Source: Avibacterium sp. 20-132
Lineage (GTDB): Bacteria > Pseudomonadota > Gammaproteobacteria > Enterobacterales > Pasteurellaceae
DNA: 64,000 nt
Reading direction: 5' to 3'
Assembly (NCBI RefSeq): GCF_023611925.1
Contig: NZ_CP091456.1
Location: 1,902,001-1,966,000 of the forward strand
The first letter of the stretch is position 1; every line of letters begins with the position of its first letter. A model generated the notes under the pieces. The model saw only the letters and a list, made by a program, of their open reading frames with translations. It was not told where the DNA came from and searched no databases. The position numbers and the translations under genes are program-made. Shown here one piece after another: positions 1 to 64,000 of the stretch.

Positions 1-163
1 ACTTCAAGCTCAATACGGTCGTGTGCCGCGTTGAAAATCTCTTTCGCTTGGATAGCTTTAAGTAAGCTGATGGTTTCAAGATTGTTTCCCGCTAAGACGG
101 TTTTGATGTCATTACCGGTGGTGATTTGGGTGGTTCTGTCTTGGTCAATTTCAATATGTAATT
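1..163 (-). pseudogene. Truncated vgrG fragment (C-terminal half of conserved core), runs off left edge
   Basis: These bases match, with only a few changes, the segment of the three complete vgrG genes that encodes the gp5-like stretch ending in AAHDRIELEV (compare 2065-2214). Similarity stops abruptly at about 163. In the matching frame the minus strand meets a stop at about 190 with no ATG between, so there is no start and no upstream VgrG domain. It is a 5'-truncated fourth vgrG copy whose remaining 3' part lies outside the window. It probably marks an older recombination junction of the effector array. Confidence 0.85.
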
Positions 164-204
164 TCCTATTTCAATTATTATAGTTGCGCTTTTAAAACTT
201 AAAA

Positions 205-657
205 TTATTTTAAGTCAGATAAATTATATTTATATATAAAATCCTTATACAACTTCTTTAGTTTTTTATTGTCAGTAAATAGATCCTTACAGATAAATGT
301 TGGAGAGCTATATTCCAACTTAAAATATTCATCCTTTAATTTATATTTTTTAATAGTGTTGTTAATGTTTTCATTGTAGTATTTATTTAAAATTATTTTT
401 ATGTCACTCCACTTATAGTAATAGTCAAATTTAGAGTTTAAACCATTTAATGTTTGAGAATGTTTTTTAAAGAAAGAATATTTATTGGTTTTATCTTCAG
501 TTTGCAAATGATAGATTTTATCAATGCAAAGACTCTCTCCTAAATCAAGAAATTGATGATACAGTTCCGCATCCTGTATATACTCTTCTTTAGTAATTAT
601 GTTATTTGTTTCTCCTATAGCACTATTGGCTAGAAATAATAAAATTAATCTTTTCAC
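205..657 (-). CDS. Small exported protein, candidate T6SS immunity protein
   Basis: Family not recognised. The best start is the GTG at 657: AAGGAG lies 5 bases upstream and the product then begins with VKRLILLFLANSAIGE, which resembles a short signal peptide. The longer reading from the ATG at 708 puts 17 charged residues in front of this and has no good ribosome binding site. The mature part (about 135 residues) is rich in Lys, Tyr and Asn and has two Cys. It is the last gene of the vgrG1-Tae4 cassette, so a periplasmic immunity protein against the Tae4 amidase (a Tai4-like role) is a reasonable inference. No Tai4 signature was confirmed. Confidence 0.55.
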   Translation of the reverse strand: MKRLILLFLANSAIGETNNIITKEEYIQDAELYHQFLDLGESLCIDKIYHLQTEDKTNKYSFFKKHSQTLNGLNSKFDYYYKWSDIKIILNKYYNENINNTIKKYKLKDEYFKLEYSSPTFICKDLFTDNKKLKKLYKDFIYKYNLSDLK

Positions 658-793
658 TTCCTTCTCCTTAGTGATATATAAATCAACTTCTATTTTTAGA
701 TTTTTCATAATTGATTGATGTTATTAACCTAATCCTGTATATTAATAAATTCTCATTTCTAATCTCCCATTTTAAGTGTTTGGGATGTAAACA

Positions 794-1084
794 CTACCTT
801 AATAGGAAATGAGATAAGACTAATTCTATTATTGTAAATGAAGTTAGAAATAACACTATTGCTACTTTTTTATTTTTTAAAATCATATAAGTTGTTGGTG
901 CAGAAAATATAATAGATAGAATTAATGAAGCAAATATACTGTCCCAAAGTGCCCTTTCCATTCCGCTTCCCCAATAATAGCTAAAGTCTGGAAATATAAA
1001 AAGAATAAAAAATCTAAATCCACCAAACCAAAAAGCTATAAGAATTAATATGTATATTACAATGTAAGATAGTAGTCTAATCAT
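794..1084 (-). CDS. Small three-helix membrane protein in Tae4 cassette
   Basis: A 96-residue protein. The ATG at 1084 overlaps the TGA of the upstream amidase gene as ATGA and is preceded by GGAG at 6 bases, so the two are translationally coupled; a start 12 bases further upstream is possible but less likely. Three hydrophobic stretches are visible (about residues 4-32, 47-68 and 74-92). Family not recognised. Position and coupling suggest immunity to, or accessory function for, the Tae4 effector. Known Tai4 proteins are periplasmic rather than polytopic, so the exported protein downstream is the competing candidate. Confidence 0.6.
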   Translation of the reverse strand: MIRLLSYIVIYILILIAFWFGGFRFFILFIFPDFSYYWGSGMERALWDSIFASLILSIIFSAPTTYMILKNKKVAIVLFLTSFTIIELVLSHFLLR

Positions 1085-1677
1085 TCTATTCTCCAAAATA
1101 ATACTTTCTTTGCATGTCTGAGATCAGATAAACCAAATAATTCTCCTATACTAGGAAAATTTAATCTTGCCCAACTGGAAATAGGATTCATGCTGGCTAA
1201 TTCACCTTTATTCCATAAGTCAATATGATCTCCTGTTCTGATTCCATTTTTTTCTCCAGGTCTAACCCAATAATCTTGAAAAAAAATAATTCCTGTTTTA
1301 TTTCCAATATGTTCTTCAAAATTTTTTCCGGTATATATTTCAGGCTCAAGGATTCCAGGGAAAGGTTTTTTAGTTAACCAGTTAGCTAACTCTTGAGCGC
1401 GTAATACATGCATTTTAGGATAATTACATTTACCATAGCATTTTGCCCCTTTGAAAGAACGCATTTGTAATCCTATTTTTAATAGTGTTTCACTTATATT
1501 TATTGCACAATGATCATTAAAAATATCTTGTCCATTACTTTCATTGCTTATATGTTTCGGATTGGTATCTGGATAATTATTCCATAGTTCTTTAAATTTA
1601 ATAGTTCTTAATTTTAATTCTTTTATAGAGTTGTGTTTGTTATTAGTTTTTTCTTCACTATACCATAGCCATCCCAT
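1081..1677 (-). CDS. tae4: Type VI amidase effector, Tae4 family
   Basis: Predicted peptidoglycan amidase (DL-endopeptidase cutting between D-Glu and meso-DAP) delivered to the periplasm of rival cells. The 198-residue product has the Tae4 layout: an N-terminal helix region with catalytic Cys57 (NDHCAINIS), a Cys-rich loop (C80, C84), a wall-amidase core, and the GDHIDLWN motif holding His151 with nearby Asp153. The start chosen is the ATG at 1677, because AAGGAG overlaps the stop of vgrG1 and lies 9 bases upstream. An earlier in-frame start at 1722 would overlap vgrG1 by 32 bases. There is no signal peptide, as expected for a T6SS cargo. It is first behind vgrG1 and is probably carried by that VgrG's C-terminal domain. 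Confidence 0.88.
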   Translation of the reverse strand: MGWLWYSEEKTNNKHNSIKELKLRTIKFKELWNNYPDTNPKHISNESNGQDIFNDHCAINISETLLKIGLQMRSFKGAKCYGKCNYPKMHVLRAQELANWLTKKPFPGILEPEIYTGKNFEEHIGNKTGIIFFQDYWVRPGEKNGIRTGDHIDLWNKGELASMNPISSWARLNFPSIGELFGLSDLRHAKKVLFWRIE

Positions 1678-1690
1678 ATCTATTTTCTCC

Positions 1691-3850
1691 TTATTCTTCA
1701 TCGTAAAAATATAAAGCCTCATCTCCGAAGTATATTTTTATAACTTCGGATCTATTGCCTGTTATAATCTTGGGGATCTCCCCATTGTCATTTGTATAAC
1801 CAAAAATATGTTTACCGCTATCAGTTATAATGAGAAATGGGTAACCAACAATTTTTTCTCCTGTATCTATATCTGATAAGAAGAATGTTTCATCATACTG
1901 CTCTTGCAATTCCCCTGTATTATCCGGCACTTGCAACTCCTTCTCCTGCATCCCAATATGCACGCCATCCAACCAAATGCCTTCTTCATTCATCAAAATC
2001 GTGTTTTTACCAAAGCGAAGGAGAATCTTTTCATTGTCCATCGTCAGGCTGGTTTGTTTGCCCACTTCAAGCTCAATACGGTCGTGTGCCGCGTTGAAAA
2101 TCTCTTTCGCTTGGATAGCTTTAAGTAAGCTGATGGTTTCAAGGTTGTTTCCCGCTAAGACGGTTTTGATGTCATTACCGGTGGTGATTTGGGTGGTTCT
2201 GCCTTGGTCAATTTGAGTACGTTGGTTACCGTTAACCGTTAAAGTGCGGTGGTTTTTGATGTGATTTTTTTGGTCATGTTCAACCCGTGTGGTCATATCC
2301 CGCTGGGCGTGCATTTCAAATAATTCTCGGTTCGCGGCATCCTCAAAGAGAATGCTGTTGTAACCTTCCCCCTTGTAGGTTTTTGATTTAATGTGCATTT
2401 GGGTATAGGTAGCAGGCAGATTACCTGGTGGGATTTGCAGCTCATTATACACGCGTCCAATAATCAGCGGTTGGTCTGGGTCGCCTTCTAAAAAGCTCAC
2501 CACCACTTCTTGCCCAACACGCGGAATAGCGAGCATCCCCCAGTTTTGCCCTGCCCAAGGTTGAGCAACACGTACCCAGCAGGAACTTCTGGAATCGTTG
2601 AATTCCCCTTTATCCCAATGAAATTTCACTTTAACCCGGCCTTGGTAATCCGTGAAAATTTCTTCCCCTTTGGGGCCTGTGACTACCGCAGTTTGTGTGC
2701 CACAGATTTGTGGTTTTTGAGGGAAATTACTACGGAAAGTTTTCTCCGGAGAAAGACATTCAAAACGATTAGTGATAAAGGTGGTGTTTTCACGTTGGCT
2801 AAAATGGCTTTCCTCTTCCAAGGCTTGCGGTTGTTCGCCATGATGTTGAATGTAAGTTAATTGCCAAGGCTGATTGAAGTCAGCACGAGGATGGCGATGA
2901 ATGTGTAAGAGTTGGCCTATTCTTAAAGCTGGGTGATTGCTTTCTCCCTCGCCCGTATGGGCATCACGGCGTAAACTGTCGAGACGATATTGGGCAAAGC
3001 GTTCGCCACTGTCATTTTTATAGCGGCCAGGGTAGTCGTAGTAAGGGTAGTCTCCTTGAAATTGAATCTCTTCTTGTGTGCCTTGTAAGCCATATTCCGC
3101 ATTCCAGTTCGGTTTTTTGAAGGTGTAATCTTTTAACAACACTTCAGAAGGACGAATTTGTTCGGTCCATTGAAAGGTACGGAGATGAGGGGCTTGGCGT
3201 AATACGGTAGGATTGCCATTATAGTCAAGGGAGAGGGTATCTTCCTTGGATAAACGATGGGCATCATCGTAAATAAAGAGCCGGTCAATTTGATTATGTT
3301 CATCTTCCGTACAAAAGAAAAACAAGCCTTCTTCACCGATAATCCGTTGGAAAAATTCATAATCGGTTTCGCGGTATTGCACACAATATTCCCGTCTTGT
3401 GCGGTAGGCGATATCAATGGTGTGAAAAAGCACATCGGAATCGCTCAGCAGGGTTTTTAAGATAGCTTCAATACTGGTATGTTGGAAAATGCGTGAGCGT
3501 CTTTTTTGGGTTAATCGCCAGAGATGAGGGGAGAGGGTAAAGTGATAAAAGGTATAGCGTTCACCGGTTTTACCGAGTTTGATTTGTGTGACGATACCGG
3601 AGATATTCCGTTGTCGCTCACCATCTTGCCAGATGGAAAGGGTTGCTGCGCAGTCGAGTAGTGAACCAAATGGAAGCTGGTTATGTTGTGTTGCTGCGAC
3701 AATGGAGAGTTTAAAGAGGGAATTATAGCCTTCTTCGAAATCGAATTTGACAACACGGAAGGTGTCAGGTGGCAGTTGTGCCACTTCAAGGGTGAAGTGG
3801 AGATCGTTAGCAACGGAGAAGGTTGGTATTTTAGTCTCATTTCGGTACAT
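1691..3850 (-). CDS. vgrG: VgrG spike protein, copy 1 (Tae4-linked)
   Basis: A 719-residue T6SS tip protein. Residues about 18-380 form the gp27-like base (LHFTLEVAQ at the start, FECLSPEKTFRS near its end). Then come the gp5-like OB fold (VTGPKGEEIFTDYQGRVKVKFHW, WVRVAQPWAGQNWGM) and a beta-helix needle to about residue 645. Its core is nearly identical to copies 2 and 3. Identity stops after LQVPDNTGE; the last 72 residues are unique and contain FGYTNDNGEIPKI, the pattern of the transthyretin-like beta-sandwich seen on cargo VgrGs. This tail probably binds the Tae4 made from the next gene. AAGGG lies 6 bases before the start. The coding strand also contains an uptake signal (2242-2250). Confidence 0.95.
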   Translation of the reverse strand: MYRNETKIPTFSVANDLHFTLEVAQLPPDTFRVVKFDFEEGYNSLFKLSIVAATQHNQLPFGSLLDCAATLSIWQDGERQRNISGIVTQIKLGKTGERYTFYHFTLSPHLWRLTQKRRSRIFQHTSIEAILKTLLSDSDVLFHTIDIAYRTRREYCVQYRETDYEFFQRIIGEEGLFFFCTEDEHNQIDRLFIYDDAHRLSKEDTLSLDYNGNPTVLRQAPHLRTFQWTEQIRPSEVLLKDYTFKKPNWNAEYGLQGTQEEIQFQGDYPYYDYPGRYKNDSGERFAQYRLDSLRRDAHTGEGESNHPALRIGQLLHIHRHPRADFNQPWQLTYIQHHGEQPQALEEESHFSQRENTTFITNRFECLSPEKTFRSNFPQKPQICGTQTAVVTGPKGEEIFTDYQGRVKVKFHWDKGEFNDSRSSCWVRVAQPWAGQNWGMLAIPRVGQEVVVSFLEGDPDQPLIIGRVYNELQIPPGNLPATYTQMHIKSKTYKGEGYNSILFEDAANRELFEMHAQRDMTTRVEHDQKNHIKNHRTLTVNGNQRTQIDQGRTTQITTGNDIKTVLAGNNLETISLLKAIQAKEIFNAAHDRIELEVGKQTSLTMDNEKILLRFGKNTILMNEEGIWLDGVHIGMQEKELQVPDNTGELQEQYDETFFLSDIDTGEKIVGYPFLIITDSGKHIFGYTNDNGEIPKIITGNRSEVIKIYFGDEALYFYDEE

Positions 3851-4020
3851 AGGATACCCTTTTCATTGATATGCAATGGTTCATTTATCTTCATAATATA
3901 AATGAACTTAGGTGAATTCACAATCAATGAAAAGGAGATGTTCTTGGTATGCTGATAAAAGTGCGGTGGTTTTTCGCCTATTTCTTAATACTCGACAAAT
4001 CATATTGAAATTGACAATTC
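3851..4020. other. Gap between immunity gene 2a and vgrG1 with an uptake signal
   Basis: This 170-base gap holds one AAGTGCGGT uptake signal at 3959-3967 (plus strand). No clear terminator is seen. It may contain a promoter for the vgrG1 cassette, but none could be assigned. Confidence 0.5.
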
Positions 4021-4833
4021 TTATTTCCCCCAATTCGGCAGAGTTGTTGATTTATATGGTACAACTTTGTAACGTGATTTGTCTGGGGCTGGATCATCTA
4101 CCCGTATTATGGCTAGATTTCCCCACTTATTAGGATAACGTGCGTGTTCATCGTAATTTTCACGATTTACACAAAAATAAAAGTGGTATTCCTCCTTTCC
4201 AATAACACGTTCAAAACGATAAATCGCGTAGCATTTATCTTTACCAATATATTCTTCAGTATTTCCTGCATATTTAACTTGATCTCTTGACGATAAATCG
4301 AGAAAGAAGAATTTTTCTTTAAACGTTAAATTAAATTCTTTAAAATCACGGTCTAAAAATTGGGTTGCTTGTCCATAGTCATCTACGCCAAGACGTATTA
4401 GAGCAAAATCCCAATATTTTTCATTGAAGCGTTTTCTAATTTGACTACTGTATATGCCTTCAACAAAAATTTCTTTATTACCTTCACGTCTTTTTTCAAA
4501 AGTATGATAGTTAAAGATTCCTCCATCTCGAATGGGTGAAAAGAATTTTTTAGGCAGAATTTCCCCACCTTCAAAAGGTTTACCTAGCTTAGAAATCTCT
4601 TCTGCTATGCTAGATTTTTGACTGAGAACATTTAAGCTACTCCAAATTAATTTTTTAACAATAGCAATATCTTGTGGTGTAAATTGGTAGGCATGTTTGG
4701 CGGTAAGCTCATTGATATCAATATATTGTTTTTCGATAGTCTCCTGATTAGTTGTTTCTGCAAAACAGGTAATATAAGCAAAACAGAAGCATAGACTGGT
4801 TAGTATCTTGTATAATCGGTTCTTCGTTGTCAT
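4021..4833 (-). CDS. Exported immunity candidate 2a (paralogue of 5762-6577)
   Basis: A 270-residue protein with an N-terminal signal peptide (hydrophobic stretch about residues 8-25 ending CFA-ETT). Family not recognised. It shares blocks with the product of 5762-6577: FEGGEI.PKK.F.PI, a paired-Cys region (CYAIYRFER ... FYFCVNREN) and an identical RYKVVPYK end. Each copy sits just downstream of a copy of the same effector gene, the classic layout of a periplasmic immunity protein with its toxin. The gap to the effector gene is 14 bases, with CGGAG before the ATG. The role is inferred from export, pairing and duplication. Confidence 0.65.
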   Translation of the reverse strand: MTTKNRLYKILTSLCFCFAYITCFAETTNQETIEKQYIDINELTAKHAYQFTPQDIAIVKKLIWSSLNVLSQKSSIAEEISKLGKPFEGGEILPKKFFSPIRDGGIFNYHTFEKRREGNKEIFVEGIYSSQIRKRFNEKYWDFALIRLGVDDYGQATQFLDRDFKEFNLTFKEKFFFLDLSSRDQVKYAGNTEEYIGKDKCYAIYRFERVIGKEEYHFYFCVNRENYDEHARYPNKWGNLAIIRVDDPAPDKSRYKVVPYKSTTLPNWGK

Positions 4834-4847
4834 TGGGTTGTCTCCGG

Positions 4848-5738
4848 TTATAAAAAAACATCGCGTGGTTGTTTTTTATCTCGAATTGCCTTAATAAACT
4901 TATTCCAGAAAAGTTCTGTATCATCTTTGCTTCCTTTATCGATTACTTTTCGTCCAATAAGTTCATTCTTGGCTTCATAATCCTGCATTTGGTCATAAAA
5001 CGCATAAGGATTAATTGCTTGGATATGCCCTGTCATCACAGCACTTCTTCCCCAAGGTAAATCAGGTAAAATATTTCCAATGGCATCATCCCTTACCACT
5101 TTTGCACAGGTATAATTGTTTGCAATATTATAATATTGCTCTCGTTGTTCTATTACGTTTCTGATTCGCACCACATTTTTATAAATGGCTTCATACTGCG
5201 CTTCGGTAATTTTTAATTGAAACAAGGTGACTTTTTCGGATATTCGGTAGTCAGCGGTTGCTATGCCATAAGCACGATTGAAGTCCTTTCCGAGCTCATA
5301 GCCGACCTGAGCGGCAGGATATGGGTCTAACATTTGATTAATTTGTTCTTGGTTAGGGAGTTGGTGTTTTTTTCTATATTCAGCTAATCGTTCAGCATCA
5401 TTAGCTAAAGGGCCAACACTTAAGAAAATGGTGGCATTTAGGTTTTTAGTCAAATACATAAATGCATGCCCGGGGTCAGTGAGTACCTGATGAACAGGCA
5501 TGTCTATTTCGATATCTCCCCAATCATCCTCTAGGGGAATTCGTTGATAAGCGGATTGTTGAGGCTGATTATCGTCCCCTTCATTTTTGTTCATTTCCTC
5601 TTCAAAATTAAGGTTAGTTAAAGGTGATTTATTGACCTCAAAGCCAAGTACAAGAAAATAAGCGTCTTCAGCGTGTATCGTATAGCTGTTATTTTCAATG
5701 GGTTGCGTCTTGGTTTTGGTTATGATGGGAGTTGGCAT
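4848..5738 (-). CDS. T6SS effector candidate 2, possible cysteine hydrolase
   Basis: A 296-residue protein without signal peptide. No family is recognised with certainty. A His in DPGHAFMYL (His91) followed far downstream by a Cys in NNYTCAKVV (Cys211) resembles the His-then-Cys order of permuted NlpC/P60 (YaeF/LRAT-like) papain folds; this is inference from motif order only. AAGGAG is 6 bases before the ATG. It is followed at once by an exported protein, and a 5'-truncated second copy of the same gene lies at 6574-7101, also followed by a paralogous exported protein. This is orphan-module behaviour typical of polymorphic toxins. Residues 137-259 are nearly identical in the two copies, while the extreme C-terminus differs. 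Confidence 0.6.
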   Translation of the reverse strand: MPTPIITKTKTQPIENNSYTIHAEDAYFLVLGFEVNKSPLTNLNFEEEMNKNEGDDNQPQQSAYQRIPLEDDWGDIEIDMPVHQVLTDPGHAFMYLTKNLNATIFLSVGPLANDAERLAEYRKKHQLPNQEQINQMLDPYPAAQVGYELGKDFNRAYGIATADYRISEKVTLFQLKITEAQYEAIYKNVVRIRNVIEQREQYYNIANNYTCAKVVRDDAIGNILPDLPWGRSAVMTGHIQAINPYAFYDQMQDYEAKNELIGRKVIDKGSKDDTELFWNKFIKAIRDKKQPRDVFL

Positions 5739-5761
5739 TTATTGCTCCTTATCTTTATTAC

Positions 5762-6577
5762 TTATTTCCCCCAATTAGGCAGCGTTGTTGCTTTATATGG
5801 TACAACTTTGTAACGTGATTTATCCAATTTTGGCTCATCTAACCGTTCAATCACAATTTTTCCAAATCGATAAGGGTATTTATCCGTTTCTTGGTAATTA
5901 TTGCGACTCACACAAAAATCAAATTGGAGATGGGCTTTTTCATCTTTACGTTCAAATCGATAAATTGCATAGCAATTTTTTTCTATCGCTTCGAATCGCC
6001 CTGTTGCTTTAAAGTAAGAATCTGAATACCCGGCTAGGGAGGATAATGTGTTTTTTAAGAGAAGATCTTTTAAAAAGTATTTTTGTTTAAAAACTAGATT
6101 TAAGTCATCGAAATCTTTTTGAGTAAACTCTGAGTTCATTGCTATTCTTTCTGCAACGGGAAATATTGTTGCTGTTTTCCAGAAGTTTTTAGTTTTTTTA
6201 TCAAAACTACTGTCATAATATCCATGAATTTCGAAATTTTCTTTTATTGACTTACCAAATAGATAAGAGTAAGTAAAGTATCCCTTGGTTATTGGAGTAA
6301 ACAGTTTTTTAGGGACAATTTCTCCCCCTTCGAAATTTGAATTTAACTCTCTTAATACTGAATAAATACTATTTTTTTCTATTATTTCTATGTTTTTTTG
6401 AAGAAAGAACTTAAAGTCGGCTATGTTTCTTTTGGTAAATTGATATTTTTTAATTTCATTAATGTATATTATTGAAATATTGCCCCTCCCGGAACTTTCT
6501 TGTTTTTCTATAGAAGAAGCACTACTTCCATATGATGATGTAAGTAATAGAAATATTGCTAATAATACGCTTTTCAT
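5762..6577 (-). CDS. Exported immunity candidate 2b (paralogue of 4021-4833)
   Basis: A 271-residue protein with a clear signal peptide (about residues 1-20, SSYGSSAS end). It is related to 4021-4833 over its length, with the strongest blocks at FEGGEIVPKK, CYAIYRFER and the C-terminal RYKVVPYK stretch. The ATG overlaps the TGA of the truncated effector fragment as ATGA, and AAGGAG lies just upstream, so translation was coupled to the effector. With the effector now reduced to a C-terminal piece, this looks like a retained orphan immunity gene. It may still protect against neighbours carrying the complete toxin. Function inferred. Confidence 0.65.
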   Translation of the reverse strand: MKSVLLAIFLLLTSSYGSSASSIEKQESSGRGNISIIYINEIKKYQFTKRNIADFKFFLQKNIEIIEKNSIYSVLRELNSNFEGGEIVPKKLFTPITKGYFTYSYLFGKSIKENFEIHGYYDSSFDKKTKNFWKTATIFPVAERIAMNSEFTQKDFDDLNLVFKQKYFLKDLLLKNTLSSLAGYSDSYFKATGRFEAIEKNCYAIYRFERKDEKAHLQFDFCVSRNNYQETDKYPYRFGKIVIERLDEPKLDKSRYKVVPYKATTLPNWGK

Positions 6578-7101
6578 TTTTTTGCTCCTTTTTCTAAAAT
6601 AATATCTTTCGGCATATTTTGAAAAAGGAGATTTTTCTTATTGCCATCTTTAATTGCATGAATAAACTTATTCCATTGCGTCTGTTGATCATCTAAGTCG
6701 ATGATAAACTCTTGTATAAATTTTGATTTTTTCTTATATTCCTGCATTTGGTCATAAAACGCATAAGGATTAATCGCGTGGATATGCCCTGTCATCACAG
6801 CACTTCTTCCCCAAGGTAAATCAGGTAAAATATTTCCAATGGCATCATCCCTTACCACTTTTGCACAGGTATAATTGTTTGCAATATTATAATATTGCTC
6901 TCGTTGTTCTATTCCGTTTCTGATTCGTACCACATTTTTATAAATGGCTTCATACTGCGCTTCGGTAATTTTTAATTGAAACAAGGTGACTTTTTCGGAT
7001 ATTCGGTAGTCGGCGGTCGCTATTCCATAAGCACGATTGAAGTCCTTTCCGAGCTCATAGCCGACCTGAGCGGCAGGATATGGGGCTAACATTTGATTAA
7101 T
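6574..7101 (-). pseudogene. Orphan C-terminal fragment of effector 2
   Basis: This encodes a near copy of residues 135 onward of the 4848-5738 effector, including the Cys region NNYTCAKVV but lacking the part with His91. Similarity begins at about 7101, in the codons for I-N-Q-M. An in-frame TAA sits immediately upstream and the only ATG (7092) has no ribosome binding site. The C-terminal 40 residues differ from the complete copy. It is best read as a displaced toxin tail left after recombination placed a new effector behind vgrG2. If translated at all it would lack the putative His and be inactive. Confidence 0.75.
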
Positions 7102-7134
7102 TTAATAATATTCAAAGAATCTAATAAAAATTTA

Positions 7135-7497
7135 TTATTTTAAAAGCTTGTAAAATAAGAACATTAGCAAGCTCAGATAAATATACCCCATAACTATATA
7201 GCATAGGATGAAATGTATTAAAAAAAATATAAAACCAGAATTAAAATAATAAAAAGACATAATAAAACAGGATAGGAATAGACAAATCATTGGGCAAACT
7301 ATGAAAAATAAATATTTCTTAGTGTGGAAAAATGTTCTTATCCAAAACCATAAGGTAAAAGAAAGAATGTAATATAAATATATTCCTTGATAGTCTACAA
7401 CCTTAGAATATCTAAATCTTCCTGTGCATACATATAACAAAAAGAAAGTAATTATAGCAAACCATTCAGCATTTCGTTTAATAAAAATATTTTTCAT
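7135..7497 (-). CDS. Four-helix membrane protein, candidate immunity for effector 7511-8071
   Basis: A 120-residue, strongly hydrophobic protein with about four membrane segments (roughly residues 12-27, 40-55, 62-84 and 88-117). Family not recognised. GGAG lies about 8 bases before the ATG, and the gene starts 13 bases after the effector gene ends. Its place directly behind a vgrG-linked toxin makes an immunity role likely. An inner-membrane protein would fit protection against a toxin acting at the membrane or periplasm. Very low GC compared with flanking core genes. Confidence 0.6.
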   Translation of the reverse strand: MKNIFIKRNAEWFAIITFFLLYVCTGRFRYSKVVDYQGIYLYYILSFTLWFWIRTFFHTKKYLFFIVCPMICLFLSCFIMSFYYFNSGFIFFLIHFILCYIVMGYIYLSLLMFLFYKLLK

Positions 7498-7510
7498 TTA
7501 TGTCTCTCCA

Positions 7511-8071
7511 CTATAGTTTTATAGTTATATCTGATAATTTTCTTAATTGGTCTCCTAGTTGATTGGGACGGCTAGTTATTTCTAGGTCCTTAAATTTACC
7601 AATTCCACCTTTAAGTACTTCACTTGAGCATTCAGTGCACCCCATAGGACCACAACTTCTATCTGCCTCTATATTACTTTTGATTCTTTCTCCTTCTTCG
7701 TCAGAAAGATAAAATATATGTGCATAAACATCTTCACCATCCTCTTTTTGATAATTAATATAATCTTCAAATGAAAAATCATTTCCTGATAATGTATAGC
7801 CACTGCCTGGGTAGATAATTTCGCCACTTTCTCTTTTGAAAAAATAACTTCCACTTGGGTCATATAATAAAGATTCGCTCTTATTTTGAGTGTTTTCAAG
7901 AATCATTCCTGTATGTGTACCAATACCCCAAACATTATAGAGATGAAATGAATCTTCCCATGTATTCTCATTCGTTATTACATAGAGAATATATTTTGGT
8001 CTTGATATTTTAATGGTTTCCACATAGTCATTTATTTTAAAATTTGCTTTTGATGTTTTGTTATTTACCAT
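7511..8071 (-). CDS. T6SS effector with permuted papain-like (NlpC/P60-like) motifs
   Basis: A 186-residue protein without signal peptide. It has GIGTHTGMIL (His53) followed by LYDPSGSYF and, later, SCGPMGCTECSS (Cys140, 145, 148). The His-first then Cys order and the HTGMI-plus-DPSGS pattern are typical of permuted papain-fold amidases and hydrolases (LRAT/YaeF-type), which occur among cell-wall or lipid-attacking effectors. The ATG overlaps the vgrG2 stop by 7 bases (ATGGTAA), tying its translation to that VgrG. The substrate cannot be told from sequence: a peptide bond in murein, a lipid ester or a protein are all possible. Confidence 0.72.
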   Translation of the reverse strand: MVNNKTSKANFKINDYVETIKISRPKYILYVITNENTWEDSFHLYNVWGIGTHTGMILENTQNKSESLLYDPSGSYFFKRESGEIIYPGSGYTLSGNDFSFEDYINYQKEDGEDVYAHIFYLSDEEGERIKSNIEADRSCGPMGCTECSSEVLKGGIGKFKDLEITSRPNQLGDQLRKLSDITIKL

Positions 8072-10212
8072 GTCCAGCTTCTCTCATCTAATTTATTAAT
8101 ATGTAACCGAATTTCAGCTTCAGCAGATTGTTCACTAAAATAGACAGGTGTCAACCCATTTTCATCCGTTATACCTTTCTGTTCGCTTTCTGGCAATTTG
8201 ATTGTAAATGGCGTATTTTGGTAAGGTCTTCCTTCATCATCTAATAGATGGAACTGAAGCCGATAGAGTGGTTTTAATTCCCCTGTATTATCTGGCACTT
8301 GCAACTCCTTCTCCTGCATTCCAATATGCACACCATCCAACCAAATGCCTTCTTCGTTCATCAAAATCGTGTTTTTGCCAAAGCGAAGGAGAATCTTTTC
8401 ATTGTCCATCGTCAGGCTGGTTTGTTTACCCACTTCAAGCTCAATACGGTCGTGTGCCGCGTTGAAAATCTCTTTCGCTTGGATAGCTTTAAGTAAGCTG
8501 ATGGTTTCAAGGTTGTTTCCCGCTAAGACGGTTTTGATGTCATTACCGGTGGTGATTTGGGTGGTTCTGCCTTGGTCAATTTGAGTACGTTGGCTACCGT
8601 TAACCGTTAAAGTGCGGTGGTTTTTGATGTGATTTTTTTGGTCATGCTCAACCACTGTGGTCATATCCCGCTGGGCGTGCATTTCAAATAATTCTCGGTT
8701 CGCGGCATCCTCAAAGAGAATGCTGTTGTAACCTTCCCCTTTGTAGGTTTTTGATTTAATGTGCATTTGGGTATAGGTGGCAGGCAGATTACCCGGAGGG
8801 ATTTGTAGCTCATTATACACGCGTCCAATAATCAGCGGTTGGTCAGGGTCACCTTCTAAAAAACTCACCACCACTTCTTGCCCAACACGCGGAATGGCGA
8901 GCATTCCCCAGTTTTGCCCCGCCCAAGGTTGAGCAACACGCACCCAGCAAGAACTTCTGGAATCGTTGAATTCCCCTTTATCCCAATGAAATTTCACTTT
9001 AACCCGGCCTTGGTAATCCGTGAAAATTTCTTCCCCTTTGGGGCCAGTGACTACCGCAGTTTGTGTGCCACAGATTTGTGGTTTTTGAGGGAAATTACTA
9101 CGGAAAGTTTTTTCCGGAGAAAGACATTCAAAACGATTAGTGATAAAGGTGGTGTTTTCACGTTGGCTAAAATGGCTTTCCTCTTCTAAGGCTTGCGGTT
9201 GTTCGCCATGATGTTGAATGTAAGTTAATTGCCAAGGCTGATTGAAGTCAGCACGAGGGTGGCGATGAATGTGTAAGAGCTGACCTATCCTTAAAGCAGG
9301 GTGATTACTTTCTCCCTCGCCCGTATGGGCATCACGGCGTAAACTGTCGAGACGATATTGGGCAAAGCGTTCGCCACTGTCATTTTTATAGCGGCCAGGG
9401 TAGTCGTAGTAAGGGTAGTCTCCTTGGAATTGAATCTCTTCTTGTGTGCCTTGTAAGCCATATTCCGCATTCCAGTTTGGTTTTTTGAAGGTGTAATCTT
9501 TTAATAACACTTCAGAAGGACGGATTTGTTCGGTCCATTGGAAGGTGCGGAGATGAGGGGCTTGGCGTAATACGGTAGGATTGGCATTATAGTCAAGGGA
9601 GAGGGTATCTTCCTTGGATAAACGATGGGCATCATCGTAAATAAAGAGCCGGTCAATTTGATTATGTTCATCTTCCGTACAAAAGAAAAACAAGCCTTCT
9701 TCACCGATAATCCGTTGGAAAAATTCATAATCGGTTTCGCGGTATTGCACACAATATTCCCGTCTTGTGCGGTAGGCGATATCAATGGTGTGAAAAAGCA
9801 CATTGGAATCGCTTAGCAGGGTTTTTAAGATAGCTTCAATACTGGTATGTTGGAAAATGCGTGAGCGTCTTTTTTGGGTTAATCGCCAGAGATGAGGGGA
9901 GAGGGTAAAGTGATAAAAGGTATAGCGTTCACCGGTTTTACCGAGTTTGATTTGTGTGACGATACCGGAGATATTCCGTTGTCGCTCACCATCTTGCCAG
10001 ATGGAAAGGGTTGCTGCGCAGTCGAGTAGTGAACCAAATGGAAGCTGGTTATGTTGTGTTGCCGCGACAATGGAGAGTTTAAAGAGGGAATTATAGCCTT
10101 CTTCGAAATCGAATTTGACAACACGGAAGGTGTCAGGCGGCAGTTGTGCTACTTCGAGGGTGAAGTGGAGGCCTTTGGAAACAGAAAAATCGGGGAATTT
10201 TAGGGTGTTCAT
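8065..10212 (-). CDS. vgrG: VgrG spike protein, copy 2 (papain-like effector-linked)
   Basis: A 715-residue T6SS tip protein with the same gp27-gp5-needle core as copies 1 and 3. Only the first dozen residues (MNTLKFPDFSVSK) and the last 70 differ. The tail after LQVPDNTGE reads as one transthyretin-like domain: LLDDEGRPYQNTPF then GITDENGLTPVYF. Such tails on cargo VgrGs bind an effector, here most likely the product of 7511-8071, whose start overlaps this stop. An uptake signal lies within the coding region at 8610-8618. Confidence 0.95.
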   Translation of the reverse strand: MNTLKFPDFSVSKGLHFTLEVAQLPPDTFRVVKFDFEEGYNSLFKLSIVAATQHNQLPFGSLLDCAATLSIWQDGERQRNISGIVTQIKLGKTGERYTFYHFTLSPHLWRLTQKRRSRIFQHTSIEAILKTLLSDSNVLFHTIDIAYRTRREYCVQYRETDYEFFQRIIGEEGLFFFCTEDEHNQIDRLFIYDDAHRLSKEDTLSLDYNANPTVLRQAPHLRTFQWTEQIRPSEVLLKDYTFKKPNWNAEYGLQGTQEEIQFQGDYPYYDYPGRYKNDSGERFAQYRLDSLRRDAHTGEGESNHPALRIGQLLHIHRHPRADFNQPWQLTYIQHHGEQPQALEEESHFSQRENTTFITNRFECLSPEKTFRSNFPQKPQICGTQTAVVTGPKGEEIFTDYQGRVKVKFHWDKGEFNDSRSSCWVRVAQPWAGQNWGMLAIPRVGQEVVVSFLEGDPDQPLIIGRVYNELQIPPGNLPATYTQMHIKSKTYKGEGYNSILFEDAANRELFEMHAQRDMTTVVEHDQKNHIKNHRTLTVNGSQRTQIDQGRTTQITTGNDIKTVLAGNNLETISLLKAIQAKEIFNAAHDRIELEVGKQTSLTMDNEKILLRFGKNTILMNEEGIWLDGVHIGMQEKELQVPDNTGELKPLYRLQFHLLDDEGRPYQNTPFTIKLPESEQKGITDENGLTPVYFSEQSAEAEIRLHINKLDERSWTW

Positions 10213-10377
10213 TGTTATCCCTTATTAAAATTTTTTATCTGGCGTGACATAGTAATACATACTGTATTTCCAAAACACAATAAGTTCGTAACCACTCTTC
10301 TATAAGACAGCGGTACATAATAGAAGCTTTGTCAGCCTATTTTTGTGGTGTGTAAATTTGTCATCCGTCTTTTAGTC
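10213..10377. other. Gap upstream of vgrG2
   Basis: A 165-base AT-rich gap between the frameshifted immunity copy and vgrG2. I see no convincing terminator, promoter or repeat. It may contain the promoter of the vgrG2 cassette. Confidence 0.3.
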
Positions 10378-10949
10378 TTATTTGCTATACTCATCCACTT
10401 CTTTACCAAAATAAGCGTCCCAATCAATTTTTATATCAATATTATCTTCATCTTCGTCTGCAATATAAACTTCCTCTGTTTCTCCGTTTTCATTGGTAAT
10501 TCCTTTTACGGATTCTCCATCAAAATGCATAATATAGGGTATATTTCTATATGGCTCACTTTCTCCTAATAACCTAAAACGGTGAGGACTTTTGATTTTT
10601 TCAGGGATCTCTACTCTTTTTATCGCCTCTCTTCTTTTTACTTCCTTAATAAAATGAGGGCCACAATCCACCTGATATCTATAATTATCCTCACTTACTG
10701 CAGCGCAATATTCAGATAATTCATTAAAATCCTCATCAGATAGTCGGTCTAAGTTTCGTTCACCAACTGGGTCAATATAGAAGATTCTGTGCATATTTTT
10801 TTTCTTATAAAAAAACCATAGCCCGGACCAAATTCACCACTCACTTTAACAAATCCTATTTCACTATTAAAAAATATAACAACTCCAATCAATATAAGAT
10901 TAGAAAGACATAATAAGATTGTTGTGCATTTATAAAATTTTTTATTCAT
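10378..10949 (-). pseudogene. Frameshifted duplicate of the amidase partner gene
   Basis: This is a second copy of the gene at 11092-11676, split into two frames. Bases 10949 to about 10815 encode the N-terminal membrane anchor (MNKKFYKCTTILLCLSNLIL...) and 10794-10378 encode the rest (MHRIFYIDPVGE... to the end). The break is at a run of seven T on the coding strand (A run 10809-10815), where the intact copy has eight (11526-11533). One added base restores the frame. The C-terminal part keeps the transthyretin-like pattern GITNENGETEEVYI. It could be a dead copy or one switched off by slippage at the homopolymer. Confidence 0.8.
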
Positions 10950-11036
10950 TAATTTTTCCTTTTCTTGGTGCAGATAGTTGAAAATGTTGTCTTAAATAGG
11001 TAACAAATTGCATTCCTACATTTCCTAGATGTATTT
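10950..11036 (-). pseudogene. Duplicated 3' tail of the PGRP amidase gene
   Basis: About 87 bases immediately before the frameshifted partner copy match the last roughly 30 codons of the amidase gene (compare 11677-11760), including the tract for TYLRQNFQLSAPEKG. Similarity fades beyond about 11036. It shows that the duplicated unit was effector tail plus partner gene, the same pattern as at 5762-7101. Confidence 0.75.
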
Positions 11037-11091
11037 GATGAATATTTTAAATGGCATTAATATCTAAAGTGTGGTATATTTTGAATATTTT

Positions 11092-11676
11092 TTATTGCTT
11101 TTCTTCTTTCTCTAAAGGTATATTTTCTAGCTTTTTATTATCTTGGGTTTTCATCTGTTTTTTATAAGCTTCCCAATCAATTTCTATATGTACATCATTT
11201 TTATCACTAACGTAAACGGTTTCTGTCTCTCCTTTATCATTTGTTATACCCTCTATAGTTTTTTTATCATATTGCATAATATAAGGACTATTTCTATATA
11301 TTTCACCATTATATGTTAAAATAAAAGAATGAGGACGTAGAGAGGCCCTTCTTTTTACTTCCTTATTAAAATAAGGACCACAAGAAATTTTATGTCTGTA
11401 ATTATTTTCACTTGCAGCAGCACAGTATTCAGACAGCTCGTGAAATGCATCATTAGAAAGCTGATCTAGGTCTTGTTCTCCTATAGGATCAAAATAATAA
11501 ATCCTGTGCATATCTTTCTTCTTATAAAAAAAACCGTAATTATCCCCAAATTCTGTAGTTGTTCTTACTATACCTATTTCGCTATTAAAAAACATAATCA
11601 TACTAGTCAATATTAGGTTAGAGATAAACAATAAGATTGTTGAACATTTATAAAATTTATAGAGTTTTTTATTCAT
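11092..11676 (-). CDS. Membrane-anchored partner (candidate immunity) of PGRP amidase, with transthyretin-like C-terminus
   Basis: A 194-residue protein with one membrane helix (about residues 12-31) and a likely periplasmic domain. It has a Cys pair (EYCAAAS ... ISCGPYF) and then IYRNSPYIMQYD followed by GITNDKGETETVYV, the beta-sandwich pattern also found at the C-termini of the VgrGs in this island. The ATG overlaps the amidase stop as ATGAATAA, with AAGGA upstream, so translation is coupled. Coupling and likely periplasmic location suggest immunity to the cell-wall amidase. The shared VgrG-type domain leaves open a role in effector loading. Not recognised as a named family. Confidence 0.65.
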   Translation of the reverse strand: MNKKLYKFYKCSTILLFISNLILTSMIMFFNSEIGIVRTTTEFGDNYGFFYKKKDMHRIYYFDPIGEQDLDQLSNDAFHELSEYCAAASENNYRHKISCGPYFNKEVKRRASLRPHSFILTYNGEIYRNSPYIMQYDKKTIEGITNDKGETETVYVSDKNDVHIEIDWEAYKKQMKTQDNKKLENIPLEKEEKQ

Positions 11677-12421
11677 TAATTGTTCCTTTTTCTGGTGCAG
11701 ATAGTTGAAAATTTTGTCTTAAATAGGTAACAAATTGCATTCCTATATTTCCTGGACACGTTCGATGATCGCCTGGTAAGGCAAATTCTCGATGTCCTCC
11801 TAGTTGTTTAATAAAGAACACTGATAGCAATGCTTCAATTAAAGTAATGCAAGCATATCCTTGAATTTCTGGGACACTGAGTGAATGAAAAAAGTCTAGA
11901 TGATCTATAAGGTAATCCTTTGCTTCTTCTATATTATGCCAATTCATTTCACCTCTTTCTGAATAATCACCAAGTAATAATATCCCTATTTTATTGGAAT
12001 TATTCCAATTTACATGAGAACCTTGAAATCTAATATCTCTTCCTTCTAAAATATTTCCTTCACAGCTTACAATATAGTGGTAACCGATATCATCAAAATT
12101 TTGAGATCCTTTCATTTCAGATTGTTGAATTTTCTGTGTTTCGTTGATTGGGTCTCCACAACAGAAACCGAAATTTGAATTTCCTTGATGGTGAATGACG
12201 ATTGCATTATAGTTCCAGCTTTCGGTGAGTTTTTTCTTAGGCGGTTTAGCTTTCCAACCAGAGCGTTCAATAAATTGTGTTCCGAACCTTTCCTTTAGGT
12301 TATTATTCACTCTATTAATAATAGTCTGCCTTGTTGCTGCTTTGTCATTCGTTTTTATAACATGCTCTTTAGCTTCATATTCTTTTTCCAATCCTATCGT
12401 TGTAGTTATTTGTTGATTCAT
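11669..12421 (-). CDS. T6SS amidase effector, PGRP/amidase_2 fold
   Basis: Predicted zinc N-acetylmuramoyl-L-alanine amidase injected to cut rival peptidoglycan. Of 250 residues, the first 50 are a charged, non-signal leader. From FIERSGWKAKPP the PGRP/T7-lysozyme fold follows: IVIHHQG (zinc His77), DIGYHYIV (Tyr114), FQGSHVNWNN, KIGILLLGDYSE, GGHREF (zinc His210) and HRTCPGN (zinc Cys222). All three metal ligands are present, so it should be active. The ATG overlaps the vgrG3 stop as ATGA and the next gene overlaps its end, giving a three-gene coupled cassette. There is no export signal, consistent with delivery on VgrG3. Confidence 0.87.
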   Translation of the reverse strand: MNQQITTTIGLEKEYEAKEHVIKTNDKAATRQTIINRVNNNLKERFGTQFIERSGWKAKPPKKKLTESWNYNAIVIHHQGNSNFGFCCGDPINETQKIQQSEMKGSQNFDDIGYHYIVSCEGNILEGRDIRFQGSHVNWNNSNKIGILLLGDYSERGEMNWHNIEEAKDYLIDHLDFFHSLSVPEIQGYACITLIEALLSVFFIKQLGGHREFALPGDHRTCPGNIGMQFVTYLRQNFQLSAPEKGTINE

Positions 12422-14574
12422 TCTTCAATAACCTCATTAGCTTGTAAGAGTCTTTTTGGTGATTTAAACAGTACATGAATATTTACAGTTTCTTTTTGGT
12501 TGCTTTGAATATATAAATAGCCATTTTGATCTGTTTCTTGTTTAATTCGTTTTCCTGATGAAAATTCAATTTCACAAGGTCGATGAGCTAAAATTTCTCC
12601 AGTAGCTTTATCTGTTACGAGAACCTTCGCGATGTAATGAGATTCTTTTTTAGGCTCTCCGGTATTATCCGGCACTTGCAACTCCTTCTCCTGCATTCCA
12701 ATATGGACGCCATCCAACCAAATCCCTTCTTCATTCATCAAAATCGTGTTTTTACCAAAGCGAAGGAGAATCTTTTCATTGTCCATCGTCAGGCTGGTTT
12801 GTTTACCCACTTCAAGTTCAATGCGGTCGTGTGCTGCATTGAAAATCTCTTTCGCTTGGATAGCTTTAAGTAAGCTGATGGTTTCAAGATTGTTTCCCGC
12901 TAAGACGGTTTTGATGTCATTACCGGTGGTGATTTGGGTGGTTCTGCCTTGGTCAATTTGAGTGCGTTGGCTACCGTTAACCGTTAAAGTGCGGTGGTTT
13001 TTAATGTGATTTTTTTGGTCATGCTCAACCAGTGTGGTCATATCCCGCTGGGCATGCATTTCAAATAATTCTCGGTTCGCGGCATCTTCAAAGAGAATGC
13101 TGTTGTAACCTTCCCCCTTGTAGGTTTTTGATTTAATGTGCATTTGGGTATAGGTGGCAGGCAGATTACCCGGAGGAATTTGTAGCTCATTATACACGCG
13201 TCCAATAATCAGCGGTTGGTCAGGGTCTCCTTCTAAAAAGCTCACCACCACTTCTTGCCCAACACGTGGAATAGCGAGCATCCCCCAGTTTTGCCCCGCC
13301 CAAGGTTGAGCAACACGCACCCAGCAAGAACTTCTGGAATCGTTGAATTCCCCTTTATCCCAATGAAATTTCACTTTCACTCGACCTTGGTAATCCGTGA
13401 AAATTTCTTCCCCTTTGGGGCCTGTGACTACCGCAGTTTGTGTGCCACAGATTTGTGGTTTTTGAGGAAAATTACTACGGAAAGTTTTCTCTGGAGAAAG
13501 ACATTCAAAGCGATTAGTGATAAAGGTAGTGTTTTCACGTTGACTAAAATGGCTTTCCTCTTCCAAGGCTTGCGGTTGTTCGCCATGATGTTGAATGTAA
13601 GTTAATTGCCAAGGCTGATTGAAGTCAGCACGAGGATGGCGATGAATGTGTAAGAGTTGGCCTATTCTTAAAGCTGGGTGATTGCTTTCTCCCTCGCCCG
13701 TATGGGCATCACGGCGTAAACTGTCGAGACGATATTGGGCAAAGCGTTCGCCACTGTCATTTTTATAGCGGCCAGGGTAGTCGTAGTAAGGGTAGTCTCC
13801 TTGAAATTGAATCTCTTCTTGCGTGCCTTGTAAGCCATATTCCGCATTCCAATTTGGTTTTTTGAAGGTGTAATCTTTTAACAACACTTCAGAAGGACGA
13901 ATTTGTTCGGTCCATTGGAAGGTACGGAGATGAGGGGCTTGGCGTAATACGGTAGGATTGGCATTATAGTCAAGGGAGAGGGTATCTTCTTTGGATAAAC
14001 GATGGGCATCATCGTAAATAAAGAGCCGGTCAATTTGATTATGTTCATCTTCCGTACAAAAGAAAAACAAGCCTTCTTCACCGATAATCCGTTGGAAAAA
14101 TTCATAATCGGTTTCGCGGTATTGCACACAATATTCCCGTCTTGTGCGGTAGGCGATATCAATGGTGTGAAAAAGCACATCGGAATCGCGCAGCAGGGTT
14201 TTTAAGATAGCTTCAATACTGGTATGTTGGAAAATGCGCGAGCGTCTTTTTTGGGTTAATCGCCAGAGATGAGGGGAGATAGTAAAGTGATAAAAGGTAT
14301 AGCGTTCACCGGTTTTACCGAGTTTGATTTGTGTGACGATACCGGAGATATTCCGTTGTCGCTCACCATCTTGCCAGATGGAAAGGGTTGCGGCGCAGTC
14401 GAGTAGTGAACCAAATGGAAGCTGGTTATGTTGTGTTGCCGCGACAATGGAGAGTTTAAAGAGGGAATTATAGCCTTCTTCGAAATCGAATTTGACAACA
14501 CGGAAGGTGTCAGGCGGCAGTTGGCCCACTTCAAGGGTGAAGTGGAGGCCTTTGGAGGTGAATAAGTCGAACAT
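12418..14574 (-). CDS. vgrG: VgrG spike protein, copy 3 (amidase-linked, adjacent to tssG)
   Basis: A 718-residue T6SS tip protein that follows tssG after 30 bases, with AAGGAG 5 bases before the ATG. Because it joins the structural operon it may be the ancestral copy. The core is almost identical to copies 1 and 2; the short N-terminus (MFDLFTSKG) and the 78-residue tail after LQVPDNTGE are its own. The tail (VLVTDKATGEILAHRPCEIEF, then ETDQNGYLYI) again looks transthyretin-like and should dock the PGRP amidase. It carries an in-gene uptake signal at 12987-12995. Confidence 0.95.
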   Translation of the reverse strand: MFDLFTSKGLHFTLEVGQLPPDTFRVVKFDFEEGYNSLFKLSIVAATQHNQLPFGSLLDCAATLSIWQDGERQRNISGIVTQIKLGKTGERYTFYHFTISPHLWRLTQKRRSRIFQHTSIEAILKTLLRDSDVLFHTIDIAYRTRREYCVQYRETDYEFFQRIIGEEGLFFFCTEDEHNQIDRLFIYDDAHRLSKEDTLSLDYNANPTVLRQAPHLRTFQWTEQIRPSEVLLKDYTFKKPNWNAEYGLQGTQEEIQFQGDYPYYDYPGRYKNDSGERFAQYRLDSLRRDAHTGEGESNHPALRIGQLLHIHRHPRADFNQPWQLTYIQHHGEQPQALEEESHFSQRENTTFITNRFECLSPEKTFRSNFPQKPQICGTQTAVVTGPKGEEIFTDYQGRVKVKFHWDKGEFNDSRSSCWVRVAQPWAGQNWGMLAIPRVGQEVVVSFLEGDPDQPLIIGRVYNELQIPPGNLPATYTQMHIKSKTYKGEGYNSILFEDAANRELFEMHAQRDMTTLVEHDQKNHIKNHRTLTVNGSQRTQIDQGRTTQITTGNDIKTVLAGNNLETISLLKAIQAKEIFNAAHDRIELEVGKQTSLTMDNEKILLRFGKNTILMNEEGIWLDGVHIGMQEKELQVPDNTGEPKKESHYIAKVLVTDKATGEILAHRPCEIEFSSGKRIKQETDQNGYLYIQSNQKETVNIHVLFKSPKRLLQANEVIEE

Positions 14575-14604
14575 AATTTCTCCTTGTTAAATTCGTATTG
14601 ATTT

Positions 14605-15642
14605 TTACTCTCTAATTGTCAATAACACATCGGGTTCTTGTACTGGATGACCTATAAAACTTGTCCAGCCAAGTAAACTATCTTGCTCGGTTCCTAAAAC
14701 CATACCTGATACTTGCTCTTTTGCTAATCCTAATCTCAAATCCCAGGCAAATTGATCTTTTAATATAAAAGAGACAAAGGTAACGAGGGGGAGATAATTT
14801 TCTCCATTTGGTAAAAATGACAAAAATTCTTGCCGAGAAAGGTTGTTGAGCTGTAATTCAAATTTGCTTCCTCTGTTTGGCTTTCTGCTACCTAAGGTGA
14901 AATTTTCACCTAAACAAGAACGGCCTTTTGGTGGTTTACCCGCTTCTTTTTTCATTAATCCTAATCGGTTTTGTTCATCTTCGATGATTTCAACATAACG
15001 AAAACACCAACTTTCTAGTGAGACGAACTCTAAATCAAAACAATGGGAAACCAAGTTACAAATGATTTCAGGGGAGCGAGCAGGACTAGATAAAATACCA
15101 GCATAAGCTAACATTTTGGAATGATTGACAGAGAGTTTGTTTCTGATACTTTTATAGCCAAGTCCAGCTAAGGCAAACATTCTGTTAGAATATTCGTCAG
15201 TTCCATTTGTTTGGTAATTTATGTAGTAGCGATATTTTCGCCAAATTTGATGTAGTAATAACGATAGTCTATGGTTGAATAAGTCCATAAAATCAACTAA
15301 TTTTGTCTCTTTATGAAGATATTCAGTGGCTAGACTATCTAGGTAATAGCCAGGTAGGGGCGATTGGCTACCATGCAAACCTAAAAAAGAAACTTGAAGT
15401 TCAAATGTTCCTTCCGGTAATTCTTTTAAGTTAGCGATATCTCTAATTGGGAAGCCTAATCCGGCTAGTGATGTTAGGCGAATAATTTCATCTTTAGGTA
15501 ATAAACTTAAGCTTTCACTTGGATCAACCCCTTTGATTTTACATAATAGCTCCATTAGTCGATAGAAATTGTATCGGCTAATGTCTAGTTTTTGGGAGGC
15601 GGTGTTTACATCAATTGATGCTGTCCGATTTGAATAGGCCAT
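14605..15642 (-). CDS. tssG: T6SS baseplate protein TssG
   Basis: A 345-residue TssG (ImpH/VasB family), which with TssF and TssE builds the baseplate wedges on which the sheath assembles in the cytoplasm. Family marks include the early FYRLMELL segment, SFLGLHGSQSPLPGYYLD (the conserved F-GL-G-SPLP-Y block, residues about 84-101) and the C-terminal LGWTSFIGHP. The start overlaps the tssF end by 37 bases, as is common for this pair. Length is normal for the family. Confidence 0.95.
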   Translation of the reverse strand: MAYSNRTASIDVNTASQKLDISRYNFYRLMELLCKIKGVDPSESLSLLPKDEIIRLTSLAGLGFPIRDIANLKELPEGTFELQVSFLGLHGSQSPLPGYYLDSLATEYLHKETKLVDFMDLFNHRLSLLLHQIWRKYRYYINYQTNGTDEYSNRMFALAGLGYKSIRNKLSVNHSKMLAYAGILSSPARSPEIICNLVSHCFDLEFVSLESWCFRYVEIIEDEQNRLGLMKKEAGKPPKGRSCLGENFTLGSRKPNRGSKFELQLNNLSRQEFLSFLPNGENYLPLVTFVSFILKDQFAWDLRLGLAKEQVSGMVLGTEQDSLLGWTSFIGHPVQEPDVLLTIRE

Positions 15643-17405
15643 TCATAGCTCGCTTGATTATCTAAATTTATTACTTTCAGTTTGTGAAATGAATTTACAC
15701 TTGCGTAGAGAGAGAAGAACTGGGATAGCACAGTGCAAAATAAAAACATTTCACCTTCAGAGTTAAATTCGCTTTGTTTGATATATAAGGTAGATTGTAG
15801 TCCTCTAATAGAAACACTTTTAAATAATCGATCTATTGGCTTGGTTTCTATTGACTTAATCGCATTAAGTTTCTTTTGGGACATTTTGGCATTTCTCCTA
15901 CTATGCCAGCTAGGCAGATCATAGGTTCTAATAATCTCTTTTAATGCCTCAATTTCGAGTAACGATAAGTAGTTTAGTGAAGAATTGGAAATTAATTTCC
16001 AAGCGAGTGTTCCATCTAGTAATGGATGCAGTGGCATAGATGGACGAGTGATATTTTTAAATTCAACAATTGCTGGGTTTGTTTCTGTGCCAATGCAAAT
16101 ATCACCAACTTTTAAGTTGGTTGGTATTTCACGGTTAGTGCAAGTCACATTGATCGAGATGGATTCGGTTTTTCCTAAACTTCTTACCTCATCGCCTCTT
16201 ACAAAAGAAATATAATGATCAAATCCTTTTTCAAATAAGGCATCTTTAGCCCTTACTTTATAATAAAGTTCGGTTCGTCCTTTAGCATATTCAATTTGAT
16301 GCTCAAAGCTTTCAAAAGGTAAGTAATGACGTGTGGAAGAATTACGAGGCCCTCTAGCTTTATTGTTCGTATTTTCAACATGGCTTGATACTTGATCTAC
16401 TGAGAATATTTCATACCATTCAGGATGAGAATAACTTCCTTTTAGCAAATATTCATCTTTATCCCCATCGAATCTAAGCGGTTCACAACTATGCTTAAAT
16501 AAATTTATTGCAGGTGTGCAATGTAGTCTAAAAGTTGATTTTCTGATTTGAACATCTGAAGACAATGGCTCAGAGAAATAGAGGTTTAATATAAATTGAT
16601 TTGATTCATCAAGAGTATTTGGTAGTGGAGCGATACCATTTACGTCAAAGAACATGAAGCTTTCGGGAAAGCAGAAATATTCTTGTAAGATCCGATAACC
16701 ACTGTAAGCATTTTTAGGGTAAGGTAAGAGAGCGTCTTCTTTATTAAATCCTGCAGGTGAAAAATTAAACTCAGGTAATGTTATTTTCTGGTCGTTGACA
16801 ACAATCTCTGCACCTGTCAAGTAATAGCTAAACCATAGATATAGTTGCTGATTAGTGTAATCATCTGCCCCAAGATAAAAACGCAACTTATTTAAATCTA
16901 GTTCAGAGAACTTTAGTGGCGATTCACTAGAAAATACTAAGCTAATAATAGCTTGCTCGTTACTATTTAATACACTTGCATCCGAAAGAGAGAAGGGATT
17001 GAGCCAAACATCACGGCAAGTCTGAAATTGACATTGTAGTTTTTTGTCGGAGTTACCAGATACTATAGGACGGCTTAATAACGTGGTGCCTTTATTTACG
17101 ACATCAAAACCTTTTGCGACTTTAGGGTTGGGAAAAAATTCAACGATAGTCATACTTGGTGTTGGGCGCAGATAATTTGGCCAGAGCATATTAATTAAAC
17201 TATGAGTGAACTCTGGAAATTGATCTTCAATTTTAGCTCTTAAACTACCAGATAAAAAGGCAAAGCCTTCTAGTAATCGTTCAACATCGGGATCGGCACT
17301 TTTTTCAGATAAAAAATTAGCCAAATGAGGCTTTTCATTAGCAATTTCTTTACCTAATTCACGCAGATAATCTAATTCTTGTCTAAAATATTTTTCAAGA
17401 GACAT
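15606..17405 (-). CDS. tssF: T6SS baseplate protein TssF
   Basis: A 599-residue TssF (ImpG/VasA family), a baseplate wedge subunit. The N-terminus is typical: FRQELDYLRELGKEIA, then ADPDVERLLEGFAFL and WPNYLRPTPSMTI. Two starts are possible: GTG at 17411 (only 3 bases after tssE ends) or ATG at 17405; the ATG is preferred. It lies between tssE and tssG in the usual order. Nothing suggests it is broken. Confidence 0.95.
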   Translation of the reverse strand: MSLEKYFRQELDYLRELGKEIANEKPHLANFLSEKSADPDVERLLEGFAFLSGSLRAKIEDQFPEFTHSLINMLWPNYLRPTPSMTIVEFFPNPKVAKGFDVVNKGTTLLSRPIVSGNSDKKLQCQFQTCRDVWLNPFSLSDASVLNSNEQAIISLVFSSESPLKFSELDLNKLRFYLGADDYTNQQLYLWFSYYLTGAEIVVNDQKITLPEFNFSPAGFNKEDALLPYPKNAYSGYRILQEYFCFPESFMFFDVNGIAPLPNTLDESNQFILNLYFSEPLSSDVQIRKSTFRLHCTPAINLFKHSCEPLRFDGDKDEYLLKGSYSHPEWYEIFSVDQVSSHVENTNNKARGPRNSSTRHYLPFESFEHQIEYAKGRTELYYKVRAKDALFEKGFDHYISFVRGDEVRSLGKTESISINVTCTNREIPTNLKVGDICIGTETNPAIVEFKNITRPSMPLHPLLDGTLAWKLISNSSLNYLSLLEIEALKEIIRTYDLPSWHSRRNAKMSQKKLNAIKSIETKPIDRLFKSVSIRGLQSTLYIKQSEFNSEGEMFLFCTVLSQFFSLYASVNSFHKLKVINLDNQASYEWPIQIGQHQLM

Positions 17406-17414
17406 AATCACATC

Positions 17415-17864
17415 TTAAGTAATGTTGCTCATATCTAGATAATAACGATGATCGTTATCTAGGTGTAAATTAAAGGCAATGTCTTTGGTGTAGTCTTCAA
17501 AGGATACTGTTGCCGTGACGTAAAAAAATAGGGTTAGAGGTTGCTCTTCATTAGGAAATGGTGTCACATTTACCGCGATGATTCGAGGCTCAAAATTCAA
17601 AATGCATTCTTGAATGATTTGGGATATTTTTTGATAGATATCTCCTGTATTACTCGTGGCATCATTTAAGTCCATAATGCCTAATTGGACCGCACTTTGT
17701 GATGTGCCTGGATGGGTATTAAGGATATTGTTAAGATTATGTTTTATTGACTCAATAAAAGTTTTGAGACCAGAATGGGAGAGAGGAGAAGGATTTACCT
17801 CCTTCCCCTGTATACGCTCAAATAAGCTAGCTGTACTATCTCGTTGCCAACTTAATAATGCCAT
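17415..17864 (-). CDS. tssE: T6SS baseplate protein TssE (gp25-like)
   Basis: A 149-residue gp25/GPW-family protein that starts sheath polymerisation on the baseplate. Visible marks are the N-terminal SLFERIQG, the SLSHSGLKTFIESIKHNLNNILNTH region shared with gp25-type proteins in spread form, and the C-terminal FEPRIIAVNV block with Arg and Glu of the EPR-type core. AAGGAA lies 8 bases before the ATG; only 4 bases separate it from tssC. Confidence 0.92.
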   Translation of the reverse strand: MALLSWQRDSTASLFERIQGKEVNPSPLSHSGLKTFIESIKHNLNNILNTHPGTSQSAVQLGIMDLNDATSNTGDIYQKISQIIQECILNFEPRIIAVNVTPFPNEEQPLTLFFYVTATVSFEDYTKDIAFNLHLDNDHRYYLDMSNIT

Positions 17865-17868
17865 TTTT

Positions 17869-19350
17869 CTATTCCTTGTCTAGACGACCAACAAGCGATA
17901 GTTCAAAGTTAGATCCCATATATTTAAAGTGTGGTCTTAATTTGATGGAAGACAAGAACCAACCTGGATCTCCCTCTACATCTGATACAGAAATAGATGC
18001 CGCTCTGAATGGACGACGACTACGAACATCTGCAGGTGGGTTTTCTTGATCAGCGACATATTGCTTGAGCCATTTATTTAACTCGGTTTGTAAATCAGTT
18101 GCTTCTTTCCAGCTACCAATTTGCTCACGTTGTAACACTTTTAAGAAATGAGCTACTCGAGTGATCATAAATGTATATGGTAATTGAGTACCTAATTTGT
18201 AGTTGGTTTCTGCTATTTTACCCTCTTTTGTATTTGGGAAAATTTTTGGTTTTTGAACAGAATTAGCAGAAAAGAATGCAGCATTATCACTACCTTTACG
18301 CATAGTTAATGCGATAAATCCTTCTTCCGCTAATTCAAATTCTCTTCTATCTGTAATAAGCACTTCTGTTGGGATCTTTGACTGAATTTGTCCCATCGCT
18401 TCATAAATATGAACTGGTAAATCATAGACCGCACCGCCACTTTGTGGGCCAATAATATTTGCACACCAACGATATTTAGCAAAACTATCCGTCAAGCAAG
18501 AAGCTAGTAAAAATGCGCTATTACCCCATAGATAGTGTTCGTGGTCTTTACTTACATCCTCTTCATAGCCAAAAGTTTTTACCGGATTGTCTGACACAGA
18601 GTAAGGTAAACGAACTAAGAAACGAGAGGCAGTTAATCCTAAACTACGAGAGTCTTCAGATTCTCGTAATGAACGCCACTTAGCATACATTGGTCCTTCA
18701 AACACTGATTTTAGATCTTTAATTGCAGGTAATTCAGTATAACTTTGAATACCAAAGAAAGCGGGGGATACGGAAGATATAAATGGGGCGTGAGCCATAG
18801 AACCTACAGCGCTCACATATTGCAAGAGTTTCATATCTGGGGATTTAGGGGTAAATTCATAGTTCCCAATCACGGCACCAATAGGTTCTCCACCAAATTG
18901 ACCATAGCCAGAAGAATAAACGTGTTTATAAAAACCAGATTGAACAATTTCAGGTGCAAATTCGAAGTCATCGAGTAATTCTTCTTTTGTTGCATGAAAA
19001 ACGTTAATCTTAATATTTTCTCTAAAGTCTGTTTTATCAACTAATAATTTTAATGAGCGCCAAGATGATTCTAAATTACGAAATTCATTGTGATGTAGAA
19101 TCTCATCTACTTGGGCGCTTAATTTCCGATCAATCTCATTGATCATTTTATCTATTAATAACTTGTTTACTGGCTCTTCTTTAGAGCCTGTTTCTAAAAT
19201 GTTACTAATAAAAGCAGCGACACCTTGTTTAGCAATATCATAGCCTTCACTATCTTCAGAAAGCCTTGTTTGAGCCATGATTTCATCAAGTAATGAGCCC
19301 GAGGTAGTGGTATTTTGTTCGATTTGTTCTGTTTGGATTTTATCAGCCAT
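17869..19350 (-). CDS. tssC: T6SS sheath large subunit TssC
   Basis: A 493-residue TssC (VipB/ImpC), which with TssB polymerises into the contractile sheath. Hallmarks are the RNLESSWRSLKLLVD block near residue 90, the GEPIGAVIGNYEF segment, and the C-terminal RPFRAASISVSDVEGDPGWF and RPHFKYMGSNFELSLVGRLD. A good GAGGA site precedes the ATG. It follows tssB by 25 bases and is co-transcribed. Length is normal. Confidence 0.96.
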   Translation of the reverse strand: MADKIQTEQIEQNTTTSGSLLDEIMAQTRLSEDSEGYDIAKQGVAAFISNILETGSKEEPVNKLLIDKMINEIDRKLSAQVDEILHHNEFRNLESSWRSLKLLVDKTDFRENIKINVFHATKEELLDDFEFAPEIVQSGFYKHVYSSGYGQFGGEPIGAVIGNYEFTPKSPDMKLLQYVSAVGSMAHAPFISSVSPAFFGIQSYTELPAIKDLKSVFEGPMYAKWRSLRESEDSRSLGLTASRFLVRLPYSVSDNPVKTFGYEEDVSKDHEHYLWGNSAFLLASCLTDSFAKYRWCANIIGPQSGGAVYDLPVHIYEAMGQIQSKIPTEVLITDRREFELAEEGFIALTMRKGSDNAAFFSANSVQKPKIFPNTKEGKIAETNYKLGTQLPYTFMITRVAHFLKVLQREQIGSWKEATDLQTELNKWLKQYVADQENPPADVRSRRPFRAASISVSDVEGDPGWFLSSIKLRPHFKYMGSNFELSLVGRLDKE

Positions 19351-19375
19351 ATCTAAAGTCCTCTGGTATGATCAA

Positions 19376-19876
19376 CTATTTTTTATCAACTAAATTTAAT
19401 TCTGCAAGTAATTGAGCTCGGGATTGCTCATCTTCGAGTAGTTCTGCGATTCTAGCTCGAAAAGCCGGAACATTCCCAAGTGGTCCTTTGACGGCAGTTA
19501 ATGCTTCTCTTAATTCAAGCAATTTACGTAATTCTGGAACGGATTTAACAATGTTATCTGGAGAGAAGTCATTAAGAGATTTGATGTCTAATTGCACATT
19601 AATTTCATCATCTGGTGATGCGTTATCGGATAATTTGTTTGCAACATTAATATTCAAACCAATTTCCATTTCTTCCATAACTGAAGAAAAATTGTTTTTA
19701 TCAATAGAAATCATTGATCGCTCTTCTATAGATGAGTCTTCTGCTTTTCCCTTCATATCACCAACAACTAAGAGATTTAATGGTAATTCAACTTCGGCAG
19801 TTTCACCGCCTGTTGCTGGGACGTATTTAATATTGATTCGCTCTTTAGGTGCAACAGAACCTTCTTTTTTACTCAT
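19376..19876 (-). CDS. tssB: T6SS sheath small subunit TssB
   Basis: A 166-residue TssB (VipA/ImpB), sheath partner of TssC. It contains the family block KERINIKYVP, LPLNLLVVGDMKG, the RSMISIDKNNF segment and DINVQLDIKSLNDFSPD in slightly varied form. The ATG at 19876 has AAGGA 7 bases upstream and gives the usual N-terminus MSKKEGS; a longer reading to 19936 adds 20 atypical residues. It is the first gene of the minus-strand T6SS operon and faces hcp. Confidence 0.95.
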   Translation of the reverse strand: MSKKEGSVAPKERINIKYVPATGGETAEVELPLNLLVVGDMKGKAEDSSIEERSMISIDKNNFSSVMEEMEIGLNINVANKLSDNASPDDEINVQLDIKSLNDFSPDNIVKSVPELRKLLELREALTAVKGPLGNVPAFRARIAELLEDEQSRAQLLAELNLVDKK

Positions 19877-20104
19877 AGCATTATCCTTCTTTAATTGTAT
19901 AGAATGAAAAGGGGGTATACATGGTATATAGACCATCTACAAATTTAGTATATCAAAATTCTGGTTCTTTAATAGAGTGTTTTTTAAGCTTTTTGTTGTT
20001 TTTTTAGATAAAAAACGACATACTAATATACAAGAAATCATCTTTTTTGATTTCTGACGTCAATAATTATTTATTACATTATTACATTAGTGAGGACAAC
20101 TACT
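19877..20104. promoter_or_regulatory. Divergent control region between tssB and hcp
   Basis: This 228-base, very AT-rich gap is the only upstream region for both the tssBCEFG-vgrG3 operon (minus) and hcp (plus), so it must hold at least one promoter for each. The AT-tracts (for example around 19976-20010) suit H-NS-like silencing. No exact -35/-10 pair is called. Confidence 0.5.
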
Positions 20105-20623
20105 ATGCCAACTCCATGTTACGTTTCAATTACAGGAAAAACCCAAGGTAATATCACAGCTGGTGCGTTTACGGCTGATTCTGTGGGAAATATTTTTGTT
20201 GAAGGTCATGAAGATCAAATGTTGGTTCAGCAGGTTAAACACCAAGTGACCGTACCAACGGATCCACAATCAGGTCAACCATCAGGTCAACGTGCACATA
20301 AACCATTAATTTTAACGGTAGCCCTAAATAAAGCAGTTCCATTACTTTATAATGCGTTAGCTTCAGGAGAAATGCTACCGAAAGTAGAATTAAAATGGTA
20401 TCGCACATCAGTTGAAGGCAAACAAGAGCATTACTTCACAACTACATTAGAAGATGCAACTATTGTTAATATGGATCTTTTAATGCCACATGCACAGGAT
20501 CCTTCTCAAAAAGAGTTTACTCAATTACTTGATGTCTTTTTAGCTTACCGAAAAATCACTTGGGAGCATACTGTAGCAGGTACATCAGGTTCAGATGACT
20601 GGCGTACACCAATTGAAGCTTAA
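20105..20623 (+). CDS. hcp: T6SS tube protein Hcp
   Basis: A 172-residue Hcp that stacks as hexamer rings into the inner tube and carries or escorts effectors. Family marks: an N-terminal YVSITGKTQGNI, EGHEDQMLVQQVKHQV, QRAHKPLILTVALNKAVPLL, and the late ITWEHTVAGTSGSDDW. GAGGA lies 8 bases before the ATG at 20105; a GTG at 20090 is in frame but sits within the ribosome binding region. It is monocistronic, with a strong terminator directly downstream. It is the only hcp in the window. Confidence 0.96.
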   Translation: MPTPCYVSITGKTQGNITAGAFTADSVGNIFVEGHEDQMLVQQVKHQVTVPTDPQSGQPSGQRAHKPLILTVALNKAVPLLYNALASGEMLPKVELKWYRTSVEGKQEHYFTTTLEDATIVNMDLLMPHAQDPSQKEFTQLLDVFLAYRKITWEHTVAGTSGSDDWRTPIEA

Positions 20624-20641
20624 TTAACTAGATTAGCTACG

Positions 20642-20673
20642 AGTATGGTGTGTCAAGCACACCATACTTTATT
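20642..20673 (+). terminator. Intrinsic terminator of hcp
   Basis: A perfect 11-bp stem (AGTATGGTGTG at 20642-20652 with CACACCATACT at 20658-20668), 5-base loop, then a T-rich tail. It lies 19 bases after the hcp stop. Confidence 0.85.
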
Positions 20674-21266
20674 ATAGCTACTATATTAAAGGTCCATCAC
20701 CTAACTTAATTTAAATACTCAATGTTTGGGATTGAGTATAAGGATGGCTTTTATCGACCTTTGCATGATTTTATGCCACACGATAATCTAAAGTTTTCTG
20801 TTCAGCTTCTTTTATTAAGGCCTCATTCAATTATTTAATTCGAGTGGGAAGTCTCTTTCTTTTATAATTCTATTTGATCTTAAAGTTCCTGCGTCAATAT
20901 TGATTTTTTCTTTGTCATTGATTATTCTTACTTTTAAGCTGTAAAAGATAAGAAAATGTAGCAGAGATGAATAGATTAAATCTTTTTCAAATGCTATATA
21001 ATATTACGAATATCTATTTACTATTTTTTTCTTGTTTGCTTTGTCTTTTATAATACATGGTTCCTGAAATATCAAATAATGTATATAGGTGTTATTTATA
21101 ACTAATTGGAATCCTACCTATAGCCATGTAATGAGTTACTCCCTTAAAGATCGAGTATGCTCTCGCATTTATTATCTGAAAAAATGAAATAAAAATTGAT
21201 TGCTTAGTATATTTTGGATAGATATATTACGAGCTAGTCAACGTTTTATCTAGAATAGGGATGTAT
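20674..21266. other. 593-base gene-poor AT-rich stretch in the island
   Basis: No complete gene is seen. On the minus strand two short stop-free stretches follow each other: about 21000-20833 (58 codons, ending RDFPLELNN, with no start codon) and about 20830-20775 (NEALIKEAEQKTLDYRVA). They could be the decayed end of a lost gene, or chance. The AT-rich bases before 21267 probably hold the promoter of the regulator downstream. Confidence 0.35.
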
Positions 21267-21578
21267 ATGTATATTGGTCATCGTTTAAAAGAAGAAAGAC
21301 AGAGAATGGGGTTAACTCAAAGAGCATTTGCAAAATTAGGAGGTGTTAGATCACAAGCTCAGTTCAAATATGAGCATAATCGAATTATGCCTAGAGTCGA
21401 CTATTTAATGAAGCTAGGATTAGAGGGTGTTGATATTAATTATATACTTTTTGGTGAGAGGGGGGTTATAGCAATAAATAAAGAAGAGAAGTGTTTGCTG
21501 GATTTATTACGAAACTCAAAGGATATAAGAGATTTTATCCTGCATGGAGTAAATTATTTTAAATCGATAGAAATTTAG
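21267..21578 (+). CDS. XRE-family (Cro/CI-like) DNA-binding regulator
   Basis: A 103-residue protein with an N-terminal helix-turn-helix of the XRE type: IGHRLKEERQRMGLTQRAFAKLGGVR, where GLTQ..FA..GGV is the recognition core, then a short C-terminal part ending in a helix likely to mediate dimers. The ATG at 21267 has GGG 6 bases upstream; another ATG two codons earlier has no room for a site. Between hcp and the recombinase, it may control excision of the island or T6SS genes; this is inferred from position only. Confidence 0.8.
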   Translation: MYIGHRLKEERQRMGLTQRAFAKLGGVRSQAQFKYEHNRIMPRVDYLMKLGLEGVDINYILFGERGVIAINKEEKCLLDLLRNSKDIRDFILHGVNYFKSIEI

Positions 21579-21622
21579 TATATTAGAAATTTTTTAATTA
21601 GAATATTAAAGGAACCTTAATT

Positions 21623-22544
21623 ATGGCGGTAGGTAATATTACATTTGAAGAGTTATTACAAAATTTTTTTATGTAAGTATCTCCGAGGAGATACAATTAA
21701 GAGTTATCAGAAAGCTATTAGACTCTTACAGAGAAATTGCAATGTTATGTATCCAAATGAAATCTCTAGTTTATTGCTTTTAGATTGGAGAAGAACCGCG
21801 GTTGGGAGTAATATTAAACCAATCACATGGAATAGCTATTTGCGCCACATCAAAGCAATCTATAAATTTGGAATTGAACAAAATTTATTAGATTATCAAG
21901 ATAATCCTTGTAATAAATTATTTTTAAGAGAGGGAAAAGCTAAGCGGAAAATTTTGTCTAGTACAGAACTAGCAAAGTTAGATTTTTTTCTGCAAGGTGC
22001 ACATAATTTGCCAGGTATCTTGAATCCTGTATGGTTTGTTGAAACGTTAATAAAGACATTCAGATATACAGCAATTCGCCGAGCTCAATTAATAAAATTA
22101 AAGGTTGGTGATATAGATTTAGTGAGTAGAATTATTCATATATCTCCCGAAATAAATAAAAATCATCATTCACACACAATTCCTATTTCAGATAAGTTGT
22201 TTCCTTATCTTCAGAACCTTATCCTTGAATTAAAGCGAGCAAATCAAACTAATGATTGTCAGTTATTTAACTTTAATCTCTTTTGCCCTTTGTCCAGGAA
22301 TAGAGCTAAAAATACCAGTGAACATCAAATAAGCCATATATTTAAAGTTATATCTCGTTCTGTTGGGTTCAATGTATCTCCACATAGATTTAGGCACACA
22401 GTTGCAACAAATTTAATGAAGAATCCTAATAATCTTTACGTAGCCAAGCAGTTATTGGGGCACAGGGATATTAAGGTAACACTAACTTACATAGAAGACG
22501 ATGTGGAAATGATTAGAGACACTGTAAATTCAGCATTATTATAA
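21623..22544 (+). pseudogene. Tyrosine recombinase (island integrase), frameshifted near its N-terminus
   Basis: Natural start is the ATG at 21623, with AAAGGAACC upstream, giving MAVGNITFEELLQNFF then a stop at 21674. The remaining 290 or so codons lie in the next frame (CKYLRGDTIKSYQKAI onward). One base too many in a run of seven T (21664-21670) explains the break; six T would give one continuous protein. The rest is complete: an N-terminal SAM-like core-binding domain and a catalytic domain with FRYTAIRRAQL (Arg), SPHRFRHTVA (His, Arg), LLGHRDIKVTLTYI (His and nucleophile Tyr). A TTG at 21645 opens the second frame, so residual translation is possible. Confidence 0.8.
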
Positions 22545-22672
22545 AAAGTTAATGTCCAGCCTTTACAAGCCTTGGAATTTGTGTAAGATCAAGTTATCTA
22601 TTTAGCAATAGATCTTGTGGTAGTATTGGCTGGATCTTCCACTTGAAGAGCTATTAGAGTTAATGGGCTATA

Positions 22673-22734
22673 CAAGGGATTTAAAATCCCTCGACTTTCG
22701 AGTCGTGGCGGTTCAAGTCCGCCCTCGGGCACCA
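22673..22734 (+). other. 3' part of tRNA-Leu(UAA): probable island attachment site
   Basis: These 62 bases read as the 3' portion of a tRNA-Leu: anticodon arm AGGGA-TTTAAAA-TCCCT (anticodon TAA), variable arm, T arm with GGTTCAAGTCC, acceptor strand CTCGGGC and an encoded CCA. Bases further upstream do not pair with the acceptor strand and show no D arm, so the gene is not complete. A tRNA 3' end next to an integrase gene is the usual att remnant made by integration. The intact tRNA-Leu is expected at the other end of the island, outside this window. Confidence 0.8.
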
Positions 22735-22763
22735 TTTAAAATTATAAAGAAATCAATAAGATA

Positions 22764-22785
22764 GTCGCCAAGAGCGGCTTTTTTT
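22764..22785 (+). terminator. Terminator behind the tRNA-Leu fragment
   Basis: A short stem GTCGC/GCGGC (22764-22768 with 22774-22778, one G-T pair) is followed by seven T. It probably served the original tRNA-Leu transcript. Confidence 0.65.
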
Positions 22786-22816
22786 GTATCTGAAAATCAA
22801 AGTTGGGGCTTTCCCT

Positions 22817-23971
22817 ATGTTGAAACTCACTCCCTTTCAATGGTCATCATTTAACTTTTTTGGTTTTTATTGCGCTTATGGTGTGATTGTGCCATTTTTA
22901 CCAATCTGGTTAGCACAGTATGGCTATGATGTGGAATTAATTGGAACATTAATTTCCCTTGGGTATCTTTGTCGTTTTGCTGGCGCAATCTTTTTTACTA
23001 AAAGTGTTCATCATCTCGATCAGCTTATTCCATTAAGTCGTCTTCTTACTTGGCTTAGTGTATTGGTTCTCATCGCTGTCGCTTGGGCAGTGCAGTCTCT
23101 TTGGTGGTTAATTCCCATTCTTGCGTTATTTCATATGCTAAATGGGGGAATTATGCCGGTTTGCGATACCATTGCAACGAGTTGGCATCAACAGCTAGGA
23201 ATGGATTATGGTAAAAGTCGTTTATTTGGTTCACTTGCTTTTATTATTGGTTCAATTACTGCAGGCTATTTGCTCGGTTGGCTAGGTAAAAGTGCCATCA
23301 TCGGTATTATTATTGGCTATCTTGTTTTTTGGGGGCTGGGGATTAGTTTAAATCCTACGCAAAGATTTAATCAGCAGGAAAAACAAAACACGACAGTAAG
23401 CGCAAGCTATCGAGAATTATTGCGAAATCCAACAACGGTCAGAATGATTATTGCCACAGCGCTTATTCAGGGTTCACACGCGGCTTGTTATGCCTATGGC
23501 ACAATTTATTGGTCTGCAAATGGCATTAGCACTTCGCAAATTAGCTGGCTGTGGAGCTTGGGGGTAATCGCTGAAGTGGTCTTTTTCTTCTTTTCTAAAC
23601 GTTTTTTTAGGACTTGGAAGATTCATTATTTGACTTTATTTTCAGCATTAGCAGCGGTTATTCGCTGGACAACCCTTGCGTATACGACAAATTTTACTTT
23701 GCTGATTTTCGCCCAAATATTGCACGCATTTACTTATGCAATGGGGCATTTTGCGATGATTCGTTATATTACCTCTCAGCCAAGTGAGAGAATTCCGAAA
23801 TTGCAAGGCATCTATTTTGCAAGTTCTAGCTGTATTATGATGGCGCTTTTTACGTTCATTTCTGGATTAGTTTATCCTGTTTCTGCGCAGATGAGCTTTG
23901 CCTTAATGGCAATTTTTGTTCTGCCTGCAATTTTCCTTGTACCAAAGACCTTTTCAAATACAGCAAAATAA
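22817..23971 (+). CDS. MFS transporter of the HcaT-like (3-phenylpropionate transporter) family
   Basis: A 384-residue inner-membrane carrier with about 12 hydrophobic segments. The N-terminus (LTPFQWSSFNFFGFYCAYGVIVPFLPIWL) and the short GKSRLFGS loop motif around residue 135 match the HcaT/YjhB-like branch of the major facilitator family. Substrate unknown: aromatic acids or nucleosides have been proposed for relatives. The ATG at 22817 is taken as the start; the upstream TTG at 22784 lies in the tRNA terminator. It is the first core gene beyond the island edge. Confidence 0.8.
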   Translation: MLKLTPFQWSSFNFFGFYCAYGVIVPFLPIWLAQYGYDVELIGTLISLGYLCRFAGAIFFTKSVHHLDQLIPLSRLLTWLSVLVLIAVAWAVQSLWWLIPILALFHMLNGGIMPVCDTIATSWHQQLGMDYGKSRLFGSLAFIIGSITAGYLLGWLGKSAIIGIIIGYLVFWGLGISLNPTQRFNQQEKQNTTVSASYRELLRNPTTVRMIIATALIQGSHAACYAYGTIYWSANGISTSQISWLWSLGVIAEVVFFFFSKRFFRTWKIHYLTLFSALAAVIRWTTLAYTTNFTLLIFAQILHAFTYAMGHFAMIRYITSQPSERIPKLQGIYFASSSCIMMALFTFISGLVYPVSAQMSFALMAIFVLPAIFLVPKTFSNTAK

Positions 23972-24000
23972 AAAAGATAGGCAATAGTGCCTATCTTTTA
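23972..24000. terminator. Bidirectional terminator between MFS gene and ydfG
   Basis: A perfect 11-bp stem (AAAAGATAGGC at 23972-23982 with its complement at 23989-23999) with A-rich and T-rich flanks, so it can stop both converging genes. Confidence 0.85.
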
Positions 24001-24010
24001 TTTCTTAAAT

Positions 24011-24757
24011 TTACTTTCTCACCACATTCAATGCGGAGAAGCTTTGTGCTACAGGCATTATTTCAATACGGTTAATATTAACGTGAGCAGGTTGTTGATA
24101 GATCCATAATACTGTATTAGCAATATCTATAGGTTCAATGGCTTGCACATTTTGATAGACGCTTGCTGCTTTCTGGTTATCGCCTTTAAAACGGACATTT
24201 GAAAATTCTGTACCACCGCATAGGCCGGGTTCAATATTGGTGACGCGCACATTGGTACCTGCTAAATCAGCACGCAGATTTAAGCTAAATTGTTCGACAA
24301 AAGCCTTAGTTGCACCGTAAACATTACCGCCCGGGTAAGGATATGTCCCTGCGATTGAACCTAGGTTGATAATATGCCCTTGCTGGCGTTCCACCATTTG
24401 AGGTAACACTTTTCTGGTGAGATAGGTTAAACCGATGATATTGGTATTAATCATTGTTAGCCAATCGTCAAAATTTGCCTGATGTGCTGGCTCTAAACCC
24501 AGTGCTAGCCCCGCATTATTTACTAAGAGATCAATGCAACGAAAGGTTTCAGGTAAATTAGAAAGTGCGGTATTAATTTGTTCTAAATTATTCATATCCA
24601 TTTGTAATGGAAAGAAATTTTCGCCTAATTCTGCTTGTAGTTTTTGCAGTTTTTCTAAACGGCGAGCTGCACCAATAACGTGATAGCCTGATTTAATGAA
24701 TACTTCGCACATTGCTTTACCAAAGCCTGCAGATGCGCCTGTAATTAATACTGCCAT
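24011..24757 (-). CDS. ydfG: NADP-dependent 3-hydroxy acid / L-allo-threonine dehydrogenase YdfG
   Basis: A 248-residue short-chain dehydrogenase that oxidises serine, allo-threonine and 3-hydroxy acids with NADP+. The Rossmann motif is TGASAGFGKA (residues 6-15), with NNAG near 80, the catalytic Ser in NLGSIAG and the Y-x3-K in VYGATKAF. Arg32-Arg33 in GAARRLEKL after the second strand fits NADP preference. Length and C-terminal sequence (ALNVVRK) fit YdfG of gamma-proteobacteria. Confidence 0.9.
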   Translation of the reverse strand: MAVLITGASAGFGKAMCEVFIKSGYHVIGAARRLEKLQKLQAELGENFFPLQMDMNNLEQINTALSNLPETFRCIDLLVNNAGLALGLEPAHQANFDDWLTMINTNIIGLTYLTRKVLPQMVERQQGHIINLGSIAGTYPYPGGNVYGATKAFVEQFSLNLRADLAGTNVRVTNIEPGLCGGTEFSNVRFKGDNQKAASVYQNVQAIEPIDIANTVLWIYQQPAHVNINRIEIMPVAQSFSALNVVRK

Positions 24758-24770
24758 ATTATCCCCCTAT

Positions 24771-25490
24771 TTAGTTCAGTTGTGTTAAATATCCCTTACC
24801 TAAGGCATTCATTTGTCGCATAATCCAACGTTGTCTTTTTTGTACAAAAGCACTGGGTTTATTTGCCTTAAATAAGATTGGATTAGGTAAGACTGCCGCT
24901 AATAGGGCAGCTTCTTGTTGATTAAGTTGTTTTGCCGATTTTTTGAAATAGGCTTGGCTTGCCGCTTCTACGCCAAAAATACCATAGCCAAATTCGGCAA
25001 TGTTTAAATAGACTTCTAAAATTCTTTTTTTAGACCATAATTGTTCTAGCATTAAGGTCGTTGGCAATTCAATGGCTTTGCGTAGCCAGCTTTGCCCGTG
25101 CCATAAATATAAATTTTTCACAGTCTGCTGTGAAATGGTTGAGCCACCTCGTACTTTTGTAGATTTTTTATTATATTTCAATGCGTTATTAATCGCATTC
25201 CAATCAATACCGTGATGTTGCGCAAATTTTTGATCTTCTGCCGCAATCACGGCCAGCTGCATTTGCCACGAAATATCATCCAAACTCACCCATTGATATT
25301 TAATAGGGTAACTTTCCCCATTTAAAAGATGGCTGACTTTCTGCTGTGCCATATAGGAAGAGAATGGCACAGGAACAATGCGAAACAATAAGGTAATCCC
25401 TAAAAAAGCAGCAAACACATAAAGCGAATAACGCAATATCCTTTGTTTTATGTGTTGCAACCATTTTTTCTTGTTATTCTTTCTGCCCAT
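24771..25490 (-). CDS. mtgA: Monofunctional peptidoglycan glycosyltransferase MtgA
   Basis: A 239-residue inner-membrane GT51 enzyme that polymerises lipid II into glycan strands. One membrane helix (about residues 18-38) precedes the catalytic domain with AAEDQKFAQHHG (catalytic Glu), RGGSTISQQTVKNL, and IWSKKRILEVYLN-like WSKKRILEVYLNIAEFG. The ATG at 25490 overlaps the end of trpR by 17 bases, so the pair is likely co-transcribed, as in other Pasteurellaceae. Confidence 0.95.
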   Translation of the reverse strand: MGRKNNKKKWLQHIKQRILRYSLYVFAAFLGITLLFRIVPVPFSSYMAQQKVSHLLNGESYPIKYQWVSLDDISWQMQLAVIAAEDQKFAQHHGIDWNAINNALKYNKKSTKVRGGSTISQQTVKNLYLWHGQSWLRKAIELPTTLMLEQLWSKKRILEVYLNIAEFGYGIFGVEAASQAYFKKSAKQLNQQEAALLAAVLPNPILFKANKPSAFVQKRQRWIMRQMNALGKGYLTQLN

Positions 25491-25776
25491 CAAGCTGTTC
25501 TTTTACCCATTGCATAAATTCAGGTGGCATTGTTTTGATCATATTTGATCCTCTTGTAATTGTTGCCGCACTGGTGTTTAAGTTTTGTTGAATTTCTCGT
25601 TGTGAGCAGCGTTTATCTAACAATTGTGCCACAATTTGTAATCGAAGTCCTACTGCATCACGTTCATCAGCCGTGAGTAACAGGGTGAGTAATTCTTGTT
25701 CTTTATTCTGTGCAAACGCGGTGCGTAAAATCTCGATAAATGCCTGCCATTGATCCATATTTTTGCTCACATACAT
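25474..25776 (-). CDS. trpR: Trp operon repressor TrpR
   Basis: A 100-residue tryptophan-dependent repressor. The helix-turn-helix QLLDKRCSQREIQQNLNTSAATITRGSN has the Arg and Thr residues that contact tryptophan and operator; ELLTLLLTADERDAVGLRLQIV is the dimer core. Length matches the family. It sits upstream of mtgA and behind slt in the minus direction. No operator was located. Confidence 0.95.
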   Translation of the reverse strand: MYVSKNMDQWQAFIEILRTAFAQNKEQELLTLLLTADERDAVGLRLQIVAQLLDKRCSQREIQQNLNTSAATITRGSNMIKTMPPEFMQWVKEQLDGQKE

Positions 25777-25825
25777 AGCGTTCTCCTAGGATTAAAACGT
25801 TTCACTGTGCTATTAAACTACTTCA

Positions 25826-27982
25826 CTAGTATAATCTATTCTGCTCCGCTTGGGTAAATTTTTCTGTCTTTTCACCTTGTAGTAACTGGTAATAATAATC
25901 GTACGCTAAGACATTCTGCACATAACCACGGGTTTCATAAAATGGAATGGTGGCGATAAATTCTGCCATTGTCATTTTTCCATTTGCACGAGCGAGCCAC
26001 TCATCTACACGTTTTGCGCCAGCGTTATAAGCCGCTGCAATTAAAATGCGATTATTGCCATATTTCTCGGCAAGTTGGTTAAGGTGAGTTGTGCCAAGCA
26101 TAATATTATCAATGGGATCAAACAGTTGGCTTTCTTTTTTATACGGTAGCTGAGCTTGCTCGGCGGTGAGTTTCGCTGTGCTGGGTAAGAGTTGCATCAA
26201 CCCGCGCGCATTAGCCGAAGAGGTTACATTGGCACGCCAAGCACTTTCCTGCCGTGCAATTGCCATTGCAAAAGTGCGGTGGATTTTTGGGGAATTTTGA
26301 TGATTAATGAATAAATCAAACCAATTTTGATAAGCATTAGGTAAACGTAAGGCAATATAATCCCACGCTTTTGCTTGAATTGTGGCGTCTACTTGCAAAT
26401 CAACCCATTGATTTTGTTCGGCATATTGTGCTAAGGCGAGCTTGCCAGCAAAATCTGTGTTATCTAATAATGCACGCCATTCGCGCTGAATATTGGCGTG
26501 ATCATTTAGCTGCTGCAACTCATTAATACGACTAAATTGCTGGGTGTAGTTTGATAAGTTTTGCTCATTTGACGAGAATGTTTTCATTGCAGGTTGATAA
26601 GCAATACCCAATCGCTGTGCGGCAAGCATTGGATAAAAGCCACGTGCATTTTGCTGCATCTCTTGCCAAATCTGTATGGCTTGTGTGGTTTTGCCTTGCT
26701 GAAATAAGGCCTCACCTTGCCAATAACGCCATTCATCTTTCTGCTTGCCTTGTTCGGAAAGCAAATTCAACCAAGGTTGAATCGCTGTTTTTTTACGCAA
26801 TGCAACACGGATACGACGCTCGGTTTGTTTATCTTCTTTTAAGGCTTGTACGGTTTCATCTCGCCATTGCTGAATGGCGGGATTTTCACTATCAAAAAGC
26901 TGACTAAGCAAAATGGATTGCCAGTATTGTCTTTGTTCTGGGGATAAATTAAAACGCGTTGCCCATTGTTCTAATTGGGCAAAAGGTGCGCTGGCATTCA
27001 GCTGATTTTCCGTAATGCTTTTAATAAAACGAGGCATTAATGCAAGTAGAATTTGTTTATTTTCATCATTAACGGGCAAATTTTCCACATAAAATGCGTT
27101 AGACGAAGAAAGCAATAAGCGCGGTGATTTCAACAAGCTAGCTAAATTTTCAAGCCAAATTTTTAATTCAGCATTTTGCGTAAATGCTGCCAATTCGTTG
27201 ATTAAGACACGATTTGTTTTTTCTACGGCTAATAAGGCGCGCTGTTTGATCAAATCGTCATTAATAATGCCCTGTTGATAGGCTTGCATAAAAAGCGTTT
27301 GACATTGGCTGGGCGAGTTGTTTCCTGTGAGCCATAAATTTTTTATCCTTGTTGCAAGTGCGGTGTTTTTTTGTGCAGTTTTTTCAGGTGTAGTCAGCGC
27401 TTCTGTTTGTGTTGAAGGCATTTTTTCTTGTGCGGTTAGCACAATGCAAGATGACTTGCTCTCTTTGGGCAGCATTGCGGTATTAGATAAAATCGCCTGC
27501 CAATTTTGAGCATCGTATTGCTGTTGCAACCAATAATGAGGCAAATTGTTCAACGGAAAATCAGGATATTTTTTCGTAAAATCAAGAATTTCATCAAACG
27601 ATAAGGCTGCTTTCTTCGCGATTAAAAACTGATATTCTGCATAAGGCAAGAGTGGGTAATCTTGCAATTGAGCCAATAATGCCTTTGCAATGCCTAATGT
27701 CGTTTCGCTTTGTGAAAGGGCTAAATATTGTTGAAGTTTACGATAGATTTCTCGTTCATCTGCCCGTTTCTGTTGGTTTAATAACAGGGTTTTTGCGAGA
27801 TCTCTATCTTCATCGTGTGCATTGCCTTGATTTATCTTTTGTGCATCAGGGGTTTCTTGTGCTTTTGGCTGCGTGTGTTGTGCGACTGAATGTTCTGAAA
27901 GGGGAGATTGCTCAGCATTCCCCCATACAAAAAGAGAAAGTGAAGATAAACTTAAGGCTAGCAAAGTTTGAGTAAATTTCAT
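25826..27982 (-). CDS. slt: Soluble lytic murein transglycosylase Slt
   Basis: A 718-residue periplasmic enzyme that cleaves glycan strands with 1,6-anhydro formation. Signal peptide MKFTQTLLALSLSSLSLFVWGNA; a long helical superdomain (about 100-540); then a linker and the C-terminal SLT domain from about 570, with catalytic Glu in AIARQESAW, then ARGLMQLLPSTA and the AAAYNAGAKRV block. Residues 24-70 and about 200 are Gln/Thr-rich inserts. Uptake signals occur inside the gene (for example at 26269-26281). Confidence 0.93.
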   Translation of the reverse strand: MKFTQTLLALSLSSLSLFVWGNAEQSPLSEHSVAQHTQPKAQETPDAQKINQGNAHDEDRDLAKTLLLNQQKRADEREIYRKLQQYLALSQSETTLGIAKALLAQLQDYPLLPYAEYQFLIAKKAALSFDEILDFTKKYPDFPLNNLPHYWLQQQYDAQNWQAILSNTAMLPKESKSSCIVLTAQEKMPSTQTEALTTPEKTAQKNTALATRIKNLWLTGNNSPSQCQTLFMQAYQQGIINDDLIKQRALLAVEKTNRVLINELAAFTQNAELKIWLENLASLLKSPRLLLSSSNAFYVENLPVNDENKQILLALMPRFIKSITENQLNASAPFAQLEQWATRFNLSPEQRQYWQSILLSQLFDSENPAIQQWRDETVQALKEDKQTERRIRVALRKKTAIQPWLNLLSEQGKQKDEWRYWQGEALFQQGKTTQAIQIWQEMQQNARGFYPMLAAQRLGIAYQPAMKTFSSNEQNLSNYTQQFSRINELQQLNDHANIQREWRALLDNTDFAGKLALAQYAEQNQWVDLQVDATIQAKAWDYIALRLPNAYQNWFDLFINHQNSPKIHRTFAMAIARQESAWRANVTSSANARGLMQLLPSTAKLTAEQAQLPYKKESQLFDPIDNIMLGTTHLNQLAEKYGNNRILIAAAYNAGAKRVDEWLARANGKMTMAEFIATIPFYETRGYVQNVLAYDYYYQLLQGEKTEKFTQAEQNRLY

Positions 27983-28069
27983 AGTATTCCTTGAATAGAA
28001 TCAAAATTGGGTAAAAAAACACCGCACTTGAGTTTTGCGATGCTTCCTCTTTTCATCAGCACATTTATA

Positions 28070-28095
28070 AATAAAAGCCCGAATAAATCGGGCTT
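28070..28095 (-). terminator. Terminator of secDF-yajC operon
   Basis: A perfect 7-bp stem (AGCCCGA at 28076-28082 with TCGGGCT at 28088-28094), followed on the minus strand by a T-rich tail. Uptake signals in opposite orientation flank it at 28021-28029 and 28133-28141. Confidence 0.75.
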
Positions 28096-28158
28096 GAAAT
28101 CTTGTTTAATGTTAGACCGTACTTGGCTAAAAAAGTGCGGTGACATTTTTAACGTTTT

Positions 28159-29127
28159 TTACGGCAATTCATCAATATCGTCTTTATTCACTTTTTGAAT
28201 AATCATATGTTCGCGTCTTAAGCCGAGATCATAGGCGATACTGATAGCAATATAAATGGTTGAGTAAGTCCCAAAACCAATACCGATTAAGAGCGCTAAT
28301 GAGAAACTATGGATCGTAGGACCGCCAAATACAAACAAGGCAATCACCACAAACAGGGTTGTGATAGAGGTCATTAGGGTTCTTGATAAGGTTTGAGTGA
28401 GTGATATATCAATAATCTCTACCGTATCAATACGGCGAATTTTACGGAAATTTTCACGCACACGGTCAAATACCACGATACTATCGTTCAAGGAGTATCC
28501 CACCACCGATAAAATGGCTGCCACAAAGGTCAGATCCATTTCAATTTGGAAATAAGAAAAGATCCCAAGCGTTACAATCACATCGTGTGCAAGGGCAACG
28601 ATTCCCCCTGCTGCTAAACGCCATTCAAAGCGAAACGCAATATAGGCAAGCAACATTAATAAGGTGATCAAGGTGGCATAAATTGCGCCTTGGGTGAGTT
28701 CTTCGCCGACATTCGGACCAACAAATTCCACGCTACGAATTTGGATATCATTATCCAATTTGCTTAGCATTTCTTTAATTTGTGTCCCAATATCTGCACC
28801 ACCAGCAGAAGCGGAAAGACGGATCATCACATCACGTACGCCACCAGTGGTTTGTACTAATGGGCTGTCGATACCATTTTCTTTTAACGTTGCACGGATT
28901 TTTTCTAAATCAGCAGGTTGGGAAAAATGCGTATCCACAACCGTACCGCCAGTAAAATCCAGCCCCCAGTTAAAGCCTTTGGTGACAATGCTTGTAATAC
29001 AAAGTGCGGTAATAATTAATGAGAAAACATAGCCTACAAGGCGGTATCGCATAAATGGGATAAGCTTGAATGGTAAGATCACCCCTTTATATTCATTCAC
29101 TTTTTTATCTTTTGCAAATAAGCTCAT
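28159..29127 (-). CDS. secF: Protein translocase subunit SecF
   Basis: A 322-residue inner-membrane protein that, with SecD and YajC, uses the proton gradient to help SecYEG export. Six membrane segments and a periplasmic domain are visible; family marks are GLDFTGGTVVD near the first helix, SVVGYSLNDSIVVFDRVREN and TSITTLFVVIALFVFGG. The ATG at 29127 (MSLFAKDKK) with AAGGTGG upstream is used rather than an earlier start 30 bases up. Ten bases separate it from secD. Confidence 0.96.
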   Translation of the reverse strand: MSLFAKDKKVNEYKGVILPFKLIPFMRYRLVGYVFSLIITALCITSIVTKGFNWGLDFTGGTVVDTHFSQPADLEKIRATLKENGIDSPLVQTTGGVRDVMIRLSASAGGADIGTQIKEMLSKLDNDIQIRSVEFVGPNVGEELTQGAIYATLITLLMLLAYIAFRFEWRLAAGGIVALAHDVIVTLGIFSYFQIEMDLTFVAAILSVVGYSLNDSIVVFDRVRENFRKIRRIDTVEIIDISLTQTLSRTLMTSITTLFVVIALFVFGGPTIHSFSLALLIGIGFGTYSTIYIAISIAYDLGLRREHMIIQKVNKDDIDELP

Positions 29128-29137
29128 TATTACCACC

Positions 29138-30988
29138 TTAAATAGATAATTTCTCAACGCGTTTGCCGCCGTAAAGTAAATTTACCAGCATTCGAGTTCC
29201 TGTAATCGCAGTAAACATTGAGATCGCAACCCCTAAGGAAAGGGTGATTGCAAAGCCTTTAATTGGCCCAGTTCCCACCGCATAAAGCACGATAGATGTT
29301 AAAATTGTGGTTAAGTTAGCATCAAAAATACTGCTAAATGCGCCGCTGTAGCCTTCATTGATTGCCTGTTGAACGCTACGTCCGTTACGTATTTCTTCTT
29401 TTATTCGCTCAAAAATCAATACGTTAGCATCCACAGACATTCCCACAGAAAGAATGATCCCTGCAATTCCCGGCATTGTGAGCGTTGCGCCGGGAATTAA
29501 AGACATTAAACCAACGAGTAAGACCATATTGGCAAGCAGTGCCATACTTGCAAATAAACCGAAAACTTTATAGTAAATCAGCATAAACACGACAGTAATG
29601 GCTAAGCCCCAAAGTCCCGCTTGTAAGCCTTGTTCCACATTTTGTGCGCCAAGTGATGGCCCGACGGTACGCTCTTCTACAATTTGGATCGGGGCAGTTA
29701 ATGCGCCAGAACGTAATAACACGGAAAGATTGAGCGCTTCATTTGGGCTATCAATGCCCGTAATTTGGAATTGGCTACCAAAACGCCCTTGGATTGTTGC
29801 CACATTAATCACTTCTTCGTGTTTAGTGAGAACGGTTTTGCCATTTTCATCTTTTTTACCGCTGTCTTTATATTCTACATATAAAGTTGCCATCGGTTTT
29901 TTCAGATTCATTTTGGTGGTTTGCGACATAATATCGCCACCCTCACTATCTAAGGTAACGCTGACTTGTGGTGTCGCGGAATTTTGATCAACGCCTGATG
30001 ACGCATTGACAATATGCTCACCCCCTAATACTGCACGTTTGTATAGCACCACTGGGCGACCATTACGATCAAATTTCACTTCAGAATCTGAAGGCACCAT
30101 TCCACGCATCGCCGCATCAAGGTTGGCGTTTTGATTGACTAAACGGAATTCTAAGGTTGCGGTGGCACCTAAAATTTCTTTTGCGCGTGCGGTATCTTGA
30201 ACGCCGGGTAATTCCACTACGATACGCTCTGCGCCTTGGCGTTGAATGACGGGTTCAGAAACACCCAATTCTTCCACACGGCGACGTAAAATACTTAAAT
30301 TTTGCTCAATCGCGTGATTGCGTGCTTCATTTAATGCCGCATCGGATAAGGTTAAAGAAAGCGTATTGATTGAAATTTCACGAATATCTAAATTGGGGTG
30401 TGCTTGACGCAATAAACGTTGAACCGCTGAAAGTTGATCAGGGTTTTTCAGGTTAACCACAGTGCTATGATTTTCCCCAGCACGAATACTGGTATATGGA
30501 TATTTTGCTTTACGTAATTCAGCTAATAAACTGTCTTGCAACTGCTCTTGACGTTTCGCTAACGCTGTATTCATATCCACTTCCATTAAAAAGCGTACAC
30601 CACCACGCAAATCTAAGCCCCATTTCATTGGTGAACCACCAATATCTGAAAGCCATTTTGGCGTCGCTGGGGCAAGATTCAGTGCCACAGAATAACCATT
30701 GCCTAATTTTTCGCTAATTTTATCTTTGGCAAGAAGTTGGTCATCGGTGTTATTAAAACGAGCAAGAATTGAACCGTTTTCTAATTTAATGGATTTTGTG
30801 GTGAGATGATTTTCGTGAAGAAGAGCTTGCACATTGCTAAGAGTTGTTGTATTCGCTTCTTGTCCACGAGTTCCTGAAATTTGAACGGCAGGATCTTCAC
30901 CGTAAAGATTTGGAAGAGAGTATAAAACACCAATGGCGACCACGAGGGTCACCATTATATTCTTCCATAAAGGGTAACGATTTAACAT
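29138..30988 (-). CDS. secD: Protein translocase subunit SecD
   Basis: A 616-residue partner of SecF. An N-terminal membrane helix (about 9-25) is followed by the large periplasmic P1 domain (GLDLRGGVRFLMEVD at about 115, RVEELGVSEPVIQRQGAERIVVELPG in spread form) and five C-terminal helices with MPGIAGIILSVGMSVDANVLIFERI-type sequence. Length and motifs are complete. It lies between yajC and secF in the conserved order. Confidence 0.96.
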   Translation of the reverse strand: MLNRYPLWKNIMVTLVVAIGVLYSLPNLYGEDPAVQISGTRGQEANTTTLSNVQALLHENHLTTKSIKLENGSILARFNNTDDQLLAKDKISEKLGNGYSVALNLAPATPKWLSDIGGSPMKWGLDLRGGVRFLMEVDMNTALAKRQEQLQDSLLAELRKAKYPYTSIRAGENHSTVVNLKNPDQLSAVQRLLRQAHPNLDIREISINTLSLTLSDAALNEARNHAIEQNLSILRRRVEELGVSEPVIQRQGAERIVVELPGVQDTARAKEILGATATLEFRLVNQNANLDAAMRGMVPSDSEVKFDRNGRPVVLYKRAVLGGEHIVNASSGVDQNSATPQVSVTLDSEGGDIMSQTTKMNLKKPMATLYVEYKDSGKKDENGKTVLTKHEEVINVATIQGRFGSQFQITGIDSPNEALNLSVLLRSGALTAPIQIVEERTVGPSLGAQNVEQGLQAGLWGLAITVVFMLIYYKVFGLFASMALLANMVLLVGLMSLIPGATLTMPGIAGIILSVGMSVDANVLIFERIKEEIRNGRSVQQAINEGYSGAFSSIFDANLTTILTSIVLYAVGTGPIKGFAITLSLGVAISMFTAITGTRMLVNLLYGGKRVEKLSI

Positions 30989-31021
30989 AGATTTTGTTCC
31001 CTTGCGGAAAGTTAAAATAAA

Positions 31022-31321
31022 TTAAAGGCTTTTTAATGAACCTTTTGGTAAGACAGCAACGATAAAATCACGTTTGATGGTAATCTCAGTTGTGTCGTTT
31101 AATGCGATAACGACATAATCACTTTCAGCACCAATTTTGGTGATTTTACCAATAATACCGCCAGAAGTGAGGACTTCCGTGCCTTTTGCTAACTCAGCCA
31201 TTAATTGTTTATGCGCTTTATTCCGTTTTGCTTGCGGGCGATAAATCATAAAATAGAAAATCAAGCCGAACAGAACGAAAATAAATAACATTGACATTGG
31301 GCTACCTTGTTGAGCTTCCAT
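31022..31321 (-). CDS. yajC: Sec translocon accessory protein YajC
   Basis: A 99-residue single-span membrane protein of the SecDF-YajC complex. The helix covers residues about 9-27 (MLFIFVLFGLIFYFMIYRP), then QAKRNKAHKQLM and the KGTEVLTSGGIIGKI block typical of the family. First gene of the operon with secD after 33 bases. Confidence 0.95.
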   Translation of the reverse strand: MEAQQGSPMSMLFIFVLFGLIFYFMIYRPQAKRNKAHKQLMAELAKGTEVLTSGGIIGKITKIGAESDYVVIALNDTTEITIKRDFIVAVLPKGSLKSL

Positions 31322-31403
31322 CTTTAATCCTTTTGTTAGTTAATGAAAAATATAGGGCGTTAAAATAGCATAAAATCCCTGTATTGACAAAGCGCTTTTA
31401 CAA

Positions 31404-31464
31404 AAGTGCGGTGATTTATGGCAAGGTTTTTGCACAAAAAATTTGAGCAAAAAGCACCGCACTT
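31404..31464. repeat. Inverted pair of DNA uptake signals
   Basis: AAGTGCGGT at 31404-31412 and its complement ACCGCACTT at 31456-31464, 43 bases apart, between yajC and the hemerythrin gene. The pair can form a long hairpin. Confidence 0.85.
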
Positions 31465-31482
31465 TATTTTTGTAGAATGTAT

Positions 31483-31512
31483 AAAACCTACCAAAATGTA
31501 GGTTTTATTTTC
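31483..31512. terminator. Terminator after hemerythrin gene
   Basis: A 9-bp stem (AAAACCTAC at 31483-31491 with GTAGGTTTT at 31498-31506) with a 6-base loop and A/T tails on both sides. Confidence 0.6.
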
Positions 31513-31570
31513 ATCGTTAAGTGAAGTGGTATCCCTCTTTGACACGCCAACGATGTAATGGGGATACACG

Positions 31571-32083
31571 CTAATTTTTTCGGCGTTCCGCCATCACTTT
31601 TCCCATTGCCGTTAATTCTTCTTGCGGGATATGGCTTTTACCGAGTTCAAATAACGGTTCTTCAATGGCAATATGATTGTCATAACCCGAAATAAATTGG
31701 GTGATGAGCTGTTCGGGAATTTGTGTAATTTCGCCTTTTAGCAAGGCGTCTAATTGCACAGACAAGCTTGCCCAGTTTTGATGCAAGGTTTCATGTTGGC
31801 TTGCTAAGCGTGCCACATCTGCTTTGGCTTGCGGGCAGTATTTTAATAGCGCAGGGAAAAAATCCTTTTCCTCATCATCGTGGTGTAGTGGGGCTGCAAC
31901 ATTGAAGTAATTCAAAATTTGCTGTACATCTTTTTGCACCGCTTGAATGTTGCCATTTTTCTCCAAATAACTAGGCAAAATATTCAGCTGACGGCAGAAC
32001 ATTTTCACTTTGCCGTGGCAGGCGTAAAGCATTTCAATCGGCTCATTCCAGCTAGCAAATTGTTGTGGTTGGAGGTTAAGCAT
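31571..32083 (-). CDS. Hemerythrin HHE-domain protein
   Basis: A 170-residue cytoplasmic protein with a four-helix metal-binding fold. Likely di-iron ligands are in YACHGKV, LHHDDEEKDFF (H-H-D-D-E-E), SQHETLHQNW and YDNHIAIEE. The family senses or binds oxygen, nitric oxide or iron; the exact role here is not shown. The ATG at 32083 starts one base after the tgt stop, so it is probably translated from the queA-tgt transcript. A longer reading through tgt in another frame is rejected. Confidence 0.82.
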   Translation of the reverse strand: MLNLQPQQFASWNEPIEMLYACHGKVKMFCRQLNILPSYLEKNGNIQAVQKDVQQILNYFNVAAPLHHDDEEKDFFPALLKYCPQAKADVARLASQHETLHQNWASLSVQLDALLKGEITQIPEQLITQFISGYDNHIAIEEPLFELGKSHIPQEELTAMGKVMAERRKN

Positions 32084-32084
32084 T

Positions 32085-33323
<1,239 letters not shown>

Positions 33324-34415
33324 TTAATCTAACCCCGTTACATTTGGGTTTTTGCTAATAAACATTGCATCACCATAGCTGAAAAAACGATAGCCATTTT
33401 GCACCGCACTTTCATAGGCTTGCATGGTATGAGTGTATCCAGCAAAGGCTGAAACCAGCATAATCAGCGTACTTTCAGGCAAATGGAAATTGGTGATTAA
33501 GGCATCTACCACGAGGAATTTTTTGCCCGGATAAAGAAAGATTGAGGTATCCGAAAAATACGGCGCAAGCAGTTGTTCGTGCTGATTTTCTTGGCTAAAC
33601 AATGCGGCACTTTCAATAGAGCGTACAGAGGTTGTCCCCACCGCAATCACACGCTTGCCATTCGCTTTGGTGGCTAAAATGGCATCCACCGTTTCCTGTG
33701 GCACTTCCACATATTCTGCGTGCATTCTGTGGTCTTCAATATTTTCTACCCGTACAGGTTGGAATGTCCCTGCACCAACGTGCAAGGTAACAAAGGCAAA
33801 ATTTCCCCCTTTCGCTTTTAATTTTTCCAATAGATCATTATCAAAATGCAAACCCGCAGTGGGCGCAGCCACTGCGCCGGGTACTTTGTTATACACAGTT
33901 TGATAGCGTTCTTTATCGGCATCTTCATCAGGGCGATCAATATAAGGTGGCAGTGGCATATACCCAATTTGTTGCAACACGTCTAAAAGTGCGGTGCGTT
34001 TTTCTGCTATTTCTAGTTCAAATAAACTCTCGTGACGGGCTTTCATTATTGCTTTAATGCCCTTACCTTCACCTAATTTATCTTCGCCGAGAAACAGTTC
34101 TGCGTCTTCTTTGGGGGCTTTAGAAGAACGAATATGTGCCAGAAAACGATCTTCCGACAAAATGCGTTCTATCAATACTTCAATTTTCCCCCCACTGGCT
34201 TTACGCCCATACATTCGGGCGGGGATCACGCGAGTATTATTAAAAATTAATAAATCCCCTTCTTCGATTAAATCCAGCACATCAGCAAAAGTGCGGTGAG
34301 AAATTTCACCATTTTCACCGTTTAATGTTAATAAACGACTGGCAGTGCGTTCGGCTTTTGGATAACGGGCGATTAATTCATCAGGTAAATCAAAATAAAA
34401 ATCTGAAACACGCAT
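33324..34415 (-). CDS. queA: S-adenosylmethionine:tRNA ribosyltransferase-isomerase QueA
   Basis: A 363-residue enzyme that transfers and isomerises the ribosyl part of SAM onto preQ1-tRNA to make epoxyqueuosine. Family marks: the N-terminal [38 protein letters not shown] and [14 protein letters not shown], and [13 protein letters not shown] at the end. Two uptake signals lie in the gene. It is upstream of tgt on the same strand, a conserved pair. Confidence 0.96.
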
Positions 34416-34516
34416 AATTTTTCATCATATTATTAAAGATTAGAACAGGGCGTAGTCTATTGGGATTTTGTAGATTGTACAAGGAAAATCTGTGAAAGAG
34501 GGGATTTATTGAAAGG

Positions 34517-34543
34517 TGAAGGGCTGGGGGATCCAGCCCTTTC
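34517..34543 (-). terminator. Hairpin behind putP
   Basis: A 9-bp GC-rich stem (AAGGGCTGG at 34519-34527 with CCAGCCCTT at 34533-34541), 7 bases beyond the putP stop. The minus-strand tail is only partly T-rich, so termination is likely but not certain. Confidence 0.6.
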
Positions 34544-34548
34544 ATTCG

Positions 34549-36048
34549 TTATCGTTGGCGGTTGTAGCTTTTTTCCGCTTCATCAAATTTTTCTGCCACA
34601 TCTTTAGCGACCGGAGAGAAAATTGACGAAGTAAGGGTAACGAAAGAGCAAGCTAAAAAGCCGGGAATAATTTCGTATAAGTTGGCGATGTCTTGCCAGT
34701 TTAAGGCGTGCATCAGTGGTTTCCACGCCACAACAGTTACCGCGCCTGCTAACATTCCCCATAATGCCGCGTTGGAGGTGATGTTGCGATTAAAGAGGGA
34801 AAGGATCACTAATGGACCAAAGGATGCACCAAAGCCAGCCCAAGCATAGGAAACTAAGCCCATTACTTTTGAATGGGGATCTTGTGCGATGACAATGGCG
34901 ATAAGGGCAATGAGTAATACCATAACGCGGCCAACCCAAACTAACTCGGTACTTGACGCATTTTTGCGTAAGAAACCGTGATAGAAATCTTCGGTAATAG
35001 CGGCGGAACACATTAAAAATTGTGCCGATAGGGTACTCATAATGGCAGCGAGAATGGCGGATAGCACAATGCCCACGACCCAAGGATTAAAAATGGCTTT
35101 GGAGATCTCAATGAAGACAGATTCGGCGGAATCTAAAACGATACCTTTGACTTCAAAATAAGCTAAGCCAAAATACCCCACTGCACAAGCACCACCTAAG
35201 CACAGGATCATCCACGTGATCCCGATTGTACGCGCTTTATCAAGGGCTTTTACGGAATTGGCTGCCATAAAACGGGCTAAAATATGGGGTTGTCCGAAGT
35301 AACCTAATCCCCAAGAAAGGGCGGAAATCACACCAATACCTGAAACATTATAAAGCCAATTAGAATAAGGAATGCCCGTTTGTTGTGATTTTGCGGCTAA
35401 GGCAAGAGTGATTTCTTCCCAGCTAATGTTGAGTAACACAATCACTGGGGCGAGTAATAGGGCGAAAATCATCAGTGAAGCTTGAATGGTATCGCTCCAA
35501 GAGATCGCTAAATAACCGCCAATAAAGGTATAGGCGATGGTTGCCACCGCACCAAATATCAATGCGGTGGTGTAATCAATACCTAATAAACTTTGGAACA
35601 ATTTTGCTCCTGCCACGACACCTGAAGCACAGTAGATGGTGAAGAAAAACAAAATTACCGAAGAAGAAAGAATTTTGAGTGATTTGGCTCGTTTAGGAAA
35701 TCGCATTGCAAAATATTCAGGCAAGGTCAGTGCATTACCGTAATGCTCTGTGAACACCCGCAAACGTCCTGCTACAATGCGGTAGTTCAGATAAGCGCCG
35801 ACAGTTAACCCGACAGCAATCCACGCTTCCGACAAGCCTGTAAGGAAAATTGCACCGGGTAAACCAAGTAATAGCCAACCAGACATATCTGATGCTCCAG
35901 CAGACATTGCGGTAACAAAGCTTCCCATTTTCCGACCACCTAAAATATAGTCGTTAAAATTTTTAGTAGAGATATAGGCATAGATCCCAATACCTAAAAT
36001 AATTAATAAATACAATCCAAAAGCTGTGTAGATTTGATAATTCTGCAT
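34549..36048 (-). CDS. putP: Sodium/proline symporter PutP
   Basis: A 499-residue inner-membrane carrier of the solute:sodium symporter family with about 13 helices. Marks: ILGGRKMGSFVTAMSAGASDMSGWLLLG in spread form (residues 36-62), the GLGYFGQPHILARFMA block and the late SYAWAGFGASFGPLV. It brings in proline for the PutA enzyme encoded 17 bases upstream on the same strand, so the two form an uptake-and-catabolism operon. Confidence 0.94.
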   Translation of the reverse strand: MQNYQIYTAFGLYLLIILGIGIYAYISTKNFNDYILGGRKMGSFVTAMSAGASDMSGWLLLGLPGAIFLTGLSEAWIAVGLTVGAYLNYRIVAGRLRVFTEHYGNALTLPEYFAMRFPKRAKSLKILSSSVILFFFTIYCASGVVAGAKLFQSLLGIDYTTALIFGAVATIAYTFIGGYLAISWSDTIQASLMIFALLLAPVIVLLNISWEEITLALAAKSQQTGIPYSNWLYNVSGIGVISALSWGLGYFGQPHILARFMAANSVKALDKARTIGITWMILCLGGACAVGYFGLAYFEVKGIVLDSAESVFIEISKAIFNPWVVGIVLSAILAAIMSTLSAQFLMCSAAITEDFYHGFLRKNASSTELVWVGRVMVLLIALIAIVIAQDPHSKVMGLVSYAWAGFGASFGPLVILSLFNRNITSNAALWGMLAGAVTVVAWKPLMHALNWQDIANLYEIIPGFLACSFVTLTSSIFSPVAKDVAEKFDEAEKSYNRQR

Positions 36049-36065
36049 ACTTTCTCCCTATAAAA

Positions 36066-39000
36066 TTATTGTTCTTCAATTGCCATTAGGGTAGCGTTGC
36101 CCCCTGCGGCAGAAATATTCTCACTGCGTGAAAATTCATTATATAGCAAGGTCAGATCCTGATTGACTGTCCAATCATATAAACAGAAAATCGCAGGATT
36201 ATGTTGTGCAAACCGCTGACGTGTTTGAGTATCAATCGGGGATACGAACACGGCTTTTTGCAAATGCTGTCCTTCTTCTAGGATATGTAGATGAGGTAAT
36301 TGATAGCTCAACAGCGGATTATCTTTTTCTACAACAACATTAAATCCTGCTTGTTGTAACCGCTGATAAGCCGCAGTTAAACGAGCGTGGTTTTGACCGA
36401 GTAATAAAACAGAGGTGGTTTTATAATCAATGCTATTTAATTCCCCTGTAATACTAGGCAATACATTGTTTTTTGCAAGTACTGATGAATAATATTGTGA
36501 TGTTTTGGTTAAACGTTGAACATAAAGTTCTCCACCTGCTTTTGGGCCTGTTCCAGATAAACCGTGTCCCCCAAAAGGTTGAACGCCGACCACCGCACCC
36601 ACAATATTACGGTTAATATAGAAATTGCCACAGGCTAAATGCTGTTGTACAAATTCAATATTTTTGGTAATACGGCTATGACAACCACCTGTTAAAGCAT
36701 AGCCTTTTGCATTGATTTTTTGTAAATAATCACCTAATTCTGTTTTTTTATAACGAACAAAGTGAAGAATTGGTCCGAATACTTCTCGATTAATTTGCGC
36801 TAAATTATCTATTTCATAAATAGCAGGCGCAACGAAATGCCCGAAAGTGGGTGATGATAACTCAAAATAACGGCGAGAAAATGACCGCGCTTGAGTTTGA
36901 TAATTGACCAAATTTGCTTTCGCTTCTTCGTCTATAACAGGGCCAATATCCGTATTAAGTTGCTCTGGATTGCCGATAACCAATTCTTTCATTGCCTCAG
37001 TAAGCATTTGATATAAGCGATCAGCAATATCTTCTTGCACCAATAAAATGCGTAAAGCTGAGCAGCGCTGTCCAGCAGAATCAAAGGCAGAGCTTAATAC
37101 ATCAGTAATGACTTGTTCCAATAAGGCGGAAGAATCTACCACCATTGTGTTTAAACCGCCTGTTTCAGCAATTAGCACAGGGTGATCTTGCCGTTGTATA
37201 AGCTGTTTATTGATCAAATGTGCCACTTCTGTTGAACCGGTGAACATCACAGCATTAAATGGCTGAGCCACCAATGCCGCCCCTAAATCGCCAGCACCTA
37301 AGGTTAGTTGTAAGGTTTCTTTTGGCACGCCAGCTTGATGTAATAATTTCACGGCATAATAAGCAATCAGCGAAGTTTGTTCCGCAGGTTTGGCAATCAC
37401 ATTATTGCCGACTGCTAAGGCCGCAGCAATTTGCCCAGTAAAAATGGCGAGCGGGAAATTCCAAGGGGAAATACATAGTACATTGCCGAGCGGTGGGGCG
37501 AGTGCATTTTTGCTATCTAATAAACGGATTTGTTCTGCATAATAGCGTAAGAAATCCACTGCTTCTCTCAGTTCTCCAATGGCATTTGGTAACGTTTTTC
37601 CTGCTTCTTCAATGGCAAGGCGCAGTAACAAGCCGGTATTTTCTTGATAAAAATCCGCCGCTCTTTCTAAAATTGTTGCGCGTTCTTCCACGCTTTTTTC
37701 TTGCCAAATGCGAGATTGCATCGCCGTAAATACGGCAGGCACATCATCTGGTGACATGAATGTGGACGTTGGCAACATTTGTGCGGTATTCGCCGGTTTT
37801 CTGCCTTGATAGTGTTGCGCGGCTTGCACGGGGAAGGCGCAAAGCGATTGCACATCGGTATATTCTGCTTGATTTAATTGATCTTGTAGCGTGCGAAGCT
37901 GAATTTCATCACTTAAATTAAAGCCTTGTGAATTACGGCGATGCGGGAAAAGATCCGCAGGTAATTTAATCGCTTTATTTGGCTCACCATTAAAACGGGC
38001 AAATTTTTTCCAAGGGGCTTCAATTAATTCATTTACGGAAATCTGGTTATCTACTAATTGATGAACAAAAGAAGAGTTCGCACCATTTTCAAGTAATCGT
38101 CGTACAAGGTAGGCTAATAGGGTTTCATAGGTTCCCACTGGGGCATACACACGAACACGGCGGTTAAATTGATGCTCACCGACAACGTTATCGTAAAGCG
38201 TTTCTCCCATTCCGTGCAGACATTGAAACTCAAATTCTTTACCTTTACCTAATTCAGCAATAGTGGCTAAGGTTTGGATATTATGAGTGGCAAATTGGGG
38301 ATAAATAACATCTTGCGCGTCTAATAATTTTTTTGCACAGCTAATATAAGAGATGTCCGTATGCACTTTACGCGTATAAACAGGGAAATCTTGCACACCT
38401 TCTGTTTGCGCCCATTTGATTTCGCTATCCCAATAGGCACCTTTTACCAAGCGTATCATCATTTTACGTTGAAAACGGCGGTTTAATGCAATGATATAAT
38501 CTAAGACATAAGGACAACGTTTAGAATATGCTTGTACGACAAATCCTATGCCATTAAACCCTTCAAGATCAGGATCTTGCAATAATTTTTCGAGCAGATC
38601 TAACGAAATTTCAAGGCGTGCCATTTCTTCCGCATCAATATTCAAACCGATATTGTATTGTTTTGCCAGAACAAAAAGCTGTTTTAAACGCGGATAGATT
38701 TCATTCATCAAACGATCTTGTTGAGAACGAGAATAACGCGGGTGAATTGCTGATAATTTTACCGATACGCCATTTGCGTCATATACGCTACGCCCTGCAG
38801 CCTGTTTACCCACAGTGTGAATGGCATCCACATAATCTTGTAAGTATTTATCTGCATCTTCCATAGTCATTGCTGCTTCACCAAGCATATCAAAAGAAAA
38901 ACAATAGCCCATTTTTTCTCTTGTACTAATATTTTTCAGGGCTTTTTCTATCGTTTCGCCGGTAACAAATTGTTCACCTAAAATGCCCATCGCTTTTTCA

Positions 39001-39506
39001 ATGGCTTTTTTCATTACGGGCGCAGAAAGGCGGGAGAAACTTTTCATCAAAGCAGAAGAAAGTGCTGTTTCATCTAAATTAGCACTGATTTTATTGCCAA
39101 GCATCAAACCTAAGCTCGCTGCATTGGTAAAGAGCGAGCCTGATTTTTTCAAATGAGATTGCCAGTTACCAAGTTGAAGTTTATCGTTGATTAACTCATA
39201 ACGCGTTTGCCCATCGGGGATGCGTAAGAGGGCTTCTGCTAAGCACATCAAGGCAATCCCTTCATCACAGCCTAAGGAAAATTCGTGCATTAACGCATCA
39301 ACGCCATAATGTTTTTGCTTTTTACTACGGATTTTGCTGATTAATTCTCGGGCGAGTTTTTCAATGGATGATTCTTGTTGTGGTGTGAAATCTAAGGTTT
39401 GGACTAGTTGGCTTACTGCAGACTGTTCTGTACAGCTATAATGCGCACTGATCATTTTACGAAGTTCGGGTTCTACACTGGGTAGAGGAGAGTAGTGATA
39501 GCTCAT
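36066..39506 (-). CDS. putA: Bifunctional proline dehydrogenase / P5C dehydrogenase PutA, no DNA-binding domain
   Basis: A 1146-residue enzyme that oxidises proline to glutamate in two steps. The proline dehydrogenase half carries GLNIDAEEMARLE, MIRLVKGAYWD and the flavin-site FATHNIQTLA; the aldehyde dehydrogenase half carries GNVLCISPWNFPLAIFTGQ, AETGGLNTM (Glu) and DSAGQRCSALR (catalytic Cys). The ribbon-helix-helix at the start of E. coli PutA is absent: the protein begins directly with the helical arm region, so it should not repress its own gene. The ATG at 39506 has GGAG 6 bases upstream. It precedes putP. Confidence 0.94.
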   Translation of the reverse strand: MSYHYSPLPSVEPELRKMISAHYSCTEQSAVSQLVQTLDFTPQQESSIEKLARELISKIRSKKQKHYGVDALMHEFSLGCDEGIALMCLAEALLRIPDGQTRYELINDKLQLGNWQSHLKKSGSLFTNAASLGLMLGNKISANLDETALSSALMKSFSRLSAPVMKKAIEKAMGILGEQFVTGETIEKALKNISTREKMGYCFSFDMLGEAAMTMEDADKYLQDYVDAIHTVGKQAAGRSVYDANGVSVKLSAIHPRYSRSQQDRLMNEIYPRLKQLFVLAKQYNIGLNIDAEEMARLEISLDLLEKLLQDPDLEGFNGIGFVVQAYSKRCPYVLDYIIALNRRFQRKMMIRLVKGAYWDSEIKWAQTEGVQDFPVYTRKVHTDISYISCAKKLLDAQDVIYPQFATHNIQTLATIAELGKGKEFEFQCLHGMGETLYDNVVGEHQFNRRVRVYAPVGTYETLLAYLVRRLLENGANSSFVHQLVDNQISVNELIEAPWKKFARFNGEPNKAIKLPADLFPHRRNSQGFNLSDEIQLRTLQDQLNQAEYTDVQSLCAFPVQAAQHYQGRKPANTAQMLPTSTFMSPDDVPAVFTAMQSRIWQEKSVEERATILERAADFYQENTGLLLRLAIEEAGKTLPNAIGELREAVDFLRYYAEQIRLLDSKNALAPPLGNVLCISPWNFPLAIFTGQIAAALAVGNNVIAKPAEQTSLIAYYAVKLLHQAGVPKETLQLTLGAGDLGAALVAQPFNAVMFTGSTEVAHLINKQLIQRQDHPVLIAETGGLNTMVVDSSALLEQVITDVLSSAFDSAGQRCSALRILLVQEDIADRLYQMLTEAMKELVIGNPEQLNTDIGPVIDEEAKANLVNYQTQARSFSRRYFELSSPTFGHFVAPAIYEIDNLAQINREVFGPILHFVRYKKTELGDYLQKINAKGYALTGGCHSRITKNIEFVQQHLACGNFYINRNIVGAVVGVQPFGGHGLSGTGPKAGGELYVQRLTKTSQYYSSVLAKNNVLPSITGELNSIDYKTTSVLLLGQNHARLTAAYQRLQQAGFNVVVEKDNPLLSYQLPHLHILEEGQHLQKAVFVSPIDTQTRQRFAQHNPAIFCLYDWTVNQDLTLLYNEFSRSENISAAGGNATLMAIEEQ

Positions 39507-39555
39507 AAGATGCTCCATATAAAATTTGGCTTTATTTGTTAATGGAATGTTAAAG

Positions 39556-39616
39556 ATTGTAATGAAATTTTAAAAAGAAGGAATATGAAATGTTGAAAAA
39601 TGTGATAGAGGTCAAA
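39556..39616 (-). promoter_or_regulatory. Probable CRP-dependent promoter of putA
   Basis: A CRP-like site (TGTGA-N6-TCAAA on the plus strand, 39601-39616) is centred about 60 bases upstream of the start point implied by a -10 TACAAT (39556-39561, minus strand). The -35 is poor, as usual at CRP class I promoters. Catabolite control of proline use would make sense. Inferred from sequence only. Confidence 0.45.
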
Positions 39617-39709
39617 AAATAGTCTTTAAAGTTGGAGGCTTATTCGTAGAAAAAGATGACAAAATGAAAGTGCGGTGATTTTTTGTGGCATTTTTATGGA
39701 GATAAGGTG

Positions 39710-39804
39710 AAAAAAAAGCCCTTTCTAGGAAAGGGCTGAAAATATTTGGAGTCATACTTTTTAGGGTATGCAGAGGATTATACGGATAAAAATGTTATTT
39801 GCAA
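39710..39804 (-). ncRNA. Candidate small RNA or attenuated leader: promoter plus terminator
   Basis: On the minus strand a -35 TTGCAA (39804-39799) and perfect -10 TATAAT (39782-39777), 16 bases apart, are followed after only about 35 transcribed bases by a perfect 9-bp hairpin (39717-39725 with 39729-39737) and eight U (39717-39710). The predicted transcript (about 39771-39710) is roughly 60 nt with a small first hairpin around GCATACCC/GGTATG-type bases. It could be a small RNA or an early-terminated putA leader. No leader peptide was seen. Confidence 0.5.
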
Positions 39805-39855
39805 CATTTTATTAACAAATTTTTAATAATTCTTTAAATTTTAAGTTGAGCTAAG

Positions 39856-39880
39856 AAAAAGGCGAGCTAACTTGCTCGCC
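39856..39880 (-). terminator. Terminator of trhP
   Basis: A perfect 7-bp stem (GGCGAGC at 39861-39867 with GCTCGCC at 39874-39880) with five U following on the minus strand, 12 bases after the trhP stop. Confidence 0.85.
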
Positions 39881-39891
39881 AATGGAAGTGA

Positions 39892-41262
39892 TTATTTGCT
39901 CTCAGCGTGAGGGTTACGCGTGTTGGTGTTCACCAAATTTCGCATTAGTAAGGCATAATTCAAATCCAAATCCTCTGGTACATCGAGGAAAACAAAATGC
40001 CCATCGCCTAAGGCGGCTTCGACTTCTTCACCTTTGCGATTAAGCATACGATTAATTTTGAATACGATATTGCCTTTTGGGGTCATTAATTCAACCTCAT
40101 CACCAAGTAAGAATTTATTTTTTACTGCCACTTCGGCCAAACCGTCTTTACGTACACCGGTGGATTCACCAACAAATTGCTGACGCTCAGAAATGCTATA
40201 ACCATAATCATAATTTTGGTATTCATCGTGCGTATGGCGGCGTAAAAAGCCTTCTGTATAACCGCGATGAGCAAGGCTTTCAAGCGTATCCATTAAGCTT
40301 TCATCAAAAGGTTTGCCTGCAGCCGCATCATCAATGGCTTTACGGTAAACCTGAGCTGTTCTCGCACAATAATAGAAAGACTTCGTACGCCCTTCAATTT
40401 TTAACGAATGCACACCAATTTGAGTGAGTTTTTCAACGTGTTGCACGGCGCGTAAGTCTTTGGAATTCATAATATAGGTGCCGTGTTCATCTTCAAAGGC
40501 AGACATTTTTTCTTCTGGTCGTTGGCTTTCGGCAAGTAAGAAGACTTTATCTGTGGTTTGCCCTTCGCCTAAAGTTGGGGCAACATTCTTAATGGGAATT
40601 TCATTGCCAACAATATTGCCCACTTCATCTTCTTTGCCTTCTTCTACCGAATATTCCCAACGGCACGCATTGGTACAAGTGCCTTGATTTGGATCACGCT
40701 TATTAATATAACCTGAAAGCAAGCAACGCCCAGAATACGCCATACACAACGCACCGTGTACGAAAATTTCAATTTCCATATCTGGCACTTGTTGGCGGAT
40801 TTCGGCGATTTCATCAATGGAAAGTTCACGCGATAAAATCACACGAGTTAAGCCCATTTGTTTCCAGAATTTGACCGTTGCCCAGTTCACGGCATTGGCT
40901 TGCACAGAAAGATGAATGTCAATATCAGGAAAATGTTCACGCACAAGCATAATCAAACCGGGGTCAGACATAATTAAGGCATCTGGCTTCATTTCCACCA
41001 CAGGCTGAAGATCTTTAATAAAGGTTTTTAATTTGGAATTGTGCGGGGCAATATTGACCACCACATAGAATTTCTTACCTAAAGCGTGTGCTTCATCAAT
41101 CCCAATTTTTAAATTGGCGTGGTTAAATTCATTGTTGCGAACACGCAAGCTATAACGTGGTTGTCCTGCATAAACAGCATCTGCACCATAAGCAAAAGCA
41201 TAGCGCATATTTTTTAATGAACCTGCGGGGGAAAGCAGTTCGGGTTTGAATGTGGTTGTCAT
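39892..41262 (-). CDS. trhP: tRNA 5-hydroxyuridine modification protein TrhP (YegQ, U32 family)
   Basis: A 456-residue U32 peptidase-family protein, counterpart of E. coli YegQ/TrhP, needed for prephenate-dependent hydroxylation of wobble uridine-34 in tRNAs. Visible marks: ELLSPAGSLKNMRYAFAYGADAVYAG in spread form at the start, MSDPGLIMLVREHFP, QANAVNWATVKFWKQMG, and the iron-sulphur Cys cluster CMAYSGRCLLSGY ... GTCTNACRW (four Cys). Old annotation as a collagenase-like protease is misleading. The length is normal. Confidence 0.9.
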   Translation of the reverse strand: MTTTFKPELLSPAGSLKNMRYAFAYGADAVYAGQPRYSLRVRNNEFNHANLKIGIDEAHALGKKFYVVVNIAPHNSKLKTFIKDLQPVVEMKPDALIMSDPGLIMLVREHFPDIDIHLSVQANAVNWATVKFWKQMGLTRVILSRELSIDEIAEIRQQVPDMEIEIFVHGALCMAYSGRCLLSGYINKRDPNQGTCTNACRWEYSVEEGKEDEVGNIVGNEIPIKNVAPTLGEGQTTDKVFLLAESQRPEEKMSAFEDEHGTYIMNSKDLRAVQHVEKLTQIGVHSLKIEGRTKSFYYCARTAQVYRKAIDDAAAGKPFDESLMDTLESLAHRGYTEGFLRRHTHDEYQNYDYGYSISERQQFVGESTGVRKDGLAEVAVKNKFLLGDEVELMTPKGNIVFKINRMLNRKGEEVEAALGDGHFVFLDVPEDLDLNYALLMRNLVNTNTRNPHAESK

Positions 41263-41523
41263 AAATTTCTCTTTGTGTCTGATTACAAGTCAGGCATTCA
41301 CTCAAGGCAAATGCGTAAAGGCGGTTATTGTAGGGGGATTTTGTGATTTGTAAAGCTTAAAAAATACCAAATATAGGAACTAATTATTTTTAGTTATTTG
41401 TTGCTTTTTTGTTAAGTTATGCTTAATATTAAACTGAAGAGATAAGTTGTTGTTTTCTCTAACTCGGGTTGTTACTTGTAGTTTTAGTATCAACAGGTTA
41501 TTTTGCGTCCTTAACTTTGTGAT

Positions 41524-41687
41524 AAGGACTTCCTATCTAAGGACTTCCTATCTAAGGACTTCCTATCTAAGGACTTCCTATCTAAGGACTTCCTATCTAA
41601 GGACTTCCTATCTAAGGACTTCCTATCTAAGGACTTCCTATCTAAGGACTTCCTATCTAAGGACTTCCTATCTAAGGACTTCCTATG
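41524..41687 (+). repeat. Eleven 15-bp tandem repeats ending in the ribosome binding site of the next gene
   Basis: The unit AAGGACTTCCTATCT is repeated ten times exactly (41524-41673); an eleventh copy (41674 onward) changes to AAGGACTTCCTATG, which supplies both AAGGA and the ATG at 41685. Each unit thus carries a ribosome-binding-like AAGGA. Fifteen bases is five codons, so gain or loss of units does not shift frame. It would change leader length or promoter spacing. Perfect copies suggest recent expansion and continuing instability. Confidence 0.97.
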
Positions 41688-42818
41688 AAAAATATATTAA
41701 CGAGAGAAGAATATCTTGATATTTCTGTATTAAGTGAACCACTTGCGTGTGTTATGCATGCTTATCGCCGATTACCTGAAACTTTACATATTGATGTAAT
41801 TACTATTTTGGGAGCTGGTCCAATCGGAACATTACACGCATTATACGCACATAGATTATATCCCTTAGCATCAATTCAAATGATTGAGCCTGATGATACA
41901 AGAAGAGAGCTAATTAAAGGTTTACTTCCCTTTGTTTCCGTATTTAGAGAATATAACAGTTTTGATTTGAGTAAATCTAATCTTACTGTTGTTGCCACTA
42001 GTTGCCCTAAAGCTCAAACTTCAGCTATTGAAGTGTCTTCCGAATATGGCATTGTTATATTGTTCTCGGGGATTAATCATAAGAAAAAAGATGAGTTACC
42101 AATTTATGAAGGACAGGATCTAGAACATATACATAGAAATGAAGAAGTGGTTGTTATTTCCAAAAATATTAGATTGATAGGTTCTTCGGGTTATCATCCT
42201 GCAGAAATAGATTTATCTTTGGAAGAGTTGATTAATCACTACCACTATTATAAGGTTGTTCAAACAGAAGTTGTTAATGGATTGGGGAATAATATTATTG
42301 GAAATCAAACTTTGCTTGAGCCTGCAATTATAAAATTATTAAATGATCAAAATTTCTCTCAAAATTACTTAAAAGTTTTATTTAGGCACGAACCATTTCC
42401 AAGTAGAGAAACGAGAGTTATTTTTACAAATAATGGTGTTGGTTTGGATTATTTTAATAATTTAAAACCAGAAAGAGGCGAAGTTTTAGTTCGTATATTA
42501 AGATCCAGTATTTGTCAAACAGATCGAAGAGTATTACAGGGATTAAAAAATAATGATATAAAAGAAGGAACTATTTTAGGTCATGAAGGAACAGGTATTA
42601 TTGTGTCTGTTGGGGAAGGTGTTAATGAGGAATTAATTGGAAAAACTTGTGCAATTTTGCCTCATTATTTAGCGAAGGAGGATAGCTGTAATCAAATTGG
42701 TATGGGGTATTTATCACCAGATATGAAACATTTGGGTATTCATATAAATGGTTGTTTTGCTACATTAGCAACGTTCCCATTATGTTGCATTAGAGAACAT
42801 TTACATTTTATAAATTAG
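41685..42818 (+). CDS. Zinc-type alcohol dehydrogenase-like protein with circularly permuted domain order
   Basis: A 377-residue protein made of two halves of the medium-chain dehydrogenase (MDR) family in reversed order. Residues 17-235 are what is normally the C-terminal half: SEPLACVMHAY (Glu18) then the Rossmann GAGPIG (43-48). Residues 241-377 are normally the N-terminal GroES-like half: GEVLVRI, SICQTDR (zinc Cys277), LGHEGTGI (His300, Glu301). It ends at LHFIN, exactly where a normal MDR would continue into SEPLAC. The structural zinc Cys cluster is missing. AAGGA from the last tandem repeat is 6 bases before the ATG. Substrate unknown; a sugar or polyol (phosphate) is a guess. Confidence 0.8.
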   Translation: MKNILTREEYLDISVLSEPLACVMHAYRRLPETLHIDVITILGAGPIGTLHALYAHRLYPLASIQMIEPDDTRRELIKGLLPFVSVFREYNSFDLSKSNLTVVATSCPKAQTSAIEVSSEYGIVILFSGINHKKKDELPIYEGQDLEHIHRNEEVVVISKNIRLIGSSGYHPAEIDLSLEELINHYHYYKVVQTEVVNGLGNNIIGNQTLLEPAIIKLLNDQNFSQNYLKVLFRHEPFPSRETRVIFTNNGVGLDYFNNLKPERGEVLVRILRSSICQTDRRVLQGLKNNDIKEGTILGHEGTGIIVSVGEGVNEELIGKTCAILPHYLAKEDSCNQIGMGYLSPDMKHLGIHINGCFATLATFPLCCIREHLHFIN

Positions 42819-42833
42819 GATAGGAGGTGTTTT

Positions 42834-43502
42834 ATGAAATCAGAGAAAGTTAGTTTTCCTGTACAAGCCATTTTATTTGATATGGACGGTACATTAATTG
42901 ATTCAAGTAAGGCTTGTGCGCGCATCTGGGGACGTTGGGCTGCGCATTATGGATTGAATACAGAGGAAGTAATTCATCAATCCCACGGTCGGCGACCAGA
43001 AGATACTGCACGTAGTATTTTGGGTGATAATGCAGATATTCAGGCAGCCGTGGCGTTGTTTACGCAAGAAGAAGCAAAAGAAACAGATGTAACAACCATT
43101 GCTGGTGCTAAAGCTTTATTAGATAAAATACCACAAGGAAAGTGGGCAATTGTTACCTCTTCAACAGAAAATATTGCTAAAGAACGTTTGCAATATTGTA
43201 ATTTGCCGTTGCCAAAATCTTTGATTACAGCGGAAAAAGTCAGCGAAGGTAAACCGCATCCTGAAGGCTATCTCAAGGCGGCGGAAGAGCTTGGTGTGGA
43301 TATTCAGCATTGTGTGGTTATTGAAGATGCTCCAGGTGGTATTGAAGCTGGTCATCGTGCTGGAGCAAAAGTCATTGTACTTACTACCACTTATCCTGTT
43401 TCAGCCTTTAATGATGAGTTTGTGATTGGTAACCTTGAAGCTATTGAGTTTAATCTGTATGAAAATGGAGAAATGAGCTTGTCTTTTATACCCATTAACT
43501 AA
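42834..43502 (+). CDS. HAD-family sugar/glycerol phosphatase
   Basis: A 222-residue haloacid dehalogenase hydrolase, subfamily IA. The motifs are FDMDGTLIDSS (nucleophile Asp and acid Asp), VTSSTENIA (motif II), GKPHPEGYLKAAEELGV (Lys, motif III) and VVIEDAPGGIEAGHRAG (motif IV). The pattern fits the GPP/YfbT branch that removes phosphate from glycerol-P or hexose-P. A strong AGGAGG precedes the ATG, 15 bases after the permuted dehydrogenase, so the two genes probably work together. Confidence 0.85.
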   Translation: MKSEKVSFPVQAILFDMDGTLIDSSKACARIWGRWAAHYGLNTEEVIHQSHGRRPEDTARSILGDNADIQAAVALFTQEEAKETDVTTIAGAKALLDKIPQGKWAIVTSSTENIAKERLQYCNLPLPKSLITAEKVSEGKPHPEGYLKAAEELGVDIQHCVVIEDAPGGIEAGHRAGAKVIVLTTTYPVSAFNDEFVIGNLEAIEFNLYENGEMSLSFIPIN

Positions 43503-43591
43503 TTAGAGATGACTATATTTTACGGTATTATCAAAAATTGAGAGGCTATAAAACAAGTGATCTGCCCCAAAGACCGGATACCCAATTTGAG

Positions 43592-43849
43592 GTGCAGATC
43601 ATCTCCCATTCTTATCAATTTCGTTTAGAAAGTATCAAACAGCTGACCGAGCAGGATATTGCTATCGGAGAAGTGACTAAACGTTATCAGATTTCTCATG
43701 CTCTTGCCATTAAGTGGCTAAAAGCCTTTCGTGAAAGAGGCTTAGAGGGGGGGAAATCGTCTTTTACTCAACCTAAAATACTCAAGCCCAAAATTAAGAA
43801 AAAAGAGATTAATGTTCCTGAACTCACTGATTTATCCCCAATCATTTAA
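43592..43849 (+). pseudogene. IS3-type OrfA (helix-turn-helix) remnant
   Basis: Readable part: FEVQIISHSYQFRLESIKQL, then DIAIGEVTKRYQISHALAIKWLKAF, a transposase helix-turn-helix, followed by a Lys-rich tail and a stop. It lacks a proper start and its second HTH. Confidence 0.75.
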
Positions 43850-43949
43850 AAAATTGCAACGTGATCTGGTTTTCACGCATGAAGAGATGGCTTATTTAAA
43901 AAAGTTGGAGGAGTTAAACCGACAAAAACGACGGCAGAAAAATCGACGC

Positions 43950-44335
43950 TAATGGATTTGGCAAATTGAGAAATTATCGACTATCAGTTTGCAAGACGCC
44001 CCAACTTTCCCTTGGAAAAGATGCTGGAACAAGGGTTAAGCCAATTAAGTGCCACGGATTGCCCTATTATTCACAGCGACCAGGGCGTCCTTTATAGCAC
44101 AAACGTTTGGTGAAAAATACTGGAGGGGGGCGCGATACTGAGTATGAGCCGACGAGGGAATTGCCATGATAATGCGGTAATGGAGAGTTTCTTTGCGATT
44201 TTGAAATCCGAGTGTTTTTATACGCGTAGCTATACGTCGATAGCGGAATTGTAAGCTGAACTTGAGGAATATGTGGTGTATTACAACCAAAAACGTATTA
44301 AAAAGGCTGAGTCCTGTTCAATACAGAACTCAGTA
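43950..44335 (+). pseudogene. IS3-type OrfB (integrase core) remnant
   Basis: In broken frames this encodes typical rve-core text: IIHSDQGVLYST, then after a frame change SMSRRGNCHDNAVMESFFAILKSE and EEYVVYYNQKRI. The second Asp and the final Glu regions are present, but stops and frame changes interrupt it. Confidence 0.8.
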
Positions 44336-44407
44336 TTTATAGTTTAACAATCTGTCCAATTTTGGGGGGGCAGATCACTTACAGAGGGGATCATTGTTGT
44401 TCTGGCG

Positions 44408-46417
44408 TTAAGGTACTAGGATTGGCGGTAATATTTCATCATTCAGCCAAGTTTTATCTCCCTCTTTTTTAATTTGAATGGTGTAATTATCACCGTTTTC
44501 TTTTAAATAAGGGTTAAGTTCTCCTTCAGGATAGAGCCAATCATTAATTAATGACCAAGAAATAGACTGTTTATCTTTCAATAAATTAGCTTTAAATAAC
44601 TTATTCACGATAGAAAAATAAAGATCAAACTCTGTTTTCTGCCATTTTTCTAATAATAAGGTTGAGGTGGTTTTATCTTGTTGCTCTTCTAAAATACCAG
44701 ATTTTAGATTGAGTTTTCCTTCAAAAGGGGTAAGTGAGGTGGAAGGATAAGTATCTATTTCTCCACTTAATGTTGCATTTTCAATATTAATAGCAATATT
44801 TTTAATTGGTTGATAAACGAGTAAGTCCGTATCCTCATCGGCATTAAGATATTTATCACAGGCAGCTTGATAAATAAGATTGCTACAAATATTAAGCGGA
44901 ATCAGTGTTCCAACATTTGTTACGCTAAATGGAAGGCTAAATTTTCCATTTTTTAATTGAAATTGCTCTTTTTTATTAATGTAGCTTCCTAGTGTGAGTT
45001 CAATATTTTCATTATCTTGTTTTTCTTCAGATATAGCACCGCTTGCTCCGATCGTTATTTCTTTAAGTTCGATATTATCATCTAAAGTAAATTCATCTAT
45101 TTTAAATAACGCTTGTTGTGATTGGTTGTAATCTTGTGCTAAGGTTTTTAAGGCAGAAATAAAGGTGCTTTTCTCTTTTTCTACTTGCTTAGCTTCTTGT
45201 TTCGTTTCTGGTGATTTGGCTTTGGAAAATAGTTGAATAGTTGATTTTAACAATGCTAGCTGCGTGGCAAGATTTACATTTTTATTGTTACCCTCAAATT
45301 GTATTCCTTTGATTTGAAAATGTTCATTTTCACCTTTGTTTTGACAAGATTTTAATGCAAGCGCATAGTTACTTTGTGCTTGAGATAAGTCAGAAAAATT
45401 TCCTTTTAAGAAAGATGAGAAATTATCAAAAGAAACGCCCTGATCTTTTTCTTTATGTGTAAAGGTTAAGTTTTCAAAAGTAAAACTGAGTTCACTTTCT
45501 TTATTTTGAAAGAGTAAATCTAAAGCTTGGTCGATAATTTCTACTGTATTGAGTTCATTTTTATTGTTGAGTAAATGCAATAATTTTACATAGCTAAGTT
45601 GATTGGGAATCTCTTTTTGTGAAGCATTAAGCGCAACATTTTTGAATTGAATCGTAGAATGTTTAGGGTTTTTATCTGTAATAGTCAGCCCATCAGCATT
45701 TATTTTAGCACTTAAATTATAATTGCTACCAGCATCAGATTTATCTAAATTAAAATCTAATTTTTTTAATTTGATATTTGTGTTATCCCCATTTAATAAA
45801 TAGACATCCCCATCTTTAAGCTTAATGGAAATATTTTCAATATCATATTGATTATCATCAATAGGAATAAGTGTTGCATCAGCAATAAGATCGTGAATCT
45901 TTGAATTAGCATCATAATTAAAGCCAGACAAATGACTTTGCACGTCCATTAGATGGCTTTTAGGTTCAAAATTCAGATCAATAACAAGTGTTTGTGATTT
46001 ATTGGCAAGATCGCGAAATTGTGTATAAATATTTGATTGGAAATAATCACCAATCACGGAAAATTTACTTGTGATATTATTTTTATCAATAGTAACTTTA
46101 AAATTTTTATTTAATTCTTTTACAAAGCTTGGGACAAGGGCTGAATCCGCAAACACAGCAAAAGGCAGTGCGGTAAGTTTTGTTTGAATCATTTCACTTG
46201 ATGTGTTGGTACTATCACCAGAGAGTTTGAAAATAAGTTCGCGACTGAAGAAATTTTTCTTTTTTTCAACCACATCTAATTGAAATTTATTTTGCAATGA
46301 ATAAGGGAATTTTTGCAGAATGTAATCAATTTTATGATTGGTGTAAATTTGTGCGCCTAAAGCTAATGTGGCAGCAATCAAGGATAGTGAACCAACAATT
46401 TTTACTTTTTTATTCAT
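44408..46417 (-). CDS. DUF945 (YdgA-like) protein
   Basis: A 669-residue protein of the YdgA/DUF945 family, which is larger than the 500-residue E. coli member. One N-terminal membrane helix (about 5-22, LSLIAATLALGAQIYT) anchors a long periplasmic part of repeated beta-rich segments (NVALNASQKEI, FENLTFTHKEK, IKGIQFEGNNKN). Function is not established; AsmA-like repeats have been suggested for similar proteins. The ATG at 46417 with AGGAAAG upstream is chosen over one 33 bases earlier. It ends 28 bases from the IS3 remnant. Confidence 0.7.
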   Translation of the reverse strand: MNKKVKIVGSLSLIAATLALGAQIYTNHKIDYILQKFPYSLQNKFQLDVVEKKKNFFSRELIFKLSGDSTNTSSEMIQTKLTALPFAVFADSALVPSFVKELNKNFKVTIDKNNITSKFSVIGDYFQSNIYTQFRDLANKSQTLVIDLNFEPKSHLMDVQSHLSGFNYDANSKIHDLIADATLIPIDDNQYDIENISIKLKDGDVYLLNGDNTNIKLKKLDFNLDKSDAGSNYNLSAKINADGLTITDKNPKHSTIQFKNVALNASQKEIPNQLSYVKLLHLLNNKNELNTVEIIDQALDLLFQNKESELSFTFENLTFTHKEKDQGVSFDNFSSFLKGNFSDLSQAQSNYALALKSCQNKGENEHFQIKGIQFEGNNKNVNLATQLALLKSTIQLFSKAKSPETKQEAKQVEKEKSTFISALKTLAQDYNQSQQALFKIDEFTLDDNIELKEITIGASGAISEEKQDNENIELTLGSYINKKEQFQLKNGKFSLPFSVTNVGTLIPLNICSNLIYQAACDKYLNADEDTDLLVYQPIKNIAINIENATLSGEIDTYPSTSLTPFEGKLNLKSGILEEQQDKTTSTLLLEKWQKTEFDLYFSIVNKLFKANLLKDKQSISWSLINDWLYPEGELNPYLKENGDNYTIQIKKEGDKTWLNDEILPPILVP

Positions 46418-46575
46418 AGACTTTCCTAACTTTAGGGATTGATTTTCCAAAAGTATAGCCGATTTATCGGTGAGCGATAAGAGCTTTGCTATGAATTTGT
46501 TTCATAAAATAATGAAATTTTTAAAATTGACACTACAGTGCTTTCCCATTATCTTATAGCCGTAAAGCAGTCTAA

Positions 46576-47484
<909 letters not shown>

Positions 47485-47491
47485 ACGTATT

Positions 47492-47527
47492 AAGCAGAAA
47501 TGGGGAAAACCTCATTTTTGCTTTTTT
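47492..47527 (+). terminator. Terminator of metF
   Basis: An A/T-rich stem (AAGCAGAAATGGGG... pairing with CCTCATTTTTGCTT, one bulge or wobble) followed by six T, 8 bases after the metF stop. Confidence 0.75.
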
Positions 47528-47540
47528 ATGGCTTAAATTG

Positions 47541-48332
47541 TCAAACTAACTGCAACACTTTATCAAAATAAACTTCATAAGGTGTTTTCCAGTTTAAACA
47601 TTTGCGTGGTCGGTGATTTAATTTATCGACCACGGTTTGTATTTGTGCTTCTGAAAAGAGCGTAATGTCTCGACCTTTCGGAAAATATTCCCTCAGTAAA
47701 CCGTTCGTGTTTTCATTTGTTCCTCTTTGCCAAGGTTGGTGAGGCAATGGAAAGTAAAATTCAACCTGAAGTCGTTCCGTTACCTGCTGATGTTTTGCAA
47801 ACTCCTTCTCTCTATCTGGGATAATGCTCTCTAAAGGCTGATTTTGCAAGGGTTCAGCCATTACCTTGGCAACGCTTTCTGCTCGCTTTGCGGGCAATTT
47901 TCTGACGAGGGAAAAACAGCTTTTTCTATCAGTCAAGGTCAATAAACAGGCTTTGCCTGTTACGCCCAACACCGTATCCGCTTCCCAATCGCCTAAACGG
48001 CTTCGCGCCTCGGCTTCGCTTGGTCGTTCGGTTAAATGATGACTAATAGGGATTTTCCCGCGTTTTTCCACATAGTCATTGGTATGCCGCCTTTTCCCGC
48101 TATGACGGAGTTTCCGAATCGCCCCTCTTGCCCCGTGCGATAACCCTTTCTCATCAAACCACCCAGTATAAATCCCTCGGTAAATATTGGCAAAGCTAAT
48201 AGAAAATCTGCTTTGTTCGTATTTCAAACGAGCGGCAATTTGCTCTGGCGACCAATTCTCTTGTAAGAACTTTTGCTTAACAAAATCAAACAATTTCAGG
48301 TCGGCTCTTTCGCTTGGGTTTTGGTGTCCCAA
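47541..48332 (-). pseudogene. IS30-family transposase, 5'-truncated
   Basis: A 263-codon remnant of a transposase normally about 320-340 long. The N-terminal helix-turn-helix is missing. The DDE core is visible: GDWEADTVLG (first Asp), IIPDREKEFAKH (second Asp) and PWQRGTNENTNGLLREYFPKG (Glu). The reading begins inside the neighbouring IS1016 remnant. Confidence 0.85.
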
Positions 48333-48940
48333 AGTTAAACCGAAATTCGCATTCTTTCAAGAATAACGGAAAAGATTTCTTGTCAATTTCGTTATATTTT
48401 CTTAGTACTCGTTTAGCCTGATTCCAGAAATTTTCAATCTCATTAATGTGATTTTTTGTTTCTGCGAAATGAGTTGAATGATTAATTCTGACGTGCTTAA
48501 ATTCGCTTATATCTAGCACATCGTAGCTGTGATAGTAATCGGTATAAACAACGCTATCAGGCATAATTTTCCTTTTAATTACAGGAGGTAAGGTGTTAGT
48601 CTTAGTCTTAGTATTTTCAACAATAACCGTATAGGCTTTTCCTTCTCGTTTCAGCATACCAAAAACTGCTGTTTTACCCTTAGCACCTCGTCCCCTTTTT
48701 CCTTTTCTTTTTCCACCAAAATAGCTTTCATCAAGCTCAATTTCACCAGCAAAAATCTCGTTGGCATCTTGGGCTAAATGGTCGCTAATCGCCTCCTTGA
48801 TTTTGCGATAAAAGAGGGCGGCTGAATTAGGGTTAATTTCCAGTAAATTTGCTGCTGAACGAGCTGCCACTTCAAGTACAAAAAATTCTAGCAGTTTTTT
48901 CGGTATAGATTTCTTGAGTTTACAATGAGTTATCTTTATT
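48286..48940 (-). pseudogene. IS1016-type (IS1595 family) transposase, start lost and 3' end replaced
   Basis: The frame reads from about 48940 (ITHCKLKKSIPKKLLEF...) through AARSAANLLEINPNSAALFYRKI, GEIELDESYFGG and the VVYTDYYHSY and HINEIENFWNQAKRVLRKYN segments typical of IS1016. There is no ATG at the expected start, where ATA codons stand. The C-terminal residues after FNFGTPK run into the IS30 sequence. Confidence 0.8.
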
Positions 48941-48978
48941 TTTATAGACTAATATAACTGTTAATCTAATACAGCCCC

Positions 48979-49192
48979 TAAATCATTATCTTAAGCATAA
49001 CTAACATTTATTGCCGACTTGTCAGCATTTAGCCAAAATAACCCATAGAGGAGCATTAATTTTATTATCTAATTTAAAGTTTGATTGGCAAAATTTCTTT
49101 TGCATAACAATGAAAGTTATGCTTTAATTTTTGAATAAAATTTCACTATATGTGATTAAATATTTATTTGGTGGTAATTATGGAAGGTCAAT
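48979..49192 (+). promoter_or_regulatory. Upstream region of first oppA
   Basis: A 214-base AT-rich gap between the IS1016 end and oppA. It should hold the oppA promoter, but no exact boxes are called. No gene or repeat is seen. Confidence 0.35.
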
Positions 49193-50830
49193 ATGCCAAT
49201 GATGTTTAAAAAATCGGTGCTTGCTGTAATGTTAGGGGCTTTAGCTGCTGGTCAGCTTTATGCTGCCGAGGTGCCAGAAGGAACGCTTTTAGCGGAAAAA
49301 CAAGAATTAGTATGGAATGTGGGGGCTAATCCAGCAACCTTAGATCCACAAAAAATAGAGGGCGTTGTTGAAACAAATTATGCTCAGCAATTATTTGAAA
49401 CTTTAGTTATTTCTGATGAAAAAGGAAGGATAAAACCCGGTGCGGCAATTTCTTGGGAACATAGCAATGATTTTAAAACGTGGACCTTTCATTTACGTCC
49501 AAATGCAAAATGGTCTAATGGTGATCCTGTTGTTGCAGGGGATTTTGTGTATGCTTGGCAACGTTTAGCTGATCCAAATACCGCTGCACCTTATGCAACC
49601 TTTTTAGAATTTGTGCAATTAAAAAATGCTGCTCAAGTTGTATCAGGTAAGCTACCTGTAAGCGAATTGGGCGTTGAAGCAAAAGATGAGCATACTTTAG
49701 TCCTTCATTTGATAGAACCTGTTCCCTATGTTGATAAATTAGTTGAGTATATCGTACTTGCACCAGTAAATAAAAAAGTGATAGAGCAGTTTGGCAGTGA
49801 ATGGACTAAACCGGGTAATTTAGTTGGAAACGGGGCATTTATTTTAAAATCAGCTGTGGTGAATGAAAAAACGGAATTAGAACGTAATCCATATTATTGG
49901 GATAATAAACATACGCGATTAGACAGGGTAACTTTATTACCTATTGTGTCTTCTTCAACTGATGTGGCTCGTTATCGTGCTGGTGATGAAGATGTGACTC
50001 ATGGTGAAATGCCAATTGAATCTTATATAAAAATTAAAAATGATTTGCCTGATGAACTTTATCATACGCCATTACTTTGTACTTATATGTATGAAGTCAA
50101 TATGCAAAAATCACCATTTAATGATGTTAAGGTACGTAAGGCATTATCTTTGGCGTTAGAACGTAGCCTCTTAACGGATAAAGTATTACAACAAGGGCAG
50201 AATGTTACTTATAGCTTTACTCCAACGTTTATTAATGGAGGGGAAAAGATCACAAAACCAGAATGGGCTAATTGGTCACAAACACAGCGTAATCAAGAGG
50301 CAATAAAATTATTAAAAGAAGCTGGATTTGATAGCAACCATCCTCTGAATTTTAAGTTGTTGTATAACACTTCAGATAACTACAAAAAATTAGCCAGTGC
50401 AACACAAGCCATTTGGAAGAAAAATTTACAAGGTATCGTAAATGTTACCTTAGAGAATCAGGAGTGGAAAACTTATCTCGATTCTTTACATCAAGGTAAT
50501 TTTGAGGTTGCACGAGTTAGATGGTGTGCAGATTATAATGAAGCGACGACGTTTCTGAATTACTATCTATCCAATAGCACAAATAATATCTCTTCTTATA
50601 AAAGTGCAGAATATGATAGATTGGTTTCTTCATCATTTAATGAGCCAATGGAAGAAAAAAGAGCAGAAATTTATGCGCAGGCAGAAAAAGTGTTAGAAAA
50701 AGATACCGCACTTATTCCTGTATATAATTATGTGTCTCCTCGTCTGATCAAACCTTGGGTAAAAGGTTTTGCGGTACAACATCCGGGGCAAAATTATTAT
50801 CTAAAAGATGTTTATATTATTAAACATTAA
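49193..50830 (+). CDS. oppA: Periplasmic oligopeptide-binding protein OppA, paralogue 1
   Basis: A 545-residue SBP_bac_5 protein that captures peptides for the OppBCDF importer. Signal peptide: hydrophobic core about 8-22 ending LYAAEVP. Family marks are GANPATLDPQK, WSNGDPVVAGDFVYAWQRLADP, NPYYWDN and the C-terminal YYLKDVYIIKH. It is about 75-80 percent alike to the next gene by eye. AAGG lies 5 bases before the first ATG, with alternative starts at codons 3-4. It has its own hairpin downstream (about 50872-50894). Confidence 0.93.
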   Translation: MPMMFKKSVLAVMLGALAAGQLYAAEVPEGTLLAEKQELVWNVGANPATLDPQKIEGVVETNYAQQLFETLVISDEKGRIKPGAAISWEHSNDFKTWTFHLRPNAKWSNGDPVVAGDFVYAWQRLADPNTAAPYATFLEFVQLKNAAQVVSGKLPVSELGVEAKDEHTLVLHLIEPVPYVDKLVEYIVLAPVNKKVIEQFGSEWTKPGNLVGNGAFILKSAVVNEKTELERNPYYWDNKHTRLDRVTLLPIVSSSTDVARYRAGDEDVTHGEMPIESYIKIKNDLPDELYHTPLLCTYMYEVNMQKSPFNDVKVRKALSLALERSLLTDKVLQQGQNVTYSFTPTFINGGEKITKPEWANWSQTQRNQEAIKLLKEAGFDSNHPLNFKLLYNTSDNYKKLASATQAIWKKNLQGIVNVTLENQEWKTYLDSLHQGNFEVARVRWCADYNEATTFLNYYLSNSTNNISSYKSAEYDRLVSSSFNEPMEEKRAEIYAQAEKVLEKDTALIPVYNYVSPRLIKPWVKGFAVQHPGQNYYLKDVYIIKH

Positions 50831-50871
50831 GCGGTAGCCCAGAACCTATTACAGCAGCATTTTAAACTAAT

Positions 50872-50894
50872 ACAGCGAGACATTGTCTCGTTGT
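50872..50894 (+). terminator. Hairpin after first oppA
   Basis: A 10-bp stem (ACAGCGAGAC with GTCTCGTTGT, one G-T pair) and 3-base loop. The following bases are only moderately T-rich, so it may be a weak terminator or 3'-end stabiliser. Confidence 0.5.
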
Positions 50895-51103
50895 ATTGTT
50901 TACATTATTTTCATCATACGTTTTTTGAAGCATTAAACCTACATCACTTTAGATAATACACATTTTTTTCGTTATTTTCATAAATGAAATGTGTCAATGA
51001 ATCTCAAATAAGACAATTCCCAATGATTTCGCAATTTCTTATTTACAAGTTTAAAAAATTCCTTTATTAATTAAGACCATTTTATAAAAAATCAGGAGTA
51101 AAT

Positions 51104-52744
51104 ATGCACACTTTATTTAAAAAATCATTACTGTCGGCATTATTAGGATTGTCTTTATCAGTAGGGACTGCAATGGCGGCGAATGTGCCAGAAGGCACGC
51201 AATTAGCGGATAAGCAAGAATTAATCTGGAATGTGAGTTCAAACCCTGCCACCCTTGATCCTCAGAAAATGGAAGGTGATGTTGAGGGGAATTATGCACG
51301 TCAACTATATGAAACATTAGTGATTTCTGATGCGAAAGGGCATATTATACCCGGTGCGGCGAGTTCTTGGGAACACAGTGACGACTTTAAAACGTGGACA
51401 TTCCATTTACGCCCTGAAGCGAAATGGTCTAATGGCGAGTCCGTAGTGGCTGGCGATTTTGTTTATGCCTGGCAACGTTTAGCTGATCCTAAAACAGCCT
51501 CACCTTATTCAAGCTTCCTTGAGTTCGTTAAATTAAAAAATGCTGATCAAGTGATTGCTGGCAAACTTTCACCCGCTGAGTTAGGGGTGGAGGCGAAAGA
51601 CGATCATACGTTAGTGTTGCATTTAACGGAATCCGTTCCTTATGTGGATAAATTGGTTGAACATTATGTATTAGCGCCAGTGAATAAACACGTCGTAGAA
51701 CAGTTTGGTGATAATTGGACAAAACCCGGGAATTTAGTTGGTAATGGGGCGTTTGTATTAAAATCCGCGGTGGTTAATGAAAAAGCGGAATTAGAACGTA
51801 ATCCATATTATTGGGATAATGCACATACCGTATTAGAAAAAATCGTATTATTGCCGATTGAATCCGCTTCAATAGATGTCTCTCGTTACCGTGCTGGTGA
51901 TGAAGATATGACAGGAAAAGAAATCCCAATTGAACTTTATGCCAAAGTCAAAAAAGAGTTGGGGGATGAATTAACACACGCCCCGCAACTTTGTACTTAT
52001 CTTTATGAAATTAACACCGCCAAAGCGCCATTTGATAATCCTAAAGTGCGTAAAGCCTTGTCTTTAGCGCTAGAGCGTGAAATTTTAACGGATAAAATCT
52101 TACAACAAGGTCAAAAACCTGCTTATATTTTTACCCCACCATTTATCAATGGCGCGGAAAAAATGGTAAATCCTGAATGGGCGAATTGGACACAAGATCA
52201 GCGTAATCAAGCTGCGCTTAACCTATTGAAAGAAGCGGGATTCGATAAATCACACCCATTAAATTTTAACTTATTGTATAACACCTCAGACAACCATAAG
52301 AAATTGGCGAGTGCAGCACAATCTATTTGGAAGAAAAATTTACAAGGGGTTGTCAATGTAACCCTAGAAAACCAGGAATGGAAAACCTATCTAGATACGC
52401 GTCATCAAGGCAATTTTGATGTAGCGCGTGCGGGTTGGTGTGCCGATTATAATGAAGCGAGTACGTTCTTAAATTATTATTTATCTAACAGTGCAAATAA
52501 TACGGCATTCTATAAAAACGCTGCTTATGATGCCTTGATTGCTTCCGCATTTAACGCACAAAGTGATGAACAACGTGCTGAAATTTATGCACAAGCAGAG
52601 CAAATATTAGACAATGATACTGCGCTGATCCCCGTTTATCATTATGTGCAGCCTCGCCTGATTAAGCCTTGGGTGAAAGGTTTTGCTTATGCACATCCTG
52701 CACAAAATTATTATTTAAAAGACGTTTATATTATTAAACATTAA
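51104..52744 (+). CDS. oppA: Periplasmic oligopeptide-binding protein OppA, paralogue 2
   Basis: A 546-residue SBP_bac_5 protein, tandem duplicate of the preceding gene and the one next to oppB. The signal peptide ends TAMAANVP. Motifs match those of paralogue 1 (NPATLDPQKMEG, WSNGESVVAGDFVYAWQRLADP, YYLKDVYIIKH), but the two differ in scattered ligand-region residues, for example ARAGWCADY against ARVRWCADY. AGGAG lies 8 bases before the ATG. A strong terminator follows. Confidence 0.95.
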   Translation: MHTLFKKSLLSALLGLSLSVGTAMAANVPEGTQLADKQELIWNVSSNPATLDPQKMEGDVEGNYARQLYETLVISDAKGHIIPGAASSWEHSDDFKTWTFHLRPEAKWSNGESVVAGDFVYAWQRLADPKTASPYSSFLEFVKLKNADQVIAGKLSPAELGVEAKDDHTLVLHLTESVPYVDKLVEHYVLAPVNKHVVEQFGDNWTKPGNLVGNGAFVLKSAVVNEKAELERNPYYWDNAHTVLEKIVLLPIESASIDVSRYRAGDEDMTGKEIPIELYAKVKKELGDELTHAPQLCTYLYEINTAKAPFDNPKVRKALSLALEREILTDKILQQGQKPAYIFTPPFINGAEKMVNPEWANWTQDQRNQAALNLLKEAGFDKSHPLNFNLLYNTSDNHKKLASAAQSIWKKNLQGVVNVTLENQEWKTYLDTRHQGNFDVARAGWCADYNEASTFLNYYLSNSANNTAFYKNAAYDALIASAFNAQSDEQRAEIYAQAEQILDNDTALIPVYHYVQPRLIKPWVKGFAYAHPAQNYYLKDVYIIKH

Positions 52745-52752
52745 TCTTTTTG

Positions 52753-52794
52753 CACCCGCACATTGTTTACATTATTAAGTGCGGGTGTTTTTTT
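52753..52794 (+). terminator. Attenuating terminator between oppA and oppB
   Basis: A GC-rich 9-bp stem (CACCCGCAC at 52753-52761 with GTGCGGGTG at 52779-52787), 17-base loop, then seven T. It allows far more binding protein than permease to be made from one transcript. Confidence 0.85.
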
Positions 52795-52823
52795 CATTAT
52801 TTTTATCTTTGTGGGATAACATT

Positions 52824-53744
52824 ATGCTTAAATTAATTTTTCGCCGTATCTTAGAGGCGATCCCAACCCTATTTATTTTAATCACGGTTTCTTTTTTTAT
52901 GATGCGACTTGCCCCCGGTAGTCCATTTTCCAGTGAAAAAAATTACCCCCCAGAAGTGATTGCAAATATCGAAGCAAAATATCACTTAAATGAGCCACTT
53001 ATGGTGCAATATGGGATTTATTTGAAAGATTTAGCGCACGGTGATTTTGGTCCTTCCTTTAAATATAAGGATTACACGGTTAATCAGCTTGTTGCACAAT
53101 CTTTCCCTGTTTCCTTAAAGTTAGGTTTTTCTGCCTTTTTAATCGCACTGATATGTGGCATTTCTGCTGGTGTGATTGCGGCATTAAAGCAAAACAAGTG
53201 GCTAGATTATTTAATAATGACCTTTGCAATGACGGGCGTTGTTGTACCGAGTTTTGTTGTTGCGCCGTTGTTAATATTAATTTTTTCGATTACGCTGAAA
53301 TGGCTTCCCTCTGGCGGTTGGGAAGGGGGACAGCTAAGTAATATTATCTTACCAATGATCGCGCTTTCTTTATCCTATATTGCCAGCATTGCTCGAATTA
53401 TGCGTAGTTCAATGATTGAAGTATTGCATTCAAATTTTATCCGTACGGCAAAAGCGAAAGGATTACCGATGTCGCGTATTATCTTAAAACACGCATTACG
53501 TCCCGCGTTATTACCTGTGATCTCTTATATGGGGCCGGCATTCGTTGGGATTATTACCGGATCAATGGTGATTGAAAGCATTTTTGTTTTGCCCGGAATT
53601 GGTCAGCTTTTTGTTAATGGCGCGTTAAACCGAGATTATTCTTTAGTACTCAGTTTAACCATTTTAGTGGGAACATTAACCATCGTTTTTAATGCCATCG
53701 TCGATATTTTATATGCGGTGATTGATCCGAAAATTCGTTATTAA
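52824..53744 (+). CDS. oppB: Oligopeptide ABC transporter permease OppB
   Basis: A 306-residue permease with six membrane helices. It starts MLKLIFRRILEAIPTLFI and has the EAA-loop IRTAKAKGLPMSRIILKHALRPA that contacts the ATPases, then GSMVIESIFVLPGIGQLFVNG. The ATG at 52824 gives the standard start; a reading beginning 45 bases earlier overlaps the terminator region. Confidence 0.95.
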   Translation: MLKLIFRRILEAIPTLFILITVSFFMMRLAPGSPFSSEKNYPPEVIANIEAKYHLNEPLMVQYGIYLKDLAHGDFGPSFKYKDYTVNQLVAQSFPVSLKLGFSAFLIALICGISAGVIAALKQNKWLDYLIMTFAMTGVVVPSFVVAPLLILIFSITLKWLPSGGWEGGQLSNIILPMIALSLSYIASIARIMRSSMIEVLHSNFIRTAKAKGLPMSRIILKHALRPALLPVISYMGPAFVGIITGSMVIESIFVLPGIGQLFVNGALNRDYSLVLSLTILVGTLTIVFNAIVDILYAVIDPKIRY

Positions 53745-53759
53745 TGGAGTGCCAAAAAA

Positions 53760-54671
53760 ATGATAAAAACAAAAGAAAATCAAGCACTGATGGAAAAATT
53801 GGGCGAGCAATTAGAACGGGTTGAAGGACGCAGTTTATGGCAAGATGCAAGACGCCGTTTTTTCCGTAATAAAGCGGCGGTGATGAGCTTGTTTGTGCTA
53901 TTTTTAATTTTACTTTTTGTCACCTTTGCGCCAATGTTAATGCCTTTTAGTTATGATGACACGGATTGGGCAATGATGGCTTCACCGCCAGATGTTGAAT
54001 CAATGCATTATTTAGGCACAGACGGATTAGGGCGAGATCTTCTGGTTCGCCTTGCCATTGGTGGACGAATTTCCTTATTAGTAGGGATTGCCGGCGCATT
54101 TATCGCCGTTTTAGTTGGTACGCTTTATGGGGCAACAGCGGGGTATGTGGGCGGCAAAACCGATGCCATTTTAATGCGTATTTTAGAGATTTTATATTCT
54201 TTCCCTTTTATGTTTTTTGTGATCCTATTGGTGACCTTCTTTGGGCAAAATATTTTGCTTATTTTCGTGGCAATAGGGATGGTCTCTTGGTTGGATATGG
54301 CGCGTATCGTGCGTGGACAAACGCTCAGTCTCAAACGCAAAGAATTTATCGAAGCAGCGATTGTATGTGGTGTTTCGCCTCGACAAATTGTATGGCGACA
54401 CATCGTTCCAAATGTGTTAGGTGTTGTCGTGGTTTATGCCTCTTTACTCGTGCCGGGAATGATCTTATTTGAATCCTTTTTAAGTTTCTTAGGGCTAGGT
54501 ACGCAAGAACCACTTAGTAGCTGGGGCGCATTATTAAATGATGGGGCAAAATCAATGGAAGCCACCCCTTGGCTACTGATTTTTCCAGCGGTTTTTTTAG
54601 TAATTACATTATTTTGTTTTAATTTTATTGGTGATGGCTTGCGTGATGCGCTTGATCCAAAAGATCGATAA
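53760..54671 (+). CDS. oppC: Oligopeptide ABC transporter permease OppC
   Basis: A 303-residue permease partner of OppB. A cytoplasmic N-terminal arm (EGRSLWQDARRRFFRNKAAV) leads into six helices; HYLGTDGLGRDLLVRLAIGGRISL and the EAA loop FIEAAIVCGVSPRQIVWRHIVPN are diagnostic. It follows oppB by 15 bases and is followed by oppD after 9. Confidence 0.95.
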   Translation: MIKTKENQALMEKLGEQLERVEGRSLWQDARRRFFRNKAAVMSLFVLFLILLFVTFAPMLMPFSYDDTDWAMMASPPDVESMHYLGTDGLGRDLLVRLAIGGRISLLVGIAGAFIAVLVGTLYGATAGYVGGKTDAILMRILEILYSFPFMFFVILLVTFFGQNILLIFVAIGMVSWLDMARIVRGQTLSLKRKEFIEAAIVCGVSPRQIVWRHIVPNVLGVVVVYASLLVPGMILFESFLSFLGLGTQEPLSSWGALLNDGAKSMEATPWLLIFPAVFLVITLFCFNFIGDGLRDALDPKDR

Positions 54672-54680
54672 GGTGAGAAA

Positions 54681-55670
54681 ATGAAAAACGAAAAACACCC
54701 TCTCCTTGATGTACAAGATTTAAGAGTCACCTTCAAAACACCAGATGGTGAGGTTACCGCCGTGAATAATTTAACCTTTACCCTCAACGCAGGGGAAACC
54801 CTCGGTATTGTTGGGGAGTCAGGCTCGGGCAAATCACAAACTGCCTTTGCATTAATGGGATTATTGGCGGATAACGGTAAAACCTCTGGTTCTGCTCGTT
54901 TTAATGGAGAAGAAATTTTAGGTTTATCCTCATCACAATTAAACCGCTTAAGAGCGGAGCAAATTGCGATGATTTTCCAAGATCCAATGACCTCGTTAAA
55001 TCCTTATATGAAAATTGGCGAGCAGCTAACCGAAGTGCTGGTCTTACATAAAGGGTACAGCTATAAGCAAGCCTTTGAAGAATCCGTAAAAATGTTAGAT
55101 GCGGTGAAAATGCCAGAAGCACGTAAACGAATGGCAATGTATCCGCACGAATTTTCTGGTGGTATGCGTCAGCGTGTTATGATCGCAATGGCATTATTAT
55201 GCCGTCCAAAATTATTGATTGCCGATGAACCAACCACCGCCTTAGATGTAACAGTACAAGCACAGATTATGACTTTATTAAATGAGTTAAAACACGAGTT
55301 TAATACAGCAATTATTATGATTACTCACGATCTCGGCGTGGTGGCAGGGAGCTGTGATCAAGTGCTGGTGATGTATGCGGGAAGAACAATGGAATATGGT
55401 TCAGCGAAAGAAATTTTCTATCAGCCAACGCATCCTTACTCCATTGGTTTAATCAATGCAGTGCCACGCTTAGATTCTGAAGAAGATAAACTCTTAACGA
55501 TTCCGGGCAATCCGCCGAATTTATTACATTTGCCAACAGGCTGCCCGTTTAGCCCACGTTGCCAATTTGCGACGGAACAATGTAAAGATAGCCCATTATT
55601 AGAGGAATTTGCACCAAATCGTTTACGCGCGTGTTTTATTGCCCCTACTCAGCTGCTAAGAGGAAATTAA
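54681..55670 (+). CDS. oppD: Oligopeptide ABC transporter ATPase OppD
   Basis: A 329-residue ATPase. Walker [11 protein letters not shown]-loop [10 protein letters not shown], signature [15 protein letters not shown], Walker [13 protein letters not shown] and H-loop [10 protein letters not shown] are all present. The C-terminal Cys-rich part ([18 protein letters not shown]) is typical of the oligo/dipeptide subfamily. It works as a heterodimer with OppF, whose gene starts one base after this one stops. Confidence 0.96.
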
Positions 55671-55671
55671 G

Positions 55672-56649
55672 ATGAAAAAATTATTACTTGAAGTCGAAGA
55701 TCTTAGCGTACATTTCAACGTGCAAAGCAACGAAGGCTTTTTATTTAAGAAAAAGCAAACCTTGCACGCGGTAAACCACGTCTCGTTTAAATTATATGAA
55801 GGAGAAACCTTAGGCGTGGTAGGTGAGTCTGGTTGTGGAAAATCCACCCTTGCTCGTTCGATTATTGGTTTGGTGAAATCCGCAGGTGGCAATATTTTGT
55901 GGCTAGGTAACGATCTCAGCCAACAAAGCGAAAAACAGTGGCACAGCACGCGTAAAGATATTCAAATGATTTTCCAAGATCCCTTGGCATCACTCAATCC
56001 AAGAATGACGATTGGAAATATTATTGCTGAGCCACTGAAGATTTACTTCCCGCATTTATCTGCACAAGAAGTCAAAGAGCGTGTGCAAGCAATGATGTTA
56101 AAAGTAGGCTTATTGCCAAATTTAATTAACCGCTATCCACACGAATTTTCGGGCGGTCAGTGTCAGCGTATTGGCATTGCTCGTGCATTGATTATTGAGC
56201 CTAAACTGATTATCTGTGATGAACCTGTTTCTGCTCTTGATGTTTCCATTCAAGCACAGGTGGTCAATTTACTTAAATCGTTGCAAAAAGAAATGGGGTT
56301 ATCACTGATTTTTATTGCACACGATTTAGCTGTGGTAAAACATATTTCTGATCGCGTTCTGGTGATGTATTTAGGTAATGCGGTGGAGTTGGGGACTTAT
56401 GACAAGGTCTATCACGAAACCAAGCATCCTTACACCAAAGCGTTGATGTCTGCTGTGCCAATCCCAGATCCGAATTTGGAACGAGGTAAAAAAATTCAGC
56501 TACTCGAAGGTGATCTCCCTTCCCCGATCAATCCCCCTTCTGGTTGCGTGTTTCGTACTCGCTGCCCATTAGCGGATACAGAATGTACATTAAGCAAACC
56601 GCGTTTAACGGGGAATAATCAGCACTTGGTTGCTTGCTTTAAAATATAA
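55672..56649 (+). CDS. oppF: Oligopeptide ABC transporter ATPase OppF
   Basis: A 325-residue ATPase. Walker A GESGCGKST, Q-loop FQDPLASLNPRMTI, signature FSGGQCQRIGIARAL, Walker B LIICDEPVSALDVS and H-loop IAHDLAVVKH are intact, with the C-terminal GCVFRTRCPLAD Cys motif. Last gene of the opp operon; AGGAAATTAAG before the ATG overlaps the end of oppD. Confidence 0.96.
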   Translation: MKKLLLEVEDLSVHFNVQSNEGFLFKKKQTLHAVNHVSFKLYEGETLGVVGESGCGKSTLARSIIGLVKSAGGNILWLGNDLSQQSEKQWHSTRKDIQMIFQDPLASLNPRMTIGNIIAEPLKIYFPHLSAQEVKERVQAMMLKVGLLPNLINRYPHEFSGGQCQRIGIARALIIEPKLIICDEPVSALDVSIQAQVVNLLKSLQKEMGLSLIFIAHDLAVVKHISDRVLVMYLGNAVELGTYDKVYHETKHPYTKALMSAVPIPDPNLERGKKIQLLEGDLPSPINPPSGCVFRTRCPLADTECTLSKPRLTGNNQHLVACFKI

Positions 56650-56667
56650 CTGTAGCAGTTGAAATTA

Positions 56668-56728
56668 AAGTGCGGTATTTTTTCAATAGATTTTTTATTG
56701 TAAAAATCAAAGAAAAAGCACCGCACTT
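56668..56728. repeat. Inverted pair of DNA uptake signals after oppF
   Basis: AAGTGCGGT (56668-56676) and ACCGCACTT (56720-56728) with a T-rich and A-rich spacer, lying between the convergent oppF and dolP genes. It probably doubles as a terminator. Confidence 0.85.
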
Positions 56729-56738
56729 AATGATCGGA

Positions 56739-57332
56739 TTAGTTTAAATATTTAAATACCTTGATAACCTTTACAACTCCAGCCACATTGCGAGCAATCT
56801 CTGTTGCGGCATCGGCTTGTTGTTGAGTGAGGTTTCCCATTAAGAACACTTCACCGTTTTCAGTGATGACTTTGACATCGGTGGCTTTTACCCCTGAATT
56901 GACAAAGAGTTTGGATTTAATTTGGGTGGTGATCCAGCTATCTTGACTGATTTGTCCAAGAGAGATAGGGGAACCTACTCGCAGTTCATTATAAACTTCA
57001 GAAACATTATCAACACCTTTGGCAAGCCCTGTGGCAATTTCTTTTAGATTTTCATTTGGCACTTGCCCGATAAGTAGAATCCTTCCGCCATATGAAACCA
57101 CATTGATTCGAGCTTCGCTATCAAGTTGTTGATCTTTATTAATGGCGTGTAGAACTTTTTCTTCAAGGGTTTCATCATCAACCTGTGTTCCCACTGTTCT
57201 TGGATCGGTGGCGACTTTTGTTGCTACGGCTGTTGCCCCAACAATGCCGGCAACCGTGGCGCTAACGCAGCCTTGTAGTAAGAATGCGCTGCCGAGAATT
57301 AGGGCTAGTTTTTTTAAATTCCTTGTTTTCAT
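56739..57332 (-). CDS. dolP: Outer-membrane BON-domain lipoprotein DolP
   Basis: A 197-residue lipoprotein with lipobox LLQGC (Cys22) and two BON domains: residues about 58-115 (LEEKVLHAINKD, GRILLIGQVPNENLKE) and 128-193 (SWITTQIKSKLF, GEVFLMGNLTQQQADAATEIA). The E. coli homologue (formerly YraP) keeps the outer membrane tight and marks division sites. It belongs to the conserved lpoA-yraN-diaA-dolP cluster. Confidence 0.93.
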   Translation of the reverse strand: MKTRNLKKLALILGSAFLLQGCVSATVAGIVGATAVATKVATDPRTVGTQVDDETLEEKVLHAINKDQQLDSEARINVVSYGGRILLIGQVPNENLKEIATGLAKGVDNVSEVYNELRVGSPISLGQISQDSWITTQIKSKLFVNSGVKATDVKVITENGEVFLMGNLTQQQADAATEIARNVAGVVKVIKVFKYLN

Positions 57333-57367
57333 TGTTGTACTCCTTTTGGGTTGTAAGCGGTTGAGTG

Positions 57368-57952
57368 CTAGGAATGAGAAAAAAGCGTGTGGTCAATTAA
57401 CTCACAAATCGTATTAATAATAAAGAGATGATGCTCCAAAATACGGCTTTCTTTTACTGTTGGTGCGGTGATTTCCAAATCCTGTTCTGTCAGAAAGCCT
57501 TGAATATGATCGTTATTCGCGCCCGTTAATGCGATGACACTGATTTCTTTATTTAGTGCGGAATTAATGGTATCTAGCACCATTTCTTCATTACCAAAAG
57601 GGGAAAATACCACCAACAGATCCCCTTGTTGTGCGACGGCATTAAATTGGCGTTGATAAAATTGCTGTTTAGGGCGATCGGCGATAATAGCGGAGCCAAT
57701 CGCATTATCTAAACTCAGTAGTACAGAGGGAAAGCTCGGGCGTTCTAATTCATAGCGATTGAGTAAATTCGCCACCAGAAATTGTGCATTGGCGTAAGAT
57801 CGCCCTTGCCCGCAGACGATAATTTTATTACCACGCAATAAGCAGGCGACGATGTTTTGCACGGCTTGAAAAATTGCATTGGGCAATAAGCTTGAGGCTG
57901 AAATCTGGGTTTGTATGCTTTCGCTATAAAGATCTTTTATTTTATCTAACAT
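57368..57952 (-). CDS. diaA: DnaA initiator-associating protein DiaA
   Basis: A 194-residue SIS-domain protein, tetrameric in relatives, that binds DnaA and helps timely initiation at oriC. GNKIIVCGQGRSYANAQFLVANLLNRYELERPSFP in spread form and DLLVVFSPFGNEEMVLDTINSAL are the SIS core; it resembles GmhA but sits in the yraN-dolP cluster. The usual CGNG of active SIS isomerases reads CGQGRS here. Confidence 0.9.
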   Translation of the reverse strand: MLDKIKDLYSESIQTQISASSLLPNAIFQAVQNIVACLLRGNKIIVCGQGRSYANAQFLVANLLNRYELERPSFPSVLLSLDNAIGSAIIADRPKQQFYQRQFNAVAQQGDLLVVFSPFGNEEMVLDTINSALNKEISVIALTGANNDHIQGFLTEQDLEITAPTVKESRILEHHLFIINTICELIDHTLFSHS

Positions 57953-57967
57953 TGTGATTTATCAGGC

Positions 57968-58330
57968 TTATTCATCAAGAAAATTGGGAATCCATTGTAG
58001 GTCTTGTATTGTATTACCAAATGCCACTAAATCAAAACGACAATCGGTATCTTCGAGGCTACAATCTTGTTTAGCCAGCCACATATTGGCGGCATCTAAC
58101 CATTTTTGCTGTTTTTGCCAATCTACGCTTTCCACCGCAGAGCCAAAAAAATCATTTTTTCTTTGCCGCACTTCGACAAACACAATGGTATCGCCATCTT
58201 GCATAATCAAATCAAGTTCACCACATTTAAAGTGTTGGTTGGCGGCAATAAATTTTAGCCCTTTGGATTGTAAAAAAAGGCGAGCTTGTTGCTCAAAGCT
58301 CGCCCCTTGATGACGTTTAGATTTAAACAT
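57968..58330 (-). CDS. yraN: YraN family (UPF0102) endonuclease-like protein
   Basis: A 120-residue small protein of the UPF0102 group with a restriction-nuclease-like core: [21 protein letters not shown], then [22 protein letters not shown], where E-x-D-x(12)-E-V-R replaces the E-V-K. The function in vivo is unclear. The ATG at 58330, just inside the end of lpoA, gives the family's usual length; a longer reading adds 16 residues overlapping lpoA. Confidence 0.9.
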
Positions 58331-58332
58331 AA

Positions 58333-60057
58333 TTAATTGCTTAATACCACCACGGAGGCATTTTGGTATTGATACCACGTCATTTCTCGTTCGATATTAC
58401 AGTTCGGACCCGCACTTAATTTACCGGTTAAACCGTTGATATTGAATCCCGGAACTTGACGTAATTCATTAAATTGATTGATTAACAACCACGCATCAGC
58501 ACCCATAGCATATAAACGCATTAAGGAGTAATCACCATTGGTAACGCTTGCTACTTTTTTATATTGTGCAGAATCCACATCTTTAAAGAAAGGAATATCA
58601 CTAAATTCTAACCCATCCATTAATAAGCGATATTCAGGCGTGTTGTTTGAGGAATTACTGCGTGAACTTGCGAATAACTTCAGGTTAATATTGCTGTTAT
58701 CAATTGCCAGTTTAATATCACTAAGCTGATTGTTCGTTGCCACAATATATAACGCTTGAATAGGTTGGCTTAAGCCTGATTGGAGCGTATAAGTGATGTC
58801 ATCGGCATTATTATAAAATTTGATATTGGCATCTGTACCTGAAAGTTGTTGCCAGCGGGTGTTAAATGCAGAGGCCGTACGGCGACCAAGATCGCTTTGT
58901 GGCACAATGATAAATGGGTTTTGAATACCTTGATCCCAAATGCGATTTGCGGCAGATTCAGCTTCGTCTTCAGGCGCTAAGCCATAATAGCAGAGCTGAC
59001 CAATTGCTCGAGAATTTTCAGTAGAATTTAAGGTAAGCACGTTTAGCCCTTGCAATAAGTCAGGGCGGTTGGTTAATTTATCTACATTTTGTTTTAACAA
59101 CGGACCGACAATGGTATTAATTCCCTCTAGTTTGGCTTGTTCAATGATATTTTCCACTGGTGTAGCAAGGGTATCAAAAACTTTAACCTGAATATCCGAA
59201 TTCCCTCTTGCATCATCAAATCCGCGTTTAATGGTGCTACCAATGATCTGCGCATCGCCACTTAATGGAAGCAGTAGGGCAACTTGGTTTAATTGTGTTT
59301 GTTGGAAATTAAATAACCCTTGCAGTTCTGTTGGGAAGAGATAACTTGCGCTATGTCTTGGATAAGCCGCTTTCCAGCTTTGTAAGGCTTGGCTTAATTG
59401 TGCTGGGTGATTTAAGTTATCATTATATGCTTTAGCTAATGCTAACCAGCCACCTAATGCGGCACTGCCTTCTGCCGATGTGTTGTTAATTAAGCCACGG
59501 TTTGCATTGCGTAATAATGCCCAAGTGCGGTCATTATTTTCTTGTTTTCTTTGGCTGTCCGTTAATAGGGAATCAATTTGAATACGCGCTTTCACGGCAT
59601 TCATAATTTGATTACGATTTTTGGCTACACGCGCCACAACCTCATAATAGCGCGCTTGTTGTGAAGGGCTTAATAAGGCAAGATTAATCGCCTTTAAACG
59701 GCTATCCGCCGCTTTATTATTCCCTTTCATCGCCGCAATATGCGCTTCAATGATCGCTTTATCAAGTAGCTGTTCTTCATTGAGATCGTTTAATTCTGCT
59801 AACATCGCTTGAGCTTGAGGGATTTTATTCTCACGCACTAAAACACGCGCGGCAAGTAATTTATAGGTTTGTTGATCTTCAAGATTTTGCGTGCGTTGAA
59901 TTTGATTGATGTAATATTCAGAACTGGCATTTGCATCGTTTTTCAGCACATTTGTGAAACTGTTTCCAAATAAATTGGTACAGCCCGCTAAAAGCAATGC
60001 AAATAAAAAAGGCATTAATTGATTTTTTAAATTAATGCGTTGTAATAGAATAGTCAT
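58333..60057 (-). CDS. lpoA: Penicillin-binding protein activator LpoA
   Basis: A 574-residue outer-membrane lipoprotein that reaches through the peptidoglycan to activate PBP1A. Lipobox LLLAGC (residues 20-25); an N-terminal TPR-like helical domain to about 235; then a periplasmic-binding-like domain from [16 protein letters not shown], with [11 protein letters not shown] and the C-terminal [11 protein letters not shown]. The ATG at 60057 with GGAG upstream is used. Divergent from rsmI as in most gamma-proteobacteria. Confidence 0.94.
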
Positions 60058-60132
60058 AATTACTCCGTTGTTGAAAACAATCTCGGGGATCTTACTTATC
60101 TCAATAATTAAAATCAAATAAAAGAAGTAAAA

Positions 60133-60975
60133 ATGGACAATTTAACTGGAATTTTATATATCGTGGCAACACCCATTGGCAATTTGCAGGATATTACGCA
60201 ACGTGCTTTACAAGTATTGGAACAAGTGGATTTAGTTGCCGCTGAAGACACCCGTCATAGTGGCTTATTACTTAGCCATTACGGCATTAAAAAGCCTTTT
60301 TTTGCACTGCACGATCATAATGAACAACAAAAAGCCGATATTTTATGCGAAAAACTGTTGCAAGGGACAAGCATTGCATTAATTTCTGATGCAGGTACGC
60401 CACTGATTAGCGATCCGGGCTTTCATTTAGTCAGAAAGTGTCGCCAAGCGGGGATTAAAATCGTCCCAATTCCCGGCGCGTGTGCGGCGATTGCGGGGCT
60501 TTGTGCCTCAGGCATTGCGTCAGATCGTTTTTGCTTTGAAGGCTTTTTGCCTGCCAAATCCAAAGCACGTTGCGATAAATTAGAAAATCTTGCAAAAGAA
60601 GACCGCACTTTGATTTTCTATGAATCCACCCACCGCATTTTAGATTGTCTTGCGGATATAGAAAAGGTGTTCGGTGCAGAACGTTATGTAGTGCTAGCAC
60701 GAGAGCTGACTAAAACGTGGGAAACGATTTACGGTGATGAGATAGGGGCATTACGTCAATGGGTCAGTGACGATCCAAATCGCAGCAAAGGCGAAATGGT
60801 GCTGATTGTAGAAGGCAATGTGAAGTGCGAGGAGGAAAGTTTTTCACCACAAGCCATCAAAGCCTTAGCACTTATCGCAAAAGAACTTCCACTCAAAAAA
60901 GCCGCGGCTATTGTCGCCGAGCTTTATGGTTATAAGAAAAATGCGTTGTATCAGTTTGGGTTGGAGAATTTGTAA
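60133..60975 (+). CDS. rsmI: 16S rRNA 2'-O-ribose methyltransferase RsmI (C1402)
   Basis: A 280-residue SAM-dependent tetrapyrrole-methylase-fold enzyme. Marks: [62 protein letters not shown] in slightly varied form and [10 protein letters not shown]. It is divergent from lpoA; the 75-base gap must hold both promoters. Confidence 0.95.
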
Positions 60976-61068
60976 CGTGATTTTCGTACAAATTTATTTT
61001 CCCTCAACCCTATAATCAACGGGGAATTTCGGTATAATGCCCAAGTTTATTATTACAGGATAAAGGTT

Positions 61069-61692
61069 ATGAGCCAGTTTTTTTATATACACCCAGAAAA
61101 TCCGCAGCCGCGTTTAATTAATCAAGCGGTGGATATGTTGAAACAAGGCGGGGTGATTGTTTACCCGACGGATTCAGGCTATGCCTTAGGTTGTATGCTC
61201 GGTGATAAGCACGCAATGGATCGCATTGTGCAAATTCGCCAGCTGCCAGAAAATCATAATTTCACTTTGGTGTGTAGCGATTTATCAGAGCTTTCAACTT
61301 ATGCCACGGTGAACAATGTGGCGTATCGACTGATTAAAAATAACACACCGGGGCGTTATACCTTTATTCTCACCGCCACGAAAGAAGTGCCACGCCGCTT
61401 AATGACATCAAAACGCAAAACCATTGGCTTACGCGTGCCAGATAATCAAATTGCGTTAGCCTTATTGAATGCCTTGGGCGAGCCGATTTTATCTTGTTCT
61501 TTAATGTTGCCCGGGGAAGAAGGTATTACCCAATCTGATCCTGAAGAAATTCGCGATCGTTTAGAACATCAAGTGGATTTAATTATTAACGGTGGCTATT
61601 TAGGACAAGCGCCGACAACTGTGGTGGATTTAACCGACAACACGCCAGTAATCTTGCGTGAAGGTAGTGGTTCAATTACGCCATTTATTTAA
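61069..61692 (+). CDS. yciO: YciO/Sua5 family protein
   Basis: A 207-residue YrdC-domain protein: GGVIVYPTDSGYALGC, KTIGLRVPDNQIAL and the PEPILSCSL-type site. YciO relatives resemble the threonylcarbamoyl-AMP synthase used for tRNA t6A but are not the main TsaC; activity is uncertain. It starts at an ATG with AAAGG upstream, 93 bases after rsmI. Confidence 0.88.
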   Translation: MSQFFYIHPENPQPRLINQAVDMLKQGGVIVYPTDSGYALGCMLGDKHAMDRIVQIRQLPENHNFTLVCSDLSELSTYATVNNVAYRLIKNNTPGRYTFILTATKEVPRRLMTSKRKTIGLRVPDNQIALALLNALGEPILSCSLMLPGEEGITQSDPEEIRDRLEHQVDLIINGGYLGQAPTTVVDLTDNTPVILREGSGSITPFI

Positions 61693-61736
61693 TTTTTTCA
61701 AACTGTTAGACGCTTGGGAAAGCGACAAGAGGAAAT

Positions 61737-62759
61737 ATGAAATCAACATCTTATTCGCAACGCAATGCCACCAAAGGAATGCGTTTTGCTGAAAAAAATA
61801 ACACTGAAAGAAAATGTACAGACAAGCCTTTCGTATCAAACGTAGAAAGTAAAGAAAAAAGTGCGGTAAAAAAGACCGCACTTTCTGCGGCGCATAAAGT
61901 CGAAGGGGAAAAATTACAAAAAGTATTGGCACGCGCAGGACAAGGTTCTCGCCGTGAAATTGAAGCGATGATCGCCGCCAATCGGGTCAGCGTAAACGGC
62001 AAAATGGCAACACTCGGTGATCGCGTTGTAGTAAATGCGAATTTAAAAATTCGTATTGATGGACATCTGGTGAATTTACAACAAGCACAAAAAGAAGTGT
62101 GTCGTGTGTTGATGTATTACAAACCCGAAGGCGAACTCTGCACACGCCACGATCCTGAAGGCCGTGCCACCGTGTTTGATCGCTTACCACGTTTGACAGG
62201 TTCGCGTTGGATTGCTGTTGGGCGTTTAGATATTAATACCTCAGGTTTATTATTATTTACCACGGATGGCGAATTGGCGAATCGCTTAATGCACCCAAGT
62301 CGAGAAGTGGAACGTGAATATTCCGTGCGCGTATTTGGGCAGGTCGATGAAGCAATGATCGCCCGTTTACGCAAAGGGGTTCAGTTAGAAGATGGGCCAG
62401 CCAATTTCAAAGCCATTAAGCCAATGGGCGGGCAGGGGATGAATCAATGGTTTGATGTTACCCTAATGGAAGGGCGTAATCGTGAGGTTCGCCGTTTATG
62501 GGAATCGCAAGGCATCCAAGTGAGCCGTTTGATCCGTATTCGTTACGGCAATATTAAATTAATGAAAACCTTACCGCGTGGCGGATGGGAAGAAATGGAT
62601 CTCACCAATGTCAATTATTTGCGTGAATTAGTTGGGCTTGAACCAGAGACGCAAAGCAAATTAGATGTGACTAAACAACGCAGACGTGCCAAAACGGGGC
62701 AAATCCGCCGTGCTGTGAAACGTTATGCAGACATCAATAAACGTTATAAAAAAGCCTAA
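61737..62759 (+). CDS. rluB: 23S rRNA pseudouridine-2605 synthase RluB
   Basis: A 340-residue RsuA-family enzyme. A variable Lys-rich N-terminus (1-58) leads into the S4 domain ([22 protein letters not shown]) and the catalytic domain with [26 protein letters not shown] (Asp in RLD). The N-terminus encodes [11 protein letters not shown] from an inverted pair of uptake signals in the DNA. It follows the yciO-like gene by 44 bases. Confidence 0.94.
61858..61884. repeat. Inverted uptake-signal pair inside rluB coding sequence
   Basis: A perfect 10-bp dyad (AAAGTGCGGT at 61858-61867 and its complement at 61875-61884, 7-base loop) within codons of the rluB N-terminal extension. Dyads like this normally lie between genes. 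Confidence 0.9.
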
Positions 62760-63773
<1,014 letters not shown>

Positions 63774-63857
63774 TTTGTTACCGCCACTATTTAGCAATAC
63801 GATGCAGGTGAATTTTGAAGGTAAAGGATATCCCTAAATAGAGATAAGGAGCATTTT

Positions 63858-64000
63858 ATGAAAATTGTTTTTCTTGATAGCACAGCCATTCCAAAACATA
63901 TTCCCATTCCACGCCCAAATTTTGAACATCAATGGGTGGAATATGCGCATACTTCACCAGAGCAAACCATTGAACGGGCGAAAGAGGCTGATATTGTCAT
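63858..64000 (+). CDS. 2-hydroxyacid dehydrogenase, N-terminal part (cut by window edge)
   Basis: The first 47 codons (MKIVFLDSTAIPKHIPIPRP, then EYAHTSPEQTIERAKEADIVI) match the start of D-isomer-specific 2-hydroxyacid dehydrogenases such as glycerate dehydrogenase. AAGGAG is 6 bases before the ATG. The NAD site and catalytic residues lie beyond the edge, so the substrate cannot be judged. Confidence 0.8.
   Translation, partial: MKIVFLDSTAIPKHIPIPRPNFEHQWVEYAHTSPEQTIERAKEADIV

Follow-up and report, generated by a model that had tools for sequence, protein, structure and literature searches.

MDRs form one of the largest enzyme superfamilies, and the ADH_N domain of Pfam normally forms the N-terminal half of an MDR. 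The closest described systems to the gene reported here are the zinc MDRs of the polyol and L-threonine dehydrogenase type (2d8a, 2dfv, 4ej6, sorbitol dehydrogenase 1pl6 and galactitol-1-phosphate 5-dehydrogenase 4a2c). S. aureus TarJ, a ribulose-5-phosphate reductase (6xh9, 6xhk), is an MDR that acts on a sugar phosphate. In MtlD (7oct), a HAD phosphatase is fused to a mannitol-1-phosphate dehydrogenase, which we take not to be an MDR. A 2026 survey places the Rossmann domain of zinc dehydrogenases among the insertion-only modules and gives 450 insertion events, 98.9% of them in GroES-related hosts (PMC13114784).

In this study, we analyzed a window of 64,000 nucleotides from the Avibacterium sp. 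20-132 genome and identified a gene for a zinc MDR whose two halves stand in the reverse order (Table 1). The probability that this gene is a natural, inherited circular permutation is roughly 0.87. The order of the halves, residue conservation and a confidently predicted fold directly support this reading, as do the grouping of the permuted proteins on the joint tree, the scattered occurrence of the gene and relatives in which the site is empty. The initial annotation had proposed a clean circular permutation, and this is borne out by the homologues, by the order obtained through four routes and by a structure model with a pLDDT of 90.7. The protein shares with the polyol and L-threonine dehydrogenase-type enzymes both halves, the GxGPxG motif, the Cys/His/Glu set and the fold of each half. 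It differs from them in the order of the halves, in being without the structural-zinc cysteines and in the extra subfamily residues DRR, His327, His349, Arg151 and SSGY. TarJ was among both the sequence and the fold matches and presumably has an active-site arginine in common with the permuted protein, but its halves are in normal order.

Table 1. Features of the locus, in window coordinates.
Feature	Position	Strand	Basis or remark
Tandem array, 15-bp unit TAAGGACTTCCTATC, 10.9 copies, 100% match	41523..41686	+	Runs into the start codon
Likely ribosome-binding site AAGGA	41674..41678	+	From sequence; 6 nt 5' of ATG
Zinc MDR gene, very probably circularly permuted, 377 aa	41685..42818	+	ORF list, Pfam, half-profiles, model, BLASTP
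Residues 1-235, second half of a normal MDR	41685..42389	+	Hinge helices with Glu18, Rossmann domain, C-terminal strand
Glu18 codon, predicted third zinc ligand or second-shell residue	41736..41738	+	Alignment
Residues 236-377, short joint, then GroES-like zinc half (normal first half)	42390..42815	+	ADH_N, PDB-chain profile, BLASTP
Cys277 codon, predicted zinc ligand	42513..42515	+	C in 17/17 permuted, 19/19 normal-order and 20/20 outgroup rows
His300 codon, predicted zinc ligand	42582..42584	+	H in 17/17 permuted, 19/19 normal-order and 20/20 outgroup rows
HAD-family phosphatase gene, 222 aa	42834..43502	+	15 bp downstream of the MDR gene, behind GATAGGAGG
Scattered short ORFs, decayed IS3-type transposase-like	43538..44254	+	3' of the HAD gene

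That the Rossmann half comes first and the zinc half second, as the initial annotation had it, was found with Pfam, with a profile search of PDB chains, with half-profiles and with BLASTP. Pfam ADH_N matched residues 264-365 (45.3 bits, cut-off 23.5), and Glu_dehyd_C gave 16.4 bits over residues 14-161, under its cut-off of 34.9; the GAGPIG motif lies at residues 43-48, within the Rossmann domain. When the family profile was compared with PDB chains, profile positions 242-370 matched residues 7-137 of TDH 2d8a, and positions 33-85 matched, more weakly (10.5 bits), residues 165-216 of the same chain. In BLASTP against 15 of 22 normal-order relatives of the same subfamily, all 15 aligned as two segments with their order exchanged, each half matching the opposite end of its homologue, and a chance order of the halves was rejected on this ground. 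Residue 1 aligned with positions 178-185 of these relatives. Residue 235 or 236 aligned with the final residue of P0017, P0018, P0021, P0022 and P0023, which places the joint at 235/236. The exact boundaries first suggested needed small corrections: the chain begins 17 residues before EPLACV, at the hinge helix, and does not end immediately before the cut point but has a short tail of its own after the last GroES strand. The ends of the chain would lie at the hinge between the halves, and the old C-terminus would run through a few residues into the old N-terminus. A Rossmann half of MDR type is present, but the usual progression from GroES half to Rossmann half is not found; because the halves are not in this standard order, the protein is classed as a permuted variant and not as an ordinary member.

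The residues of the active site were compared in an alignment of 17 permuted, 19 normal-order subfamily and 20 outgroup rows. The zinc residues Cys277, His300 and Glu18, all described as retained in the initial annotation, occur in 17, 17 and 16 of the 17 permuted rows, the last with one gap; Glu18, which we take to correspond to Glu155 of sorbitol dehydrogenase, is also present in 19/19 normal-order and 20/20 outgroup rows. Arg281, Arg282, Lys288, His150, Arg151, Ser168, Tyr170, His327 and His349 are invariant in the 17 permuted and the 19 normal-order rows. Among the 20 outgroup rows, Arg281 and Arg151 were each found in 2, Ser168 and Tyr170 each in 3, His150 in 12 and His327 in none, and His349 was absent from the 18 of these rows displayed. 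The four-cysteine structural-zinc loop, which is not universal among zinc MDRs, occurs in 0/17 permuted rows (at most two cysteines), while four or five of its cysteines are present in 8/19 normal-order subfamily and 20/20 outgroup rows. The eight rows of the sister group P0017-P0024, which includes a protein of Rotaria socialis, carry at most one; this group has likewise lost the loop and has the subfamily signature residues like those of the permuted protein, at 31-37% identity over 46-63% of the permuted query. Since the cysteines are missing in the permuted rows and the sister group alike, the structural zinc was probably lost before the permutation. The sister group differs in its normal order and, in several members, in a signal-peptide-like N-terminus recognized by eye. 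Such a stretch, seen in P0018-P0024, is odd for an NAD-dependent MDR.

The permuted MDR may use zinc and NAD(H) on a sugar or polyol phosphate. NAD(H) would be bound through GAGPIG and Glu68/Arg73, the phosphorylated sugar or polyol would be held by the subfamily residues Arg281-Arg282-Lys288, and the product of the adjacent HAD gene would take off the phosphate. Arg282 and Lys288 are frequent in outgroup MDRs (12/20 and 9/20 rows) and are therefore weak evidence for a phosphate. The closest solved chain to the HAD protein is yeast glycerol-3-phosphatase 1 (2qlt, E 7e-29), followed by inorganic pyrophosphatases and beta-phosphoglucomutase-like proteins (E 2e-16 and weaker) and then by MtlD (1e-11). 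The logic of a dehydrogenase with a HAD phosphatase is like that of MtlD, which differs from the window pair in being fused rather than adjacent, and to which the HAD match is weak. In NCBIfam, the HAD protein matched the sugar phosphatase PRK11587 at 159 bits (cut-off 282); the best match of the permuted MDR was PRK05396 (59.4 bits, cut-off 380), and it fell under the curated cut-offs of the L-threonine and polyol dehydrogenase equivalogs. MDR and HAD genes are likewise adjacent in Xenorhabdus (L009), where the HAD protein is 69% identical and its gene is again preceded by GATAGGAGG. However, the pairing is not universal, since in the genomes of Microvirga and Bdellovibrio the MDR gene and the closest HAD relatives are on different contigs. 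We tentatively suggest a route in which a sugar or polyol phosphate is reduced or oxidised with NAD(H) and then dephosphorylated, each step being inferred; this chemistry is the least certain part of the interpretation. It is also possible, if somewhat doubtful, that a free or phosphorylated sugar is oxidised to a keto-sugar in a small antimetabolite or amino-sugar route with export, and that no polyol is made. In Microvirga, a Gfo/Idh oxidoreductase gene ends 3 bp 5' of the longest MDR ORF (30 bp before the 403-aa start), an MFS transporter gene follows 43 bp after the MDR gene and a phosphohexomutase gene lies further on; in Xenorhabdus L009, an MFS gene lies upstream of the MDR gene in the opposite orientation, and an EamA transporter gene follows the permuted gene in Bdellovibrio. 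The theme of Gfo/Idh, HAD and transporter presumably resembles the kanosamine operon ntdABC. On the other hand, no aminotransferase was present among the 7 neighbours in L009-L011 scanned with Pfam, and the HAD protein of the window is closest to a glycerol-3-phosphatase.

The single chain would fold up as an ordinary MDR whose one catalytic zinc is bound by Cys277, His300 and Glu18. In the fold check proposed at the outset, the single chain was modelled with a pTM of 0.90 at the pLDDT given above, and each half separately matches MDR folds; a sequential Foldseek comparison gave a TM-score of about 0.33. The alternative, that the two halves fail to pack on each other within one chain and the protein forms a domain-swapped dimer or has been reused beyond MDR catalysis, draws on the shortness of the joint, which comprises 7 residues (235-241) between predicted strands 231-234 and 242-248. 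We regard it as improbable in view of the single-chain pTM, the zinc ligands of both halves, which are kept in every covering row, and the cofactor glycines G43, G45 and G48, which are present in 16/16 covering permuted rows. That ligands contributed by the two far ends of the polypeptide are conserved argues for closure, and a single chain with a formed zinc site is what we infer from these data.

A phylogenetic tree of both halves was made from the same numbers of rows, 56 in all, the 20 outgroup rows being chosen by hand. It placed the permuted rows in a single clade (100/98) inside the normal-order subfamily, and the node uniting this clade with the sister group P0017-P0024 is supported at 99/91. 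The GroES-half tree also gave one permuted clade (99/99). The Rossmann-half tree required two changes of the permuted label and recovered a single permuted clade in 10% of bootstrap trees, and this is the observation that favors more than one origin of the permuted order within the subfamily. Such repeated origin is nevertheless quite unlikely given the single clades on the other two trees: constraining the Rossmann half to one clade cost 1.68 log units and was not rejected by the AU test (p 0.363), and the positions of the cut and the joint are common to the aligned independent members (alignment A1). One permutation event would be the simplest reading, having taken place inside an MDR subfamily whose other members stay in normal order, and the permuted gene would then have spread sporadically by horizontal transfer. 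Permutations classically arise by duplication and subsequent removal of the outer halves. A fusion of two copies that then lost its outer halves is plausible here and fits a single origin; no duplication intermediate with three halves was detected by the half-profiles among 148 proteins, from candidates of 0.55-1.75 times the query length.

A described permuted MDR was not found in the open-licence papers searched, in agreement with the statement of the initial annotation that no case was known. It is fairly probable that the gene represents the first natural circular permutation of the MDR superfamily, arisen in one event, still active and spread by gene transfer. If this is true, the ends of the chain, formerly at the outer edge of the catalytic domain, now lie in the hinge between the domains, the Rossmann domain has ceased to be an insertion, the catalytic domain is mostly continuous (about residues 171-377), and the arrangement has spread over proteobacteria, Bdellovibrio and perhaps animals. 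The family would be a natural exception to the insertion-only rule as stated in the survey (PMC13114784). Permuted and normal order within one subfamily provide a matched pair for studies of folding, domain opening and catalysis, and the permuted protein offers a ready scaffold with its ends at the hinge. Its relatives also carry a warning, as annotation that is blind to domain order hides permuted cases: the source annotations read 'alcohol dehydrogenase catalytic domain-containing protein', 'threonine dehydrogenase-like Zn-dependent dehydrogenase', 'uncharacterized' and 'hypothetical'.

Homologues of either order were sought. A first protein search returned 59 matches, the window's own included, and a second, in which the 7995 candidates with the most words in common with the query were scored, returned 139, of which 120 were listed. 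From these, 148 distinct proteins were taken into a test with half-profiles built from 12 permuted proteins (E 1e-3). The order Rossmann-GroES was found in 16 (the window protein and 15 others) and GroES-Rossmann in 127, while 5 had a single half and none had the three halves GroES-Rossmann-GroES. It is very unlikely that the permuted order is a record artefact because 15 other proteins have the identical order. The permuted members include P0002 (78% identity), P0003 of Xenorhabdus sp. PR6a (60%), P0007 of Microvirga sp. ACRRW (48%), P0010 of the tardigrade Paramacrobiotus metropolitanus (44%), P0014 of a Bdellovibrio MAG (42%) and P0006, whose start is truncated. DNA of Xenorhabdus sp. IM139775 (L009) supplied a seventeenth. 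Codon third positions were the most divergent in 6/6 pairs among four permuted genes, as would be seen under purifying selection, and dS was saturated in 5/6 pairs. That a normal MDR or a two-copy fusion has simply lost its upstream half in this strain is extremely improbable: decayed-transposase-like ORFs do lie downstream of the site and a truly decayed copy exists on a Xenorhabdus TH1 plasmid, but fifteen other proteins share the order, the complete ones starting within about 8 columns of one another (A1), in-frame stops precede the start, divergence is biased to third positions, the fold is predicted with high confidence, and the lost upstream GroES half named beforehand as a refutation appeared in 0/148 proteins.

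Several records among the relatives deserve mention. P0010 is a tardigrade record on a 1.84-Mb contig, and the normal-order P0017 and P0028 are recorded from Rotaria rotifers; these may reflect gene transfer into animals or contamination. The normal-order P0062, P0064, P0025, P0063 and P0065 have 150-330 extra N-terminal residues, with an HLHIN motif inside those of P0062 and P0064; Pfam gave nothing convincing on the extra residues of P0062, P0064, P0025 and P0063.

The distribution of the gene is sporadic. An end-to-end match was found in 1/61 near relatives, 1/369 genomes of the class (E <= 1e-14) and 1/398 genomes of the phylum (E <= 1e-25), each time in the own genome. Some match at E 1e-3 was present in 38/61 near relatives, all but the own genome partial, as ordinary MDRs would give. 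The centre genome itself was likewise the one end-to-end match among 30 genomes of the genus of the Xenorhabdus genome and among 290 of the phylum of the Bdellovibrio MAG. In the contig search, 3/40 loci matched end to end (L009-L011) and the other 37 were weaker (E 3e-9 or worse). A tblastn search of 50,697 phage records gave no match, and none of the 11 viral-contig stretches that fitted a search pattern encodes a relative. Among plasmids, 31 records matched, none over more than 80% of the query; the TH1 plasmid carries a decayed MDR-HAD pair (L049 14992-16866) consisting of a GroES part and HAD pieces, with transposase-like ORFs, judged by eye, between them. At the site itself, three of the five genus relatives compared (G001-G003, G005 and G006) are empty (G001, G002 and G005), with the aligned flanks 46-102 bp apart compared with about 3 kb here, and G006 has the HAD gene at the equivalent site (L079 11345-10741, 78% DNA identity) without the MDR. 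The pair was thus either gained or lost here, and the HAD gene can persist where the MDR is missing. By a motif, the ORFs downstream of the HAD gene look like the remains of an IS3-type transposase; Pfam found nothing in their first piece, 43538-43849.

The gene begins with ATG directly behind the tandem array. The initial annotation had started it at 41524, a position that belongs to the array and is not coding. Every unit carries a Shine-Dalgarno-like AAGGA with CTTCCTATC behind it, and an in-frame TAA occurs within each of the four units inspected; given the perfect repeat, the protein cannot start upstream of 41685. The AAGGA of the last unit is likely the ribosome-binding site. Within the 2.585-Mb genome, the unit occurs at 10 places with up to one mismatch, all at the array, and a chance origin was rejected against 0 matches in shuffles. 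The copy number of the array could tune translation of the MDR gene. The array RNA folds at -66.4 kcal/mol (z -2.85), although shuffled sequences compare poorly with a repeat as a control. The promoter scan returned 8 sites against 9.4 expected, and the terminator search run alongside it returned none. The GC content is 0.317 in the MDR gene, 0.405 in the HAD gene and 0.383 in the window. In keeping with a Pasteurellaceae host, the window contains 28 copies of AAGTGCGGT, which we take to be an uptake sequence of the Haemophilus type, where 0.27 would be expected.
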